Assembly (NCBI GenBank): GCA_017508195.1
Contig: JAFVZL010000050.1
Span: 1 to 54,842, forward strand
From: Clostridia bacterium
GTDB taxonomy: Bacteria > Bacillota > Clostridia > Oscillospirales > CAG-272
Direction of reading: 5' to 3'
DNA length: 54,842 nucleotides
The stretch's first letter is position 1. Each line of letters starts with the position of its first letter. Made by a program: the position numbers and the translations under genes. The notes under the pieces were generated by a model. It had not been told where the DNA came from. It was given only the letters and a program-made list of their open reading frames with translations, and made no database searches. This document shows, in pieces, positions 1 to 54,842 of this stretch.

Positions 1-111
1 CCTAAAACACTTTTGCGGAATCTGGCATTGATCAATGCCAGACCCCGCAAATGCTTAAATTATATTTCTGCTCAGGATTCTTGGAACTTGGAATTGCAAA
101 ATCTTTCTTAA
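1..111 (+). CDS. IS30-family transposase, C-terminal fragment
   Basis: An open frame runs from the first base to TAA at 109-111. It carries NARPRKCLNY, close to the conserved IS30 C-terminal stretch (N-N-R-P-R-K-C-L-G-Y) that follows the last catalytic Glu of the DDE domain. The catalytic residues are outside the window. The protein would bind the terminal repeats and cut and join DNA during transposition. It is partial because of the window edge, and nothing shows it to be a pseudogene. Confidence 0.82.
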   Translation, partial: PKTLLRNLALINARPRKCLNYISAQDSWNLELQNLS

Positions 112-124
112 AAGTGTTGCACTT
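1..124 (+). mobile_element. IS30-family element, right end (truncated by window edge)
   Basis: This is the 3' part of an IS30-like insertion sequence. It contains the transposase C-terminus (1-111) and the terminal inverted repeat at 104-124, which overlaps the transposase stop codon. The 21 bases at 104-124 are the exact reverse complement of 54721-54741 at the other end of the window, where a second copy begins in the same orientation. The element ends directly against the stop codon of the Fic gene (125-127). Target duplications cannot be checked because the left end is outside the window. Confidence 0.85.
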
Positions 125-1024
125 CTATTGACAATTCACTCCCTCAATATTAAATTTATTCAAAATTGCCTTGAATTTATCTTGTGCCGAAAGGCAGGTG
201 TCGATAAGAAATCCGTGCTCGGTATCCCACTCTTTTAGTCCTCTGTAATAAAAAAGCTTATGCTCCTCGTCTATTATGAAAGGAACAATATTATACTTTA
301 AGCATTCACCAAACATAATAAGTCTGCCAACCCTTCCGTTTCCGTCTTGGAAAGGGTGTATGCGCTCAAATGCTACGTGAAAGGATACTATATCCTCAAA
401 CGTTTTTTCGCCTTTTCCATTGTATGCGCTTATAAGAGCAAACATTTCCTTTGCTACGTTTTGCGGCTCGGCGGTATCAATTCCGCCGACCTCATTAGGT
501 AGCTTTTTGTATTCGCCTACTTTGAACCAATCAAGGCGGCTGTCACTCGTTCCGCTTTTTAAGAGAAAATGCAGCTGTTTGATATATTTTTCCGAAAGCG
601 AAAGATGAGCGTTATCTATCATATAGTCAATGCATCTGAAATGGTTTGACGTTTCAATAATATCGTCAACGTTGACCGCTTTTTCGGAAAGACCTATCGT
701 GTTGGTTTCAAAAATATAGCGCGTTTCGTCGTGAGTCAGGCGAGAGCCTTCGATGTGGTTAGAATTATAGGTTAAGTCAATCTGCACCCTGTGATAAATA
801 CCACCGGATAGACGAGCCGACTTTTCCTCGCGCAAAATGTCAAGCAGTGTGCGCTTCTTGTCCGAGCGCACAGAACTTTTAGGCTTCTGTGCAACATCGG
901 GAATTATCCAAGTCTTACCTGAAAGCTGCGCACCCGCAACTCGCCCCTCGGCGCAATAATTCCTGACACTCCTCTCGGAAATCCCCCATTTTAAAGCCGC
1001 CTCAGCTACCGAAATATATCTCAT
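125..1024 (-). CDS. Fic family protein with N-terminal HTH (probable AMP-transferase)
   Basis: Fic proteins transfer AMP or another nucleotide part to a protein hydroxyl. Counting from a GTG three codons upstream, residues 226-237 read HPFQDGNGRVGR, the full catalytic Fic motif with His226. Residues 91-96 (SNHIEG) fit the autoinhibitory (S/T)xxxE(G/N) motif N-terminal to the Fic core, so activity is probably held off by the inhibitory Glu. The first ~45 residues look like a MerR/excisionase-type helix-turn-helix (VAEAALKWGISERSVRNY). I chose ATG at 1024 because GAGG lies 8 nt upstream of it; the GTG at 1033 is inside that ribosome site. The stop touches the IS30 end. Its own promoter carries direct repeats, suggesting autoregulation. 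The target is unknown. Confidence 0.88.
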   Translation of the reverse strand: MRYISVAEAALKWGISERSVRNYCAEGRVAGAQLSGKTWIIPDVAQKPKSSVRSDKKRTLLDILREEKSARLSGGIYHRVQIDLTYNSNHIEGSRLTHDETRYIFETNTIGLSEKAVNVDDIIETSNHFRCIDYMIDNAHLSLSEKYIKQLHFLLKSGTSDSRLDWFKVGEYKKLPNEVGGIDTAEPQNVAKEMFALISAYNGKGEKTFEDIVSFHVAFERIHPFQDGNGRVGRLIMFGECLKYNIVPFIIDEEHKLFYYRGLKEWDTEHGFLIDTCLSAQDKFKAILNKFNIEGVNCQ

Positions 1025-1042
1025 AATTATCACCTCAAATAC

Positions 1043-1084
1043 TATTATCGGTAATATTATACCACATTATCGGCAAAATATCAA
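1043..1084 (-). promoter_or_regulatory. fic promoter with repeated operator-like octamer
   Basis: On the minus strand TTGATA (1079-1084), a 17-nt spacer and TATAAT (1056-1061) form a near-consensus promoter for the Fic gene. The octamer ATTATCGG (plus strand) occurs at 1044-1051 and 1066-1073, 22 bp apart and on either side of the -10 box. A longer 13-bp version (1068-1080) recurs inverted at 1111-1123. This is the layout of a repressor operator, and the HTH of Fic itself is the obvious candidate binder (inference). Confidence 0.75.
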
Positions 1085-1135
1085 GTGTTTTTATGATTTT
1101 TTCGAGAATCTATTTTGCCGATAGCTGGAAAAATT

Positions 1136-1168
1136 GAGAGGGTCGCCCGAAGACTTCCCTCTCGTTTT
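1136..1168 (-). terminator. Bidirectional rho-independent terminator
   Basis: GAGAGGG (1136-1142) pairs with CCCTCTC (1157-1163). There is a T-rich tail on the plus side and AATTTTT on the minus side. It lies about 50 nt after the last gene of the Phd/Doc operon and separates it from the fic promoter. Confidence 0.7.
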
Positions 1169-1213
1169 GTTTATTCGCCGTATTATAAATCTGAGTAGAT
1201 TTCAAACAAGCCT

Positions 1214-1576
1214 TCAAGATAATTTTTCTACACCGCACTTCTCTTTGAGGATCTCTTCGATTTTCTCCCTCGGCCAGTTCGGAAAGTTACGAGCGTAGTA
1301 ATTGTAGAGGGTGTCATACACCTCGCTTGTCGGGTACTTATCAAAAAGATCACCGAAAAAGTTTTCAACCTCCAGCCTGTTTCGGGAGAGAAACTCAAGC
1401 GCTTCGTCTTTATCCTTTAGAAATTCCTCGCGGAAAATTTCCACAATCTCTTCGTGTAGCGGTTCTATCAGTTTGTATTCCTCGGGTGTTCCCGAGTACG
1501 GCGGGGAGACAAGCTTTGCTACCTCTCTATGCCACCTCTTATACGCAAGCTCAAGCCTTGTTTTTTCCATATTCAT
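1214..1576 (-). CDS. Hypothetical 120-aa protein, third gene of the Phd/Doc operon
   Basis: I do not recognise a family. The product is a charged, mostly helical, soluble protein with no signal peptide or membrane segment; acidic/basic stretches such as FREEFLKDKDEALEFL suggest a helical bundle. It starts 3 nt after the Doc stop, so it is translationally coupled to the toxin-antitoxin pair, and a terminator follows. The position suggests a role with Doc, as accessory antitoxin, chaperone or regulator, but this is only inferred from context. The ATG at 1570 is an alternative start two codons in. Confidence 0.7.
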   Translation of the reverse strand: MNMEKTRLELAYKRWHREVAKLVSPPYSGTPEEYKLIEPLHEEIVEIFREEFLKDKDEALEFLSRNRLEVENFFGDLFDKYPTSEVYDTLYNYYARNFPNWPREKIEEILKEKCGVEKLS

Positions 1577-1579
1577 ATT

Positions 1580-1957
1580 TCATGCCTCATTCTCTAAAAT
1601 CCAATCAAGCAGCTCCTCATATTTCATCTCCCCGGCCGCAACCGCGAGACCGACACGGGCAACCTCTGCATTAGTAGGGCGGAGCTTGATACCGTTAGTT
1701 TCAAGGAACGTAAGAAGAACGTACATTCCGATTCTCTTGTTTCCATCCACGAAAGCGTGATTTGAAATCAAGGAAAAGCCGATACGTGCTCCTTTTTCCT
1801 GTTTGGTAGGATATAATTCCTTTCCGTCAAAGGTAGCAAACGCTGATTCAAGCGCGCTGTTAAGCAAAGCAATATCGCGCACGTTCGGGTCACCGCCTGT
1901 TTCTTCGGTAATAAGTCTATGCAATAAAAGCACTTTTTCTTGGCTAAATTTGATCAT
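1580..1957 (-). CDS. doc: Doc-family toxin (death on curing)
   Basis: Doc toxins are small Fic-fold kinases; the P1 Doc phosphorylates EF-Tu and stops translation. Residues 67-75 are HAFVDGNKR, the Doc version of the Fic motif (HxFxDGNKR), where Lys replaces the Gly found in AMP-transferring Fic proteins. Length (125 aa) matches the family. It is preceded by a Phd-type antitoxin gene (gap about 41 nt) and followed after 3 nt by a 120-aa gene. The ribosome site GGGGATG lies just upstream. It looks intact, so activity should depend on the antitoxin. Confidence 0.9.
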   Translation of the reverse strand: MIKFSQEKVLLLHRLITEETGGDPNVRDIALLNSALESAFATFDGKELYPTKQEKGARIGFSLISNHAFVDGNKRIGMYVLLTFLETNGIKLRPTNAEVARVGLAVAAGEMKYEELLDWILENEA

Positions 1958-1998
1958 TATTCATCCCCGCTTTCATTTTTCCATTTTCAACTTTCAAT

Positions 1999-2241
1999 TT
2001 ATTTAGCCAATTCCTCAAAGGCAGGGCGGTAAAGCCTCAGAATTCGCGCGGCAACAAAGTCGATCTTTTCATCGTCCGTCATTTCAATAGTGGTATCATG
2101 CTCAATATCCACCAGCTTGTATTTCGGTTTGTTGTTCTTGAATATATATAGCTCACCGTGCTTCTCCACCATTCTCGCCACGCGCGAAAAATTCTGATTT
2201 GCCTCAGAAATTGAAACAATCTGATTAGTATTCAAATTCAT
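1999..2241 (-). CDS. phd: Phd/YefM-family antitoxin
   Basis: The 80-residue product has the Phd/YefM N-terminal DNA-binding half (ISEANQNFSRVARMVEKHGELYIFKNNKPKYKLV) and a short charged C-terminus (LRLYRPAFEELAK) that would cover the Doc active site. It is the first gene of the operon, as expected for an antitoxin that represses its own promoter. A strong GGAGG (plus-strand complement within 2249-2254) precedes the ATG. The operator-like palindrome in its promoter supports autoregulation. Confidence 0.88.
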   Translation of the reverse strand: MNLNTNQIVSISEANQNFSRVARMVEKHGELYIFKNNKPKYKLVDIEHDTTIEMTDDEKIDFVAARILRLYRPAFEELAK

Positions 2242-2272
2242 AATACATACCTCCTGTTAAGATTACAATATT

Positions 2273-2308
2273 ATTATACACATATTTTAGGATATTGTCA
2301 ACCTAAAA
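2273..2308 (-). promoter_or_regulatory. Promoter and palindromic operator of the Phd/Doc operon
   Basis: The minus strand carries TTGACA (2296-2301), a 17-nt spacer and TATAAT (2273-2278), a perfect consensus. The inverted repeat TTTTAGG (2285-2291)/CCTAAAA (2302-2308) straddles the -35 box, so an antitoxin or antitoxin-toxin complex bound there would block polymerase. Confidence 0.82.
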
Positions 2309-2350
2309 CAGAGAATCTCCTGTGTTTTGTATATTCATGAAAAATATGCT

Positions 2351-2555
2351 GAGTGCGAGTGTGAGCACTCGCAATGAATTGCCTGCGGCATGATTTGAAG
2401 CAAAGCTTCATGAATTGTCCTTCGGACATGAATTGCGCAAAGCGCATTAAGGATATAGGCAATTCAATTCATGGAGCGCGGAGCGCGAGAAATCATGATG
2501 AGGAGCATCAATTCATGACACAGAGTGTCAAATCATTTCTCTTGCGGTGCAAAAT
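2351..2555. repeat. Hairpin array A with mirrored linkers
   Basis: A run of small hairpins, mostly with three-base loops (GCC-tgc-GGC, GAAGC-aaa-GCTTC, TGTCC-ttc-GGACA, TGCGC-aaa-GCGCA, TGACAC-aga-GTGTCA), is separated by an 8-base linker. In the first half the linker reads ATGAATTG or ATGATTTG (2374, 2390, 2410, 2428). In the second half it reads the reverse complement, CAATTCAT or AAATCAT (2465, 2490, 2509, 2529). A longer hairpin GAGTGC/GCACTC (2351-2370) opens the array. Open frames across it are not credible genes. Function unknown; it resembles arrays at 13768 and 20089. Confidence 0.8.
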
Positions 2556-2698
2556 CAGGCGCAGCCGTAGGCGGCGTAGGGAAAATGGATAGTTAAATAA
2601 AGTTTGAAAAACGAAAAGTAATATCTCACACGGGGTGGGATATTGCCTTTAAATTATTGGAAGCCCGATTTTAAAAGGAAGCGAAAAGAAATAGCAGT

Positions 2699-2763
2699 TT
2701 GACATAAACCCATTTATATGCTATAATGGCTACATATAGTAATATTTCTCGGCTAAAGCCGAG
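2699..2763 (+). promoter_or_regulatory. Promoter and 5' hairpin of the LRR lipoprotein gene
   Basis: TTGACA (2699-2704), a 17-nt spacer and TATAAT (2722-2727) give a perfect consensus promoter. The leader holds the hairpin CTCGGC-taaa-GCCGAG (2748-2763), which may stabilise the mRNA. The ribosome site AAAGGAG follows at 2776-2782. Confidence 0.85.
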
Positions 2764-2789
2764 CACCAAAATGCCAAAGGAGCAATATT

Positions 2790-5700
2790 ATGAAAAAAAC
2801 TTTGCGCTCGTCGATCCTGCTCGTTGCACTCGCACTGCTTGCAGTGCTTGCGCTGAGCTCCTGCCATCTCATTATGCCCGATGACCATACGCATGAATTC
2901 ACGGAAAGAAACGAGGGCCTCGAGCATCTGAAGTCTGAGGCCGATTGCGATAGCGGAGCCGAGTACTACTACTCCTGCTGGTGCGGAAAGAATGGTGAAG
3001 AAAGCTTCACCGTTGGTTTCCCCGTCCATGCTTCAGGCGCACCCGTGCGCGAGAACGAGGTCACCGCCGAGAACTGCGGCTCTCGCTCAAGCTACGACGA
3101 GGTAACATACTGCACGATATGCGGCGCGGAGTTAGACAGAAGCGAGAAAGAAGGTCCGGCGGGTGATCATATTCCGGGTGAGCCCGTAATAGAGTCTGAC
3201 GAAAGAGTCGACTGCCTGCTTAACGGAACCTATGATACCGTTATTTACTGCGAAATCTGCGGTGACGAGCTTTCACGCACCGAAAGCGTCGCGAAAGGTG
3301 AACACTCTCCTTCCCTGCCCGTAATTGAAAACAAGGTCGAGAGCGACTGTAAAACTGTCGGATCATACGAGAGCGTTGTTTACTGCTCGGTCTGCGACGA
3401 AGAGCTCAGCCGTGAGCTCATCACCGAGGGCCTCGGCACCCATAAAGAAGCCGCGGCAGTTAAGGAAAACATTGAGGATGGTGACTGCAAAACCGTCGGC
3501 TCATACGAAAGCGTTGTTTACTGCTCCGTATGCGGTGAGGAGATGAGCCGTACTACCGTGAATACGGGAATCGGTGCTCATAAAGAATCCGATGCAGTTA
3601 TCGAAAACGAAAAGGAAGGCGACTGCAAAACTCCCGGCTCATACGACAGTGTTGTTTACTGCTCCGTGTGCGGTGAGGAAATAAGCCGTACCGCAATAAC
3701 AACGGCGCTCGGCGGACATACGAGATCCGAGGCTATAACAGAAAACGAAAAGGCGGGCGACTGCAAAACTCTCGGCTCGTACGACAGTGTTGTTTACTGC
3801 TCCGTGTGCGGTGAGGAAATAAGCCGTACCACGACAACGACGGTGCTTGGTGGGCATAAGGAATCCGAGGCCGTTAAGGAAAACGTAATCAAAGGCGACT
3901 GTAAGACAAGCGGATCTTACGACAGTGTCGTTCGCTGCTCCGTATGCGGTGAGGAGCTATCAAGGAAAAATGTTGATACGGGTCTTGGAGATCATATCTG
4001 GTCGGGTGACGAGTGCTCGCTCTGCAACGTCAACTACTTCACGGAAATGCTCGTATTTGAGCGCGAGTCAAACGGTCTCGGATATACCGTAGCAGGAATC
4101 GGGGACTGTGACAGAGACTACGTAATAATCCCGGACACCTATAACGATCTGCCCGTCACTTGCATAGGCGCTGCCGCATTCAAGGGCTGCGATAAGCTTG
4201 TGCGCATCACCATTCCAAATACCGTTATTTATATAATGGATAATGCGTTTGAGAAATGCTCCGCACTCGAAGCTGTGATACTCCCCGACGGTGTAGAGGA
4301 AGTCAGGAATTTTGCATTTAATGGCTGTACCTCGCTTCGCACCATTACTCTTGGCAGCGATCTTCGCTATATCGGTAATTCGGCGTTCACGAACTGTGTC
4401 AAGCTCGTCGAAGTGGTCAACAACTCATCCCTCGACGTCGAGTCGCAGAAAAACATATTCGGATCGGTATCCTATTACGCCTTAGAGGTCCATACCGGAG
4501 TGAGCAAGATCGTTTCAGACGGAGACTACCTCTTCTACACCTGTGACGGTACAAATTATCTCATCGGCTACACCGGCAATGCCGCAAGCCTCACTCTCCC
4601 GTCGAGCTATAAAGGAGAAGGCTATGCCGTGTACGACAATGCGCTCTGCGAGCTTGCGCATATCGAGAGTGTGGTTGTACCGAACGGTGTTACAGGCATA
4701 GGAATGTATGCATTCGGCGGATGTAAGGCTCTCGAGAGCATCACCGTATCCGACAGCGTCGGATATATCGGTGCATACGCGTTCTCGGAGTGTACCGCAC
4801 TTATGGACGTCGTGATAGGTAACGGCGTCACCGAGATAGGAGATTATGCCTTCAGCGGCTGCATATCCCTGCGGAGCATATCTCTGCCTTTCGCAGGAAA
4901 GACTCCGTCGTCTGCCGGATACGAGGGACATTTCGGATATATATTCGGATACACCAAGTCGACAACGGCACCCGAAAAGTATCACCTGTATCATAACTCT
5001 GCATTCTACACCTTCAAAATACCCGCCACTCTTAATTCGGTCACCGTCACCGGCGCGTACGCTATTCAGTCAGGTTCATTCGAGAATTGCGATACTATCG
5101 AAACTCTTATTTTGGGAAATAACGTCACAGGCATAGGTGATGGTGCGTTCGGCGGATGTAAGGCACTGAAGAGCGTAACGATAGGCACGGGTGTCACATA
5201 TATCGGTGAAGCTTCGTTCTCATACAATACGAGTATCGAGAGTCTTGTCTTAAGCGAAGGTCTTGAGGTGATCGGAAAACGCGCATTCAGCAACTGTACC
5301 GCTCTTACATCCGTGATCATCCCCGACAGTACCGTAACCATCGGGGACTCAGCGTTCGCTAACTGCGTAAACCTCGCGAGTGTCACCGTAGGAAGCAAGG
5401 TAGCAACCATAGAAAGCGCGGCGTTCTACGGCTGTGTAAGGCTTGCAGAGGTCATCAACCGCTCCGAGCTTACGGTCTACGTTATGTCCGGCGATCACGG
5501 CTCGCTTGCGCTCCACGCGATTGCCGTTCACAACGGTGAAAGCCGCGTAGGTATCGAGGGTGACTTCATATTCTATACAGATGAAAGCAAACGAGTTCTC
5601 ATCGGATATATCGGAGATGAGAGCGAGATAACTCTCCCCGAGACCTATAATTACGCGATCGGTGCATATGCGTTCTATGAGAGAACCGATATCACCTCGA

Positions 5701-7553
5701 TAACCGTGCCGGGATGCATTAACGGAATCGGTGAACGCGCATTCACAGGATGCACGGCTCTCACAAGTCTGGTCTTTGAGGACGGCTCGAACGTACCCGC
5801 TATTGAGACCTACACCTTTGCAAGCTGCACCGCACTCGAAAGCATTGTACTTCCCTATGGCGTTGACGTTATCAGAGATTACGCATTCTCGGGCTGCTCG
5901 GCACTTAAAACCATAGTCTTCCCCGAAACGCTCACCAGCGTTAAGCCCGATGCATTCTCCGGATGCGATGCGGTAAAATACAACGAATATCACAACGCAT
6001 ACTACTACGGCACGCCTGATAACCCTTACGCGATACTTGCTAAGGCAAAGTCCACGACTATCGGTAGCTGCAACATTCACGAAAGCACCAAAGCAATACT
6101 CGAGTACGCCTTCGAGGGCTGCAAGTATATCGTATCGATTACCGTTCCCGAGAGCGTAAAATCGATCGGTTACGCTGCATTCAAGGGATGTACGAAGCTC
6201 GAGAGCATAACGCTGCCCTTCGTCGGTAAGAACGAAAGTTCGACCGAGAGATTCGGTCACTTCGGATTTATCTTCGGTGGCAATACCACGACCTCGTCCA
6301 CGACCCATTACGGGGTGTACATATTCGATATTCCGACGACCTTAAAAACCGTATCTCTGACGGGTACTGCGCGCATCGCAGACTACGCATTCAACAATTG
6401 CAACACGGTAAAAGCTATAAATCTGCCGTCCACGGTCACCGAGATCGGTGAGCATGCGTTCAGCGGCTGCTCGGCACTGAGTGAGTTCTATATGCCCTCG
6501 GCAGTGCGCAAAATCGGTGTACAGGCGTTCTATGGATGCGATATTCGGAAGATAGTAATCGACGATCTTGCCGCGTGGTTTAATATTGAATTCGGCAATA
6601 TGAATTCAAATCCCATGAACTCGCTTTGCTCGTTCTACTATAACGGCAGCTATATGCCAAATATCACCGTTCCCGACGGAATAACCGAGATCAAGGATTA
6701 CGCATTCTATAACTGCTCCGCAACATCTATAACACTTCCCGCGAGCGTAAAGAGGATAGGAAATTCCGTCTTCTGCGGATGCACTAATCTCGAAGTGTTA
6801 TCTATTCCGAGCGAAATTGAGTATATAGGTGAAAACAACTTCGTTGACTGTCCCGTCCTGACGTATAACCTTTTCAGCAACGCAAAATATCTCGGAAATG
6901 CGGATGACCCCTACATAGTGCTCATCGGCAGTAGCTCAAAGACTATCGCAGAGTGTTATATATCAAGCTCCGCAAAAATTATCTACCACTCGGCATTCAA
7001 GGACTGTGAATATCTTTTAAGCATTACTATTCCACACAGCGTTATCCGTATCGAAAGCTCTGCATTCTCGGGATGCAGTCGTCTTGCAACGCTCAGCTTC
7101 GGCTACGGTGTTGACGGTGAATCAAGCCTCGCATATATCGGTGACTCTGCATTCTCGGGCTGCACAGCTCTCTCGAACGATTTGCTTATACCTAACACCG
7201 TGACCCACATCGGTGACGAAGCATTCTACGGCTGCTCGAAGCTGACCTCGGTCAGATTCAAAAGCGGCAGCGCGCTCGAAGAGATCGGTGCAAATGCATT
7301 CAGCTACTGCCATAACCTAGGACAAATCCTTATACCCAAAGAAGTAAAGAAAATCGGAGACTTTGCCCTCGGTAGCTGCGAAAGCCTTACCGCGATCTGG
7401 TACGAGGGAAGCTCCGAGGATTGGTCGAAAATCGAGTTTGAAAAGGACTACGTTGTTGATGAGAGTATAATTTTCTTCTACTCGACCTTAATGCCTGAGA
7501 TTGAAGGCAATTTCTGGCACTACGACGAGCATGGCAAAATTATCGCTTGGTAA
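2790..7553 (+). CDS. BspA-type leucine-rich-repeat lipoprotein with CxxC repeat region
   Basis: This is a 1587-aa secreted surface protein. Residues 1-25 are a lipoprotein signal with lipobox LSSC (Cys25). Residues ~45-410 hold about eight repeats of 45-50 residues, each with a YCxxCGxE pair followed by SR and ending in (L/I)GxH; these resemble the Cys-pair repeats common in clostridial cell-surface proteins and might bind metal. From ~420 to ~1560 come BspA-like LRR_5 repeats (motifs such as AFxGCxxLxxIxIPxxVxxIG). Such proteins mediate adhesion and binding to host or bacterial partners. No sortase motif or C-terminal membrane anchor is present, so anchoring would be by the lipid. It has its own promoter. 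A long antisense open frame at 5349-6308 is a by-product of the repeats. Confidence 0.9.
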   Translation: MKKTLRSSILLVALALLAVLALSSCHLIMPDDHTHEFTERNEGLEHLKSEADCDSGAEYYYSCWCGKNGEESFTVGFPVHASGAPVRENEVTAENCGSRSSYDEVTYCTICGAELDRSEKEGPAGDHIPGEPVIESDERVDCLLNGTYDTVIYCEICGDELSRTESVAKGEHSPSLPVIENKVESDCKTVGSYESVVYCSVCDEELSRELITEGLGTHKEAAAVKENIEDGDCKTVGSYESVVYCSVCGEEMSRTTVNTGIGAHKESDAVIENEKEGDCKTPGSYDSVVYCSVCGEEISRTAITTALGGHTRSEAITENEKAGDCKTLGSYDSVVYCSVCGEEISRTTTTTVLGGHKESEAVKENVIKGDCKTSGSYDSVVRCSVCGEELSRKNVDTGLGDHIWSGDECSLCNVNYFTEMLVFERESNGLGYTVAGIGDCDRDYVIIPDTYNDLPVTCIGAAAFKGCDKLVRITIPNTVIYIMDNAFEKCSALEAVILPDGVEEVRNFAFNGCTSLRTITLGSDLRYIGNSAFTNCVKLVEVVNNSSLDVESQKNIFGSVSYYALEVHTGVSKIVSDGDYLFYTCDGTNYLIGYTGNAASLTLPSSYKGEGYAVYDNALCELAHIESVVVPNGVTGIGMYAFGGCKALESITVSDSVGYIGAYAFSECTALMDVVIGNGVTEIGDYAFSGCISLRSISLPFAGKTPSSAGYEGHFGYIFGYTKSTTAPEKYHLYHNSAFYTFKIPATLNSVTVTGAYAIQSGSFENCDTIETLILGNNVTGIGDGAFGGCKALKSVTIGTGVTYIGEASFSYNTSIESLVLSEGLEVIGKRAFSNCTALTSVIIPDSTVTIGDSAFANCVNLASVTVGSKVATIESAAFYGCVRLAEVINRSELTVYVMSGDHGSLALHAIAVHNGESRVGIEGDFIFYTDESKRVLIGYIGDESEITLPETYNYAIGAYAFYERTDITSITVPGCINGIGERAFTGCTALTSLVFEDGSNVPAIETYTFASCTALESIVLPYGVDVIRDYAFSGCSALKTIVFPETLTSVKPDAFSGCDAVKYNEYHNAYYYGTPDNPYAILAKAKSTTIGSCNIHESTKAILEYAFEGCKYIVSITVPESVKSIGYAAFKGCTKLESITLPFVGKNESSTERFGHFGFIFGGNTTTSSTTHYGVYIFDIPTTLKTVSLTGTARIADYAFNNCNTVKAINLPSTVTEIGEHAFSGCSALSEFYMPSAVRKIGVQAFYGCDIRKIVIDDLAAWFNIEFGNMNSNPMNSLCSFYYNGSYMPNITVPDGITEIKDYAFYNCSATSITLPASVKRIGNSVFCGCTNLEVLSIPSEIEYIGENNFVDCPVLTYNLFSNAKYLGNADDPYIVLIGSSSKTIAECYISSSAKIIYHSAFKDCEYLLSITIPHSVIRIESSAFSGCSRLATLSFGYGVDGESSLAYIGDSAFSGCTALSNDLLIPNTVTHIGDEAFYGCSKLTSVRFKSGSALEEIGANAFSYCHNLGQILIPKEVKKIGDFALGSCESLTAIWYEGSSEDWSKIEFEKDYVVDESIIFFYSTLMPEIEGNFWHYDEHGKIIAW

Positions 7554-7724
7554 ATACAAAAAACTCGGTATATGCAAATGATAGTTGTCATATTTGACAA
7601 TTAACGGAATCATGTCGGCATATTTCGGTCATTCGTCACCAAGTGAGCGTAAAACTCTTGCGGTATGTTGTTTTATAAAAATTGTGAAATCTTTAAAAAT
7701 ATTTCATTATTTCGTTTTATGCCC

Positions 7725-7753
7725 TTGATTTTTCGCACGCGGTGAGGTATAAT
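7725..7753 (+). promoter_or_regulatory. Promoter of the membrane protein gene
   Basis: TTGATT (7725-7730), a 17-nt spacer and TATAAT (7748-7753). The -10 box covers an in-frame ATG at 7752, which shows that the real start codon lies further downstream, at 7797. The rest of 7554-7724 is AT-rich and holds only a weak hairpin (TTGTCA/TGACAA near 7583-7600) without a T-run. Confidence 0.8.
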
Positions 7754-7796
7754 GGTATGTGTAAAAATATATTACTGTAAGTGCTGGGAGAAAAAA

Positions 7797-8426
7797 ATGA
7801 ACTTTCTTTTAGAAGAGGCACAGGGCACTGACATTATGGCGTCTGCCAACAATCTCGGATTTGAGGTTGCTATGATCGTCATTGTAGCCTGCGTCGTTTT
7901 AGCTTTCTTTGCCATAAGACTTTACAAAATGCTTATGTGCGCCTTTGGCGCAGTTGGTATAGGATACGTTGCGTTCTCGCTCCTTAAGGAGGGCGGTCTG
8001 CTCGGCGGATATCTTCCCACGTTCGATTGGATAGATCTGCCCGTCGCTATCGGACTCGGTGCTGCCGTTGTGGGTATCATTGTCGGCGTGCTTCTGCCGA
8101 AGTTCGTTCTCTTCCTCGGCGGTATCGGCATAGGTTGCTTTGCCACCCCCCTGGCTGCGAACGCGTTCTTCCCCGGTATTCTCGACGATACCATTCTCCT
8201 TATCGCAGGTGTTATCATCGGTATGATCATCGGTATCCTACTCTCACTTCTCTTCAAGCCCGTTTACTCCTTCATCACGTCCGTCGGATGCATGGCTATC
8301 GCGGGAGCTATACTGGTTGTGATAGTATTCCCCGGAACGAACATTCTTTTCGGTGCCGGTGGCGGTGCGGTTATCGGTATTATCCCGATGATCTGCCAGT
8401 TCAGAGTCAGCGAAGAGGATCTTTAA
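7797..8426 (+). CDS. Multi-pass membrane protein, DUF4203 (TMEM198-like)
   Basis: The 209-aa product is almost entirely membrane-embedded, with about six or seven hydrophobic Gly-rich segments (for example AFGAVGIGYVAFSLL, AIGLGAAVVGIIVGVLL). The pattern resembles the DUF4203/TM7S3-TM198 domain; no biochemical function is established that I can assign. ATG 7797 is chosen because GGGAG lies 7 nt upstream and the promoter -10 box overlaps the more upstream ATG. A strong bidirectional terminator follows, so it is monocistronic. Confidence 0.75.
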   Translation: MNFLLEEAQGTDIMASANNLGFEVAMIVIVACVVLAFFAIRLYKMLMCAFGAVGIGYVAFSLLKEGGLLGGYLPTFDWIDLPVAIGLGAAVVGIIVGVLLPKFVLFLGGIGIGCFATPLAANAFFPGILDDTILLIAGVIIGMIIGILLSLLFKPVYSFITSVGCMAIAGAILVVIVFPGTNILFGAGGGAVIGIIPMICQFRVSEEDL

Positions 8427-8445
8427 TTCACGATTACTTAATTTG

Positions 8446-8488
8446 AAAACTGCCTCATTTGCATCATGCATCTGAGGCAGTTTTTATT
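8446..8488. terminator. Bidirectional terminator between the membrane protein gene and sigG
   Basis: AAAACTGCCTCA (8446-8457) pairs with TGAGGCAGTTTT (8473-8484), with T-runs available on both strands. It serves the convergent gene pair. Confidence 0.88.
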
Positions 8489-8525
8489 TTGCTTAGTGTT
8501 TATCTTGTATCAAATTATACAGATG

Positions 8526-9296
8526 CTAGCTCATATACTTCCTGAGCTTATCTATTGCACCCTTCTCGAGTCTTGAGACCTGTGCCTGACTGATTCCTAT
8601 CTCTTCGGCTATTTCCATCTGCGTTCTGCCCTTGTAGAAGCGTTTTTTTATTATATCCAGCTCTCTTTCGCCAAGCTTTGCAAGCGCATCCTTCAAGGAC
8701 AGGCTTTCTATCCAGTCGTCACCCGTATCCTCATCGGCAAGCTTGTCTATGACGTACATCTTATCCTCACCGTCACCGTAGACAGAGTCGAAAATGGATA
8801 TAGGCTCTACTATCGCCTCCATTGCCTCGGATACTGCCTTTTCAGGGACGTCAAGCCGCTTAGCTATCTCCTTCGTCGTAGCTTCTCTGCCCTCCGTTCG
8901 AGCAATATCCTCCTTCACGCCGAGTGCCCGATAAGCAAGATCTCTTACGCTTCTTGACACTCGTATAACGTTATTGTCACGCTGATGCCGCCTTAACTCA
9001 CCTATTATCATCGGCACCGCATACGTCGAAAAGCGCACGTCCATATCGAGATTGAAATTGTCTATCGCCTTGATCAGACCGATACAACCGACCTGAAAGA
9101 GATCGTCTCTGCTGTCGCGCTTAGGATTAAATCTGCCGCTAACCGAGAGCACGAGCCTTAAATTGCCCATTATGAGCTTTTCGCGTGCCTCTTTATCACC
9201 CTCGTGAGCGAGCTTAAGCAGTCTGCGCTTCTCATCCTCGGGTATCGTTTTTAACGTCGAGGTGTCCACCCCGCATATTTCCACCTTGTTCAACAC
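8526..9296 (-). CDS. sigG: RNA polymerase sporulation sigma factor SigG
   Basis: SigG directs late gene expression in the forespore. The N-terminus carries the family signature KVEICGVDTS, followed by sigma-70 region 2 (LIMGNLRLVLSVSGRF..DDLFQVGCIGLIKAIDNFNL..VRFSTYAVPMIIGE), region 3 and region 4 (QMEIAEEIGISQAQVSRLEKGAI). I chose the GTG at 9296 (LNKVEICGV), which leaves the short N-terminus typical of SigG; an in-frame GTG at 9320 would add eight residues. In Bacillus sigG sits next to spoIIGA-sigE, but here it is alone between a membrane protein and an isomerase-like gene. It is good evidence for an endospore former. Confidence 0.93.
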   Translation of the reverse strand: MLNKVEICGVDTSTLKTIPEDEKRRLLKLAHEGDKEAREKLIMGNLRLVLSVSGRFNPKRDSRDDLFQVGCIGLIKAIDNFNLDMDVRFSTYAVPMIIGELRRHQRDNNVIRVSRSVRDLAYRALGVKEDIARTEGREATTKEIAKRLDVPEKAVSEAMEAIVEPISIFDSVYGDGEDKMYVIDKLADEDTGDDWIESLSLKDALAKLGERELDIIKKRFYKGRTQMEIAEEIGISQAQVSRLEKGAIDKLRKYMS

Positions 9297-9408
9297 GTTA
9301 CCTATCCTATATCTCTGCACTGCGTGCAGTTTTGATGTGGTTAGTATTGACGTATACGGATGAATTTAGTCGAACGATGCGAAAATCAAACGGCGGAAAA
9401 TATTCCAC

Positions 9409-9437
9409 TTGAAAAGATCGGGTTTAGCATGTATAAT
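9409..9437 (+). promoter_or_regulatory. Promoter of the isomerase-like gene at 9470
   Basis: TTGAAA (9409-9414), a 17-nt spacer and TATAAT (9432-9437), followed by a G-rich ribosome site (GGGGGGAT) before the ATG at 9470. Confidence 0.78.
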
Positions 9438-9469
9438 AAATTTGAAGAAAAGAAAATGGGGGGGATAGC

Positions 9470-10228
9470 ATGCTTATCGCAGGACTCGCGTCAATAACGT
9501 TCCGTAAGCTCAGTACGGAAGAAATAATCGTACTCGCTACCGATGCAGGGCTTTCGCAGATAGAATGGGGCGCTGACGTACACGTTATGCCGGGAGATAT
9601 AAAGAAAGCCTCTGATACGGCACTCAGATGTGCAGATTCCGGCATCATCACCTCTACCTACGGCTCATACTTCCGGATAGGAAGGACACCGGATGAGGAT
9701 ATATTCGCCGTTCTCGAGAGCGCGAGTGCTCTCGGTGCTAAGGTCGTTCGGATATGGGGATACGACAGGTTTATAACCCCTTTTGACACCGATGAATGGA
9801 AAAGCGCTGTCGAAAGTGCAATAACAGTCACCAAAGCAGCTGAAAGCTACGGAATAACTCTCGCGCTCGAATGTCACATTAAAACGATTACGGAAGCACA
9901 CGAAAACGCGTTGAGCTTCCTTGATTACGTATCCTCGGATGCTCTGAGATGCTACTGGCAGCCAAATCAATATAAGGATAAGGAGTACAATCTTTCGGCA
10001 CTTCGCGCCCTTCTTCCTCATCTTGAGGCGGTACACGTTTTCAATTGGAATAAGACCGAGCGGCTATCGCTTATTTACGCTAAAGATGACTGGAAAGACT
10101 ACGTCAGAGTAATAAAGAGTGGCGGCTATACGGATAACGTCCCCATGCTTCTCGAATTTATGCCCGATGGCAAAGCCGAGAGTCTGAGAGGTGAAGCCGC
10201 CGCCTTAAGGCAAATCATCGCCGGATAA
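9470..10228 (+). CDS. Sugar phosphate isomerase/epimerase-like TIM-barrel protein
   Basis: The 252-aa protein fits the xylose isomerase-like TIM barrel (AP_endonuc_2) superfamily: an N-terminal strand (LIAGLASITFR), IEWGADVHV, KVVRIWG, a metal-ligand type ALECH, CYWQPNQ and VHVFNW near the C-terminus. Members isomerise or epimerise sugars or process inositol derivatives; the substrate is not predictable here. It is transcribed alone from its own promoter and ends at a bidirectional terminator. Confidence 0.8.
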   Translation: MLIAGLASITFRKLSTEEIIVLATDAGLSQIEWGADVHVMPGDIKKASDTALRCADSGIITSTYGSYFRIGRTPDEDIFAVLESASALGAKVVRIWGYDRFITPFDTDEWKSAVESAITVTKAAESYGITLALECHIKTITEAHENALSFLDYVSSDALRCYWQPNQYKDKEYNLSALRALLPHLEAVHVFNWNKTERLSLIYAKDDWKDYVRVIKSGGYTDNVPMLLEFMPDGKAESLRGEAAALRQIIAG

Positions 10229-10237
10229 AAGTCTTAG

Positions 10238-10268
10238 AAAAAGCGCACCATGACGGTGCGCCTTCTTT
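10238..10268. terminator. Bidirectional terminator
   Basis: GCGCACC (10243-10249) pairs with GGTGCGC (10255-10261). The minus strand has a TTTTT tail (end of the phosphoribosyltransferase gene); the plus strand has a looser T-rich tail. Confidence 0.8.
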
Positions 10269-10290
10269 GTTTTGTTCTATTTTGAAGGTT

Positions 10291-10842
10291 TTAAATAGGA
10301 TTTCCGTCCTTATCAAAGAGCGGAAGCACCTCAAGATAGGTTATATCCTTTCTTCCCGCTGCATCACCCTCGGCAAGAATAGTCACCTTGCCTACTATGT
10401 TACCGCCGGCCTGCTCGACAAGGTTTTCGAGCGAACGAAGAGATCCTCCGGTAGAGATAACGTCATCTACTATAAGGACTCTCTTTCCCTTCATAAATTC
10501 GGCATCATCACCGTCAAGATAGAGTACCTGCTCGGCATCGGTGGTGATGGATCTTGTAACGCACTTAAGCACGTTCTTCATGTAGAGCTTTACCGATTTG
10601 CGCGCCAGAACGTATCTGTTCTCGCCGAGAATTCTCGACATCGCATGAATAAGCGGAATACCCTTAGACTCGGCAGTAATCATTACGTCGTGCTCGGGTG
10701 CCAGCTTCGCAAGTGCCTCAGCACATTTCTCGGTGAGCTCAACGTCACCGAAGAGAACGAACGCACCAATGTTGAGAGTATCGCTTATAGGGCAAAGAGG
10801 CAGATCGCGCTCTATACCCGCAACCTTCATTCTGTATACCAT
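10291..10842 (-). CDS. Phosphoribosyltransferase, adenine PRT (Apt)-like
   Basis: Type I phosphoribosyltransferases join a purine base to PRPP. The PRPP-binding motif VLIVDDVISTGGS is complete near residue 122-134, and DVMITAESKGIPL matches the Apt/Xpt base-binding region. At 183 aa it is near Apt length (about 170). The best fit is adenine salvage, but xanthine PRT-type specificity cannot be excluded. The ATG has GGAGG upstream, and its own promoter precedes it. It stands apart from the nucleoside salvage operon at 39-44 kb. Confidence 0.82.
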   Translation of the reverse strand: MVYRMKVAGIERDLPLCPISDTLNIGAFVLFGDVELTEKCAEALAKLAPEHDVMITAESKGIPLIHAMSRILGENRYVLARKSVKLYMKNVLKCVTRSITTDAEQVLYLDGDDAEFMKGKRVLIVDDVISTGGSLRSLENLVEQAGGNIVGKVTILAEGDAAGRKDITYLEVLPLFDKDGNPI

Positions 10843-10884
10843 TATGTATATCCTCCAATGATAGAAATTTTAGCCAACATAGAT

Positions 10885-10913
10885 AGTATACACCACTTTT
10901 ATGAACAAATCAA
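10885..10913 (-). promoter_or_regulatory. Promoter of the phosphoribosyltransferase gene
   Basis: On the minus strand TTGATT (10908-10913), a 17-nt spacer and TATACT (10885-10890), about 45 nt before the start codon. Confidence 0.72.
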
Positions 10914-10944
10914 GAGGTTTTTATTTTTATAGACGGTTTAATAA

Positions 10945-11952
10945 TCACCTATAGAAATCGTGACCGCCTATCGTATATAAATACTCCCGCGATTTTATTA
11001 TCCAGCTTGACTCTGCGGTAAGAGGGTTTAAGAAGAACATCGAATCCTCGGAGAGCTTAGTTCCTTCAAGACAGATCTTCGCTGCCAGAGTCGCTGTATA
11101 GGTCGGTGTATTGTAGATTGTCTTATCGAGCACGGGGCTGAACTGAACTCCCCATTTCCTATCGAAGATAACACCGTAGATCGTATTCGGGTATGACTTA
11201 GATGCAACCCTGTTCATTATCACGTTACCCACCGCAATCTGACCGAGAAGCGATTCTCCGCGCGCCTCAGCAGTAATGATCCTCGCAAGCCAGAACACCT
11301 CGTCGTCACTGTAATATCGTGATGCATCGGGGAGCGCCTTAAAGCTGCCGTCAAGGCTGACCGCACCGCTTGCTCTGTTAAGGGTAAGACCGGAGGCCTT
11401 AGCAAGAGTTGATGCAGGTATGTACATTCTGCCGTTTGTCATAATTACGTTCGGTGAGAATCCGAACAGCTGCCTGCCGTTAACGTTAGTGACAAAGCCT
11501 CCGTCCGTCGCGGTCAGGGTAAATCCATCTCTCGTAACCGTCATGGTACGCGTAGATGAATTGTAGTTAGATCTTGCCCCGATCGCATCACCGAACTGTC
11601 TGAGAGGCAGGTAAACCGTGCTATTTATAACCAACGCATTATACGAAAGCTTTTTTCCCATAACGCTCGCAGATAGGTTGGTGTACGACCATGCGTTTTT
11701 GCTGTTTATTGTCGGCAGCCTATAAGTGATTTTTCCGTCAGCGATAGTTACACCCGGATAATTCAAACTTTTGTTTGCATTATCGGCATCCACAACGCTA
11801 AAATGTTCGTTTTCAACAATCGGACTTATCTCGTTACCTCGTGCAAAATTCGAAGGCGCCATCGAGCACATCATGCATACGAGCGCACCCGTTGCCATAA
11901 GTTTGGGGAGCACCTTTCCCACCGTTCCTTCTCTTCTTTTCGTTTCTTTCAA
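10945..11952 (-). CDS. SleB-family cell wall hydrolase with copper-amine-oxidase-like N-terminal domain
   Basis: This is a secreted peptidoglycan hydrolase of 335 aa. A hydrophobic signal segment covers ~12-32, a copper amine oxidase-like substrate-holding domain lies at ~100-200 ([40 protein letters not shown]), and a SleB/hydrolase_2 domain fills 215-335 ([25 protein letters not shown]). SleB enzymes cleave spore cortex, and relatives act on vegetative wall. The start is TTG at 11952: GGAGG lies 8 nt upstream, whereas the ATG at 12015 lies upstream of the likely -10 (TACAAT, 11986-11991). Together with sigG it fits a sporulating host. Confidence 0.85.
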
Positions 11953-12080
11953 TACATTATCCTCCTTTTTTTTAACTACCCATATATTGTACCATGTGGA
12001 GCATTTCTCTTTCAATGCAAAATATATGGATAGACTGGGAGAATATAGGGTATTTTAGTATCCCGTGTCCCGAAAAAGAA

Positions 12081-12119
12081 AAAAAGCACAGTCCCTTTTT
12101 TTGGAGGGCTGCGCTTTGA
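12081..12119 (-). terminator. Terminator of the threonine/serine exporter operon
   Basis: The arms AAAGCACAGTCCC (12083-12095) and GGGCTGCGCTTT (12106-12117) pair with two mismatches. The minus strand continues into TTTTTTTC-TTTTT. It sits directly downstream of the exporter genes. Confidence 0.78.
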
Positions 12120-12144
12120 TTTAGCCTCTAAGTAGCTATCCGTG

Positions 12145-12612
12145 TTAAGTTTTGGACGTTTTTTTCTTAGCTATTGTATCAGATATAATTTTGAAGATAA
12201 TAGCAACAACGACGATTCCGCCTGCGATGCCGAGAGCTATGCTCATTGTCTGCCACAGATATTTGATCGCGAGGTTGCCGTTACCGAGCAGAACGTTCTG
12301 CATCGTGTAATATATATCTCCGCCCGGCACCGTCGGTATGATGGCAGCAGATAATATAACCGTTACGGGAGTCTTTCTCATTCTGGCATAAAGCTCGGCA
12401 AACGAAGCACCCGCGAACGTCGAGAGAAACGCGACAGCAAAAAGCGGAAACTCGAAGTACAAGCCTAAATGGTAAACGAAATACGTGACGACGCCCGATA
12501 ATCCTGCGGGAATAAGATGCCTTGTAGCCGACTTGAACAGAACGGCAAACGCAATAGAGCAGAAGAATGAGGCGATGAGTCTGATGAGGAGCTCATAAGT
12601 GAAAAATTCCAT
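12145..12612 (-). CDS. Threonine/serine exporter, ThrE_2-type (DUF3815) subunit
   Basis: This small integral membrane protein (155 aa, four to five hydrophobic segments) matches the C-terminal half of ThrE-type exporters; VILSAAIIPTVPGGDIYYTMQ is a typical signature loop. It overlaps the upstream gene by one base (TAATG), so the two halves are translated together. Exporters of this type pump excess Thr/Ser or small peptides out of the cell. In some bacteria both halves are fused in one protein; here they are split. Confidence 0.85.
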   Translation of the reverse strand: MEFFTYELLIRLIASFFCSIAFAVLFKSATRHLIPAGLSGVVTYFVYHLGLYFEFPLFAVAFLSTFAGASFAELYARMRKTPVTVILSAAIIPTVPGGDIYYTMQNVLLGNGNLAIKYLWQTMSIALGIAGGIVVVAIIFKIISDTIAKKKTSKT

Positions 12613-13403
12613 TATATCACACCTCCCCCGACTATTGCCGCAGCGATCATGTATGCAAAGGCTATCATGAGTGCCTGGAGTATCGACTGAAGTGCCTTCA
12701 GGCTTCCGGATGCAAGATCCCCGAGCAGAAGATCACGCATTGCAGTACCAAAGGCAAGACCGGGGACCAGAGGCATTATCGAGCCGATAATGATTATACT
12801 GCCGTTTTCTCCGAGTCCGAGTCTTATAGAAAGTCCGGCAAGAACTGCTATAAAGAGCGCAGATATGCCCGTCTTAAGCAGCGAGTTGATATATTTAGAA
12901 GGAAATATCTCAAATATTGATATCACAGCACCGATAACGCCGGCAACAGCCGCATCTCTCCAGGTTCCTCCGAAGAAAAACGTAAAGCCCGAGCATATCG
13001 TTATCATCGATAAAAGCGTCACCCACCAGCGATAGCTGACAGCACTTCTGATTACGTGCAGCTTTCCGTCAAAGTCCTCAAGCGCAGGAGTTGTAGCACA
13101 TACCTCTCTCGAGAGAGTGTTAAGCTTCTCGAGCATATTCAGATCTATCCCCGATTGCCTTACACGCCTCATCTGCGCCGAGTAGGTTCCGTCGGGCATC
13201 CTGACCGATGCATTTATTACCGATATGATAGAGAACACCTCAACGTGTGCCGCACCGTATGCACGGCAGATGCGCTCAATAGCATCCTCTACTCGCGATA
13301 CCTCTGCTCCGTTTTTGAGCATTCCCTCGCCCACGTCGAGCGCGAGGCAGAGAAGGTATTCCGCGAAGTTTTCTTTATATATTTCACGACCCTTGTTTTC
13401 CAA
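12612..13403 (-). CDS. Threonine/serine exporter, ThrE N-terminal (DUF1212) subunit
   Basis: The 263-aa protein has a soluble N-terminal part (LALDVGEGMLKNGAEVSRVEDAIERICRAYG), typical of DUF1212/ThrE, followed by about five membrane segments including GSIMPLVPGLAFGTAMRDLL. It starts with TTG at 13403, preceded by GGAACGGAC-type spacing. It partners with the downstream 155-aa subunit. A promoter at 13494-13522 and an approximately 90-nt leader with a small hairpin (TCGGCA/TGCCGA, ~13470-13484) precede it. Confidence 0.85.
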   Translation of the reverse strand: MENKGREIYKENFAEYLLCLALDVGEGMLKNGAEVSRVEDAIERICRAYGAAHVEVFSIISVINASVRMPDGTYSAQMRRVRQSGIDLNMLEKLNTLSREVCATTPALEDFDGKLHVIRSAVSYRWWVTLLSMITICSGFTFFFGGTWRDAAVAGVIGAVISIFEIFPSKYINSLLKTGISALFIAVLAGLSIRLGLGENGSIIIIGSIMPLVPGLAFGTAMRDLLLGDLASGSLKALQSILQALMIAFAYMIAAAIVGGGVI

Positions 13404-13493
13404 GTCCGTTCCTTTCCCGAGAGAAGCTCTCCCGCCTTCTGTTTTGTGAAGAAGCTAGAAACACGCGGCTCGGCATTCTGCCGAAGCGAGATA

Positions 13494-13522
13494 ATTATAC
13501 AACAAGCATTTTTAAAAATCAA
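13494..13522 (-). promoter_or_regulatory. Promoter of the threonine/serine exporter operon
   Basis: On the minus strand TTGATT (13517-13522), a 17-nt spacer and TATAAT (13494-13499). Confidence 0.75.
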
Positions 13523-13601
13523 TAGAGTTATTACTTTTTTTATTAAAGACAAGCTATTTTGGCAACTTTTTTCGACTTTTTAATTTTTTTCGTAAAAGCT
13601 A

Positions 13602-13630
13602 TTGACAAACCCCTTTTTTTATAGTATAAT
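13602..13630 (+). promoter_or_regulatory. tRNA-Glu promoter
   Basis: TTGACA (13602-13607), a 17-nt spacer and TATAAT (13625-13630), a perfect consensus 20 nt before the tRNA, as expected for a strongly expressed stable RNA. Confidence 0.9.
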
Positions 13631-13650
13631 TATCTGGCTATGAAAAGCAT

Positions 13651-13725
13651 GGCTCGTTGGTCAAGCGGCTAAGACACGGCCCTCTCAAGGCTGAAACGGG
13701 AGTTCGATTCTCCCACGAGTCACCA
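13651..13725 (+). tRNA. tRNA-Glu (anticodon CUC)
   Basis: A cloverleaf can be drawn by hand: acceptor GGCTCGT pairs with ACGAGTC (one G-U), D arm GTC/GAC, anticodon stem CGGCC/GGCTG with loop CTCTCAA, T stem GGGAG/CTCCC with loop TTCGATT, and an encoded CCA end. The anticodon CTC reads GAG (Glu). The overall sequence resembles bacterial tRNA-Glu. It marks the left edge of an AT-rich accessory island. Confidence 0.93.
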
Positions 13726-13730
13726 AAAAC

Positions 13731-13765
13731 AACCTAAATCGATTTATTCGGTTTAGGTTGTTTTT
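13731..13765 (+). terminator. tRNA-Glu terminator
   Basis: AACCTAAA (13731-13738) pairs with TTTAGGTT (13752-13759), followed by GTTTTT. Confidence 0.88.
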
Positions 13766-13767
13766 AT

Positions 13768-13975
13768 TCAAGACCGAAGGGCTTGTGTATGGCATCAATT
13801 CGCTTTGCGAATTGTATGGAATTGCCCATCGGGCGTATGGCATCACGGCTTGCCGTGTATCCGCTCTTTCCTTCGGTCTTGATTCCATGCAATGCTATGC
13901 ATTGATTCCATACTCGCCTTTGGCGAGATTCCATACCGCAACAAGTTGCGGATTACATACATTCCTGCGGAATGA
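13768..13975. repeat. Hairpin array B with mirrored linkers, leading into the four-helix-bundle gene
   Basis: Small hairpins (CAATTCGC-ttt-GCGAATTG, GCCC-atc-GGGC, CACGG-ctt-.. CCGTG, CTCGCC-ttt-GGCGAG, CCGCAAC/GTTGCGG, CATTCC-tgc-GGAATG) are separated by linker TATGGAAT or TATGGCAT in the first half (13788, 13815, 13836) and by its reverse complement ATTCCATA/ATTACATA in the second half (13882, 13905, 13928, 13952). A 13-bp inverted repeat (13768-13780 with 13870-13882) encloses the first half. The array ends about 24 nt before the start codon of the next gene. The architecture equals arrays at 2351 and 20089 but the linker is different. Confidence 0.82.
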
Positions 13976-13999
13976 TTTAAGACGGAGAGGAGAAGAACG

Positions 14000-14356
14000 A
14001 TGGCAAAGCGCAATTTGCTTTTAGAGTATAGCGAAGAATTGGCTGTTAAAATCGCTAAACTTTGCGCCGAACACAAAATTGACTCAAACACCGTTTTTCA
14101 AATAAAGAAATCTTCGTCAAGTGTATTTGCCAACATAACGGAGGCACAGTATCCACAGAGCCTTGCGGATATGCATTCTAAGCTTGAAATTGCGCGTAAG
14201 GAATGTGCTGAAACAGAGTCTTGGCTCAAGCTTATTTTTGCATCGGGAGCAATAAATGAAGATACTTTTAAATCTCATCGCAACCTCTGCGGAAGAATCA
14301 AAAGAATGCTTACCGCATCGTGTATTACAATAGAAAACAAATTAAAGCAAGGTTAG
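14000..14356 (+). CDS. Four-helix-bundle protein (S23/23S rRNA IVS-like, TIGR02436 type)
   Basis: The 118-aa all-helical protein begins MAKRNLLLEYSEELAVKIAKLC and shows the family hallmarks (VFANITEAQ, DMHSKLEIARKECAETESWLKL, RIKRMLTA). Relatives are encoded in 23S rRNA intervening sequences, and Avd of diversity-generating retroelements shares the fold; the biochemical role is mostly nucleic-acid binding or unknown. The ribosome site GGAGAGGAG precedes the ATG, which lies just after hairpin array B. The terminator stem straddles its stop codon. No reverse transcriptase or rRNA sequence is nearby, so a role linked to the adjacent hairpin array is the tempting inference. Confidence 0.85.
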   Translation: MAKRNLLLEYSEELAVKIAKLCAEHKIDSNTVFQIKKSSSSVFANITEAQYPQSLADMHSKLEIARKECAETESWLKLIFASGAINEDTFKSHRNLCGRIKRMLTASCITIENKLKQG

Positions 14357-14371
14357 ACCTTGCTTTTTCTT
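14346..14371 (+). terminator. Terminator whose loop is the stop codon
   Basis: AGCAAGGT (14346-14353) pairs with ACCTTGCT (14357-14364); the three-base loop is the TAG stop codon of the four-helix-bundle gene. A TTTTCTTTTTCT tail follows. The triloop geometry matches the hairpins of the arrays. Confidence 0.85.
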
Positions 14372-14447
14372 TTTCTCGAAGCGACGCCGACTTGTATCAA
14401 GACAAGCACACGCCTCGGTGCCAAAAATAATAATTAACCAAAACATA

Positions 14448-14476
14448 TTGATTTATCTGTCGAAATATGGTAAAAT
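14448..14476 (+). promoter_or_regulatory. Promoter of the AIPR gene
   Basis: TTGATT (14448-14453), a 17-nt spacer and TAAAAT (14471-14476). The stretch 14370-14447 has only a weak hairpin (CTTGT/ACAAG). Confidence 0.7.
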
Positions 14477-14527
14477 ATAAAGTAAAAAATTTATCCACAA
14501 AAAAACAAACAGAATTGAGGGCAAGTA

Positions 14528-16330
14528 ATGCAACAAGAACAAGACTTTTTCAAACATAGATTCAGTTCGTTAAAAGAAAAATATCCTTCTTTCAATCATA
14601 TCCAAGATTATCATTTGTTCGTAATCTTGTGTATGAAGAGCTATTATTTTAATAACGGAATTACTCCGTTTGATCCTGATATTGTTGTTAACTATCTTAC
14701 AGACGGCAAAAATGACGGTGGAATAGATGCTATTTTTAATGATCCAAATTCTGAAGAAAATGATATTATTGTAATGCAATGCAAGTATTATGAGGATTCT
14801 ACTCTTTCAGCATCTGATGTTGCAGGTGAGTTGTATAAAATTAATGAGACCCTTGCAAAACTACAATCCAATAAGATTGCAGATTTTAACGAAAAACTTG
14901 TTACTGCTTATAGAAACGCCACTAGCCAGAAAGAAGATAACGGAAAAATCCGTATATGCTTTTTCACTTCGTATGAACCAAAAAACAAGCGAGAAAGAAA
15001 CAAGCTTGAAAAGTCTATGCGCGAATATTTTCCCGCATATGATTATGAATTTTGCTGCAGATCTGATATTGAAGCCCAAATTGAAATATGTGAAAATGGC
15101 AAAGTCTGCGTAGATTTTGACAAGTTGACATTGGATCAAAAAGATAACTATCTTACATACGAAGATTCTGTAATAGTTAACATTTCCGCACTTTCTTTAC
15201 AAGATTTACAAAACAGACGTCGAAATGGTTTGCTTGGTATGAATTTGCGCTATTTTGTAAAGCAAAAATCAGTAGATACAGGAATTGAGCATACAATACT
15301 AAACGACCCTGAAAACTTTTGGTATAAAAATAATGGTATTTTGATAGTATGTAACGATTATGAAATCGACGGAAAGGTTTTAAAACTTTGGGATTTTTCT
15401 ATTGTTAACGGTGGTCAAACAACTAATCGTATTGGTAATTTAGATATTTCAAAAGATTTTTATTTGCAATGTAAAATTGTAAAATCCAAAGGACTAACCG
15501 ACGATGATAAAGATCGTTTTATTCACGGCATTGCAGAAGCTACCAATTCTCAAAAACCAATCAAAAAAGCCGACTTGATGGCTAATACTCCTGATCAGTC
15601 TAGATTGCGTGAAAGATTATCTCATTTTGGAGTTTATTATATTACAAAAAAAGGAGATAAAGCACCTAAACAGTATTCGCAACCATATCAAGTAGCTAAT
15701 CTTGAACAAGTTGGTAAACTATGTCTTGCTGGAGTTCTTCAAATGCCCGGCTCATCACGTAGCAATTCCCAAAGAATGTATAACGACGAATACTATTATT
15801 CAATTTTTGGTAAGGATGCTCGCGCTGGTGTAATTTCAGATTTGCTTAAGATCAGTTATTATTATGATGGATTTGTTAAATCAGAAATCAAAGATCGTGG
15901 ATATGATGAAAAAACTGTGCTGCCTATGATGAGAAACGGAAGAACATTCCAGCTTGCCGCAATATTGTTTTTGTGCAAAATAGAAAACAATGTATTTACG
16001 TATGATACAATTGCAAATCTCATAAACAATATCGATGATTTGAAAAATGTTTTGCGATCTATGGGCGATATGACCCGAATAATAGCAAATAATGTAGATA
16101 ATGAAGAACAATTGTTTTACCAATTATTTTCAATTATTGGCGAGGAAGTTTTAGGATATTGTTATGAATCTGCATTGGACAGGGCTGAAAGTGAGCAAAG
16201 AACTTTAGCACCATCAGATTATCTTAAAAGTGATCTTAATTATTTCAAGGATGTATTAAAAAGACTTTGGTCACAGTACAATAAGAAAAATTCTTACATT
16301 CGTAGCACAATCGAAACTTTGTGCCATTAA
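14528..16330 (+). CDS. AIPR family protein (abortive infection/phage resistance) with Mrr-like nuclease N-terminus
   Basis: The 600-aa protein carries the AIPR hallmark residues WYKNNGILIVCND (about 266-277) and IVNGGQTTN (292-300). The N-terminal ~200 residues look like a PD-(D/E)xK nuclease fold: Asp67 in DGGIDAIF and Gln84-x-Lys86 in VMQCKYY, as in Mrr-like enzymes. AIPR proteins have been linked to phage exclusion. The gene is clearly more AT-rich than the flanking chromosome and sits in the tRNA-Glu island between the four-helix-bundle gene and a type I toxin locus, so it was probably acquired horizontally. It has its own promoter and terminator and no partner methylase. Confidence 0.87.
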   Translation: MQQEQDFFKHRFSSLKEKYPSFNHIQDYHLFVILCMKSYYFNNGITPFDPDIVVNYLTDGKNDGGIDAIFNDPNSEENDIIVMQCKYYEDSTLSASDVAGELYKINETLAKLQSNKIADFNEKLVTAYRNATSQKEDNGKIRICFFTSYEPKNKRERNKLEKSMREYFPAYDYEFCCRSDIEAQIEICENGKVCVDFDKLTLDQKDNYLTYEDSVIVNISALSLQDLQNRRRNGLLGMNLRYFVKQKSVDTGIEHTILNDPENFWYKNNGILIVCNDYEIDGKVLKLWDFSIVNGGQTTNRIGNLDISKDFYLQCKIVKSKGLTDDDKDRFIHGIAEATNSQKPIKKADLMANTPDQSRLRERLSHFGVYYITKKGDKAPKQYSQPYQVANLEQVGKLCLAGVLQMPGSSRSNSQRMYNDEYYYSIFGKDARAGVISDLLKISYYYDGFVKSEIKDRGYDEKTVLPMMRNGRTFQLAAILFLCKIENNVFTYDTIANLINNIDDLKNVLRSMGDMTRIIANNVDNEEQLFYQLFSIIGEEVLGYCYESALDRAESEQRTLAPSDYLKSDLNYFKDVLKRLWSQYNKKNSYIRSTIETLCH

Positions 16331-16342
16331 ATATAAAATTAC

Positions 16343-16375
16343 AGGCGAGCTTTTAGTAGTTCGCCTTAGTTTTTG
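16343..16375 (+). terminator. AIPR terminator
   Basis: AGGCGA (16343-16348) pairs with TCGCCT (16361-16366), followed by TAGTTTTT. Confidence 0.72.
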
Positions 16376-16394
16376 GTAAAATGGTAGTTTTATC

Positions 16395-16443
16395 TTGACT
16401 TAATATGTCGATTATATTATAACATCCTCGGTACTTCAAGTAC
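16395..16443 (+). promoter_or_regulatory. Promoter and 5' hairpin of the type I toxin mRNA
   Basis: TTGACT (16395-16400), a 17-nt spacer and TATAAC (16418-16423). The presumed 5' end is covered by GTAC-TTCAA-GTAC (16431-16443), a short protective hairpin of the sort seen on stable toxin mRNAs. Confidence 0.72.
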
Positions 16444-16535
16444 CCGTAGAGCACCATATACGGTGGCGGTTGCTTCCTTTTTCGGAGGGGAGCATATTTC
16501 TACTCCCTTCACTACAAGGAAGGGAGGTTGATAAT

Positions 16536-16631
16536 ATGGAATACATAACCTTAACTCAACTGTTAATGATTATCAGCATATTTATCGCTTTTGCCGACTT
16601 GTTGTTTAAATACTTCAATGACCGCAAATGA
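16536..16631 (+). CDS. Small hydrophobic type I toxin peptide (holin-like/TxpA-Fst type)
   Basis: A 31-residue peptide starts at ATG 16536 behind a very strong ribosome site (AAGGGAGGTTG). It begins MEYITLTQLLMIISIFIAFAD and has one membrane helix and a charged end (NDRK), the pattern of putative holin-like and TxpA/Fst-like type I toxins. It is flanked by a sense promoter and by a convergent antisense RNA gene. The leader segments AGAGCACC (16448-16455) and CGGTTGCTT (16467-16475) are complementary to GGTGCTCT (16707-16714) and AAGCAACCG (16693-16701), so 5' and 3' parts of the mRNA could pair and hide the ribosome site. Confidence 0.8.
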   Translation: MEYITLTQLLMIISIFIAFADLLFKYFNDRK

Positions 16632-16717
16632 AAAAGAAATAACCGCCCAGCGACCAAACTGAAAGCGGTTATTTCTTAATCAATTTCATTGAAAGCAACC
16701 GTCATCGGTGCTCTCCG
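16632..16717 (-). ncRNA. Antisense antitoxin RNA of the type I locus
   Basis: A promoter at 16723-16751 would start an RNA of about 85 nt near 16716. It ends at a hairpin of AAGAAATAACCGC (16634-16646) with GCGGTTATTTCTT (16665-16677), followed on the minus strand by TTTTTC. The RNA is antisense to the 3' untranslated part of the toxin mRNA, as in txpA/ratA and bsrG/SR4. Its 5' end repeats the AGAGCACC and CGGTTGCTT segments of the toxin leader. Confidence 0.75.
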
Positions 16718-16722
16718 TTATT

Positions 16723-16751
16723 ATTATATCGCATTTACGATACAATGTCAA
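16723..16751 (-). promoter_or_regulatory. Antitoxin RNA promoter
   Basis: On the minus strand TTGACA (16746-16751), a 17-nt spacer and TATAAT (16723-16728), a perfect consensus and stronger than the toxin promoter, as expected when the antitoxin must be in excess. Confidence 0.85.
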
Positions 16752-16872
16752 TAGATTTGACTAAAATCTTCGTATTAGCACGTTTTTTTATCTATGACTG
16801 GCACAAATGCGTAGTAGTAAACTCATAAATCAAGTTCGATTTAGCTTTATATTGCTTCACCAAAAAGAGAAT

Positions 16873-16903
16873 CAGGACATTTGTCCTGCTTTTTCTTTTT
16901 TTC
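16873..16903 (+). terminator. Plus-strand terminator after the toxin locus
   Basis: CAGGAC (16873-16878) pairs with GTCCTG (16883-16888), followed by CTTTTTCTTTTTTTC. It could end long toxin transcripts. The stretch 16752-16872 holds nothing else I can name. Confidence 0.72.
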
Positions 16904-16992
16904 TTTGGTGACTCGTGGGAAGAATCTCACTCTGGCGCCATAGGCGCGGAGTTCGCATTCGCGCTCTGCGCGAATATAGCGAGTGAGCCCAC
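16904..16992. repeat. Inverted tRNA-Glu 3' end fused to a structured hairpin element
   Basis: The minus strand of 16904-16926 reads GATTCT-t-CCCACGAGTCACCAAA, the 3' end of tRNA-Glu (13706-13728) with one inserted base, in opposite orientation. It runs into a foldable block: GTGGG (16915-16919) pairs with CCCAC (16988-16992), CTCACTC (16926-16932) with GAGTGAG (16981-16987), and inside are triloop hairpins GCGCC-ata-GGCGC (16935-16947) and ATTCGCGC-tct-GCGCGAAT (16957-16975). No tRNA body is present. From 16993 to 17062 I see nothing further. Confidence 0.7.
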
Positions 16993-17062
16993 AATCTAAG
17001 CCTCACACCCAGGCGTACCGTCTGCCGCCTTTGTTCTAGCCGAGCGAGCGTCTACTCCCACG

Positions 17063-17090
17063 CGGATACCACTTCGGTATCCGTTTTTTT
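17063..17090 (+). terminator. Plus-strand terminator at the island edge
   Basis: CGGATACC (17063-17070) pairs with GGTATCCG (17076-17083), followed by seven T. No obvious gene reads into it, so it may end the structured RNA upstream or be a relic. Confidence 0.75.
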
Positions 17091-17129
17091 ATTTTATCGT
17101 GCCTAGCAATTATACAACGCCCCAACAAC

Positions 17130-17996
17130 TCATCCGAACGTCAGCTCAAACGTATTTCCGTGGGCGTCGCTGTAAATGCATCGTCCGCGGTAAAAATCGA
17201 TAAACTCTGCCTCGTGGGGCTGCCCCGAAAGGAAGAAATCGTGGTGGAGCACCTGCTCCCTTTTATCGAGGTCTATGACCCGGATCGCGGGATGGATACT
17301 CTCATGGAAGCCCTCCACCGAGTACACTCTTCCCTCGTGGCAGGTCGCACCCTGGATATAGTTGTGGTAGGGTGTGTCAAAGTACCATTTTATATCATCG
17401 GCGGTGAGCACTACACGGTTTACACCGTAGCTTTCATCAAATGTACCGTCAGAAAGGCGTGGCAGATCGAATGCGAAATAGCGCGTATTGTGATCGTAGT
17501 CACGCATAACGAAGGCGATGTAAAGCCCTTTATCGCGGTCTATAACGAAGTTTCCGTAAGGACGCACGTCCTCCACATCACCCGAGGAGCGCCAGAGCGC
17601 TCTGTCGTTTGTAAAGCCTATCTCGATAAGCTGAACGAGCTTAGTGGAAAATCCATCTCCGTCGCGCATAATACGGTAAACGCAGGTTGTACCGACGAGC
17701 TTATCCTTGCACTTTGCGTAATTGTTGTAAACGTTGCTGTAAAGGAGCGGAAACTCGTCATCCTCACTAAATTTCTCTGCACCGAACACAACCGAATTCG
17801 AGTGCGGTGCTATGACGTCGCACCCATCAAGCTCGAATTCCGCTATCGGGCTAAGCTCGGAATATTCCACGCCAAGCGCACCGATGTCATATGCATATCC
17901 ATGACCTCTCGAACCAAAGCGGAAGAGGTGCTCTCCGTATATTGCTCCATCCTGACCGCCCGTCATTTTGCATATAGGTTTTATGTTAATCCCCAT
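17130..17996 (-). CDS. Hypothetical 288-aa protein, possibly beta-propeller-like
   Basis: I do not recognise a named family. The sequence is rich in beta-type stretches with repeated blade-like blocks (DGAIYGEHLFRFG, GATCHEGRVYSVEG, GRCIYSDAHGNTFEL), no signal peptide and no membrane segment, which suggests a cytoplasmic beta-propeller. It is the second gene after a sugar-isomerase-like gene (gap 101 nt), probably in the same transcript, hinting at carbohydrate metabolism. The ATG has GAGGGT upstream. Confidence 0.65.
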   Translation of the reverse strand: MGINIKPICKMTGGQDGAIYGEHLFRFGSRGHGYAYDIGALGVEYSELSPIAEFELDGCDVIAPHSNSVVFGAEKFSEDDEFPLLYSNVYNNYAKCKDKLVGTTCVYRIMRDGDGFSTKLVQLIEIGFTNDRALWRSSGDVEDVRPYGNFVIDRDKGLYIAFVMRDYDHNTRYFAFDLPRLSDGTFDESYGVNRVVLTADDIKWYFDTPYHNYIQGATCHEGRVYSVEGFHESIHPAIRVIDLDKREQVLHHDFFLSGQPHEAEFIDFYRGRCIYSDAHGNTFELTFG

Positions 17997-18097
17997 TTTT
18001 TACCCTCATATGTAAATATTCGTTGTCAATACCAAGCTTATTCGGCTTAGCATTCTACTATTTCGCTCGAGCACAAAACATGCTCTGCCGTCAATAT

Positions 18098-18922
18098 TCA
18101 CCTTTGTTTTGTAGGAGTCTTGCCCGCAAAGATCTCATTCGCGTTTTTGACGAAGCTCTCGCAGGTAAGCTTATACTTATCATCCTCGGGCTGCGGAACT
18201 CTGTAAGACACCTCATAGAGCCACGGTCCCGTGTATCCCGTCTCGACAAGTGCGGCAACTATCTCGTTGAAATTAATCTTTCCCTCTCCGGGCAGCTTGT
18301 GTTGCTCGACCTCGAGGTTGCAGTCGGAGACGTGCGTTGTTACAAGCCTTCCCTTCATACGCCTGATAAATTCACTCGGGCTCTCGTAGAGAAGGTGGTT
18401 TATATCAAAGCACACCCTTATTGCAGGATGTGAAAAGACGAGCTCCTCGAACTCTGCAATAGTGTTGCCGAGGCATTTATGCGTCATATTTTCGAGTGCG
18501 ATAACGGCACCGTATTGCTCGGCATACTCAGCAAGCTCCTTTAAGCTTCTCTTGCAGACTTCCATCCATGTTTTACGCTCTTCATCGGGAACCTTAGGCC
18601 CGCTCGTGTGAAGAATAAATATTTTTATGCCTATTGCCGTACCTATCTGTATATGCTTTTTATGATCCTCGACTGCTATCTCGCAGGTCTCGGGGTTAGA
18701 TATATCGTGCGGTATTTCGTTATGTGTTTTAAATGGTAGGTGGAAGGACCAGAGCGTGACACCGCTCGCGTCTGCAAGCCTTTTTACCTTATCAAAATCA
18801 ATTGCAGCGTATCCGTCACTGCAATTGCTGATCTCCATTGTGCGTATGCCCGCCTCGGTGAAAGCACGAAAAAGCTCCTCGGAAAAGACGTTGCTCTTAC
18901 TTGATAATCCTATCCTGAACAT
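18098..18922 (-). CDS. Sugar phosphate isomerase/epimerase (TIM barrel)
   Basis: The protein (274 aa from ATG 18922) matches the xylose isomerase-like AP_endonuc_2 superfamily: FRIGLSSKSN at the N-terminus, WSFHLPF, IFILHTSG, the metal-ligand strands VIALENM and VCFDINH, and a C-terminal HVSDC..HKLPGEGKINF typical of the branch near IolE/hydroxypyruvate isomerase. GGAGG at 18931-18935 sets the start; the TTG at 18937 lies in the ribosome site. It is followed by the 288-aa unknown gene. The substrate is not clear. Confidence 0.83.
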   Translation of the reverse strand: MFRIGLSSKSNVFSEELFRAFTEAGIRTMEISNCSDGYAAIDFDKVKRLADASGVTLWSFHLPFKTHNEIPHDISNPETCEIAVEDHKKHIQIGTAIGIKIFILHTSGPKVPDEERKTWMEVCKRSLKELAEYAEQYGAVIALENMTHKCLGNTIAEFEELVFSHPAIRVCFDINHLLYESPSEFIRRMKGRLVTTHVSDCNLEVEQHKLPGEGKINFNEIVAALVETGYTGPWLYEVSYRVPQPEDDKYKLTCESFVKNANEIFAGKTPTKQR

Positions 18923-19020
18923 TAATACTCCCTCCAAACGATCGTTTTATAAAAGACTTTTGCTACCCCACCATTCAGCTTGGTGAGAATACGGCAGCAA
19001 CTCACTGTTATATCGCAGTA

Positions 19021-19049
19021 ATTATACCATAAAAAGCCGCTCTTTTCAA
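19021..19049 (-). promoter_or_regulatory. Promoter of the isomerase unit
   Basis: On the minus strand TTGAAA (19044-19049), a 17-nt spacer and TATAAT (19021-19026). The leader of about 90 nt contains AACGATCGTT, a 10-bp palindrome just upstream of the ribosome site, possibly an operator. Confidence 0.75.
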
Positions 19050-19129
19050 CAGAAAGCTATATTTTGTGTTTATACATTCTATTATCATTGAAGCGAACCG
19101 TGATTAAAGCGCGTTTTGCCTTATAGATA

Positions 19130-19160
19130 AAAAACGGATACCGTGGCGGCATCCGTTTTT
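19130..19160. terminator. Bidirectional terminator
   Basis: AAAAACGGATACCG pairs with CGGCATCCGTTTTT around a TGG loop. It lies downstream of the 252-aa membrane protein gene (minus strand). Confidence 0.82.
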
Positions 19161-19185
19161 ACTGTTAAATTTCACTAAAGGATCA

Positions 19186-19944
19186 TCAACCCTCGGTAGT
19201 AATATTTCCCTCAACAACTTCCTCGACGGGAGCTGCGGCAGGTGCGGTGTAGGTCGCGTCCGGACCGGATGCGGGCGTGTCATTATCCTCACCGTCATCA
19301 TCGGCGGGCTCGAGCTTGCTCTTCCTGAACACGAGCGGCACCGTAAGAACGGTGAATGCAAAGTGTGCAGCATAGAAGCCCGTGGGATTATATCTCTCGA
19401 TAGTCATATAATCATCGCTGATGATGCAGACGAAGGAGAAGATAATCGCAATGAGAAGAAGCACGCAGGATATAGCGGCAACTATTTTGCCGGCATTGGC
19501 ATCGGTAGTTGCAACGAACATATCGTCCTCGTTATAAGTAGCACGGTTGATGTAGGGCTGCCATCTGATGCCGCCGAGAGATGCGATATACGCAAAGCAC
19601 TGAAGCTGGAACCAGATAAAGAAGAATATGATCGAGAAGATCGAAAGAAGTGCGTGGCAGAAGAAAATAAACGGAATGGTGAGGAAGTAAAGAACAGCCT
19701 CAGTGATGGGATTGACGTCCTTTTTCTTCTCGTTAAGCCAGCTCTCAAGGTAACCCACTCCCGAGCTGAGTGCATTGAAGAAGAAGCAGGATACGTGGTA
19801 ACTGACCGCAAGAATGCAGGACATGATGAAGAACGGAAGCACGCCTATAAAAGCGAATACTCCGAACGCGCCGGAGAGTCTTTTGTACTGAGAGCCGCTG
19901 AACGCCTCAGCAGACAGACCCTTGATCAGATTCGAATAGTTCAT
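19186..19944 (-). CDS. Hypothetical membrane protein with acidic C-terminal tail
   Basis: I do not recognise the family. The 252-aa protein has about five hydrophobic segments (for example FGVFAFIGVLPFFIMSCILAV, YFLTIPFIFFCHALLSIFSII, IVAAISCVLLLIAIIFSFVCI) and a soluble tail rich in Asp, Glu, Pro and Ala (ADDDGEDNDTPASGPDA) that probably faces the cytoplasm. It stands alone with its own promoter and terminator. The ATG has AAGGAG upstream. Confidence 0.7.
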   Translation of the reverse strand: MNYSNLIKGLSAEAFSGSQYKRLSGAFGVFAFIGVLPFFIMSCILAVSYHVSCFFFNALSSGVGYLESWLNEKKKDVNPITEAVLYFLTIPFIFFCHALLSIFSIIFFFIWFQLQCFAYIASLGGIRWQPYINRATYNEDDMFVATTDANAGKIVAAISCVLLLIAIIFSFVCIISDDYMTIERYNPTGFYAAHFAFTVLTVPLVFRKSKLEPADDDGEDNDTPASGPDATYTAPAAAPVEEVVEGNITTEG

Positions 19945-19990
19945 AACATTTCTCCTTAAAAAATTTGCTTAACAAAGTGAGTCCTGATTG

Positions 19991-20019
19991 ATTTTATCAT
20001 AACGAACAGACTTTGTCAA
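19991..20019 (-). promoter_or_regulatory. Promoter of the 252-aa membrane protein gene
   Basis: On the minus strand TTGACA (20014-20019), a 17-nt spacer and TAAAAT (19991-19996). Confidence 0.78.
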
Positions 20020-20088
20020 TAAAATCCGGATTAATATGGGTGAAAATAAAATTAAAGTGTCCGACGTATAGGTGAGGTTCTTATAACG

Positions 20089-20359
20089 ACAGAAAGAGAG
20101 AACAAATCGGTCAGTAGCCGAAATGTCCTCTCTTTTCTGTTAGTGATGTTTTTGCTGACGCAAAAGTGATGTTATGCTCCGCATAATGATGTTGCTCGCC
20201 ATTTGCTACGCAAATACAAGCTCGCAATGATGTGATGTTTGCCCACTGTGCCGAAGGCACAACGTCATTCACGCAGTGAACATCACTGCCGCAGGCAACA
20301 TCATTTGCCCGTAAGGGCAAACTTAGTTATGCGTGTTCTCCGTTAAGGATAACACGCAT
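20089..20359. repeat. Hairpin array C with mirrored linkers
   Basis: Hairpins such as TTTTTGC-tgac-GCAAAA, TTATGC-tcc-GCATAA, TTTGC-tac-GCAAA, TGTGCC-gaa-GGCACA, TTCAC-gca-GTGAA, TGCC-gca-GGCA and TTTGCCC-gtaa-GGGCAAA are separated by linker GTGATGTT or ATGATGTT in the first part (20143, 20166, 20186, 20232) and by the reverse complement AACGTCAT, AACATCAC, AACATCAT in the second (20261, 20279, 20297). A longer imperfect stem (20089-20100 with 20128-20140) opens the element and a 10-bp hairpin (TATGCGTGTT/AACACGCATA, 20328-20360) closes it. No gene is present in 20020-20371. Confidence 0.82.
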
Positions 20360-20371
20360 AGGGACACCTTT

Positions 20372-20746
20372 TTATTTTACCGTTATTTTTGCAGCTACTA
20401 TCTGCGGCGGCAGACTCATCATAACCTGTCCGCTGTACAGTATCTCAACTGTATCTCCAACCTTAAGATCGGATTTTGCGATAGCCTTTCCATCCTTGCC
20501 GTAAAATTCGGTGTACGAGTTCGTTATCACGAGATGAACGCCCGAGGTATATTTTGCCTCGATGACATTCACCTTTATCTTTTCGCCAACATCGTCAACG
20601 GTTGCGATCATGCTGAATCCGCTTCCGGGCTTATCAGCGCTCGGCTTCTCACCCTCGGGCTGCTCGGTATTACCGCACGAGAAAAGGCATCCCATGCAAA
20701 GTGCTAATGCTACAATATTCAAAATAAGTGCTATTATCCTTTTCAT
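20372..20746 (-). CDS. Small lipoprotein, DUF3221-like
   Basis: The 124-aa product begins with a lipoprotein signal (LALCMGCLFSC, Cys about residue 24). After a short Pro/Glu-rich spacer comes a single beta-rich domain (MIATVDDVGEKIKVNV .. LKVGDTVEILYSGQVMMSLPPQI), which resembles DUF3221/YobA-type lipoproteins of Firmicutes. The exported domain has an OB-like pattern; no function is known. It has its own promoter. Confidence 0.72.
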   Translation of the reverse strand: MKRIIALILNIVALALCMGCLFSCGNTEQPEGEKPSADKPGSGFSMIATVDDVGEKIKVNVIEAKYTSGVHLVITNSYTEFYGKDGKAIAKSDLKVGDTVEILYSGQVMMSLPPQIVAAKITVK

Positions 20747-20785
20747 ATATACTTCCTTTTCATTATATGCTTTTTCGACAAAAAT

Positions 20786-20814
20786 ATTTTATCATTTTTA
20801 AAATGCTATGTCAA
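20786..20814 (-). promoter_or_regulatory. Promoter of the small lipoprotein gene
   Basis: On the minus strand TTGACA (20809-20814), a 17-nt spacer and TAAAAT (20786-20791). Confidence 0.75.
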
Positions 20815-20832
20815 CAGCTAGAGCATTTAAAT

Positions 20833-20863
20833 AAAAAAACACGGCTCGGTCCGGAGCCGTGTT
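20833..20863 (-). terminator. thiT terminator
   Basis: AACACGGCTC (20838-20847) pairs with GAGCCGTGTT (20854-20863); on the minus strand it is followed by TTTTTT. Confidence 0.85.
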
Positions 20864-20899
20864 GAGTTTCAGAAACAAAAGCCGGTGATATGTCCGAAA

Positions 20900-21469
20900 T
20901 TACTCCTCAATATCAACAAGCTTTCTCATCTGCGCGGAGCTAAAGAGCGCTATCGCTGCCGCGAGAGTCAGCGCGAGATCGGGAAGAAGATATCCGCCGT
21001 TATATGCTGCGGAATAGATCCACGATACCCATCCTTCGGGAGTCCACTGCGCCCAGATTGTAACGCCCGTGAGATAATGGCTTACAAAGCGCATTGCTAC
21101 CGCTATCGACATACCCGCTATCGGATACCATCTGTTTTTCTTGCCGAGGATACCCGAGAAGCCGAGCAGAGTGTAAGGCACGACATAGTCGAAGAGCATC
21201 GCGATGATGAACACACCCGCCTCACCCGCGGCATAGGAGATATCACCCTCCATGAAGCCCTGCGCGAGCTGAGTAAGCGAGTAGACGAAGCCCGTGCCAA
21301 GTCCTATTACAGGACCGTACTTAACTCCGATAAGCAGTATCGGCAGCATACTGCAAAGAGTTACCGAGCCGCCGAGCGGCATCTGCCAGAGCTTTACGAA
21401 GCTGAGACCGAATGCGAGTGCTACCATTACGGCACACTCAACGAGGCATAAAACCTTCTTGTTTCTCAT
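20900..21469 (-). CDS. thiT: Thiamine ECF transporter S component ThiT
   Basis: ThiT binds thiamine in the membrane and works with a shared ECF energising module (not in this window). The 189-aa protein has six hydrophobic helices and the family stretch KLWQMPLGGSVTLCSMLPIL, plus the C-terminal region HYLTGVTIWAQW..WIYSAAYNGGYLLPD with the Trp/Tyr/Asn residues of the thiamine site. ATG 21469 is chosen because GGAGG lies 9 nt upstream; a GTG at 21502 falls inside the leader hairpin. A TPP riboswitch on the same strand confirms the assignment. Confidence 0.93.
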   Translation of the reverse strand: MRNKKVLCLVECAVMVALAFGLSFVKLWQMPLGGSVTLCSMLPILLIGVKYGPVIGLGTGFVYSLTQLAQGFMEGDISYAAGEAGVFIIAMLFDYVVPYTLLGFSGILGKKNRWYPIAGMSIAVAMRFVSHYLTGVTIWAQWTPEGWVSWIYSAAYNGGYLLPDLALTLAAAIALFSSAQMRKLVDIEE

Positions 21470-21496
21470 TCTGAGAAACCTCCTTAAAATAAATTT

Positions 21497-21522
21497 CCGC
21501 ACAGATACAAGTATCCGTGCGG
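21497..21522 (-). promoter_or_regulatory. Expression-platform hairpin of the TPP riboswitch
   Basis: CCGCAC-g-GATA..TATC-t-GTGCGG forms a long hairpin between the TPP aptamer and the thiT ribosome site. It is followed on the minus strand by AAATTTATTTT, a weak U-tract, so it is a probable intrinsic terminator for ligand-bound leader RNA. Confidence 0.65.
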
Positions 21523-21548
21523 CAAGACTTTAAGGTAATCTTACAAAA

Positions 21549-21625
21549 TCTCCCTACGACGGCATTATCCGTATCAGGTTAGAGGGTTTGGCGAAAGCCA
21601 TCTCAGCCTTTAGGCACCCCTGATT
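21549..21625 (-). ncRNA. TPP riboswitch (THI element)
   Basis: The minus strand shows the conserved THI-box blocks in order: GGGGTGCC, GGCTGAGAT, then ACCTGATACGGATAATGCCG and GGGAGA. It sits between a consensus promoter and thiT, and thiamine pyrophosphate should switch the transporter off. Confidence 0.96.
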
Positions 21626-21648
21626 CTCATATTCTGTTCGGTGAGATA

Positions 21649-21677
21649 ATTATAGCACCCAACAAATGATATGTCAA
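21649..21677 (-). promoter_or_regulatory. Promoter of the TPP riboswitch/thiT transcript
   Basis: On the minus strand TTGACA (21672-21677), a 17-nt spacer and TATAAT (21649-21654). Confidence 0.88.
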
Positions 21678-21706
21678 GTGCTATAATGCTTTTTATTTAA
21701 TGTTTT

Positions 21707-23809
21707 TCACTTTGCTATATCTCTATACTCACTGTAAAGTGTTCCAACCTCGGTACCGGTCAGCGGACGCGAGTAGAGATTAAGTGCAGCAATATCGCCG
21801 ACAAAGCCGTACTCCGCACCACCGGAGGAGCTTACGTCTGCGCCAACGTAGAATACGCTCGCATTTCCCTTTGGAGCATCAAAGAGCATACCAGAGCAAC
21901 CGACGCTCTCCCCTATCGCTTCACCGTCATCGTTATAGAGCGTGACTGCCTCTCCGTTGACGTAGAGCCTGATAGAAGAGCCGCCAAATACGATCACCGC
22001 GTGGACCCATTCGCCAACCTCGGCAATTCCTGCCGCTGTCGTTGCATAAACGTATCTTTTTCCGCCGCCGTTATTGAAGCCGTAGTTGAAGCGTAAGCTT
22101 CCGTCAGCGCGCCTTGCGAGTCCGAAGCCCGCAGAATTGTTATTCGCGCCTATTGCCACGCTCTCCCCTGCACCCTCTCCGACTCTGAAAAGGGTCTCGT
22201 AGGTAAGAGAGTAGACCATACCCGAGTAGAAATCTTTAATATTTTCAAATTTAAAGCCGGAGCTGGCGTCGAAGCTCGCTACGTAGCGCTCAAGCTCCTC
22301 ATTATAAACGGTCGTTACGTTTCCAACGGAAGAAAGCTCCGTATCTCTGTTCATTGCCTTGCCGCCCTCAGCGAACACCGTGCTTAATATATCCGCATCG
22401 AGCGTGCTCTCGGCTATCGTGATGCTGCCGACGATGGGCTCACTTTCCTTGCCCCAGCAGTTCACCGCAAAGACCTTTACCGTGTATGCTCCGGAGTGAC
22501 TATGTCCTCTTAAGTATACCGTCATATATTCGGGCATTTTTGCGGCATTGTGCATACATCCGAGCCTGTATGTTACAAGTGCAGGCTCATCACCGCCATC
22601 CCACAGCTCTATGCGGTAATACTGAGTAAGGTCTCCGCCCGTAGGAGTCGGGAACTTAACGGTAGGAAGATCATAATCATCCGATACCGTTTCGATCTTC
22701 GCACCGTCACCGAACACGGGCGCAACCGAGGCAGCCTCCCTCTCGGGTGTGAACGGCTTTTCGGCATCGGCGCCGACCTTGAACAGTATGGGCTCACCGT
22801 AGAAGCTGTCCGTAAGAAGATCGAATATCCGGAGTCTGATAGTATTCTCTCTATCCACCTCGACGATATAGTACATGGCGCCCGTGCGAGTGCCGTTTGA
22901 GCCGCTGCCTATAAACTCACCGTCTTCATTAATCGCAACAACCGAACTGTTATCGCGTGTCGGGTGTCCTGCAAGGTTGTAGCCGAGATACGCAAGACCG
23001 CCCGTGCCGATAGCGGTGAAGCCGTCCTGCCATATCGACTGCGGGTCGAGGATGGATCGGTGGGTATGTCCCGAGAAGTCGACTACCCTCGGATACTTCT
23101 TAAGAAGCTCACCGAGCCTGGTATCACCGCCCGTAAAGCCGCGTACCTCTGAGCGCGGAGGCTCGTGCTGCATAACGAATATAGGTTTATCAGACGCGCT
23201 GTCGTCCGCCATCGCCGCCTTTATCTCACACTCTAGCCATTCGAGCGACTCTGTATCGTAATAGTTATGAGATTCATATGAATCGTTCGCAAGAATAATA
23301 AAGTGATAACCCGATATAACGAGATGCATATCCTCGCACTCGTAGCCGAGCTTGGAGTTAAAGCGTTCGGTAGATTTTGCAATATTCTCGGGCGTGAACC
23401 TTGCATCACCATTACCGTAGGCGTGGAACTCGTGGTTACCCATTGCAACCTTCAGCACGGTATCGGTATCAACCATCCTGTTAAAGATATCAACGGCAAT
23501 ATCGTACTCCGCAGTCTTACCGTCCTGGGTGAGATCTCCGACAATAAAGATGCCGTCAAGCGAGCGGTATACGCGGTCAGACTCGGCATACCCGTATGCA
23601 CTGTCGATAAAGTTTGCCAGCTTATCCGCACTGCCGTAATCGTCTGCGGTAGAGCGAACGTGAACGTCGCTCGTGATAGCGAAGCGAAGCACGGGAATAA
23701 ACTCCTTTTCCTCTTCCGCAGGAGCGCAGGAGCATATAACCAAGAGTACTAACGCAAGCGTAAGGCATAGACAAATTACGCTTTTTAATAAATGGGAAAA
23801 TTTTCTCAT
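21707..23809 (-). CDS. Calcineurin-like metallophosphoesterase lipoprotein with C-terminal LamG/ConA-like domain
   Basis: The 700-aa exported enzyme has a lipobox near Cys28 (LLVICSC). The metallophosphoesterase motifs are complete: SDVH (about 47-50), GDLTQDG (91-97), GNHE (124-127), QHEPP and FSGHTH; these bind two metals and hydrolyse phosphoesters. The C-terminal ~200 residues look like a concanavalin/laminin-G fold (VHAVIVFGGSSIRLYVNGEAV; LNLYSRPLTGTEVGTLY), often a glycan- or protein-binding module. ATG 23809 follows GGAGG by 5 nt. Its 5' side borders a block of tandem repeats; a -10-like TATAAT (minus, 23843-23848) lies upstream but no clear -35. The substrate is unknown. Confidence 0.87.
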   Translation of the reverse strand: MRKFSHLLKSVICLCLTLALVLLVICSCAPAEEEKEFIPVLRFAITSDVHVRSTADDYGSADKLANFIDSAYGYAESDRVYRSLDGIFIVGDLTQDGKTAEYDIAVDIFNRMVDTDTVLKVAMGNHEFHAYGNGDARFTPENIAKSTERFNSKLGYECEDMHLVISGYHFIILANDSYESHNYYDTESLEWLECEIKAAMADDSASDKPIFVMQHEPPRSEVRGFTGGDTRLGELLKKYPRVVDFSGHTHRSILDPQSIWQDGFTAIGTGGLAYLGYNLAGHPTRDNSSVVAINEDGEFIGSGSNGTRTGAMYYIVEVDRENTIRLRIFDLLTDSFYGEPILFKVGADAEKPFTPEREAASVAPVFGDGAKIETVSDDYDLPTVKFPTPTGGDLTQYYRIELWDGGDEPALVTYRLGCMHNAAKMPEYMTVYLRGHSHSGAYTVKVFAVNCWGKESEPIVGSITIAESTLDADILSTVFAEGGKAMNRDTELSSVGNVTTVYNEELERYVASFDASSGFKFENIKDFYSGMVYSLTYETLFRVGEGAGESVAIGANNNSAGFGLARRADGSLRFNYGFNNGGGKRYVYATTAAGIAEVGEWVHAVIVFGGSSIRLYVNGEAVTLYNDDGEAIGESVGCSGMLFDAPKGNASVFYVGADVSSSGGAEYGFVGDIAALNLYSRPLTGTEVGTLYSEYRDIAK

Positions 23810-23861
23810 AAACACCTCCGATATATGAGTAAAAGCTATAAAATTATAAACGTAAGAGCCC

Positions 23862-24231
23862 CTGACGACAGAGTTTGCTGTAGAAAGCGTCGGTTTGCTC
23901 CGTAAAACCCTAAGCCCTGACGACGGAGTTTGCTGTAGAAATTTTGGTTGTTCCGACGCCAGGCGTACAAACGTACGTCAAGGAGGAAAACTGAAATTTA
24001 TACGGTAAAATCCTAAGTCGCTGACGACGGAGTTTGCTGTAGAAAGCGTCGTTCTTCGCTGCGCCAGGCGTAGAAATCAACGTCAAGGAGCGAAAACGGT
24101 GGCTTATACGGTAAAATCCTAAGTCGCTGACGACGGAGTTTGCTGTAGAAAGCGTCGTTTTTCGTTGCGCCGGGCGTAGAAATCAATGTCAAGGAGCGAA
24201 AACGGTGGCTTATACGGTAAAATCCTAAGTC
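23862..24231. repeat. Tandem repeats of about 105 bp (three full units plus one short unit)
   Basis: Each unit opens with CTGACGACGGAGTTTGCTGT (starts at 23862 with one mismatch, 23917, 24021, 24127) and ends with ACGGTAAAATCCTAAGTC. Spacings are 55, 104, 106 and about 104 bp; the first unit is shortened. Units 3 and 4 differ at only a few positions. Each unit has an internal inverted pair ACGACG/CGTCGT. The last copy runs into the stop codon of the gene at 24225 (the TAG and last Thr codon lie in the repeat). No coding function is evident. Confidence 0.88.
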
Positions 24232-25478
24232 AGCATCGTGTCAAGAGCTTTCATTATCCCTAACTTTCCATATTCATAAGTCAGGCCACCCTGCATATAG
24301 GCGGTGTATGGCTCTATTACGGGACCGTCGCAGGATAGCTCGTTCGTCGCGCCTACGACGAAGGTGCCGGCAGCCATGATCTCGGGGTGCTCGTAGCCGG
24401 GCATATCACCGGGCTCGGGTACGCAGTACGCCTCAACGGGAGAGCCCATCTGTATACCCTTGCAGAACTTAATAAGCTTGTCTGCACTATGGAAGCTTAT
24501 CGTCTGAACTATATCGGTGCGTATCTCGTCATACCTCGGGCTTACGTCAGAGTAGCCGGCGAGTTCGAGAAGCCTTGCAGCAAACGCCATGGACTTCAGC
24601 GTTGCGGCAACCGTTGCAGGTGCCATAAACAGACCCTTGTAGAAGGATACGAGCTGATTATAGTTTGCACCGAGGTCCTTGCCTATCGTCGGAGAGGTAA
24701 GCCTCTCGGCAATATCGTAGATAACATCCTTTTTACCTACGCAGTATCCGCCGCTGACTGCGTGGCCTGCACCTAAATTTTTCATCATCGACCCAACGAA
24801 AACGTCGGCGCCTACCGCTGTGGGCTCTCTGTCCTCGCAGAACTCACCGTAGCAGTTGTCGACCATTACAACGGTGTCGGGTGAGACCTCCTTTATGACC
24901 TTTATAGCCTCGGCTATCTTATCGATGGTAAGGCTTCTCCTCTGTGAATATCCGCGGCTGCGCTGAATGGCGGCTACGCGGACGTCACCCTTTTTGCAGC
25001 GTTCTCTGATGGCATCGAGGTCAAAATCGTCACCGATAAGGTCTATCTCCTCGTATTTAACGCCGTTCGCGATAAGCGAATTTCTGCTGCCGCCCGTGGT
25101 ACCGATAACGCTCTGAAGAGTATCGTAGGGGGTACCCGTGACGTATAAAAGCGTCTCTCCGTGCTTCAAAAGTCCTCCGAGGGTGACCCAGAGTGCATGC
25201 GTTCCGGACATGAGCTGAGGTCGCACGAGCGCATCCTCGGCATCAAAGACTCTCGCAAAGACCTCCTCGAGCTTATCTCTGCCCGAATCGGTAAAGCCGT
25301 ATCCTGTTACCTCTATAAAATCCGCGGTCGACACTCTCGCATCCTGGAATGCGGTTAGCACCTTTGCCGAGCACTTAAGTGCGTTCTCATCTATTCTTTT
25401 AAAGACCTCGGCACAATCGGCCTCGGCACGCGCGGCAAGCTCTGCCGTGTAATCGCTTACATCGTATCCGTAATACAT
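24225..25478 (-). CDS. Methionine gamma-lyase family protein (PLP-dependent, 'aluminum resistance' family)
   Basis: The 417-aa PLP-dependent fold-type I enzyme belongs to the Met_gamma_lyase/YnbB group: LVRPQLMSGTHALWVTL, IQRSRGYSQRRSLTID, VMVDNCYGEF, and GSMMKNLGAG with the probable PLP lysine. The length is typical. Family members are annotated as aluminum resistance or methionine gamma-lyase, but the true reaction is seldom tested. It is 9 nt after the HAD phosphatase gene, so the two are one operon. The last codon and the stop lie in the neighbouring tandem repeat. Confidence 0.88.
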   Translation of the reverse strand: MYYGYDVSDYTAELAARAEADCAEVFKRIDENALKCSAKVLTAFQDARVSTADFIEVTGYGFTDSGRDKLEEVFARVFDAEDALVRPQLMSGTHALWVTLGGLLKHGETLLYVTGTPYDTLQSVIGTTGGSRNSLIANGVKYEEIDLIGDDFDLDAIRERCKKGDVRVAAIQRSRGYSQRRSLTIDKIAEAIKVIKEVSPDTVVMVDNCYGEFCEDREPTAVGADVFVGSMMKNLGAGHAVSGGYCVGKKDVIYDIAERLTSPTIGKDLGANYNQLVSFYKGLFMAPATVAATLKSMAFAARLLELAGYSDVSPRYDEIRTDIVQTISFHSADKLIKFCKGIQMGSPVEAYCVPEPGDMPGYEHPEIMAAGTFVVGATNELSCDGPVIEPYTAYMQGGLTYEYGKLGIMKALDTMLT

Positions 25479-25487
25479 TTTTGCTCC

Positions 25488-26177
25488 TTAATTTATGCTT
25501 TCTAACAGTGGAATAAGCTCATCGAGCGAGCCTATCTCATAATCCGGTTTAATATCCTCACGGGGCGGTCTCTTTTTCGGATTAAAATAACAGGTGAGTA
25601 TACCTGCATTTATGCCGCCCATAATATCCGAGGTGAGGCTGTCCCCCACGATGATAGCCTCAGATTTATTAATGTCGCCAATATCCGAAAAAACGCGCTC
25701 GAAGAAAACGGGCGAGGGCTTATCTGCTCCTACACGCTGTGAAACGTATATGCCGTCAAAATACTTTGCAATTCCTGAGGATTCAATGCGGCTGTCCTGA
25801 ACACGGGCAGTACCGTTTGAGGTTATGTAAAGCTTGTATCTGCCATAGAGGTCATCGAGTAGCTTCTCTGCTCCCGGAAGGAAGTAGTGTCCGATGCAAA
25901 GCTTGTCCTCATACATAGCCTGAGTGGCTACGGGATCGGCATTTACGCCAAGTTCCGTAAACAAAAGTTTGAATCTTCCGACTAAAACCTCGGCTCTGGT
26001 CCATTCTCCGCGCTCGAGCCTCTCCCAACAAGATCTGTTAATTACACTGTACCTTGCTATTGTCTTATCATCGCTCGGGACACCCATCTCGTCAAAGGTC
26101 GCGCGGATGGCAATATGCTCCGCGAGGTGAAAATCGAGAAGAGTGTCATCGAGATCGAGAAAAATATGCTTTATCAT
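25488..26177 (-). CDS. HAD-family hydrolase, YjjG-type pyrimidine nucleotidase
   Basis: HAD motifs are complete: DLDDTLLDF (motif I nucleophile Asp), TSNG (II), the Lys of GADKPSP (III) and GDSLTSDI (IV), with a helical cap between. Sequence and length (229 aa) fit YjjG, which removes phosphate from non-canonical pyrimidine nucleotides. I chose ATG 26177 (GGGAG 5 nt upstream); starts at 26189 and 26234 are possible in frame. It is the first gene of a two-gene operon, reading away from ribulokinase with overlapping promoters. Confidence 0.83.
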   Translation of the reverse strand: MIKHIFLDLDDTLLDFHLAEHIAIRATFDEMGVPSDDKTIARYSVINRSCWERLERGEWTRAEVLVGRFKLLFTELGVNADPVATQAMYEDKLCIGHYFLPGAEKLLDDLYGRYKLYITSNGTARVQDSRIESSGIAKYFDGIYVSQRVGADKPSPVFFERVFSDIGDINKSEAIIVGDSLTSDIMGGINAGILTCYFNPKKRPPREDIKPDYEIGSLDELIPLLESIN

Positions 26178-26265
26178 ATCGTCTCCCATGCCGCCTTTTA
26201 CACCTGTGTACTTTATAGGAAAATCGGCTGACAATTCATTTTTCGCTTTATCTGTGCGATTATCA

Positions 26266-26294
26266 TTGACATTATACCAAAAATATTTTAAAAT
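26266..26294 (+). promoter_or_regulatory. Promoter of the ribulokinase gene
   Basis: TTGACA (26266-26271), a 17-nt spacer and TAAAAT (26289-26294). It occupies the same 34 bp as the opposing promoter, sharing one base at each end. Confidence 0.75.
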
Positions 26295-26299
26295 TACAA
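26271..26299 (-). promoter_or_regulatory. Promoter of the HAD/PLP-enzyme operon, overlapping the ribulokinase promoter
   Basis: On the minus strand TTGTAA (26294-26299), a 17-nt spacer and TATAAT (26271-26276). Polymerase cannot sit on both promoters at once. Confidence 0.72.
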
Positions 26300-26341
26300 T
26301 AGATAAAGCAATAATACTTTCCTGTTAAGAAAGGAGCTATT

Positions 26342-27988
26342 ATGTCGAAGTACGTTATCGGAGTGGATTTCGGCTCTCTTTCGGCAAGGGCGGTCCTTGT
26401 CAGCACCGCTGACGGTAAGGAGATCGCGAGTGCCGAATACGCCTATTCGCACAAGGTAATGAACGAGCATCAGATATGCAGCCCCCGGGCGCTCGCCACA
26501 ACTGCGCTTCAGATGCCCGAGGACTATCTCGATGCTCTTAACATGACAGTGCTCGAGGTGCTTGAAAAAAGCCGCGTGAGCCCAAGGCTCATCGGTGCAC
26601 TCGCAATAGACTTTACTGCTTCAAATATTCTCCCCATCCTTAATGATGGTACACCGTTATCCTCCCTCGACCGCTTCAAGCATAACCCCCATGCATACTG
26701 CAAGATGTGGAAGCATCACGGTGCGACCGAGGAAGCGAAAATACTTACGGATACTGCAAAAAGGATATGTCCCGAAATACTCGAGCCTTACGGCGGTATA
26801 ATTTCCTCGGAATGGTGCTTCTCCAAGATATTTGAAACACTTAGAAAAGCTCCCGAGGTCTATCATACGGCAGACCGCTTTATTGAGGCGGGAGACTGGA
26901 TCACCATGATGCTCACAGGAAGCGATAAGAGGAGCGCTTGCTTCGCGGGATACAAAGCACTTTGGAATCGTGATAACGGTTATCCGCCCGAGGAATTCTT
27001 CGGTGCGGTCGATCCCGAGCTTCGGAACGTAGTCACGGAGAAAATGAGCGGTGATGTGTGTGAGCTCGGTGAGGCTGCCGGAGAGCTCAACGAATACGGC
27101 TCACTTCTCACGGGTCTTGACGTAGGCACTAAGGTATCCGTTGCCGTTGTGGATGCGCACGCGGCGCTCCCGTCTGTTGGTGCGGTCAATCCCGGTGATC
27201 TTATGATAATTATGGGTACCTCTGCATGTCACATACTTATCTCCGACAAAGATGTACCTATCAACGGAATATGCGGCAGAGTTATGGGCGGTGTCGTACC
27301 GGGATACATAGCGTTCGAGTCGGGGCAGCCCGCAGTGGGTGACGGACTCGCCTGGGTGATAAACAACTGCATCGGCTCGGAATACGAGGACGAGGCGCGT
27401 ATTAAGAACAAATCGATCTATGATCTGTTGAACGAAAAAGCCGAGGCTCTCGGTGTCGGCAGCGGTGGGCTCATCGCACTTGATTGGTGGAACGGTAACC
27501 GCTCCCCGTATGCAGACTATGACCTGTCGGGTATGATACTTGGAATTACTCTCTCTACACCGCCCGAGGCAATATACCGTGCATCGGTAGAGGCAATAGC
27601 ATTCGGTGCAAGAAGGCTTGTCGAGGGCTTTGAGAATGGCGGAATTACAGTAAAGCGGATAATCGTCAGCGGCGGAATCGCGAAGAAAAACCCCTTCATT
27701 ATGCAAATGCTATCCGACGTTCTCGGAAGAGAGATACTAATATCTGACCTGAAAGAGGCTCCCGCTATGGGAAGTGCCGTATATGCCGCAGTGACTGCAG
27801 GCGCATATACAAGCATCGGGGATGCCGCACGCGCTATGGCAAACATGGATTTCAATGTCTACACTCCTCGTGCCGAGGCAAAGGAAAAGTACGTTATACT
27901 CTACCCCGAATACGTAGAGCTCAGCGAATATTTTCATAAAACGAACCGAGTTATGGAAAGGTTAAGAAAGCTCGGCAAGGGAGAATGA
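26342..27988 (+). CDS. araB: Ribulokinase (FGGY family)
   Basis: Ribulokinase phosphorylates ribulose in pentose catabolism. The 548-aa protein has the FGGY kinase fold: VDFGSLSARAVLV (ATP/phosphate loop), VVDAHAALPSVGAVNPGDLMIIMGTSACHIL, CGRVMGGVVPGYIAFESGQPAVGD, and ALDWWNGNRS, all characteristic of AraB. Length agrees with AraB (about 560). No araA or araD lies nearby, so it acts with genes elsewhere. AAGGAG-type ribosome site; strong terminator downstream. Confidence 0.9.
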   Translation: MSKYVIGVDFGSLSARAVLVSTADGKEIASAEYAYSHKVMNEHQICSPRALATTALQMPEDYLDALNMTVLEVLEKSRVSPRLIGALAIDFTASNILPILNDGTPLSSLDRFKHNPHAYCKMWKHHGATEEAKILTDTAKRICPEILEPYGGIISSEWCFSKIFETLRKAPEVYHTADRFIEAGDWITMMLTGSDKRSACFAGYKALWNRDNGYPPEEFFGAVDPELRNVVTEKMSGDVCELGEAAGELNEYGSLLTGLDVGTKVSVAVVDAHAALPSVGAVNPGDLMIIMGTSACHILISDKDVPINGICGRVMGGVVPGYIAFESGQPAVGDGLAWVINNCIGSEYEDEARIKNKSIYDLLNEKAEALGVGSGGLIALDWWNGNRSPYADYDLSGMILGITLSTPPEAIYRASVEAIAFGARRLVEGFENGGITVKRIIVSGGIAKKNPFIMQMLSDVLGREILISDLKEAPAMGSAVYAAVTAGAYTSIGDAARAMANMDFNVYTPRAEAKEKYVILYPEYVELSEYFHKTNRVMERLRKLGKGE

Positions 27989-28022
27989 CGCTCAAAAAAC
28001 TCAACTTATAAAACGGAAAAGC

Positions 28023-28060
28023 AAAAGCCTATGGCACTGTGTTGCCATAGGCTTTTTGTT
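28023..28060. terminator. Bidirectional terminator after ribulokinase
   Basis: AAAAGCCTATGGCA (28023-28036) pairs perfectly with TGCCATAGGCTTTT (28043-28056), with T-runs on both strands. It also ends the ABC transporter operon coming from the right. Confidence 0.92.
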
Positions 28061-28094
28061 ATTAAAAACGCGCAAAAAACGTGCTTTTGTAAAG

Positions 28095-28916
28095 TTAAGA
28101 TAGCATAGCGCGGTCACTTGTAAACTCTCCGCCGCTTGCTTTAGCAAACATGCTCAAGAGCTCCTCAACCGTGAGATTCTTCTTCGCCTCGCCCGATACA
28201 TCGATAATAACTCTTCCCTCGTGCATCATAATAAGGCGGTTGCCGTGCTCGATGGCATCCTTCATATTATGAGTGATCATAAGAGTAGTTACGTTATTTT
28301 CACCAACGATTCTATCGGTGATCTCAAGCACCTTTGCCGCAGTCTTAGGATCGAGGGCGGCGGTATGCTCATCGAGAAGAAGCATCTTAGGTCTCTTCAA
28401 GGATGCCATAAGAAGCGTTACCGCCTGTCTTTGTCCGCCCGAGAGCAGACCGACCTTGCTTGTAAGCCTGTCCTCAAGACCGAGACCGAGCTCTGCAAGA
28501 CGCGCCTTATAATCCTCGCGTTCCTCACGGGATACGCCCCACTTAAGTCCGCGGAACTGTCCCTTGCGCAACGCGAGAGCCATGTTCTCATCTATCTGCA
28601 TTCCCGCAGCGGTGCCCATCATAGGGTCCTGAAAAACTCTGCCGAAATACTTTGCGCGCTTGTACTCGGGAAGATGACCTATATCCTCACCGTCAAGCAC
28701 AATAGACCCGCTGTCTACTTTGAATACACCGGTGATAGCGTTCATAAGCGTGCTCTTACCTGCTCCGTTACCGCCGATGACTGTAATAAAATCACCGTCG
28801 TTTATTGTGAGGGAAAGTCCGTTCAGAGCTATCTTTTCGTTTACCGTACCCGCATTGAAGATCTTGACGATGTTATCAAGAACAAGCATGGGACGAGCGT
28901 TATTAGCTTCACTCAT
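28095..28916 (-). CDS. ABC transporter ATP-binding protein (TrpZ-like)
   Basis: The 273-aa ATPase has Walker A GGNGAGKST, Q-loop FQDPMMG, signature LSGGQRQA, Walker B MLLLDEH with D-loop ALDPK, and switch His ITHN. It energises the importer formed with the permease and binding protein upstream. ATG 28916 overlaps the end of the permease gene and has GGAGG upstream. The TrpXYZ (ABC_sub_bind) type arrangement of three genes is seen. Confidence 0.9.
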   Translation of the reverse strand: MSEANNARPMLVLDNIVKIFNAGTVNEKIALNGLSLTINDGDFITVIGGNGAGKSTLMNAITGVFKVDSGSIVLDGEDIGHLPEYKRAKYFGRVFQDPMMGTAAGMQIDENMALALRKGQFRGLKWGVSREEREDYKARLAELGLGLEDRLTSKVGLLSGGQRQAVTLLMASLKRPKMLLLDEHTAALDPKTAAKVLEITDRIVGENNVTTLMITHNMKDAIEHGNRLIMMHEGRVIIDVSGEAKKNLTVEELLSMFAKASGGEFTSDRAMLS

Positions 28917-29874
28917 TGCTCTTCTCCTCCTTTTCCTCAGGCTTTTTCTTAAAGCGGCTGAAAAGCTTCTTAAATGCACCGACTATCTCGTTCTTATAGT
29001 TGGTGAAGGCGAGAGCCGCAATAACGATGACCGCCGACATAAGCTTAAGGTCATCCGAGGGCATACCGGAGTAGATGACGAGAGCGACGATTACTCTGTA
29101 AATGACAGAGCCAACCGCAATGCCTATCAGCTTGAAGAAGAAGCCCTTGGCACGCGCGAATAACGCCTCACCGATAATGATCGATGCAAGACCGATAACT
29201 ATCGAGCCTACTCCCATCTTAACGTCAGCATAGCCCTGATGCTGGGTAAGAAGCGAGCCTGCGACTGCAATAAGTCCGTTCGCAAGAGCAAGACCTATAA
29301 TCTTGGTGTTATCGGTGTTGATGCCCTGTGCACGGCACATCTTCTCGTTGTTACCCGTCGCTCTGATAGCGCAACCGATCTCCGTACCGAAGAACCAATA
29401 AAGCAGACCTATCGTGCCAAGCACGATGATAACACCGAAGACGAGTGTTACGTCGCGCTTCGAGAGCGGAATAATACTCCTGATAATCGCGAAAACGGTG
29501 TCATCAATATACTTAAGAAGGCTGAGGTTAGCCGTGCCGCTCGTGCCCGTGGCAATACTCATGATATGAATATTTACAGAATAAAGAGCGGTCATTGTAA
29601 GAATACCCGAAAGAATCGGGGGTATCTTCAGCTTGGTATGAAGAACACCCGTAACAGCACCTGCCAGAAGACCTGCTATAAACGCAATAACAACTGCGAG
29701 GAACGAGTTCACTCCCTGCCATATCAGCATAGCAGTAACGGCACCTCCGAGCGTCATGGATCCTTCACAGGTCATATCCGCAAAATCGAGTATACGGAAG
29801 GCAATATAGAATCCGATTGCGAGCAGCGCCCAAATAATACCCTGTCCGCAGCCCGATAGAATAATGTCGATCAT
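28909..29874 (-). CDS. ABC transporter permease (TrpY-like, BPD_transp_2)
   Basis: The 321-aa integral membrane protein has about eight to nine segments and the LivH/RbsC-type pattern IIWALLAIGFYIAFRILDFADMTCEGSMTLGGAVTA and GCAIRATGNNEKMCRAQGINTDNTKIIGLALANGLIAVAGSL, the cytoplasmic coupling region. It overlaps the ATPase gene by 8 nt and follows the binding-protein gene by 21 nt. The family is that of putative tryptophan/amino-acid importers controlled by T-boxes. Confidence 0.9.
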   Translation of the reverse strand: MIDIILSGCGQGIIWALLAIGFYIAFRILDFADMTCEGSMTLGGAVTAMLIWQGVNSFLAVVIAFIAGLLAGAVTGVLHTKLKIPPILSGILTMTALYSVNIHIMSIATGTSGTANLSLLKYIDDTVFAIIRSIIPLSKRDVTLVFGVIIVLGTIGLLYWFFGTEIGCAIRATGNNEKMCRAQGINTDNTKIIGLALANGLIAVAGSLLTQHQGYADVKMGVGSIVIGLASIIIGEALFARAKGFFFKLIGIAVGSVIYRVIVALVIYSGMPSDDLKLMSAVIVIAALAFTNYKNEIVGAFKKLFSRFKKKPEEKEEKSNE

Positions 29875-29895
29875 TTGAAATTTGCCTCTATAAAA

Positions 29896-30942
29896 TTATT
29901 TACCGGTGTTAATGGTATGAACCGTAGCGCATCCGTTCGCGAGAACGTTATCGGTAGGTATATATATTGCATCAACGCCCGCGTTCTTAAGTGCTGTGAT
30001 AGCAGCCTCAAGATCGTTGATATCGGAAATACCCTTTTCAACGTAGGTGTAGCCCTTAGAATTGCAGTGAGGGATACCGAGAGTTCTTACCTGATATACG
30101 GAGTTGGTCTCAGCGGCAGTGTAAAGGAAGCCGATCTTAACGTCATCCTTACCGAGAAGCTCGGCAATAAGATCGAGCTGCTTCTCAACAGGGTTGATGT
30201 CGGAGATGCCCGTTACGTTTTTACCGGGAGCGGTAAGGCTTTCAACAAGACCTGCGCCGACGGGGTCGGTAACAGCGTTGAAGATAACGGGAATGTCGGT
30301 CTCGGACGCTGCGGTAACAGCCGCCTGAGAGGATGAGGTCGCGATGGTGTAGATAAGGTCTACGTTCTTAGCAACGAATGACTCGGCGATGGTAACGTTG
30401 TTGGACTCGTCGCCACTCGCGTTCTGGTCGTCAAACGAAATAGTTTTGTTAGCAGCCGCAACGCGAACGGAGAGCTGATCCTTGAAGCCCTCGTTGCTCT
30501 GATCGAGCGCATCGTGCTGAGTGAGCTGAAGAATACCTACGGTATAGTCAGCACCGCTCGATACGATAGCGGCAGTGTTACGCGTTACCCTGGTATCACT
30601 CTTCGAGCCCGCCTTATCAAGAACCGACTGAGGAATGGTGAAGCCGATCTCATCGGCAACTGCCTGGTTTACGATAAGTGCAGGGTCTGCCTCACCGCCA
30701 ACGGGAATAGTGGATGCAGCCTTGCCGTCTATAAGTATATCGGCAGCCATGTTACCTGCCGCAACGCCAAGTGCGTAGTAGTCAATACCGTAGGTTGCAA
30801 TACCGCAATCCGTGTTCATTCCCGACTCACCGCATACTACGGGGAGGGGTTTCGAGGGAGCCGAGCAGGATGCCGCGGACATAACGATGCCAACGAGCAT
30901 AAGCGCGACAAGTAGAATGGATGTAAGCTTTTTCATTTTCAA
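29896..30942 (-). CDS. ABC transporter substrate-binding lipoprotein (TrpX-like), circularly permuted
   Basis: Signal and lipobox end at Cys26 (SAASC). In ordinary TrpX/ABC_sub_bind proteins the order is VGILQLxQHDALD.., then the IYIPTDN segment, then PVVxGExG..GIATxxIDYYxLG.. at the C-terminus. Here residues 32-113 are that C-terminal segment (PLPVVCGESGMNTDCGIATYGIDYYALG), a linker covers ~114-133, and the usual N-terminal domain start (TVGILQLTQHDALD) comes only at 134. The protein ends at IYIPTDNVLANG..HTINTGK, exactly where the moved segment would continue. Frame, signal peptide, ribosome site (AAGGAG) and operon position are intact, so it could be functional. An assembly or recombination error remains possible. 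Confidence 0.88.
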   Translation of the reverse strand: MKMKKLTSILLVALMLVGIVMSAASCSAPSKPLPVVCGESGMNTDCGIATYGIDYYALGVAAGNMAADILIDGKAASTIPVGGEADPALIVNQAVADEIGFTIPQSVLDKAGSKSDTRVTRNTAAIVSSGADYTVGILQLTQHDALDQSNEGFKDQLSVRVAAANKTISFDDQNASGDESNNVTIAESFVAKNVDLIYTIATSSSQAAVTAASETDIPVIFNAVTDPVGAGLVESLTAPGKNVTGISDINPVEKQLDLIAELLGKDDVKIGFLYTAAETNSVYQVRTLGIPHCNSKGYTYVEKGISDINDLEAAITALKNAGVDAIYIPTDNVLANGCATVHTINTGK

Positions 30943-31057
30943 AATCTCCTTGAAAAAATATAATTTATCGTCTATGGCGTGTTGCCATGGTGATACTTAA
31001 TACGGTTGCCCCGAGCATCAGCTTGGAAGTGCAGTATGATAACGAATAAAACAAAAA

Positions 31058-31341
31058 GCCCCTGCACCAATAAAGGTACAGGGACAATTCAAAACGAATC
31101 GTGTTACCACTCTGCTTCGCCTATTTCTCACGAAATAAGCCTCATAGACCTCGCCCGAGGGTTAAGGTCGCAATGATATAACGGTCACCCCCGTCGATGC
31201 CTACTATCAATTAAGAATTCAGCACGAAGCTCACAAGATGAATTCACCGCGTATGCACATCTGTCTCTCACCGACCGACAGCTCTCTGTGTATGCTTTAC
31301 TGCGACTACTGGTTCTTGCTCAAGCGCCTTTGAAAAATGAT
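31058..31341 (-). ncRNA. T-box leader, predicted Phe (UUC) specifier
   Basis: The minus strand has AGTA (31307-31310) and GGTGAGA of Stem I, a specifier loop GGTGAA-TTC-A with specifier codon TTC at 31240-31242, the T-box antiterminator AGTGGTAACACGA (about 31099-31112), and a terminator CCCTGTACC/GGTGCAGGG (31060-31083) followed by TTTTTG. The UGGU bulge would pair with an ACCA tRNA end (discriminator A), which fits tRNA-Phe and not the G73 usual for bacterial tRNA-Trp. Uncharged tRNA-Phe should turn on the importer. Confidence 0.88.
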
Positions 31342-31347
31342 ACACCA

Positions 31348-31376
31348 ATTATATCAACCTTTCCTCGAAAAGTCAA
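31348..31376 (-). promoter_or_regulatory. Promoter of the T-box/ABC importer operon
   Basis: On the minus strand TTGACT (31371-31376), a 17-nt spacer and TATAAT (31348-31353), a few nt before the T-box stem I. Confidence 0.85.
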
Positions 31377-31469
31377 GTTATTATTTCATTTTCCTGAAAA
31401 TCCGTCACTTTTGCCAAAAACAAGGCGCAAAACTTGTTAAAATAGCACAAATCGAGCTACAGACACCGA

Positions 31470-31868
31470 TTATTTTCCCGCAACACTGATTCTGCTCATC
31501 GCGCGGCGCAGTCTCGCCCTTGCGAGCTCGAGCTCTTTATCCGATGCCGCACGGCGGATCTCATCCTCCGCGCGCTCCTTAGCGCGCTTAGCGCGCTCGA
31601 TGTCGATCTCGTCGGCAAACTCGAAGGTGACCGCAACAAGCTTTACCTCGATGCCGTTGCAGGTGATAAAGCCGCCCGAGCAGGCCGCGATCCTATCCTT
31701 ACCGCCGACGGTTATTTTGGCTCTGCCGGTTCCGAGTGAAGCCATATAATTTACGTGACCTGCGAGGATCTGCACGTCACCGTCATCGGTGCGGACAAGC
31801 ACGCTCTCTGCCATCCCGTCGTACTCTATTCCGTCGGGGGTCACTATCTGCAATTTAAATTCCTTCAT
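31470..31868 (-). CDS. atpC: ATP synthase F1 subunit epsilon
   Basis: This is the rotor-stalk inhibitor subunit: an N-terminal beta-sandwich (FKLQIVTPDGIEYDGMAESVLVRTDDGDVQILAGHVNYMASLGTG) and a C-terminal two-helix part (ERAKRAKERAEDEIRRA..ARLRRAMSRI). At 132 aa the length is normal. It is the last gene of the atp operon, 8 nt after atpD. I see no clear terminator before the T-box promoter region downstream. Confidence 0.95.
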   Translation of the reverse strand: MKEFKLQIVTPDGIEYDGMAESVLVRTDDGDVQILAGHVNYMASLGTGRAKITVGGKDRIAACSGGFITCNGIEVKLVAVTFEFADEIDIERAKRAKERAEDEIRRAASDKELELARARLRRAMSRISVAGK

Positions 31869-31876
31869 AGGCTACC

Positions 31877-33310
<1,434 letters not shown>

Positions 33311-33325
33311 TTATCTCACCCCGGA

Positions 33326-34165
33326 TCAAAGTGCCTCGGCACCCGAGACTATCTCGGTGATCTCCTGGGTAATTATTGCCTGACGTGCCCTGTTGTATCT
33401 GAGCATCAGGTCGTCTATCATCTCTTTTGCATTCTTGTTTGCCGCGTTCATTGCGCTGCGGCGCGCGCCCGACTCCGAGGCAGATGCCTCGCAAATCGCA
33501 GAATAGAATACACCGCCGACGTACTTCGGCACGATTGCCTCGAGCATCTGCTCGGGATCTATATCGTACTCGGGCACGGCAGTTGAGCACGAGCCCGTAC
33601 ATTCAAGAGGCAGAAGCTGCTCATAGACGGGTGACTGTGTCATCATGGATACGAACCTCGTATACACGATAACGACCCTGCCGTATTCGCCGCCGACGAA
33701 GCCTTTCGTAATGCTCTCACCGATAGCAAGCGCGTCACCGACACCGAGATCACCGACATAGCTCACCTCGGTCCCATAGAGAGTGTAATCCTTGTTTTTG
33801 TAATGCTCACAAGCCTTCTTACCGACAGGAAGAACGATATCGCCATCCTTGATAAGCCGGGCAGTAAGTCTGAAAATATTGGCATTATAGCCTCCGGCGA
33901 GACCGCGGTCGCCCGCTATGACAACGAAAAGAGTCTTGTCGTTCTCCCTCCGTGCCGTATATACCGAATCTGTCATCTCGAGTGCCGGGATGACCTCGTT
34001 TATAGCCTCGCCGAGAGTCTCATAGAACGGACGCGTACGCTCGACCTTCTCTTTAGCTCTTCTGAGCTTCGAGGTCGCGACGAGCTCCATGGCACCCGTG
34101 ATCTGCATGGTGCTTTTAACGCTCTTCATCCGCGCTTTTATGTTATTCATTCCTGCGCCTGCCAT
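33326..34165 (-). CDS. atpG: ATP synthase F1 subunit gamma
   Basis: This is the central rotor shaft. The N-terminal coiled-coil (NNIKARMKSVKSTMQITGAMELVATSKLRRAK) and C-terminal helix (RSAMNAANKNAKEMIDDLMLRYNRARQAIITQEITEIVSGAEAL) are the classical gamma signatures; length 279 aa is typical. The ribosome site GGGAGGGC precedes the ATG. It lies between atpA and atpD. Confidence 0.96.
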   Translation of the reverse strand: MAGAGMNNIKARMKSVKSTMQITGAMELVATSKLRRAKEKVERTRPFYETLGEAINEVIPALEMTDSVYTARRENDKTLFVVIAGDRGLAGGYNANIFRLTARLIKDGDIVLPVGKKACEHYKNKDYTLYGTEVSYVGDLGVGDALAIGESITKGFVGGEYGRVVIVYTRFVSMMTQSPVYEQLLPLECTGSCSTAVPEYDIDPEQMLEAIVPKYVGGVFYSAICEASASESGARRSAMNAANKNAKEMIDDLMLRYNRARQAIITQEITEIVSGAEAL

Positions 34166-34223
34166 ACGCCCTCCCTTCTCTTATAAGCCAAAACCCGCGG
34201 TTTTGACAACTAAGGTTTTCATT

Positions 34224-35732
34224 TTATGCAAGAAACTTTTCCTTTACATGTGCGATAGAAGCCTTTAGCTCTGCCTCGGCATCTGCCGAAAGAACACCCG
34301 TATCCCTGATGGATGCGAGGAGCTCGGGCTTGGATGCGGTCAGATACTCGAAGAGCTGACGCTCGAAGGAGCTAATATCCGCGGGTGCTATCTCGGTGAG
34401 CATATTATTAACTACCGCATAAATGATAGCTACCTGAAGCTCTACCTCAATGGGAGAATTTCTGTCCTGCTTAAGAACCTCAACTATTCTCGCACCCTGA
34501 TCAAGTCTTGCTCTGGTGTCGGCATCGAGATCCGAGCCGAACTGTGCGAAGCCCTGAAGCTCTCTGTACTGAGAGTAAAGGAGCTTAAGAGTACCTGCGA
34601 CCTTCTTCATCGCCTTTATCTGCGCGTTACCGCCGACTCGTGATACCGAGATACCGGGGTTTACCGCAGGGCGCACACCAGAGTGGAAGAGCTCGGACTC
34701 TAAGAATATCTGTCCGTCTGTGATCGATATAACGTTTGTCGGAATGTATGCCGAAACGTCACCCGCCTGGGTCTCGATGATGGGAAGCGCAGTAAGTGAA
34801 CCGCCTCCGCACTCATCGGAAAGCCTTGCCGCACGCTCAAGAAGTCTTGAGTGCAGGTAGAATACGTCTCCGGGGTAAGCCTCACGGCCCGGGGGTCTTC
34901 TGATAAGGAGCGAAAGTGCACGGTATGCTACCGCGTGCTTCGAGAGATCGTCATATACGATGAGAACGTCCCTTCCCTTATCCATGAAATATTCACCCAT
35001 AGCACAGCCCGCGTAGGGAGCGATGTACTGAAGGGGTGCGGGGTCGGATGCGGTAGCCGCTACCACGATGGTGTAGTCCATAGCGCCTGCGCGGTGAAGC
35101 GTCTCAACAACGTTCGTAACCGTAGACTGCTTCTGTCCTATCGCAACGTAGATGCAGATAACGTCCTTACCCTTCTGGTTGATTATTGTGTCGGTCGCGA
35201 TGACCGTCTTACCTGTCTGTCTGTCACCGATGATAAGCTCGCGCTGACCGCGGCCGATCGGGATCATGGAGTCGATAGCCTTGATACCCGTCTGAAGGGG
35301 TACGGAGACCGACTTTCTCTCAATGATGCCGTAAGCGCGTCGCTCGATAGGGCTGAAGCCGTCGTTATCGATCGGACCCTTAGCATCGATAGGCTGACCG
35401 AGCGCATCGACAACTCTGCCTATAAGAGCCTCGCCTACGGGAACGGACACGACTCTGCCCGTACGCTTTACAAGGCTGCCCTCAGCAATGCCGACGTCGC
35501 TGCCGAGAAGAACGCAGCTGACAAAGTTTTCCTCAAGGTTGAGCGCCATACCGAACGAGCCGTTCACGAACTCGAGAAGCTCGTTAGCGCGGCACTTTTC
35601 GAGGCCGTGGACCTTGGCAATACCGTCACCGACGGATATTACGTATCCAACCTCGTCCTCGCGGACTCTTGTCGAGAAGTTGCGTATCTGCTCTTTTATG
35701 ATCTTGCTGATGTCTTCTATTTTAGACTGCAT
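34224..35732 (-). CDS. atpA: ATP synthase F1 subunit alpha
   Basis: This is the non-catalytic nucleotide-binding subunit. Walker A GDRQTGKT and the alpha signature [14 protein letters not shown] are present; total 502 aa from ATG 35732 ([19 protein letters not shown]), which has GGTGAT upstream. An in-frame GTG at 35759 would add nine residues unlike the family. Confidence 0.97.
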
Positions 35733-35779
35733 ATTATCACCAACTTCTTCGGCAGACACTTTTCTGCCGTATTTCTTAA

Positions 35780-36325
35780 TTAAATAACGGTCTCACCAAG
35801 CGACCTTGCAAAGCTGTCGAGCCTGGTCTTAATAGAGCCGTCACGCTGTATACCCGCGTATCTCAGCTTGATACCGCCGAGGATCTGTGGGTCTACCTTA
35901 TTGTCGATAACGACGTCCTTACCCGTAATCTTGCGGAGCTTCTCCGTCATCCTCGCTCTCTGCTCATCCGTGAGCATAACTGCACTGATGACCTCGGCTC
36001 TGATAATACCGCGCGACTCCATATACTCCTCCTCGTAGCACTTAAGGGTGCGTACGATGGCGTATGCCATACGGCGCTTCGCAAGTATCTTTACAAGATT
36101 GGTAAGATTCGTATCAAACGACGAGAATGCCCCGTCTATAAGCGAGAGCCTTTCATCGGGTGAAAGTGCGGGAGTGTCGAGCATCTTCTCATACTCGGGG
36201 TTCGAGTCAAGAAGCTCAGAAAGGCAACCCGCCTCCTCTCTCACGCGCTCGGTAGTGCCGAGCTCCTCCGTGAGTAAAAACAGAGCGCGGCCGTATTCCC
36301 TCGCTGCACTGTATATGTCACTCAT
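35780..36325 (-). CDS. atpH: ATP synthase F1 subunit delta
   Basis: This is the peripheral-stalk OSCP-type subunit, 181 aa. The N-terminal helical domain ([14 protein letters not shown]) and the C-terminal motif [33 protein letters not shown] are typical. Its ATG overlaps the atpF stop by 4 nt (ATGA), giving translational coupling. Confidence 0.95.
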
Positions 36326-36849
36326 TCCTCATCCCCCATTTTATCAATAAAGGAATCGATGAGGTCCTTATGCTCACCCTCGGAAATATCTCTTTCTATA
36401 ACCGCCTCCGCAATGCTGATAGCCATAGACGAAACCTCGTCCTTTATCTCATTTACGGCACGGCGGCGCTCAAGCTCTATCTCCTCCTCCGCGCGCTCCT
36501 TGATGCGCTCGGCAGTTGCTTCAGCCTCTCTTATGATCTCCTCCTCGCGGAGCACGGCGCGGCGCTGAGCGGTACGGACTATCTCCTCGCTCTCCTCCTT
36601 TGCCGCCGAGATCTTCTCCTCGTACTCTGCCTCGAGCTCGTGAGCACGGCGCTCAGCATCCTCTGCTGACGAGTACATATCGTCGACCTCTTTCTGCCTT
36701 GAATCGATCATATTTTTGATAGGCTTGAAGAGAAACTTTTTCATAAGAAGATAAAGAATAAGCAGGTTACACCAGGCAAAGATCATTGTCCAGAAATTGA
36801 CTCCGACAAAGCTCTCAAAGCCATCTAAAAATTTAACTGCAAATTCCAA
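36322..36849 (-). CDS. atpF: ATP synthase Fo subunit b
   Basis: This is the peripheral stalk: one N-terminal membrane helix (FWTMIFAWCNLLILYLLMKKFLF) and a long charged coiled coil (EDAERRAHELEAEYEEKISAAKEESEEIVRTAQ). Length 175 aa. The start appears to be TTG (36849) with GGGAG upstream. It overlaps atpH by 4 nt. Confidence 0.94.
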   Translation of the reverse strand: MEFAVKFLDGFESFVGVNFWTMIFAWCNLLILYLLMKKFLFKPIKNMIDSRQKEVDDMYSSAEDAERRAHELEAEYEEKISAAKEESEEIVRTAQRRAVLREEEIIREAEATAERIKERAEEEIELERRRAVNEIKDEVSSMAISIAEAVIERDISEGEHKDLIDSFIDKMGDEE

Positions 36850-36893
36850 AGTGGTTTCTCCCTTTGTTTTTAGTTATTGCCGATATCCTTTGA

Positions 36894-37181
<288 letters not shown>

Positions 37182-37192
37182 TTAAGTTTGTT

Positions 37193-37996
37193 TTAGTCTG
37201 CGCTGACCTCAGCGGAGATCTCCTCGCTCTCGGGTACCGCCTCATCCGCGGGTGGGGGACAGGCAGAGCCTACGTACACCATCGTAAGAAGACAGAATAC
37301 GAACGCCTGAACGAAGCCTGAGAACAGGTCAAAGTAGAGCGAAAGAATCGCAGGTATACCCGCTTGGAATATGGGCGGGAATATATCGAAGATGGCCTCA
37401 GGCAGCCATCTGAATACAACGTTGTTAAGCGCGGCAAGCGCACCGTAGATAAGCGCGGTAAGGACCGAGCCGCCCGCAACGTTACCGAAGTGACGGAACG
37501 CCATGGAAAGAGGCTGCGCTATCTCGGATACGATATTCATCGGGGTCATGACCACGATAGGCTCGGTAAAGCCCTTCAGCCAGCCCAAGAAGCCGTTTGC
37601 CTTTATACTGTGGTACCACACCATGACCGATGTGACTATTGCCCACGCAAGAGTTACCGAAAGGTCTGCGGTAGCTGAGCGGAGCACGCCCGTCATACCG
37701 AGCAAGCTGCATAGGAACGAAGAAGCAAAGAGCGTACCGATATAGGGTGCAAACTTCAGATTGTGCTTACCCATCGTCTCCTCTACCATATTGTAGAGCA
37801 TCGTAACAAGCTTCTCGGCAAGCACCTGAAGTCCGCCCGGCCTTTTAGCCACGCGCTTCGATACCGCAAGCGAGAGCGCGATGAGTATCACGGTCGCTAC
37901 GATAAGCGTTATTGTTGTCTGGGTCACTAAGGGAAGCTCAAAATCGCCGATATACAGCGTTATATATTCCTTAGGCCCTGTTACTGACAGATCCAA
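37193..37996 (-). CDS. atpB: ATP synthase Fo subunit a
   Basis: This is the stator channel subunit: about six membrane segments, with the essential Arg in PLSMAFRHFGNVAGG. TTG start (37996) after AAGGAGGT. After the last helix the protein carries an extra acidic Pro-rich tail (PPPADEAVPESEEISAEVSAD) that standard a-subunits lack. It lies upstream of atpE as in most operons. Confidence 0.95.
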   Translation of the reverse strand: MDLSVTGPKEYITLYIGDFELPLVTQTTITLIVATVILIALSLAVSKRVAKRPGGLQVLAEKLVTMLYNMVEETMGKHNLKFAPYIGTLFASSFLCSLLGMTGVLRSATADLSVTLAWAIVTSVMVWYHSIKANGFLGWLKGFTEPIVVMTPMNIVSEIAQPLSMAFRHFGNVAGGSVLTALIYGALAALNNVVFRWLPEAIFDIFPPIFQAGIPAILSLYFDLFSGFVQAFVFCLLTMVYVGSACPPPADEAVPESEEISAEVSAD

Positions 37997-38479
37997 CTAC
38001 TCTACCTCCTTCTTCGCCTTTTTAGAACGGATAAGCTCGATAACGTAGATTATCGGCCTGTATGCGATAAGCGGTATCACCGTCGCGATAACGTTGAACA
38101 CTCCCTGCAAGAGAAACGCACCGACAAGAACACCTATCATAAGGAGCATTCTTAAGATATAGGTACCGCCGGCAGCCATAGAGACGGATTTGGAGTTCTC
38201 GGCTGCGAACTTCTCAGCTTCCTCCTCGGTCATCTCCCCATCTCCTCTGAGTGCAACGTATTTATCTATCGCACGGTTGACCGTAACGGCAAGAATAAAA
38301 TAATTCACCACGACCACGAGCGAGCCGAGAAGCCCGCCGAGAATGACCGTGTGATCAAACTTGGCAATTTCAAATACCGAAAGTATAAGAAAAACGACCG
38401 ACACGACAGCGCATACCGCTATCTCGCCAAGAAGGATAAACAGCGCATCCTTCAGCGCATCGCGCATCGATTTACTCAT
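37997..38479 (-). CDS. AtpI-like membrane protein of the ATP synthase operon
   Basis: The 160-aa protein has four hydrophobic segments arranged as two hairpins (FILLGEIAVCAVVSVVFLIL, VILGGLLGSLVVVVNYFILA, then ILRMLLMIGVLVGAFLL) separated by a charged loop (GDGEMTEEEAEKFAAENSK). Position between the AtpZ-like gene and atpB fits subunit I, which assists c-ring assembly. ATG 38479 has GAGGTGAT upstream and overlaps the preceding gene by 8 nt. The in-frame TTG at 38521 is unlikely. Confidence 0.8.
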   Translation of the reverse strand: MSKSMRDALKDALFILLGEIAVCAVVSVVFLILSVFEIAKFDHTVILGGLLGSLVVVVNYFILAVTVNRAIDKYVALRGDGEMTEEEAEKFAAENSKSVSMAAGGTYILRMLLMIGVLVGAFLLQGVFNVIATVIPLIAYRPIIYVIELIRSKKAKKEVE

Positions 38480-38747
38480 TATTATCACCTCGCTTGTCCT
38501 CCTTCTGCCTCTGTCGCTCAAGCCTTTCGAGCCCTGCCATAGCAGATAGGATAAACCTTACCATAGATACGATACCGACACCGAGACCGAGAAGAATACA
38601 TGGTATATATACCCATGCATCTATCATCGCATAGGTGTGAAGAAGATATCCCACACCGACTCCGAGCGCAGTATCAAAAAGCAGAGAAAACAGAGATTGC
38701 GAAACGATATTCAGGACGTACAGAAAGCTGACTGTCTGTCTTTTCAT
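38472..38747 (-). CDS. AtpZ/AtpI-type protein, first gene of the ATP synthase operon
   Basis: The 91-aa protein has two membrane segments (SLFSLLFDTALGVGVGYLLHTYAM; VYIPCILLGLGVGIVSMVRFIL) and a charged tail (GLERLERQRQKEDKRGDNNE), the layout of AtpZ (F0F1-ATPase putative chaperone/Mg2+ or Ca2+ transport subunit). It is directly downstream of the operon promoter and overlaps the AtpI-like gene. Confidence 0.8.
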   Translation of the reverse strand: MKRQTVSFLYVLNIVSQSLFSLLFDTALGVGVGYLLHTYAMIDAWVYIPCILLGLGVGIVSMVRFILSAMAGLERLERQRQKEDKRGDNNE

Positions 38748-38783
38748 CCCGAAATCCTCCGATCGCTCATTTTCCCAAGGTTA

Positions 38784-38812
38784 ATATTATCACATTTTAT
38801 TGCTAAAATCAA
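38784..38812 (-). promoter_or_regulatory. ATP synthase operon promoter
   Basis: On the minus strand TTGATT (38807-38812), a 17-nt spacer and TAATAT (38784-38789), about 40 nt before the first gene. Confidence 0.72.
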
Positions 38813-38907
38813 GTACGTCTATAAAAATTAAATAATTAACGAGAAAAACGCGTCGTGTGCTAGGCTGCGATGGGTCAAAGCACGATATGAGGCAGCTGCT
38901 CACAAAA

Positions 38908-38950
38908 TAAAAACATCCGACGGAATATTAATGTCCGTCGGATGTTTTCT
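38908..38950. terminator. Bidirectional terminator after the nucleoside operon
   Basis: AAACATCCGACGGA (38911-38924) pairs with TCCGTCGGATGTTT (38934-38947), flanked by T-runs on both strands. It ends the operon coming from the right. The rest of 38813-39024 holds nothing I can name. Confidence 0.88.
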
Positions 38951-39024
38951 TCATATTGTTTTATTTAGAGAATATACCCGTCCCAGAGGCGATATTCCTA
39001 CCGTTTTTCGGGGCAGCTTCCACA

Positions 39025-40329
39025 TCATTTTGAGATAACGTTATGTATCAGCGGAAGCTCCTCGGGCCTATCGTCACCTAACGTGAGAGCCGAAAGATAT
39101 ACCCTCTCACCCTCGTCGAGCCTTTCCTCGCTCGACGAATACAGGGTCGCGAGAACGTCGCCCGCGCGGACGGCATCGCCCGTCTTCTTCTCTATTATGA
39201 TGCCTGCCGTAAAGTCTATCACGTCATCCTTGGTGACTCTGCCTGCACCGAGAGAAACCGATGCGAGGCCGATTGCCTCGGTATTCATAGCCGTGATATA
39301 TCCGTCACGGTCTGCAAGCACCTCTCTCTTACAGGGTGCGCTCGGGAATTTCGAGGTGTCGAGTGCAAGTGATGAATCTCCGCCCTGCTCTCCTATCCAC
39401 TCTACGAGTTTCTTAAGAGCCTTACCGGAGGATATGGCATCCTCGCACATACGGCGTGCGGTGAGAGCCTCCTTGCCGAGCGAGAGCTTGGTCATCTCGG
39501 TCGCAAGCGAGAGCGCGACCTCACGTAGATCTGTGGGACCCTTACCCGAAAGGACCTCTATTGCTTCCTTTACCTCGAGGATATTTCCTACCGCGTGTCC
39601 AAGAGGAACGTCCATATTTGTGATAAGTGCGCTGACGCGTCTGCCGCGCTTATAGCCTATATCGACCATGCATCTTGCAAGAGCTTCGGATGCCTCGGCG
39701 CTCTTCATGAACGAGCCCGAGCCGTATTTAACGTCAAGAACTATCGACTGTGAGCCTGCCGCAAGCTTCTTACCCATGATAGACGAGGTGATAAGAGGTA
39801 TCGAATCGACTGTGGCAGTAACGTCGCGCAGTGCGTAGAGCTTCTTATCGGCGGGAGCGAGATTGCCCGACTGACCGATAACGGCAATGCCGATGCGCTT
39901 TACCTGCTTAAGGAAATCCTCGGGAGAAAGCGAGGTCTTATAGCCCGGGAAGGACTCGAGCTTGTCCACCGTGCCGCCCGTATGTCCGAGACCTCTGCCC
40001 GACATCTTCGCTACCTTCGCACCGAGCGATGCGACTATAGGCGCAACTATAAGCGTTGTTTTGTCACCGACACCGCCCGTCGAATGCTTATCGACAGTTC
40101 CGTCACCGAGCAGAGAAAGATCTACCACGTCGCCCGAGTCGCATATAGCTTGCGTAAGCGTTGCGGTCTCATTATCTGTACAGCCCTTAAGGCATACAGC
40201 CATAAGTAAAGCCGATGCCTGGTAATCCGGAATATTTCCCGCAGTGTATTCCTTGATGAAAAACTCAATCTCGGAGTCGGTAAGCTCCTCTCCGTGTTTT
40301 TTCTTCGTGATTATATCGTAAATATGCAT
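39025..40329 (-). CDS. pdp: Pyrimidine-nucleoside phosphorylase
   Basis: It splits uridine/thymidine with phosphate to base and (deoxy)ribose-1-phosphate. The thymidine/pyrimidine phosphorylase signature is complete: VDKHSTGGVGDKTTLIVAPIVASLG, KMSGRGLGHTGGTVDKLES, and GSGSFMKS. The 434-aa length is typical. It is the last gene of the salvage operon, about 30 nt after cdd; the product of DeoB acts on the sugar phosphates it makes. Confidence 0.95.
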   Translation of the reverse strand: MHIYDIITKKKHGEELTDSEIEFFIKEYTAGNIPDYQASALLMAVCLKGCTDNETATLTQAICDSGDVVDLSLLGDGTVDKHSTGGVGDKTTLIVAPIVASLGAKVAKMSGRGLGHTGGTVDKLESFPGYKTSLSPEDFLKQVKRIGIAVIGQSGNLAPADKKLYALRDVTATVDSIPLITSSIMGKKLAAGSQSIVLDVKYGSGSFMKSAEASEALARCMVDIGYKRGRRVSALITNMDVPLGHAVGNILEVKEAIEVLSGKGPTDLREVALSLATEMTKLSLGKEALTARRMCEDAISSGKALKKLVEWIGEQGGDSSLALDTSKFPSAPCKREVLADRDGYITAMNTEAIGLASVSLGAGRVTKDDVIDFTAGIIIEKKTGDAVRAGDVLATLYSSSEERLDEGERVYLSALTLGDDRPEELPLIHNVISK

Positions 40330-40358
40330 AAATACCTACCCGTGTCAACTTATTTCCG

Positions 40359-40775
40359 TCATAGCTTATCGGGCGTGAACGCCGCGGGAAGCATCTCGGA
40401 GAGTGTATGAGACTCGCACTGCTCTTTCGTTTTCGTGATGATCTCAAACTCGGGTGTGCAGAACTCCGCCATTACCTGCCTGCATACTCCGCAGGGATAA
40501 AAGCCATCGTCTCCCACCTTGCCGTGCTTACCCCCCGAGATGGCAATAGCCACAAACTCGCGCTCACCGTCTGCAATCGCAGAGAAAAACGCGGTGCGTT
40601 CGGCACAAACAGTGGGGGTATAGGATGCGTTCTCAATATTAGTTCCGATATACACCTTACCCGACTTTGCGAGGAGTGCCGCGCCTACCGATATACCGGA
40701 ATACGGAGAGTAAGATCGCTCTCTCGCCTCCTCCGCAACAGCGAAGAGCTCCATTGCTGCCTTCTTATCTAACAT
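40359..40775 (-). CDS. cdd: Cytidine deaminase
   Basis: This is a zinc enzyme converting (deoxy)cytidine to (deoxy)uridine, feeding Pdp. Motifs: YSPYSGISVGAALLAKSG, zinc ligands in ENASYTPTVCAERTAFFSA (Cys-Ala-Glu) and PCGVCRQVMAEF. The 138-aa length is typical of the homotetrameric form. The ATG at 40775 overlaps the deoB end by 12 nt shift; GAGGTG lies upstream. A TTG at 40787 is not needed. Confidence 0.95.
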   Translation of the reverse strand: MLDKKAAMELFAVAEEARERSYSPYSGISVGAALLAKSGKVYIGTNIENASYTPTVCAERTAFFSAIADGEREFVAIAISGGKHGKVGDDGFYPCGVCRQVMAEFCTPEFEIITKTKEQCESHTLSEMLPAAFTPDKL

Positions 40776-40783
40776 AGTCCACC

Positions 40784-41908
40784 TCAAAGAAGCAGCTCGC
40801 GCACGGTTTTTCCGACCGTGTCAAAGCCGAGAATAGTGCCTAAGTTATTACCCGTGTCGCCTTTTCGGTACATAAGCATAGAAATATATTCTCTCGTGTG
40901 ATCGGTAGAGGCATCGCCCGGATCGCACCCGTGATCTGCCGTTATGATCAGGCAGTCATCTTCGGAAAGACGCTCGAGTATCCCGGGTATCGCGCGGTCG
41001 AACTCCGAAAGAGCAGCCGCATATCCGTCTATATCCTGTCTGTGACCGTAAAGCATATCAAAGTCGACGAGATTTATGAAGCAAAGGCCGTTAAAGTCGC
41101 GCTCCATAAGCGAAAGTGAGGTAGCTATACCCTCGGTATTACCGTGGGTGGGTATGCTCTCGGTGATACCAACGCCACCGAAAATATCGCTTATCTTACC
41201 GACAGCGATAACGTCAAGACCGTTGTCCTTCAGGTCGTCGAGCACCGTCCTTTCCGGCGGAAGAAGCGAAAAGTCGCGCCTTCTGTCGGTTCTCTTGAAT
41301 GCACCGGGTGTGCCGACAAACGGTCTTGCGATAACTCTGCCGACACCGTGTTCACCGACAAGCATCTCTCTTGCCGCCCGACACATCTCATAGAGCTTAT
41401 CTATCGGGATTATATCCTCGTGAGCCGCTATCTGAAATACACTGTCGGCAGAGGTATAAACTATCGGCTTACCCGTCCTCATATGCTCTTCACCGAACTC
41501 GTCGATAACTACCGTTCCTGAGTACGGCTTATTAGCCAAAACGCCTTTAAGCGAACATTTGTTTACAAATTCATCTATAATTTCCTTAGGGAAGCCATCG
41601 GGGTAGGTAGGCATCGGATGCTCGGATACTATGCCCATAAGCTCCCAGTGCCCGACGGTGGTATCCTTGCCGCGGCTCTTCTCCCTGAGTCTTGCTACGG
41701 TCGCTGTGGGCGCTATCTTCGGTAGATAATCTATGCCGTCAACGGCTCCGAGACCGAGCGATATAAGGTTCGGTATCGAAAACTTATCCGATGTCGATAT
41801 TCTTTTTAAAGTGTTAACGCCCTCGTCACCGAAATCTGCCGCATCGGGTGCAGCTCCTATTCCGAGCGAGTCGAGAACTATAACAAATACTCTTTTTGCC
41901 TTTTTCAT
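40784..41908 (-). CDS. deoB: Phosphopentomutase
   Basis: It interconverts (deoxy)ribose-1- and 5-phosphate, linking nucleoside phosphorylases to DeoC. Alkaline-phosphatase-superfamily metal motifs are present: VIVLDSLGIGAAPDAADFGD, the phosphoserine-type loop GKDTTVGHWELMG, and NLVDFDMLYGHRQDI plus TADHGCDP..STDHTRE near the C-terminus. 374 aa, slightly shorter than the usual ~390. Confidence 0.95.
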   Translation of the reverse strand: MKKAKRVFVIVLDSLGIGAAPDAADFGDEGVNTLKRISTSDKFSIPNLISLGLGAVDGIDYLPKIAPTATVARLREKSRGKDTTVGHWELMGIVSEHPMPTYPDGFPKEIIDEFVNKCSLKGVLANKPYSGTVVIDEFGEEHMRTGKPIVYTSADSVFQIAAHEDIIPIDKLYEMCRAAREMLVGEHGVGRVIARPFVGTPGAFKRTDRRRDFSLLPPERTVLDDLKDNGLDVIAVGKISDIFGGVGITESIPTHGNTEGIATSLSLMERDFNGLCFINLVDFDMLYGHRQDIDGYAAALSEFDRAIPGILERLSEDDCLIITADHGCDPGDASTDHTREYISMLMYRKGDTGNNLGTILGFDTVGKTVRELLL

Positions 41909-41955
41909 TTTGCCTCCTCCATAGAGGTATCCGAGAAGACACTCTACGGCTTCAA

Positions 41956-42666
41956 TTAAAGTCTGATCGCTGTGTTAAGAGCAACCTCCATCATCTCAGT
42001 GAAGGAGTTCTGTCTTTCCTCAGCGGTGGTAGCCTCACCCGTAAGAAGGTGATCGGATACCGTGCAGATAGCGAGCGCGCGCTTACCTGCATATGCGGCG
42101 TTCATATAGAGTGCCGCAGCCTCCATCTCAACACCGAGCACACCGAGCTTTATCCACCTCTCGGTAACGGTGGGATCTGCGTTGTAGAACATGTCTGAGG
42201 ATAGTATGTTTCCTACTACGTAGGAAGCACCGAGCTTTTCGCACTCCTCGATAGCGGTTTTCATCATTCCGTAGTCGGCAATGGGAGCATAGGTTCCCTG
42301 CACGTTGTACTGAGTCGCATAATTCGAGTTGGTGCATGCGCCCATACCTATGATGATATCGCGGATCTTCACCCTCTCAGACATACCGCCGATAGAGCCT
42401 ATTCTCATGATGTTCTCAACCTCAAAGAAGTTATAAAGCTCATACGAGTATATACCGATGGAGGGCATGCCCATTCCGCTCGCCATGACCGACACAGGCT
42501 CGCCCTTCCAGCTTCCTGTATATCCCTGTATACCTCTTACGTTATTTACAAGCTTCGCGCCCTCGAGAAAGTTCTCTGCAATAAACTTTGCGCGAAGGGG
42601 GTCGCCGGGCATGAGCACGGTCTTTGCGAAATCGCCTACTTTAGCGTTAATATGAGGTGTTGCCAT
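41956..42666 (-). CDS. deoD: Purine-nucleoside phosphorylase, DeoD type
   Basis: The 236-aa enzyme phosphorolyses purine nucleosides. It shows the NP-I family hallmarks: MPGDPLRAKFIAENFLE, VSVMASGMGMPSIGIYSYEL, RIGSIGGM, VLGVEMEAAALYMNAAYAGKRALAICTVSDHL. ATG 42666 (MATPHINAKVGDFAKTVLM) is the family N-terminus, with GAAAGGA upstream; a further 18 codons upstream are open but unlikely. It lies between deoC and deoB. Confidence 0.96.
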   Translation of the reverse strand: MATPHINAKVGDFAKTVLMPGDPLRAKFIAENFLEGAKLVNNVRGIQGYTGSWKGEPVSVMASGMGMPSIGIYSYELYNFFEVENIMRIGSIGGMSERVKIRDIIIGMGACTNSNYATQYNVQGTYAPIADYGMMKTAIEECEKLGASYVVGNILSSDMFYNADPTVTERWIKLGVLGVEMEAAALYMNAAYAGKRALAICTVSDHLLTGEATTAEERQNSFTEMMEVALNTAIRL

Positions 42667-42719
42667 TTTTATTATTCCTTTCTTTACGGTAGTCAGACGA
42701 GCCTTTGCCCGCCTTATCA

Positions 42720-42762
42720 TATCGGCTTATGTGCCGATTAATTACCCTTTCGGCATTTGTGC
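42720..42762 (-). other. Two intergenic hairpins between deoC and deoD
   Basis: ATCGGC-ttatgt-GCCGAT (42721-42738) and CGGC-attt-gtGCCG (about 42752-42765) are adjacent, near-identical stem-loops. Neither has a T-run on the minus strand, so they are more likely mRNA-stabilising or processing sites than terminators. They separate deoC from deoD within the operon. Confidence 0.5.
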
Positions 42763-42772
42763 CGTTTTGTGA

Positions 42773-43438
42773 TCAGTATCCCGAGCCCTGCTCATTCTTT
42801 GCGAGCTTTACGATTCTGCTCGTTCCGAGTCTTGTTGCACCGAGTGCCAAGAACTCCTCCGCATCGGCAAGAGAGGATATGCCTCCCGCAGCCTTTATCT
42901 CGACGCCCTTACCTACGTTCTCGGCAAAGAGCTTGATATCGTGGGGAGTAGCACCCGCGGTCGAGAAGCCCGTCGAGGTCTTGATGAAATCGGCACCCGC
43001 CTCGGTGACTATCTTACACATTCTGATCTTTTCTTCGTCGGTAAGAAGGCAGGTCTCAATAATGACCTTTAGGATCTTGGGTCCGACCACCGACTTGATA
43101 GCACGCACCTCGTTCAGTATCTCCTCCCATCTGCCGTCCTTAACGTCGTTGGTGTTGATGACCATATCTATCTCATCGGCACCGTCAACGATGGCTAAAT
43201 CAGCCTCATAGACCTTGACCTGCGAGGTGGAGTATCCGTTCGGGAATCCGATAACGGTACAAATAGGGAGCTTGCCTTTCACGTACTCACTCGCGCGTCT
43301 TACGAACGCAGGAGGAATACACGCCGATGCACATCCGAAGCGCATAGCATCGTCAAGGACGGTTTTTATATCCTCCCAGGTAGCGCACCTGTCAAGCAGA
43401 GTATGATCGCATTTTGATAAAATTACGTTGATATCCAT
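42773..43438 (-). CDS. deoC: Deoxyribose-phosphate aldolase
   Basis: It cleaves deoxyribose-5-phosphate to acetaldehyde and glyceraldehyde-3-phosphate. TIM-barrel class I aldolase with Schiff-base Lys in [11 protein letters not shown] and the second active-site Lys in [12 protein letters not shown]; the motif VVGFPNG-type [11 protein letters not shown] is near residue 60. 221 aa. It overlaps tdk by one base. Confidence 0.96.
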
Positions 43439-44019
43439 CAGTTATTTCCTTTCTTTATCTCTTCAATATAGCATCTGTGACACATTGCAATATAGGCATC
43501 GTTACCGCCCAGCATGACCTGCGAGCCCTTCGTGACGACCTTACCGTCCTCGGAGATCCTGGCGTTCACGGTAGCCTTTGAGCCACACTTACATATCGTC
43601 TTTATCTCGGCTATCGAGTCTGCAACCTCAAATAAGCGCATACTTCCCGGGAAGAGCTTGGTCAGGAAATCCGTACGCAGACCGAAGCAGAGCACGGGGA
43701 TGTTGTATTCGTCGACTATCGCGCGCATTTCATTAACCTGCTCGGGCGTGAAGAACTGACACTCATCGGAGATAATGACGTCACACTCCGAATGCTCGTC
43801 CTTGAATAGCCTCAGTATCGACTGATCGGCGGATATGGGTGTGCAGTCCTGTGCAAGACCGATCCTCGAGCGAAGTATCATCTCTCCGTCACGGTTATCG
43901 GTAGCAGGCTTGATAAGCCAGACACGCATACCACGTTCCTCGTAGTTAAACTTGGTTATAAGTGCCTGAGCCGTTTTAGAAGAGCCCATAGCACCGTACT
44001 TAAAATAAAGCTTAGCCAT
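43438..44019 (-). CDS. tdk: Thymidine kinase
   Basis: Type II TK: P-loop GAMGSSKTA near residue 9, Walker B-like IISDECQFF, lasso region, and a four-Cys zinc site (CKCG .. CHRC). 193 aa. It is the first gene of the salvage operon; a -10-like TATAAT lies about 40-50 nt upstream (plus-strand complement near 44057) without a good -35. It gives thymidine an anabolic route beside the catabolic enzymes downstream. Confidence 0.95.
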
Positions 44020-44253
44020 TTTGTTACCGTCCTTGTTTTTTTGCCTAGCCTTATAATTATATCACACACTCGCACAAAAATAAAGGGGGATTTAATTTTT
44101 CGGCATAGTGACAAATAATAACAGCGTTTTTTTGTAGTTTTGCATATTTTGTCGCACCCGATGAATTAGACGGGCAAGATGTCGTAGGCGTGAGAAAGGA
44201 AGGATGTAACCAAGTCAAAGGCGCTCTTTTGTACGGTGTTTACAGAAAAGCAA

Positions 44254-44283
44254 AAGCGGCAGAGCAATAACGCTCCGCCGCCA
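44254..44283 (-). terminator. Terminator of the SGNH-like gene
   Basis: GCGGC-ag-AGC..GCT-cc-GCCGC (44256-44281) folds into a hairpin with a small internal loop, followed on the minus strand by TTTTGCTTTT. The rest of 44060-44253 shows no gene. Confidence 0.75.
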
Positions 44284-44319
44284 TGTTTTATCACTGGCTA
44301 TCAATGATAAAGTAAACTA

Positions 44320-45750
44320 TCATTTACCAAAAAGCGATGCAAACAGGTCTCTAAACCATTTTGCGATCCCCGCGAAAAAGTTGAGAATTATACCGAAGAA
44401 GCTTAATTGTTCGGGTTCACCGGAGTCCCCGGGAATCTCGGGGGCATCAGGTGTATCGGGCGCGTCGGGTGCATCGGACGTGTCCGGATCTCCAACGGGT
44501 ACTGCGGTATATACGGCAATGTAGGAAACCGTACCGCGGCACTCCGTGACCTCCTTATCCCATCCCGCGAAAACGTACTCGTAGCGATCATCGGCGGGCC
44601 TTGTGGGTGCGGCGGGGATCGCCACCGTCTCACCCCACTTGTAGATATCGCTCGAGATGACCTCGTCCCCGTTCTTGAACTCAACCGTGTACTCTGCGAC
44701 GTCGAGCCATTTTTTCTTGGCGAGGTACTCCTCGGCAAGCATCTGAAGACCAAGCATCTCGCTCTCGGAATAGAAGACGTCCTTCATGTTGGTGGTTGCT
44801 TCATTAAAAGCGGTCAGAGGATCGTCATATTTGTAATAAGCTGATATGAACTTATCGATATTCAGATATTTACTGCTTAAAGGATATATCCACTCGTACG
44901 GCTGTCCGACAGTCGTCTCTCCCGTCAGAGCAGCGTAGATCATAATGCTGCCAAGATATCCCGCAAGAAGATTGGGGTGGTAACCGTCAGCGGCACTGTT
45001 GGATACGATAAACGAGTTCTTGTTGTACTCCATCGTACCTCCGGGAACGCTGACGTTACCTTTTATGAGATCGTAGACCAAGGAGCCCCAGTCGATAACG
45101 TCGAGGCCAAGCTCTTCTACCGCAAGCTGGATCGACTCACGAATCGGCTTGTACGTTCCCTGAAGATATACCTGGTTGTGATTCATCAGATAGAACTTGG
45201 TGTCGGGATTGACCTCGCAGAACACGTTGACCACCATCTCGAGGCTATCCACGTACTGTTCGGGATCGGTAAAGCCGGGGGTTAGTATATCGTGAAGTAC
45301 TACTATGTCGTAATTTCTGTCAACAAGGTCCGCAAGATGATCGTGTCCGTCGTGATCGCCCGCATTACAGGATCCGTCGAAAATATCGGTAAGATCGTGA
45401 CCGCCATAGACCCAGTCGGTTATGTAGAGATTCTCTACACCGTTCTTTTTACACAGTCTCGAGAAGAATCCCGTCTCATTACTGCCGCTTCGGGATTCCT
45501 GAGTAAAATTACCCGATCCCGTGCGCTCTACTATTCCACCGTAATAGGTGTACGAGCAGCCTATAAATATAATCTTCTTTCCGCTAAGCGCATCCGCACC
45601 CTCGCCTACTCCGAGACGTTCTTCATCGGGTGTATCGGGTGTATCCGGCACGTCGGTCGCGTCGGCATACGCATAGATGCCGAGAGGTACAATAATAGCC
45701 ACCGATAAGATCAGGCAAATGATCGGTAGTATCAATTTTCTTAGTTTCAT
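44320..45750 (-). CDS. Secreted SGNH/GDSL-like protein with C-terminal InlB-B-like repeat
   Basis: The 476-aa protein has an N-terminal signal/membrane segment (LILPIICLILSVAIIVPLGIYAYA). It contains an SGNH hydrolase pattern, with KIIFIGCSYTYYGG (candidate nucleophile Ser66) and the distant DGYHPN (Asp/His, about 256-260). A bacterial-repeat (InlB B/Flg_new-like) module follows (VEFKNGDEVISSDIYKWGETVAIPAAP..YVFAGWDKE), then a spacer of Asp-Ala-Pro-Asp-Thr repeats and a hydrophobic/aromatic C-terminus (FFGIILNFFAGIAKWFRDLFASLFGK). A carbohydrate esterase role is plausible but not shown. ATG 45750 follows AGGAGG; the promoter overlaps upstream in-frame codons. Confidence 0.78.
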   Translation of the reverse strand: MKLRKLILPIICLILSVAIIVPLGIYAYADATDVPDTPDTPDEERLGVGEGADALSGKKIIFIGCSYTYYGGIVERTGSGNFTQESRSGSNETGFFSRLCKKNGVENLYITDWVYGGHDLTDIFDGSCNAGDHDGHDHLADLVDRNYDIVVLHDILTPGFTDPEQYVDSLEMVVNVFCEVNPDTKFYLMNHNQVYLQGTYKPIRESIQLAVEELGLDVIDWGSLVYDLIKGNVSVPGGTMEYNKNSFIVSNSAADGYHPNLLAGYLGSIMIYAALTGETTVGQPYEWIYPLSSKYLNIDKFISAYYKYDDPLTAFNEATTNMKDVFYSESEMLGLQMLAEEYLAKKKWLDVAEYTVEFKNGDEVISSDIYKWGETVAIPAAPTRPADDRYEYVFAGWDKEVTECRGTVSYIAVYTAVPVGDPDTSDAPDAPDTPDAPEIPGDSGEPEQLSFFGIILNFFAGIAKWFRDLFASLFGK

Positions 45751-45802
45751 ATAACCTCCTATACGCCTGCTAAGATAAAAACGCGGGCGTTCTGACAACT
45801 TT

Positions 45803-45832
45803 ATTATACGCACATATCCCCCGTGCTGTAAA
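45803..45832 (-). promoter_or_regulatory. Promoter of the SGNH-like gene
   Basis: On the minus strand TTTACA (45827-45832), an 18-nt spacer and TATAAT (45803-45808). It excludes the in-frame start at 45813. Confidence 0.68.
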
Positions 45833-45870
45833 TGGATAAAAGCAAAAATATAGATTTTTAGTAACAGATA

Positions 45871-45899
45871 TTGACTTAAACAGCCTTTAATTATATAAT
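45871..45899 (+). promoter_or_regulatory. Promoter of the AraC-family regulator gene
   Basis: TTGACT (45871-45876), a 17-nt spacer and TATAAT (45894-45899), about 25 nt before the start codon. It lies 39 bp from the divergent SGNH promoter. Confidence 0.8.
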
Positions 45900-45923
45900 A
45901 TTTGAAGAAAGGATGTGAAACGC

Positions 45924-46718
45924 ATGAACAACACCTTTAACGATGTCACCCTCCTTCACGCATACGCGCTCTCTACCCCGAAGACCTTCAGCATCACCGA
46001 CTACAAGCACAGATCTATGGTGATCAGATTGAATTCGAAGCTGCGCTACTCGTATGGAAGCGAGACTGTAATGACAGGGAGAGGCGACGTGGTATTCATA
46101 CCGCGCGGTGCTACGTACACGGCGAAGCCAATTTCCGGAAACAACGAATTTATGATAGTGCGCTTTCAGACCGAGGACGCGGGCGAGTGGGAGATAATGC
46201 ACGTCGATGATCTGGCGGAGGCGACGGCTCTTCACACCGAGCTGTGCCGCGCAATGGTCTTTAACGACAGAAAAAGCAGAATGCGTGCGCTCTCTTGCTT
46301 TTACAGGATACTATCGATGATATCGGAGGGATCGAGCGAGGAAAGATATCTGCCCTCTCGCAAGCTCGAATTAATACAGCCTGCGCTCGACTATATTGAA
46401 ACGAATATTTTTTCGCCCTCACTTAAGATCGGGGATCTTCATACGCTTTCGGGTATGTCGGGCGTATATTTCAGAGAGCTCTTCCGCGCCCATACGGGAT
46501 TGACTCCGCAGGAGTACGTCACGGAAAAGCGCCTCTCGAGAGCAAACGAGCTCATCGCATCCGGAGCATCCTCCAAGATCAAGGACGTTGCCGCTATGGT
46601 AGGTTACACCGATGCTCTGTATTTCAGCCGTGTTTATAAAATGCGATATGGCCACTCACCGAGCCGCGCGAAAAGAGATAGCGAAAAAGTGACACGAGAA
46701 AAACAGACGAAGGGGTAG
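45924..46718 (+). CDS. AraC-family transcriptional regulator
   Basis: The 264-aa regulator has an N-terminal cupin-type ligand domain (GRGDVVFIPRGATYTAKPISGNNEFMIVRFQ) and a C-terminal double helix-turn-helix (LHTLSGMSGVYFRELFRAHTGLTPQEYVTEKRLSRANELIASG..KDVAAMVGYTDALYFSRVYKMRYGHSPS). It is divergent from the SGNH-like gene, which it may control together with itself (inference from position). The ATG at 45924 has AAGGAT upstream; the GTG at 45915 is too close to it. Confidence 0.88.
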   Translation: MNNTFNDVTLLHAYALSTPKTFSITDYKHRSMVIRLNSKLRYSYGSETVMTGRGDVVFIPRGATYTAKPISGNNEFMIVRFQTEDAGEWEIMHVDDLAEATALHTELCRAMVFNDRKSRMRALSCFYRILSMISEGSSEERYLPSRKLELIQPALDYIETNIFSPSLKIGDLHTLSGMSGVYFRELFRAHTGLTPQEYVTEKRLSRANELIASGASSKIKDVAAMVGYTDALYFSRVYKMRYGHSPSRAKRDSEKVTREKQTKG

Positions 46719-46776
46719 AATTTTTCAAAGAGATATGATAGAATAGAATCTGACCGATGAAGAAAGGAGAGAAAAT

Positions 46777-48909
46777 ATGATACTTATCATTGCCGAGAAG
46801 CCAAGCCTTGCGCGCAATATTGTCGCCGGAATAGGCAAAATGGATAAAAAAGACGGATACTTTGAAAACTCCGAATATATCGTTACCTGGGCGTTCGGAC
46901 ATCTTTTCTCTCTCGTAGACATCGAAAGCTACACCGGCAGCGAGAGCACCAGATGGACTCTCACCAATCTCCCCTGCTTCCCCGAAAAGTTCAGATTCGA
47001 GCTGCGTGCCGAGGAAAAGCGCACCAAGGACGGTAAAAAGGTAAAAGCCACAGATCCGGGTGTAAAAAAGCAGTTTGCGATAATCGAGAAGCTCTGCAAT
47101 CGCACTGACGTCACCACGATAGTAAACGCAGGAGACGCAGACCGCGAGGGAGAGATAATCGTAAGGCTCTGCGTTGATAATGCTCTGAGAACGAATAAAG
47201 AGAAAAAAAGGCTCTGGCTACCCGATCAGACACCCGAGACGGTAAGGGCAGCTCTCGCTGACATGAAGGACGAGAGCGAATACGAGCGGCTTGCCGACGA
47301 GGGCTTTGCCCGCACCTATATTGACTGGCTGTACGGTGTAAATTTAACACGCTATGCCACTATCATGACGGGAAAGCTCCTACGGGTAGGCAGAGTTATA
47401 GTACCGATAGTGCGCGCTATCTATGAGCGCGATATGGAGATACTGAACTTCAAGCCCGAGAAATACTACGTTATTTCTTCGAGCGCTAAGACGCACGGTG
47501 AGCTTGTCGAGCTTACGGGTAAGGAGAAGTTTTCAGCAACGGAACTCGAGCGTGCAGAGGCTGTGGCAAAGCTCTACAACGAAACGGGTGCGGTAGTTGT
47601 ATCCTCAAAAAGCAAGGAGGATAAAATACACCCGGGTAAGCTTTATTCGCTCTCCACACTCCAGAACGTTCTCGGAAAAAGATATAAAATGTCGATGTCC
47701 GACAGCCTTGCTATAATACAAAAGCTCTACGAGGAAGGCTATCTCACCTACCCCCGTACCAACTCCGAGTATCTTGCCACCGCAGAAAAGGACAAGATGA
47801 AGACCATCATAGCGAATATCGCGAAGCTTGGTTATGCCGTGAAGTTCAAGGACAGTAAGAGCATCTTTGATGACTCGAAGATAGAATCACACTCGGCACT
47901 CACTCCGACATATAAGATCCCCGATAAATCAAAGCTCTCGGAAAAGGAGAACCAGGTCTACTCGACGGTTCTGCGCCGCTTCGTAGCTGTATTCTGTGCC
48001 GAGGACTGTATTGCCGAAAAGAGCGAGATAACCATCAGAGTCGGTGAATACGAGGACTTCGTTCTTAAAGGCACCGTTATAAGAGAGCCCGGTTGGACAA
48101 AATACGACGAGTATACCGCAAAGGATAAGATCCTGCCGAAGCTTGAGGTCGGGGAGTCGGTAAATATCGACTTTTCTCCCGAGGAAAAACAGACTACACC
48201 GCCAAAGCATTATACGATAGAAACTCTCAACAACTATTTAAAGAATCCATTCAAGTCGGATAAAGCGAAGGCTAAGGAGCTCGAGGAGTCGGGAGAGATC
48301 GACGACGCTGAGGATTATAAGGCGATCTTCGAGGGTCTTGAGCTCGGTACAGAGGCAACGAGAACGGGAATCATTGATAACGCCAAGAAAAGCGGATACA
48401 TAGACCTTAAGAAGGACGTATATACCATTCTTGACGGCGGCATACATCTCATAACCTCTATTGAGAAGCTCGGTATAAGCATGGATAAATATAAGACGAG
48501 CGAGCTCGGTAAGTCTCTGAAGAAGGTCTATCACGGTGAGATTACCGTCGACGACAGCGTGAAGCTTGCCGAAAGCGAGATAGCAAAAATATTCAGTGCG
48601 GTAAGGTCGCGCGACAACACGCCCGTTGATACGGGAAAGTACGGTGAGATCGTCGGTGTCTGTCCGTTATGCTCACGCCACGTCGTACGCGGCACACGCG
48701 GATACGGCTGCATGGGGTACGCTGACGGATGTAAATTCAGAATGGGGCTCAGTTTATGTAACCGGGAGATACCCATCTCCGAGGTCAAAAGGCTCTTTGC
48801 CGAGGGCAGGACCGCAAGGCTCGACGGTTTTATCTCGAAGTCGGGAAAGCTCTTCTCTGCAAGGCTTAAGATAGATGGAGATAAGGTGAGCTTTGATTTT
48901 GACAGATAA
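46777..48909 (+). CDS. topB: DNA topoisomerase III
   Basis: Type IA topoisomerase relaxing and decatenating DNA. TOPRIM domain at the N-terminus (MILIIAEKPSLARNI and NAGDADREGEIIV), the gate domains, and the catalytic Tyr at about 325 in GYLTYPRTNSEYL. The C-terminus has a Cys-rich patch (CPLCSRHVVRGTRGYGCMGYADGCKF) and a short repeat domain. 710 aa is typical. AAGGAGAG ribosome site; no clear promoter, so it may be read from the araC-type gene 58 nt upstream. Confidence 0.95.
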   Translation: MILIIAEKPSLARNIVAGIGKMDKKDGYFENSEYIVTWAFGHLFSLVDIESYTGSESTRWTLTNLPCFPEKFRFELRAEEKRTKDGKKVKATDPGVKKQFAIIEKLCNRTDVTTIVNAGDADREGEIIVRLCVDNALRTNKEKKRLWLPDQTPETVRAALADMKDESEYERLADEGFARTYIDWLYGVNLTRYATIMTGKLLRVGRVIVPIVRAIYERDMEILNFKPEKYYVISSSAKTHGELVELTGKEKFSATELERAEAVAKLYNETGAVVVSSKSKEDKIHPGKLYSLSTLQNVLGKRYKMSMSDSLAIIQKLYEEGYLTYPRTNSEYLATAEKDKMKTIIANIAKLGYAVKFKDSKSIFDDSKIESHSALTPTYKIPDKSKLSEKENQVYSTVLRRFVAVFCAEDCIAEKSEITIRVGEYEDFVLKGTVIREPGWTKYDEYTAKDKILPKLEVGESVNIDFSPEEKQTTPPKHYTIETLNNYLKNPFKSDKAKAKELEESGEIDDAEDYKAIFEGLELGTEATRTGIIDNAKKSGYIDLKKDVYTILDGGIHLITSIEKLGISMDKYKTSELGKSLKKVYHGEITVDDSVKLAESEIAKIFSAVRSRDNTPVDTGKYGEIVGVCPLCSRHVVRGTRGYGCMGYADGCKFRMGLSLCNREIPISEVKRLFAEGRTARLDGFISKSGKLFSARLKIDGDKVSFDFDR

Positions 48910-48989
48910 TCACAAAAGTATCCCCCCTTGCATACTATGTAGATGAGCGGCCAGGGTCGCCATAGTAAACATTCGGAGGAACATACTTT

Positions 48990-49085
48990 ATGAATAACTG
49001 TCTTTGCCACATCTTCGATGACAACTGCACTTGGGCTATAATTCTCGCGATCATCGTAGTTTTCTGTTGCTGCTGCAACAATTAA
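48990..49085 (+). CDS. Tiny Cys-rich membrane peptide (31 aa)
   Basis: A complete small gene with a strong CGGAGG ribosome site. The peptide begins MNNCLCHIFDDNCTWAIILA, continues as a short hydrophobic helix (IIVV) and ends FCCCCNN, giving seven Cys in 31 residues including four in a row. I know similar short anonymous peptides in Firmicutes (Cys-x-Cys start, one membrane helix, Cys cluster at the end), with no known function. CATACTA at about 48929-48935 resembles a sporulation sigma -10 box, but no matching -35 was found. A strong terminator follows at 49210. Confidence 0.7.
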   Translation: MNNCLCHIFDDNCTWAIILAIIVVFCCCCNN

Positions 49086-49209
49086 GCTAAGAATTGTTTG
49101 CAAATATGGGCTTTCAGGTGCTTTTCACGCATAACGAGAACATAGATAGCCCGATTGCAAAACAAGCGATCGCATCCCCGGTGGGAGGCACTATCCTCTC
49201 TTCATAAAG

Positions 49210-49246
49210 CGAGCGGCACCCAACTTGGGTGCCGCTCGTATTTTTC
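49210..49246 (+). terminator. Strong terminator downstream of the Cys-rich peptide gene
   Basis: CGAGCGGCACCC (49210-49221) pairs perfectly with GGGTGCCGCTCG (49227-49238), followed by TATTTTT. The 49086-49209 stretch between has no gene I can support. Confidence 0.9.
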
Positions 49247-49309
49247 CGATTCATTTTATGTAGGATGAGCCGAAGCCGCTAAAATATTCTTAGAGATATA
49301 CTTAAACGT

Positions 49310-49798
49310 TTATTTCAGCTTTGCCTTATCCACACCCACGAGGGCGGTGACAAAGCCCGTGCCGTCAGCACTCGAGATATCGCAACCGATGATGCGGTTT
49401 TTGTATACGAGAAGGTTCACATAGACCTTTCCTTCATAGTCGTAGTTTTCAACCTCATAGGTATAATGCGTGATGCGCTTTCCTACGTACTTTGTCAGGT
49501 CAAGCCCCTGTGACTTCTGTATCTCGTTATACCCCGCGAGAACGCGGTCAAAGCTTTCGGGCGCGCTGAAGCTTTCCTCCCCCGTAGGAGTATCCTTTAC
49601 CATAACGCCGAGCCCCTCTATAAAAGCAACTCTGTCCTCGTTGGTCTTCATGCCGCCGTAATTGACCTCAATATCCCCGACAGAAGCATATACCGCATCC
49701 GCACCGCTGATGTTGATGAGTGCCACGAGCAAAACGAGAGTCACTCCTATAAGAAGGAAAAATTTTATTGTGGAAGCTCTTACCGAATATATAAACAT
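49310..49798 (-). CDS. DUF4830 domain-containing membrane-anchored protein
   Basis: The 162-aa protein has an N-terminal membrane anchor (FFLLIGVTLVLLVALINI) and an extracellular DUF4830-like domain with RVAFIEGLGVMVKDTP, FDRVLAGYNEIQKSQGLDLTKYVGKRITHYTYEVENYD and VNLLVYKNRIIGCDISS. The function is unknown. GGAGGG precedes the ATG at 49798; an in-frame TTG at 49810 overlaps that ribosome site. Confidence 0.83.
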   Translation of the reverse strand: MFIYSVRASTIKFFLLIGVTLVLLVALINISGADAVYASVGDIEVNYGGMKTNEDRVAFIEGLGVMVKDTPTGEESFSAPESFDRVLAGYNEIQKSQGLDLTKYVGKRITHYTYEVENYDYEGKVYVNLLVYKNRIIGCDISSADGTGFVTALVGVDKAKLK

Positions 49799-49958
49799 AA
49801 TGCCCTCCAAAAATAGTTCTGTTATAGACTATTCTATGAAGGGCAATTATATTCCTTTTTACATCTATTGGGAAAAGATCGGATAGCTCCCTTGGTTTAA
49901 CCGTCCGGGGCGGCTGTCGCGCTTAACATAAAGAAACGGAAAAGCGAGCAGCTCACAT

Positions 49959-50918
49959 TTAGGATTCATCGGCCTCACAATCGCTTTTTCTTGTCGCGAG
50001 CTTCCCGGCTTTCTTAACGAACATAAAGGCAAGTACAAAGCCGACGATAAGAAGAAGCACCGAAACGGTATATAACCACGGGTCCCGAGGAAGCGTCGAG
50101 AGGGTGTAACCTGCATCCTTTGCGGTCGATACATAGACCGTAGGTACAGAGCCGACGATAAACCCGATTATCGCGAGGTGAGTCAGTCGGGAATACTTTT
50201 TAAGAAGAATTTTCATGACCATGGATATGCCGATAAAGCCGACGACTATACCAAGACCCGTTGCCATAAGCACAAGGAAGCATTCAAGGAATCTGTCACC
50301 CCTGAAAAAGTGCTGAGTAACAAGCGTGATAAGAGGGTTATAGTACCCAAGAATAAGCAATATCATACTTCCCGAGATGCCGGGGATGACGAGAGCACAG
50401 GATCCAAGGATACCTGCCGCAAACAAGAGTAAGTATCCGCCAAAATCGAGGCTGAAGAGATCAACGTCAGCGCCCGTAGGTGCAAAGCAAAGAAGCACGG
50501 TCAGAAGAATGGGTATTATCAACGCAAAATATGCCGCAATATTCATTTTTCCCTTTGCCTTTTCGGTTATAGAGAACATTCCGCCGAGTGCCAGACCAAC
50601 AAAAAGGGATACCGTGGGCAAGGGAAAGGCGGAGAGCGCCCATCCGAGCGGATATAAAAGCGATACCGCACCAAGACAAAGCCCGATAAAAATCGGTATC
50701 AGGGTTACAACACTTTTCTTGAAATCGCGGAAGATATCGGCAATAGCACCGATCAGCCTCTCATATATACCGAGTATCGCGGCAACAGATCCGCCCGAAA
50801 AACCGGGGATAATAAAGGCAACTCCGATACCGAATCCGGCAGCCATATCGGTAAAAAAGCGTGTGAGCGCATTGTTTTTTGCCGCATTTTCTCGACACGG
50901 GGTAGTGTTTTCAGACAT
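49959..50918 (-). CDS. DUF368 membrane protein (undecaprenyl phosphate translocase family)
   Basis: DUF368 proteins (PopT type) are reported to flip undecaprenyl phosphate back across the membrane for envelope synthesis. The 319-aa product has about eight to nine helices, with the family repeats AFIIPGFSGGSVAAILGIYERLI and CALVIPGISGSMILLILGYYNPLI, the inverted halves of the fold. It follows glycerate kinase by 48 nt and may be the last gene of that transcript. Confidence 0.88.
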   Translation of the reverse strand: MSENTTPCRENAAKNNALTRFFTDMAAGFGIGVAFIIPGFSGGSVAAILGIYERLIGAIADIFRDFKKSVVTLIPIFIGLCLGAVSLLYPLGWALSAFPLPTVSLFVGLALGGMFSITEKAKGKMNIAAYFALIIPILLTVLLCFAPTGADVDLFSLDFGGYLLLFAAGILGSCALVIPGISGSMILLILGYYNPLITLVTQHFFRGDRFLECFLVLMATGLGIVVGFIGISMVMKILLKKYSRLTHLAIIGFIVGSVPTVYVSTAKDAGYTLSTLPRDPWLYTVSVLLLIVGFVLAFMFVKKAGKLATRKSDCEADES

Positions 50919-50966
50919 TTTACTCCATTCCGACGGTAAGACGCACCGTCATTTACAGATGGTATT

Positions 50967-52109
50967 TTATTTAAGCCCGAGGGTCCGGATAAGCGAGAAC
51001 ACCTCGCGAGCGGTAAGGCGCATATTTTTGGAAGCAACAGCCTTATTCATGGCATCGGCAAGAGATATCGGTCCGCGCGCTATCGGGAATACGGCATCGA
51101 TGCCGTGCTCTCTTAAGAGCGATGCATCATCTGTCGCAGCTCCCGAAAAGGCAATGACAGGCTTGCCGTACCTCTTAGCAACCCGCGCAACTCCGACGGG
51201 AGCCTTTCCCATCGCGCTCTGCGCGTCCATTCTTCCCTCACCCGTGATGACAATATCGGCATCTGCGACCTTCTCTGAGAGACTGTTAAGCTCTGTTACT
51301 ATCTCTATTCCCGGCCGCAGCTCTGCGCCAAGATAAGAAATGAGCGCAAATCCAAGACCGCCCGCAGCTCCCGCACCCACAGCATCCGGGTCGGCATCCG
51401 GTATAACCTCGCGCGTAAGGTCTGCATACCTTTTAAGATACCCGTCAAGCAAGGGCTTCATCTCGGGAGTCACACCTTTCTGCGGTCCGTATATATAGGT
51501 AGCTCCGTTTTCTCCCGTGAGTGGGTTCTTTACGTCACATGCAACTGTAATTTTGCAGTTTTTAATCAGTAAGTCTATGCCCGCGGTGTCAATTTTGCAT
51601 AGCTTAGAAAGCGATTCGGCACCTCTTCCGATATCCTTACCGTCCTTATCAAGAAAGGCAAAGCCGAGTGCTCTCAACATTCCGACACCGCCGTCGTTCG
51701 TTGCAGAGCCGCCAATCCCTATCACGAGCTTTTTCGCACCGCTTTTGATCGCATCGAGCATCATCTCACCTACACCGTAGGTGTCGTAGAGCATCGGATC
51801 TCTTCCCTCGTCGGAGACAAGAGTGATACCCGCGGCACTTGCCATTTCAATAACGGCAGTACCGTCGGGGAGTACGCCGTAAACGGCTTCTACCCTCTTG
51901 CCAAGAGGGTTGGATACGGACACGGTACGATATTCTCCGCCCGAGCCTGCGATTATAGCCTCAACTGTTCCCTCGCCGCCGTCGGCAATGGGTGCGGTAA
52001 TTATTTCAGCGTCAGGAAACACATCCCTGATACCAAAGGATATAGCCTCGGATGCACCGATTGAAGAAAGACTTCCCTTGAAGGAATCTATTGCGATAAC
52101 CGCTTTCAT
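50967..52109 (-). CDS. Glycerate kinase
   Basis: Type II (GarK/GlxK) glycerate kinase, 380 aa. Signatures: IAIDSFKGSLSSIGASEAI at the N-terminus, IADGGEGTVEAI, LVIGIGGSATNDGGVGMLRALG, ITGEGRMDAQSAMGKAPVGVARVAKRYGKPVIAFSG. It makes 2- (or 3-) phosphoglycerate from glycerate. The start overlaps the PHP gene stop by 4 nt (ATGA). Confidence 0.93.
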   Translation of the reverse strand: MKAVIAIDSFKGSLSSIGASEAISFGIRDVFPDAEIITAPIADGGEGTVEAIIAGSGGEYRTVSVSNPLGKRVEAVYGVLPDGTAVIEMASAAGITLVSDEGRDPMLYDTYGVGEMMLDAIKSGAKKLVIGIGGSATNDGGVGMLRALGFAFLDKDGKDIGRGAESLSKLCKIDTAGIDLLIKNCKITVACDVKNPLTGENGATYIYGPQKGVTPEMKPLLDGYLKRYADLTREVIPDADPDAVGAGAAGGLGFALISYLGAELRPGIEIVTELNSLSEKVADADIVITGEGRMDAQSAMGKAPVGVARVAKRYGKPVIAFSGAATDDASLLREHGIDAVFPIARGPISLADAMNKAVASKNMRLTAREVFSLIRTLGLK

Positions 52110-52981
52110 AACTTCTCCTCTAAAAGATTCATTTTTTCGGCAAAGGATAACGGTATTCTGAGGTTCCCCTTACCGCATCCAAGCCCTATATCCGGCTTGT
52201 TTTTGCCATGGAAATCACTTCCGCCCGAATATAACAGTCCGTACTCGTCAGCAATTTTCCGCGATAGCTCGGTCGTCTCATCATCATACTCGGAGTATAT
52301 AACCTCAATAGCATCAAGGCTACCCCGTGTAAGATCCAAGAGCTCTCTGAGAGTTGCTTCATCGATATTCAAAAAGGGATGAGCCAGCACCGAAACCGCA
52401 CCGAGAGACTTAATAAAGGAGATACACTCAACCGTATCCGTGTACTTCGGCTCCTTATAAAACGGTCCGCCGCTATAGAGTATTCTTTCAAAGGCGTCCG
52501 ATCGGTCGGTCGCATATCCGCATCTGACGAGCTCGGTCGCAACGTGCGCTCTGTTTACTATACCCTTGACTCCGGAATAAATTCGCTCGGGCTCGATCTT
52601 GTAGCCTGCAGCTATAAGGTCGCTGATAAGCTTGTCCATTGCGAGCCTCTTTTCCTCTCTTACACCGTCAACAAGAGCATTTATCCTCTCATACATATCC
52701 TCGGTAACACCGAGTGCAATAACGTGCAGCTCTGTGCCGCGAAAGTCGGTCGAAAACTCGATACCGGGTATGGCATGTATACCCTCTTCCCTTGCAGCAA
52801 TGAGAAGCTCGGGAACTCCCGCTATCGAATTATGGTCGGTAAGAGCTATCGCTCCGAGCCCAACTGACTCAGCAAGCTTAACAAGCTCGGTCGGAGATAA
52901 CGAGCCGTCAGAAAAGTGTGTATGTGCGTGAAGGTCACACAAATTGCCGCATTTTTCTAATAATTCTTCACATTTAGGCAT
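52106..52981 (-). CDS. PHP-domain phosphoesterase (3',5'-nucleoside bisphosphate phosphatase-like)
   Basis: The 291-aa protein starts the PHP fold with DLHAHTHFSDGSLSPTEL (metal-binding HxH..D), followed by ALTDHNSIAG, GIEFST, HVATELV, VLAHPF and GSDFHGKNKPDIGLG, the complete set of PHP metal ligands. Related enzymes (RnmV/YciV/TrpH) remove phosphate from 3',5'-bisphosphonucleosides or trim RNA. It sits between the M20 amidohydrolase (20 nt gap) and glycerate kinase (overlap). Confidence 0.9.
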   Translation of the reverse strand: MPKCEELLEKCGNLCDLHAHTHFSDGSLSPTELVKLAESVGLGAIALTDHNSIAGVPELLIAAREEGIHAIPGIEFSTDFRGTELHVIALGVTEDMYERINALVDGVREEKRLAMDKLISDLIAAGYKIEPERIYSGVKGIVNRAHVATELVRCGYATDRSDAFERILYSGGPFYKEPKYTDTVECISFIKSLGAVSVLAHPFLNIDEATLRELLDLTRGSLDAIEVIYSEYDDETTELSRKIADEYGLLYSGGSDFHGKNKPDIGLGCGKGNLRIPLSFAEKMNLLEEKL

Positions 52982-53001
52982 AATTATCTCCTTTCATATA
53001 A

Positions 53002-54333
53002 TTAAAGTCTGACTTCAGCTTTATCCTCTGTATACACTATTCTGTCACCGCTCGAGACAATGGATTCCTGATACTCGAGGAACTCCTTAACGCTGCCGAA
53101 CGGTGCTTCATACTCGGATACGATTTTTTTCGCCAGCTCAGCACCGTTCTCAAGAAGCGCTCTCAGCATCTTTATCTGCCACATTGCGCACTTGACGCAA
53201 GCCTCGTACGCATCCTCGATATAATAATCTGCACCGTGGCTCGTGCCCTTGGCTCCCCCGGAGTAGGGATGGATCACGGGCATGAATGCCGAGAGGTCGC
53301 CCATATCCGTGCTGCCGGTGGAGAACTCGTGTCCGATATTGAAGCTCTCGCCATCGAACATATCCTCATATGCCGCCTTTGCCATATCGAGCATCGCAGT
53401 CGAGTTTTTCAGCGGTGCATATCCGGGGAGGTCAAGCACCTCGACGTTCGCACCGAGTGACAGCGCCGCGCCGATAAGCGCACGGTTTATTCTCTTATTC
53501 GCGTCTGTGATGGCATCAAAGGTCATGCCTCTGACATAGGTCTCTATCTTGGCTGACTCGGGAATGGCGTTTACCATCGCTCCGCCCTCGGTAATTATGG
53601 GATGAAAACGGATGCAATCTCTATCCTTAAAGGTCTCGCGTATGGCGTTGACCGCGGTGAGTCCCTGCGTTGCCGCATATATCGCATTGATACCGTTCCA
53701 CGGGCTTCCTCCCGCGTGTGCCGCCTTGCCCTTGTAGATAACGGTCTTTGCGATGCAGCCAACCGAGCCGAGAAGGCTGGTGTATTTCTTCGCGGTATGT
53801 ACCATAAAAGCAAGGTCTACGTCATCAAAGTATCCGCGATAAGCAAACTCGCTCTTACCGCCAAGATACTTAATAACGCCCTTCTCGCGAAGCTCGCTTC
53901 TGAATCCTATCTCGAGAAGCTCCTCTGCGGGAACCGCACAAAGCTTTATCTTACCCGAAAGACCGTCGAGCATTCCCTCCTCCTTAAGGGCAGCGGCAAC
54001 GCCGAGAAGCGCCGCGCACTGTGCGTGGTGGCCGCAGGAGTGGACCGCACCCGTCACGGGGTCAGCCTCGGGGTGACTCGGGCAGATAACAGAGTCAAGC
54101 TCAGAGAGAATAAGGAGTGTCGGACCCGGCTTGCCGGTGTCGATCGTAGTATAGAATCCCGTAATTCCCTCTGCCATAGTAAGCTCGTAACCTAGCTCTT
54201 CGTATTTTTCCTTAAGGTAAGCCGTAGTCTTTACCTCGCGGTATCCGGTCTCCGGATTTCTCCATATGTATCTTTCGGCATTGAGAATAAGTTGCGCGTG
54301 CTTTTCAACTGCCGCCTTTATCTTATTATTCAT
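53002..54333 (-). CDS. M20-family amidohydrolase (AbgB/aminobenzoyl-glutamate hydrolase-like)
   Basis: The 443-aa metallopeptidase-fold amidohydrolase has SELDSVICPSHPEADPVTGAVHSCGHHAQ with metal-ligand residues, PAEELLEI and, near the end, STDMGDLSAFMPVIHPYSG and GTSHGADYY. The fold and length agree with AbgB-like enzymes that split p-aminobenzoyl-glutamate or related amides; the substrate is not certain. ATG 54333 has AAGGAG upstream; the in-frame start at 54396 lies in the -35 box. It is the first gene of the PHP/glycerate kinase/DUF368 transcript. Confidence 0.88.
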   Translation of the reverse strand: MNNKIKAAVEKHAQLILNAERYIWRNPETGYREVKTTAYLKEKYEELGYELTMAEGITGFYTTIDTGKPGPTLLILSELDSVICPSHPEADPVTGAVHSCGHHAQCAALLGVAAALKEEGMLDGLSGKIKLCAVPAEELLEIGFRSELREKGVIKYLGGKSEFAYRGYFDDVDLAFMVHTAKKYTSLLGSVGCIAKTVIYKGKAAHAGGSPWNGINAIYAATQGLTAVNAIRETFKDRDCIRFHPIITEGGAMVNAIPESAKIETYVRGMTFDAITDANKRINRALIGAALSLGANVEVLDLPGYAPLKNSTAMLDMAKAAYEDMFDGESFNIGHEFSTGSTDMGDLSAFMPVIHPYSGGAKGTSHGADYYIEDAYEACVKCAMWQIKMLRALLENGAELAKKIVSEYEAPFGSVKEFLEYQESIVSSGDRIVYTEDKAEVRL

Positions 54334-54367
54334 GGCTTTTCTCCTTGGTTTTTTAACTATCCTCTTC

Positions 54368-54396
54368 ATTTTAGCACACGCGCGAATAAAGTTCAA
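54368..54396 (-). promoter_or_regulatory. Promoter of the amidohydrolase operon
   Basis: On the minus strand TTGAAC (54391-54396), a 17-nt spacer and TAAAAT (54368-54373). Confidence 0.75.
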
Positions 54397-54456
54397 TAGC
54401 TTTTAAAAGATTTGTGCCCATGCCGAAAAGCAGTATAAAAAATATTTTACTCGCTA

Positions 54457-54485
54457 TTGACTTTGGAAATGATGTATGCTATAAT
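54457..54485 (+). promoter_or_regulatory. SCIFF gene promoter
   Basis: TTGACT (54457-54462), a 17-nt spacer and TATAAT (54480-54485), followed by AGGAGGT at 54504-54510. Confidence 0.85.
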
Positions 54486-54518
54486 CAAGTAGTAAATCTC
54501 ATCAGGAGGTCGATGTCA

Positions 54519-54665
54519 ATGAAACACATCAAGACTATCGAGACTAAGAATCTTTGCGAGAGCGCAAAGAAGGGCGGATGCGGCGAGTGCCAGACTTCCT
54601 GCCAGTCTGCTTGCAAGACAAGCTGTGGCATTGCTAACCAGCAGTGTGAGAGCAAGAGCAAGTAA
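54519..54665 (+). CDS. scfA: SCIFF peptide (six-cysteine ranthipeptide precursor)
   Basis: The 48-aa RiPP precursor begins MKHIKTIETKNL, the SCIFF leader, and has the core GGCGECQTSCQSACKTSCG..C with the six family cysteines (21, 24, 28, 32, 36, 43). A radical SAM enzyme (ScfB) forms thioether bridges in SCIFF peptides, which occur in nearly all Clostridia. An extra Cys13 lies in the leader. ATG 54519 is 8 nt after AGGAGGT; the ATG at 54513 is too close. The maturase normally follows at once, but here an IS30 element starts 55 nt downstream. Confidence 0.95.
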   Translation: MKHIKTIETKNLCESAKKGGCGECQTSCQSACKTSCGIANQQCESKSK

Positions 54666-54670
54666 TAAAT

Positions 54671-54695
54671 TGCCGCCTTACAGGCGGCATTTTTT
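54671..54695 (+). terminator. Terminator of the SCIFF gene
   Basis: TGCCGCC (54671-54677) pairs with GGCGGCA (54683-54689), followed by six T. Confidence 0.85.
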
Positions 54696-54720
54696 ATGAA
54701 AATTGGTGAATTATACTATC

Positions 54721-54842
54721 AAGTGCAACACTTTTAAGAAAAAAGAACACTCATATTGAATCCTGTGTTATAATGAAGTTACCACACACCAAAACAACAA
54801 GGAGAACAATATGAGCTATACCCATTTTACCATAGAAGAACG
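54721..54842 (+). mobile_element. IS30-family element, left end (truncated by window edge)
   Basis: The terminal inverted repeat is at 54721-54741 and is the exact reverse complement of 104-124. The element is inserted directly downstream of the SCIFF terminator and carries the start of its transposase. Together with the right end at the window start it shows two copies in direct orientation around the window. Confidence 0.85.
54811..54842 (+). CDS. IS30-family transposase, N-terminal fragment
   Basis: ATG 54811 follows AAGGAG (54799-54804). The visible residues MSYTHFTIEE match the common N-terminus of Firmicutes IS30 transposases (M-S-Y-T-H-L-T-x-x-E-R), the start of the HTH domain. It is cut by the window edge; the frame is intact so far. 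Confidence 0.85.
   Translation, partial: MSYTHFTIEE

Follow-up and report, generated by a model that had tools for sequence, protein, structure and literature searches.

Evidence for an inherited circular permutation in a PF04392 substrate-binding lipoprotein of Clostridia

An open reading frame on the minus strand of the window (the whole 54,842-nucleotide stretch of Clostridia DNA that was analysed) encodes a substrate-binding lipoprotein whose two parts stand in reversed order, raising the question of whether this is an inherited circular permutation or a wrong joining of pieces, and of whether such a protein could still serve a transporter. The sequence-only reading had proposed a circularly permuted ABC_sub_bind/TrpX-type lipoprotein and had named the order of the profile matches as one check. 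Profile searches bore this out: PF04392 (ABC_sub_bind) matched the window protein with 191.3 bits against a curated cut-off of 25.9, and profile positions 207-291 precede positions 2-205 on the minus strand, family membership holding for each part and not for the linear architecture. PF13407, the other family listed for this protein, was below its cut-off (31.9 versus 35.1). A lipoprotein signal (lipobox judged by eye) and a neighbouring permease and ATPase are present, a setting typical of PF04392 proteins. The features of the locus are as follows.

29896..30936, minus strand: circularly permuted substrate-binding lipoprotein gene, 346 amino acids, ATG start, stop included; relatives match over the full length in the same order
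30865..30936, minus strand: lipoprotein signal peptide with Cys24, lipobox judged by eye
30604..30861, minus strand: C-module, PF04392 profile 207-291 (the family's usual chain end), from the profile search; holds Glu37 and Tyr53
30541..30603, minus strand: new linker of ~21 residues from old C-terminus to old N-terminus, from alignments and profile boundaries
29914..30540, minus strand: N-module, PF04392 profile 2-205 (the family's usual chain start), from the profile search
31077..31333, minus strand: T-box leader RF00230, specifier UUC (Phe) read by eye, antiterminator UGGU
28909..29874, minus strand: ABC permease gene of the same operon, with homologues downstream in relatives
28095..28979, minus strand: ABC ATPase gene of the same operon, open reading frame as listed, true start perhaps further inside

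The permuted open reading frame (29896..30942, minus strand) is intact and ends with a stop at 29896. The favoured start is the ATG at 30936, nine bases past an AAGGAG (30951-30946); the alternative TTG at 30942 would leave a gap of just three bases to that motif. The junctions were placed correctly by the sequence-only reading, the chain ending in VHTINTGK where the nearest normal-order gene (L067) has VHSVNMESIK followed by VPIVCGE, and its residue count was corrected to 346, two fewer, by starting at the ATG. The permease was presumptively named from its place and family likeness, and the ATPase, likewise presumptively, from its motifs.

The only strong relatives of the window protein in the PDB are CD0873 of C. 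difficile (6hni), SP1069 (3lft) and VC_1101 (3lkv), which belong to the same PF04392 family over both modules but have the normal order, and each match splits into two stretches. In the 6hni and 3lft alignments, query residues 132-343 correspond to the front of the chain and residues 24-103 or 28-111 to its back. No solved permuted relative was found in the PDB, where five further weak matches (E 0.02 to 0.6) were unconvincing. A PF04392 search of the window's own genome (draft, 88% complete) returned two matches at the permuted locus and none elsewhere; a normal-order copy was accordingly not found in this draft.

The same order recurs in related genomes. Matches in this order were found in 5 of the 69 genomes of the genus sample, all full-length and in a single frame, and in 16 of the 395 genomes of the family sample, the window's own genome included in both counts; the family matches, obtained with the window protein as query at E 1e-60, comprise 15 intact genes and one frameshifted gene (G316) and come from 10 of 71 genera. 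Outside the family, no permuted gene was detected in samples at order level (4 genomes of 394 matching, all of the window's family), class level (1 of 391, the genome itself) or phylum level (2 of 398, the genome itself and G989), these three samples overlapping, covering part of the species and being searched at E 1e-60 with at most five candidates scored per genome. G989 was rejected as a permuted carrier, as its match consists of two neighbouring genes of normal order. The named genomes contain 368 places that encode relatives, and of the best 80 of these 368 the first 18 are permuted (17 intact and one frameshifted) and the other 62 are not. The 18 carriers in this named set divide into 13 'Clostridia bacterium' bins, recovered from the gut of roe deer, water deer, sheep and water buffalo, two with the label Oscillospiraceae and three under other names. 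After removal of duplicates there are 20 distinct intact permuted proteins, the window's and 19 others; one of 21 copies is frameshifted (L048/L066). The L048/L066 frameshift pattern is shared between G316, of the window's family, and a record named Candidatus Colimorpha enterica, placed in the Bacteroidota by NCBI, whose name or bin may be wrong.

An assembly or binning artefact, with pieces joined in the wrong order, might be suspected from the window genome being a draft of 54 contigs and from all 18 named permuted loci coming from metagenome bins, with no isolate among them. Against this stand the 20 distinct same-order proteins recovered across the genus, family and named-genome searches, the 60-69% identity of 17 aligned relatives (alignment A2) to the window protein, the different naming styles of the records (NODE, idba, RGIG, UBA), the presence of 5 of the 18 named loci on contigs >100 kb, and the purifying selection seen across both modules (below). 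Assembly error was therefore rejected, its probability being practically negligible.

In a quick tree of 114 proteins, built from separate alignments of the two modules that were then joined in a uniform order, the 20 permuted proteins form one clade (SH-aLRT 97, both modules) adjoined by the normal-order gene L067 (support 89). L067, from the uncultured Clostridia bin SRR5666654_bin.1, is 59% and 58% identical to the window protein in the N- and C-modules, respectively, and has the same order of binding protein, permease and ATPase genes as the window; it differs in its normal module order, and a T-box was not found there at E 0.01. In trees of 45 of these 114 rows, the permuted clade is supported at 98/98 by the N-module alone and at 69/91 by the C-module alone. 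The N-module tree places the permuted genes in a group with L067, L068 and L069 (96/92), the nearest of the three not being resolved; the C-module tree, built on 78 columns only, leaves the window's own row unresolved. A single origin of the permutation, which has so far been observed in one Clostridia family, is suggested by these trees, the N part arguing well for it and the C part weakly. A chimera of two unrelated paralogues is not favoured, as both module trees group the permuted genes with L067, L068 and L069, with the caveat that the C-module tree does not resolve the branching of these three and the permuted group.

Selection was estimated for seven close pairs, of which six were usable; the seventh was saturated, and many dS values exceed 1, near saturation. 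dN/dS was 0.064-0.116 in the C-module, 0.020-0.119 in the N-module and 0.104-0.250 in the linker, where it was above both modules in 4 of the 6 pairs. These ratios indicate that both modules are under purifying selection. The one frameshifted copy among 21 is what a decaying, non-functional rearranged gene might leave behind; such a gene would not be expected to show dN/dS well below 1 in both modules and 20 intact copies, nor to keep Cys24, the pocket residues, the operon and the T-box, and decay is very improbable. The permuted gene is also kept in its operon: of the intact loci with sufficient flanking sequence, 17 of 17 have a permease and an ATPase gene downstream of it (the frameshifted L066 was left out of this count, as its contig ends too soon). 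The L067 permease is 56.7% identical to the window's, inside the 48-68% range of the permuted loci, and because it is as similar as the permeases of permuted loci are, docking on the permease has probably changed little.

Control of the operon and conservation of pocket residues both point to an aromatic ligand. The window T-box matches RF00230 with 99.4 bits against a gathering threshold of 93, and T-boxes lie upstream in 14 of 19 permuted loci, seven over the Rfam threshold and seven more below it at E <=0.01; none was found at E 0.01 for the other five (L039, L041, L042, L044, L048). Specifier triplets were read by eye from cmscan alignments: UUC (Phe) in 7 of the 14 (L001, which is the window, L002, L033, L036, L037, L045, L046) and UAC (Tyr) in the other 7 (L031, L032, L035, L038, L040, L043, L047). 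By this reading the specifier alternates between UUC and UAC among close relatives, inside one transporter clade. All 14 T-boxes carry the antiterminator UGGU, which suits a tRNA ending in A73-CCA; tRNA-Phe and tRNA-Tyr have A73, and tRNA-Trp has G73. Two other RNA matches were seen: a sub-threshold match to Vibrio RNA AS7 at L045:3892-4011 (44.9 bits versus 90), probably due to chance, and a TPP riboswitch in the window at 21534-21631, minus strand (76.3 bits).

In CD0873, Glu263 contacts the hydroxyl of tyrosine and Tyr279 hinders tryptophan, according to PMC6816091. The 6hni alignment places Glu263, Tyr279 and Pro236 of CD0873 at Glu37, Tyr53 and Pro327 of the window protein (published number = chain position + 21, as worked out from the construct in PMC6816091), the two selectivity residues, Glu and Tyr, being shared. 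All three residues are invariant in 18 aligned permuted proteins, as is Cys24, which is followed by a spacer of ~6 residues after the signal peptide. Glu37 and Tyr53 are in the moved C-module and Pro327 is in the N-module; a working pocket would therefore need both modules together, and the conservation of the three residues suggests that the pocket forms. Tryptophan is not favoured as the ligand: no UGG specifier was read by eye among the 14 T-boxes, and the position of Gln284 in SP1069 (PMC6816091) is Tyr in the window protein. The TrpX-like family assignment of the sequence-only reading was upheld, but the T-box specifiers and pocket residues indicate Phe or Tyr as the ligand and not Trp. 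TrpX of Streptococcus suis is likewise an aromatic amino-acid binding protein encoded behind a T-box; it differs in belonging to a tryptophan system, and the start of the abstract of PMC9382623 makes no mention of permutation.

The window protein is most likely a working subunit of a predicted Phe/Tyr importer. In it, the lipoprotein signal leads into what are the last ~85 residues of the family chain, ~21 linker residues connect the former termini, and the chain ends where the moved part once began. The two pieces would fold into the usual two-lobed protein, which would catch Phe or Tyr between its lobes and pass it on to the products of the neighbouring permease and ATPase genes, and the operon would be regulated through its T-box by uncharged tRNA-Phe or tRNA-Tyr. 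As a whole, it is very probable that the locus encodes a class I PF04392 lipoprotein whose circular permutation is genuine and inherited, which is predicted to work as a Phe/Tyr importer subunit and which is likely to have arisen by way of tandem copies.

The permutation also affects the lipid anchor, which precedes the N-module in normal relatives and lies ~six residues before the Glu37 segment in the window protein. In class I folds the N-module starts the first lobe, and the segment equivalent to the Glu37 stretch is a strand of the second lobe. If this holds for the Glu37 segment here, the tether would have moved to the other lobe. It could then be supposed that the moved anchor alters how the protein faces the membrane, and that the protein functions in a changed job, as a sensor or slower scavenger and not as an ordinary importer subunit. 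The closeness of Cys24 to the moved segment fits this, as do the 7 of 19 permuted-gene genomes that also hold one or two normal-order PF04392 genes. The remaining 12 of 19 show no other PF04392 gene (a provisional count from drafts 55-96% complete), however, and the retention of permease and ATPase genes downstream, with no sign of a partner change in the permease identities, makes a changed job unlikely and agrees with an importer subunit.

A natural permutation of a lipid-anchored class I binding protein has a precedent in Tp0684 (TpMglB-2) of Treponema pallidum, for which PMC4990184 reports a crystal structure (PDB 5JX2), glucose binding with a change of shape, and function in vitro. Its authors proposed the name 'Type Ic / Cluster Bc', raised a possible adaptation to membrane anchoring, noted relatives in Gram-positive bacteria, many of them of the gut, and left open whether the permuted part originated from another gene. 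The remark of the sequence-only reading that such permutations are rare holds, and a first of its kind is excluded by this published case (PMC4990184). The window protein resembles Tp0684 in being circularly permuted, but Tp0684 is of a sugar-binding family and has the first three N-lobe strands at its C-terminus, whereas the window protein has its last ~85 residues at the N-terminus, an unbroken N-module (profile 2-205, a test on sequence only) and two modules that both match PF04392. By these comparisons it is permuted like Tp0684 but is not a member of its group, with another family and another cut. Among the literature matches listed, Tp0684 was the only natural permuted class I binding protein and no permuted PF04392 protein was found; PMC8007473 contains both 'PF04392' and 'permut', and a word search of PMC12667903, on a permutation-finding method, for six binding-protein terms found none present. 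A permuted imelysin-like protein of Bacteroides ovatus (PMC3143127) is likewise a natural permutation, uptake-related, restricted to one bacterial group and with normal-order relatives nearby; it differs in its unrelated, all-helical fold, which PMC3143127 contrasts with periplasmic binding proteins.

The window protein may represent a second natural class I permutation with a different cut, one in which the anchor has left the start of the first lobe for a strand of the second lobe, next to the ligand. Taken with Tp0684, this would suggest that lipid-anchored binding proteins have repeatedly been given new ends so that the tether pulls at a less harmful place, the geometry of anchoring being what is selected, a possibility that we put forward tentatively. 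Others may be missed, as a linear profile search returns a protein of this kind as two partial matches. The locus also marks a natural permutation point in the PF04392 family, which is useful for sensor design.

The sequence-only reading had further suggested tandem duplication with loss of both outer parts, a route made plausible by the neighbouring copies of normal order that relatives contain. Adjacent normal-order pairs were found in 18 loci (L070-L079, L082, L086, L096, L103, L111, L112, L116, L129), a number that is no fair frequency, as the permuted query favours tandem-pair loci in the ranking; in addition, a pair in L081 is cut by the contig end, and the two copies of L106 stand about 4 kb apart. 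The conserved second copies of L072, L081 and L116 fall within a 31-row group that includes the permuted clade (support 83), and the first copies of L072, L073 and L116 are on a long branch. The permuted proteins stop a few residues short of the point at which normal relatives start the moved part. Their linker ends in SGAD[FY]TVGI or a similar stretch, which resembles the residues after the lipobox of normal relatives, xxAD[YF]xVGI (a short likeness). The architecture thus fits an SP1-C1-N2 product of a tandem pair SP1-N1-C1-SP2-N2-C2, in which the front of the first copy, the join between the two and the back of the second would have been lost. No partly reduced tandem intermediate was seen, the tandem pairs found being of normal order and outside the permuted clade. 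A remnant of the lost back part has no room downstream in the window, where 21 bases separate the stop from the permease start, and none was recognised in the ~365-base gap before the permease gene of L061, the gaps of other loci having been searched by tblastn only. Much of that L061 gap is filled by 10.4 copies of a 21-base repeat (L061:6030-6250) that begins at the stop of the permuted gene.

The permutation could instead have arisen by one excision of the tail segment and its re-insertion behind the signal peptide, which concerns the origin only and is compatible with the rest of the explanation preferred here. In its favour, the cuts at both ends are clean, and a tandem intermediate was seen in none of the genomes of the permuted clade; the adjacent pairs in 18 loci and the grouping of conserved second copies with the permuted clade speak against it, as does the linker end, which is as expected if the front of a second copy was fused in. 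A single excision and re-insertion is on this evidence somewhat improbable. The permuted clade can be compared with its closest normal-order gene and with the tandem pairs, which makes both the duplication-and-loss route and the idea that the tether shapes chain order directly testable. Two patterns were observed among the tandem pairs themselves. In L072 (74-1147), L073 and L116 (4098-5243) the first copy is strongly diverged (~25% identity in the N part), carries extra stretches and adjoins a conserved second copy. In genomes of Selenomonas and Centipeda (L070, L071, L074-L077, L079, L112) the two adjacent normal-order copies each form their own cross-species clade.
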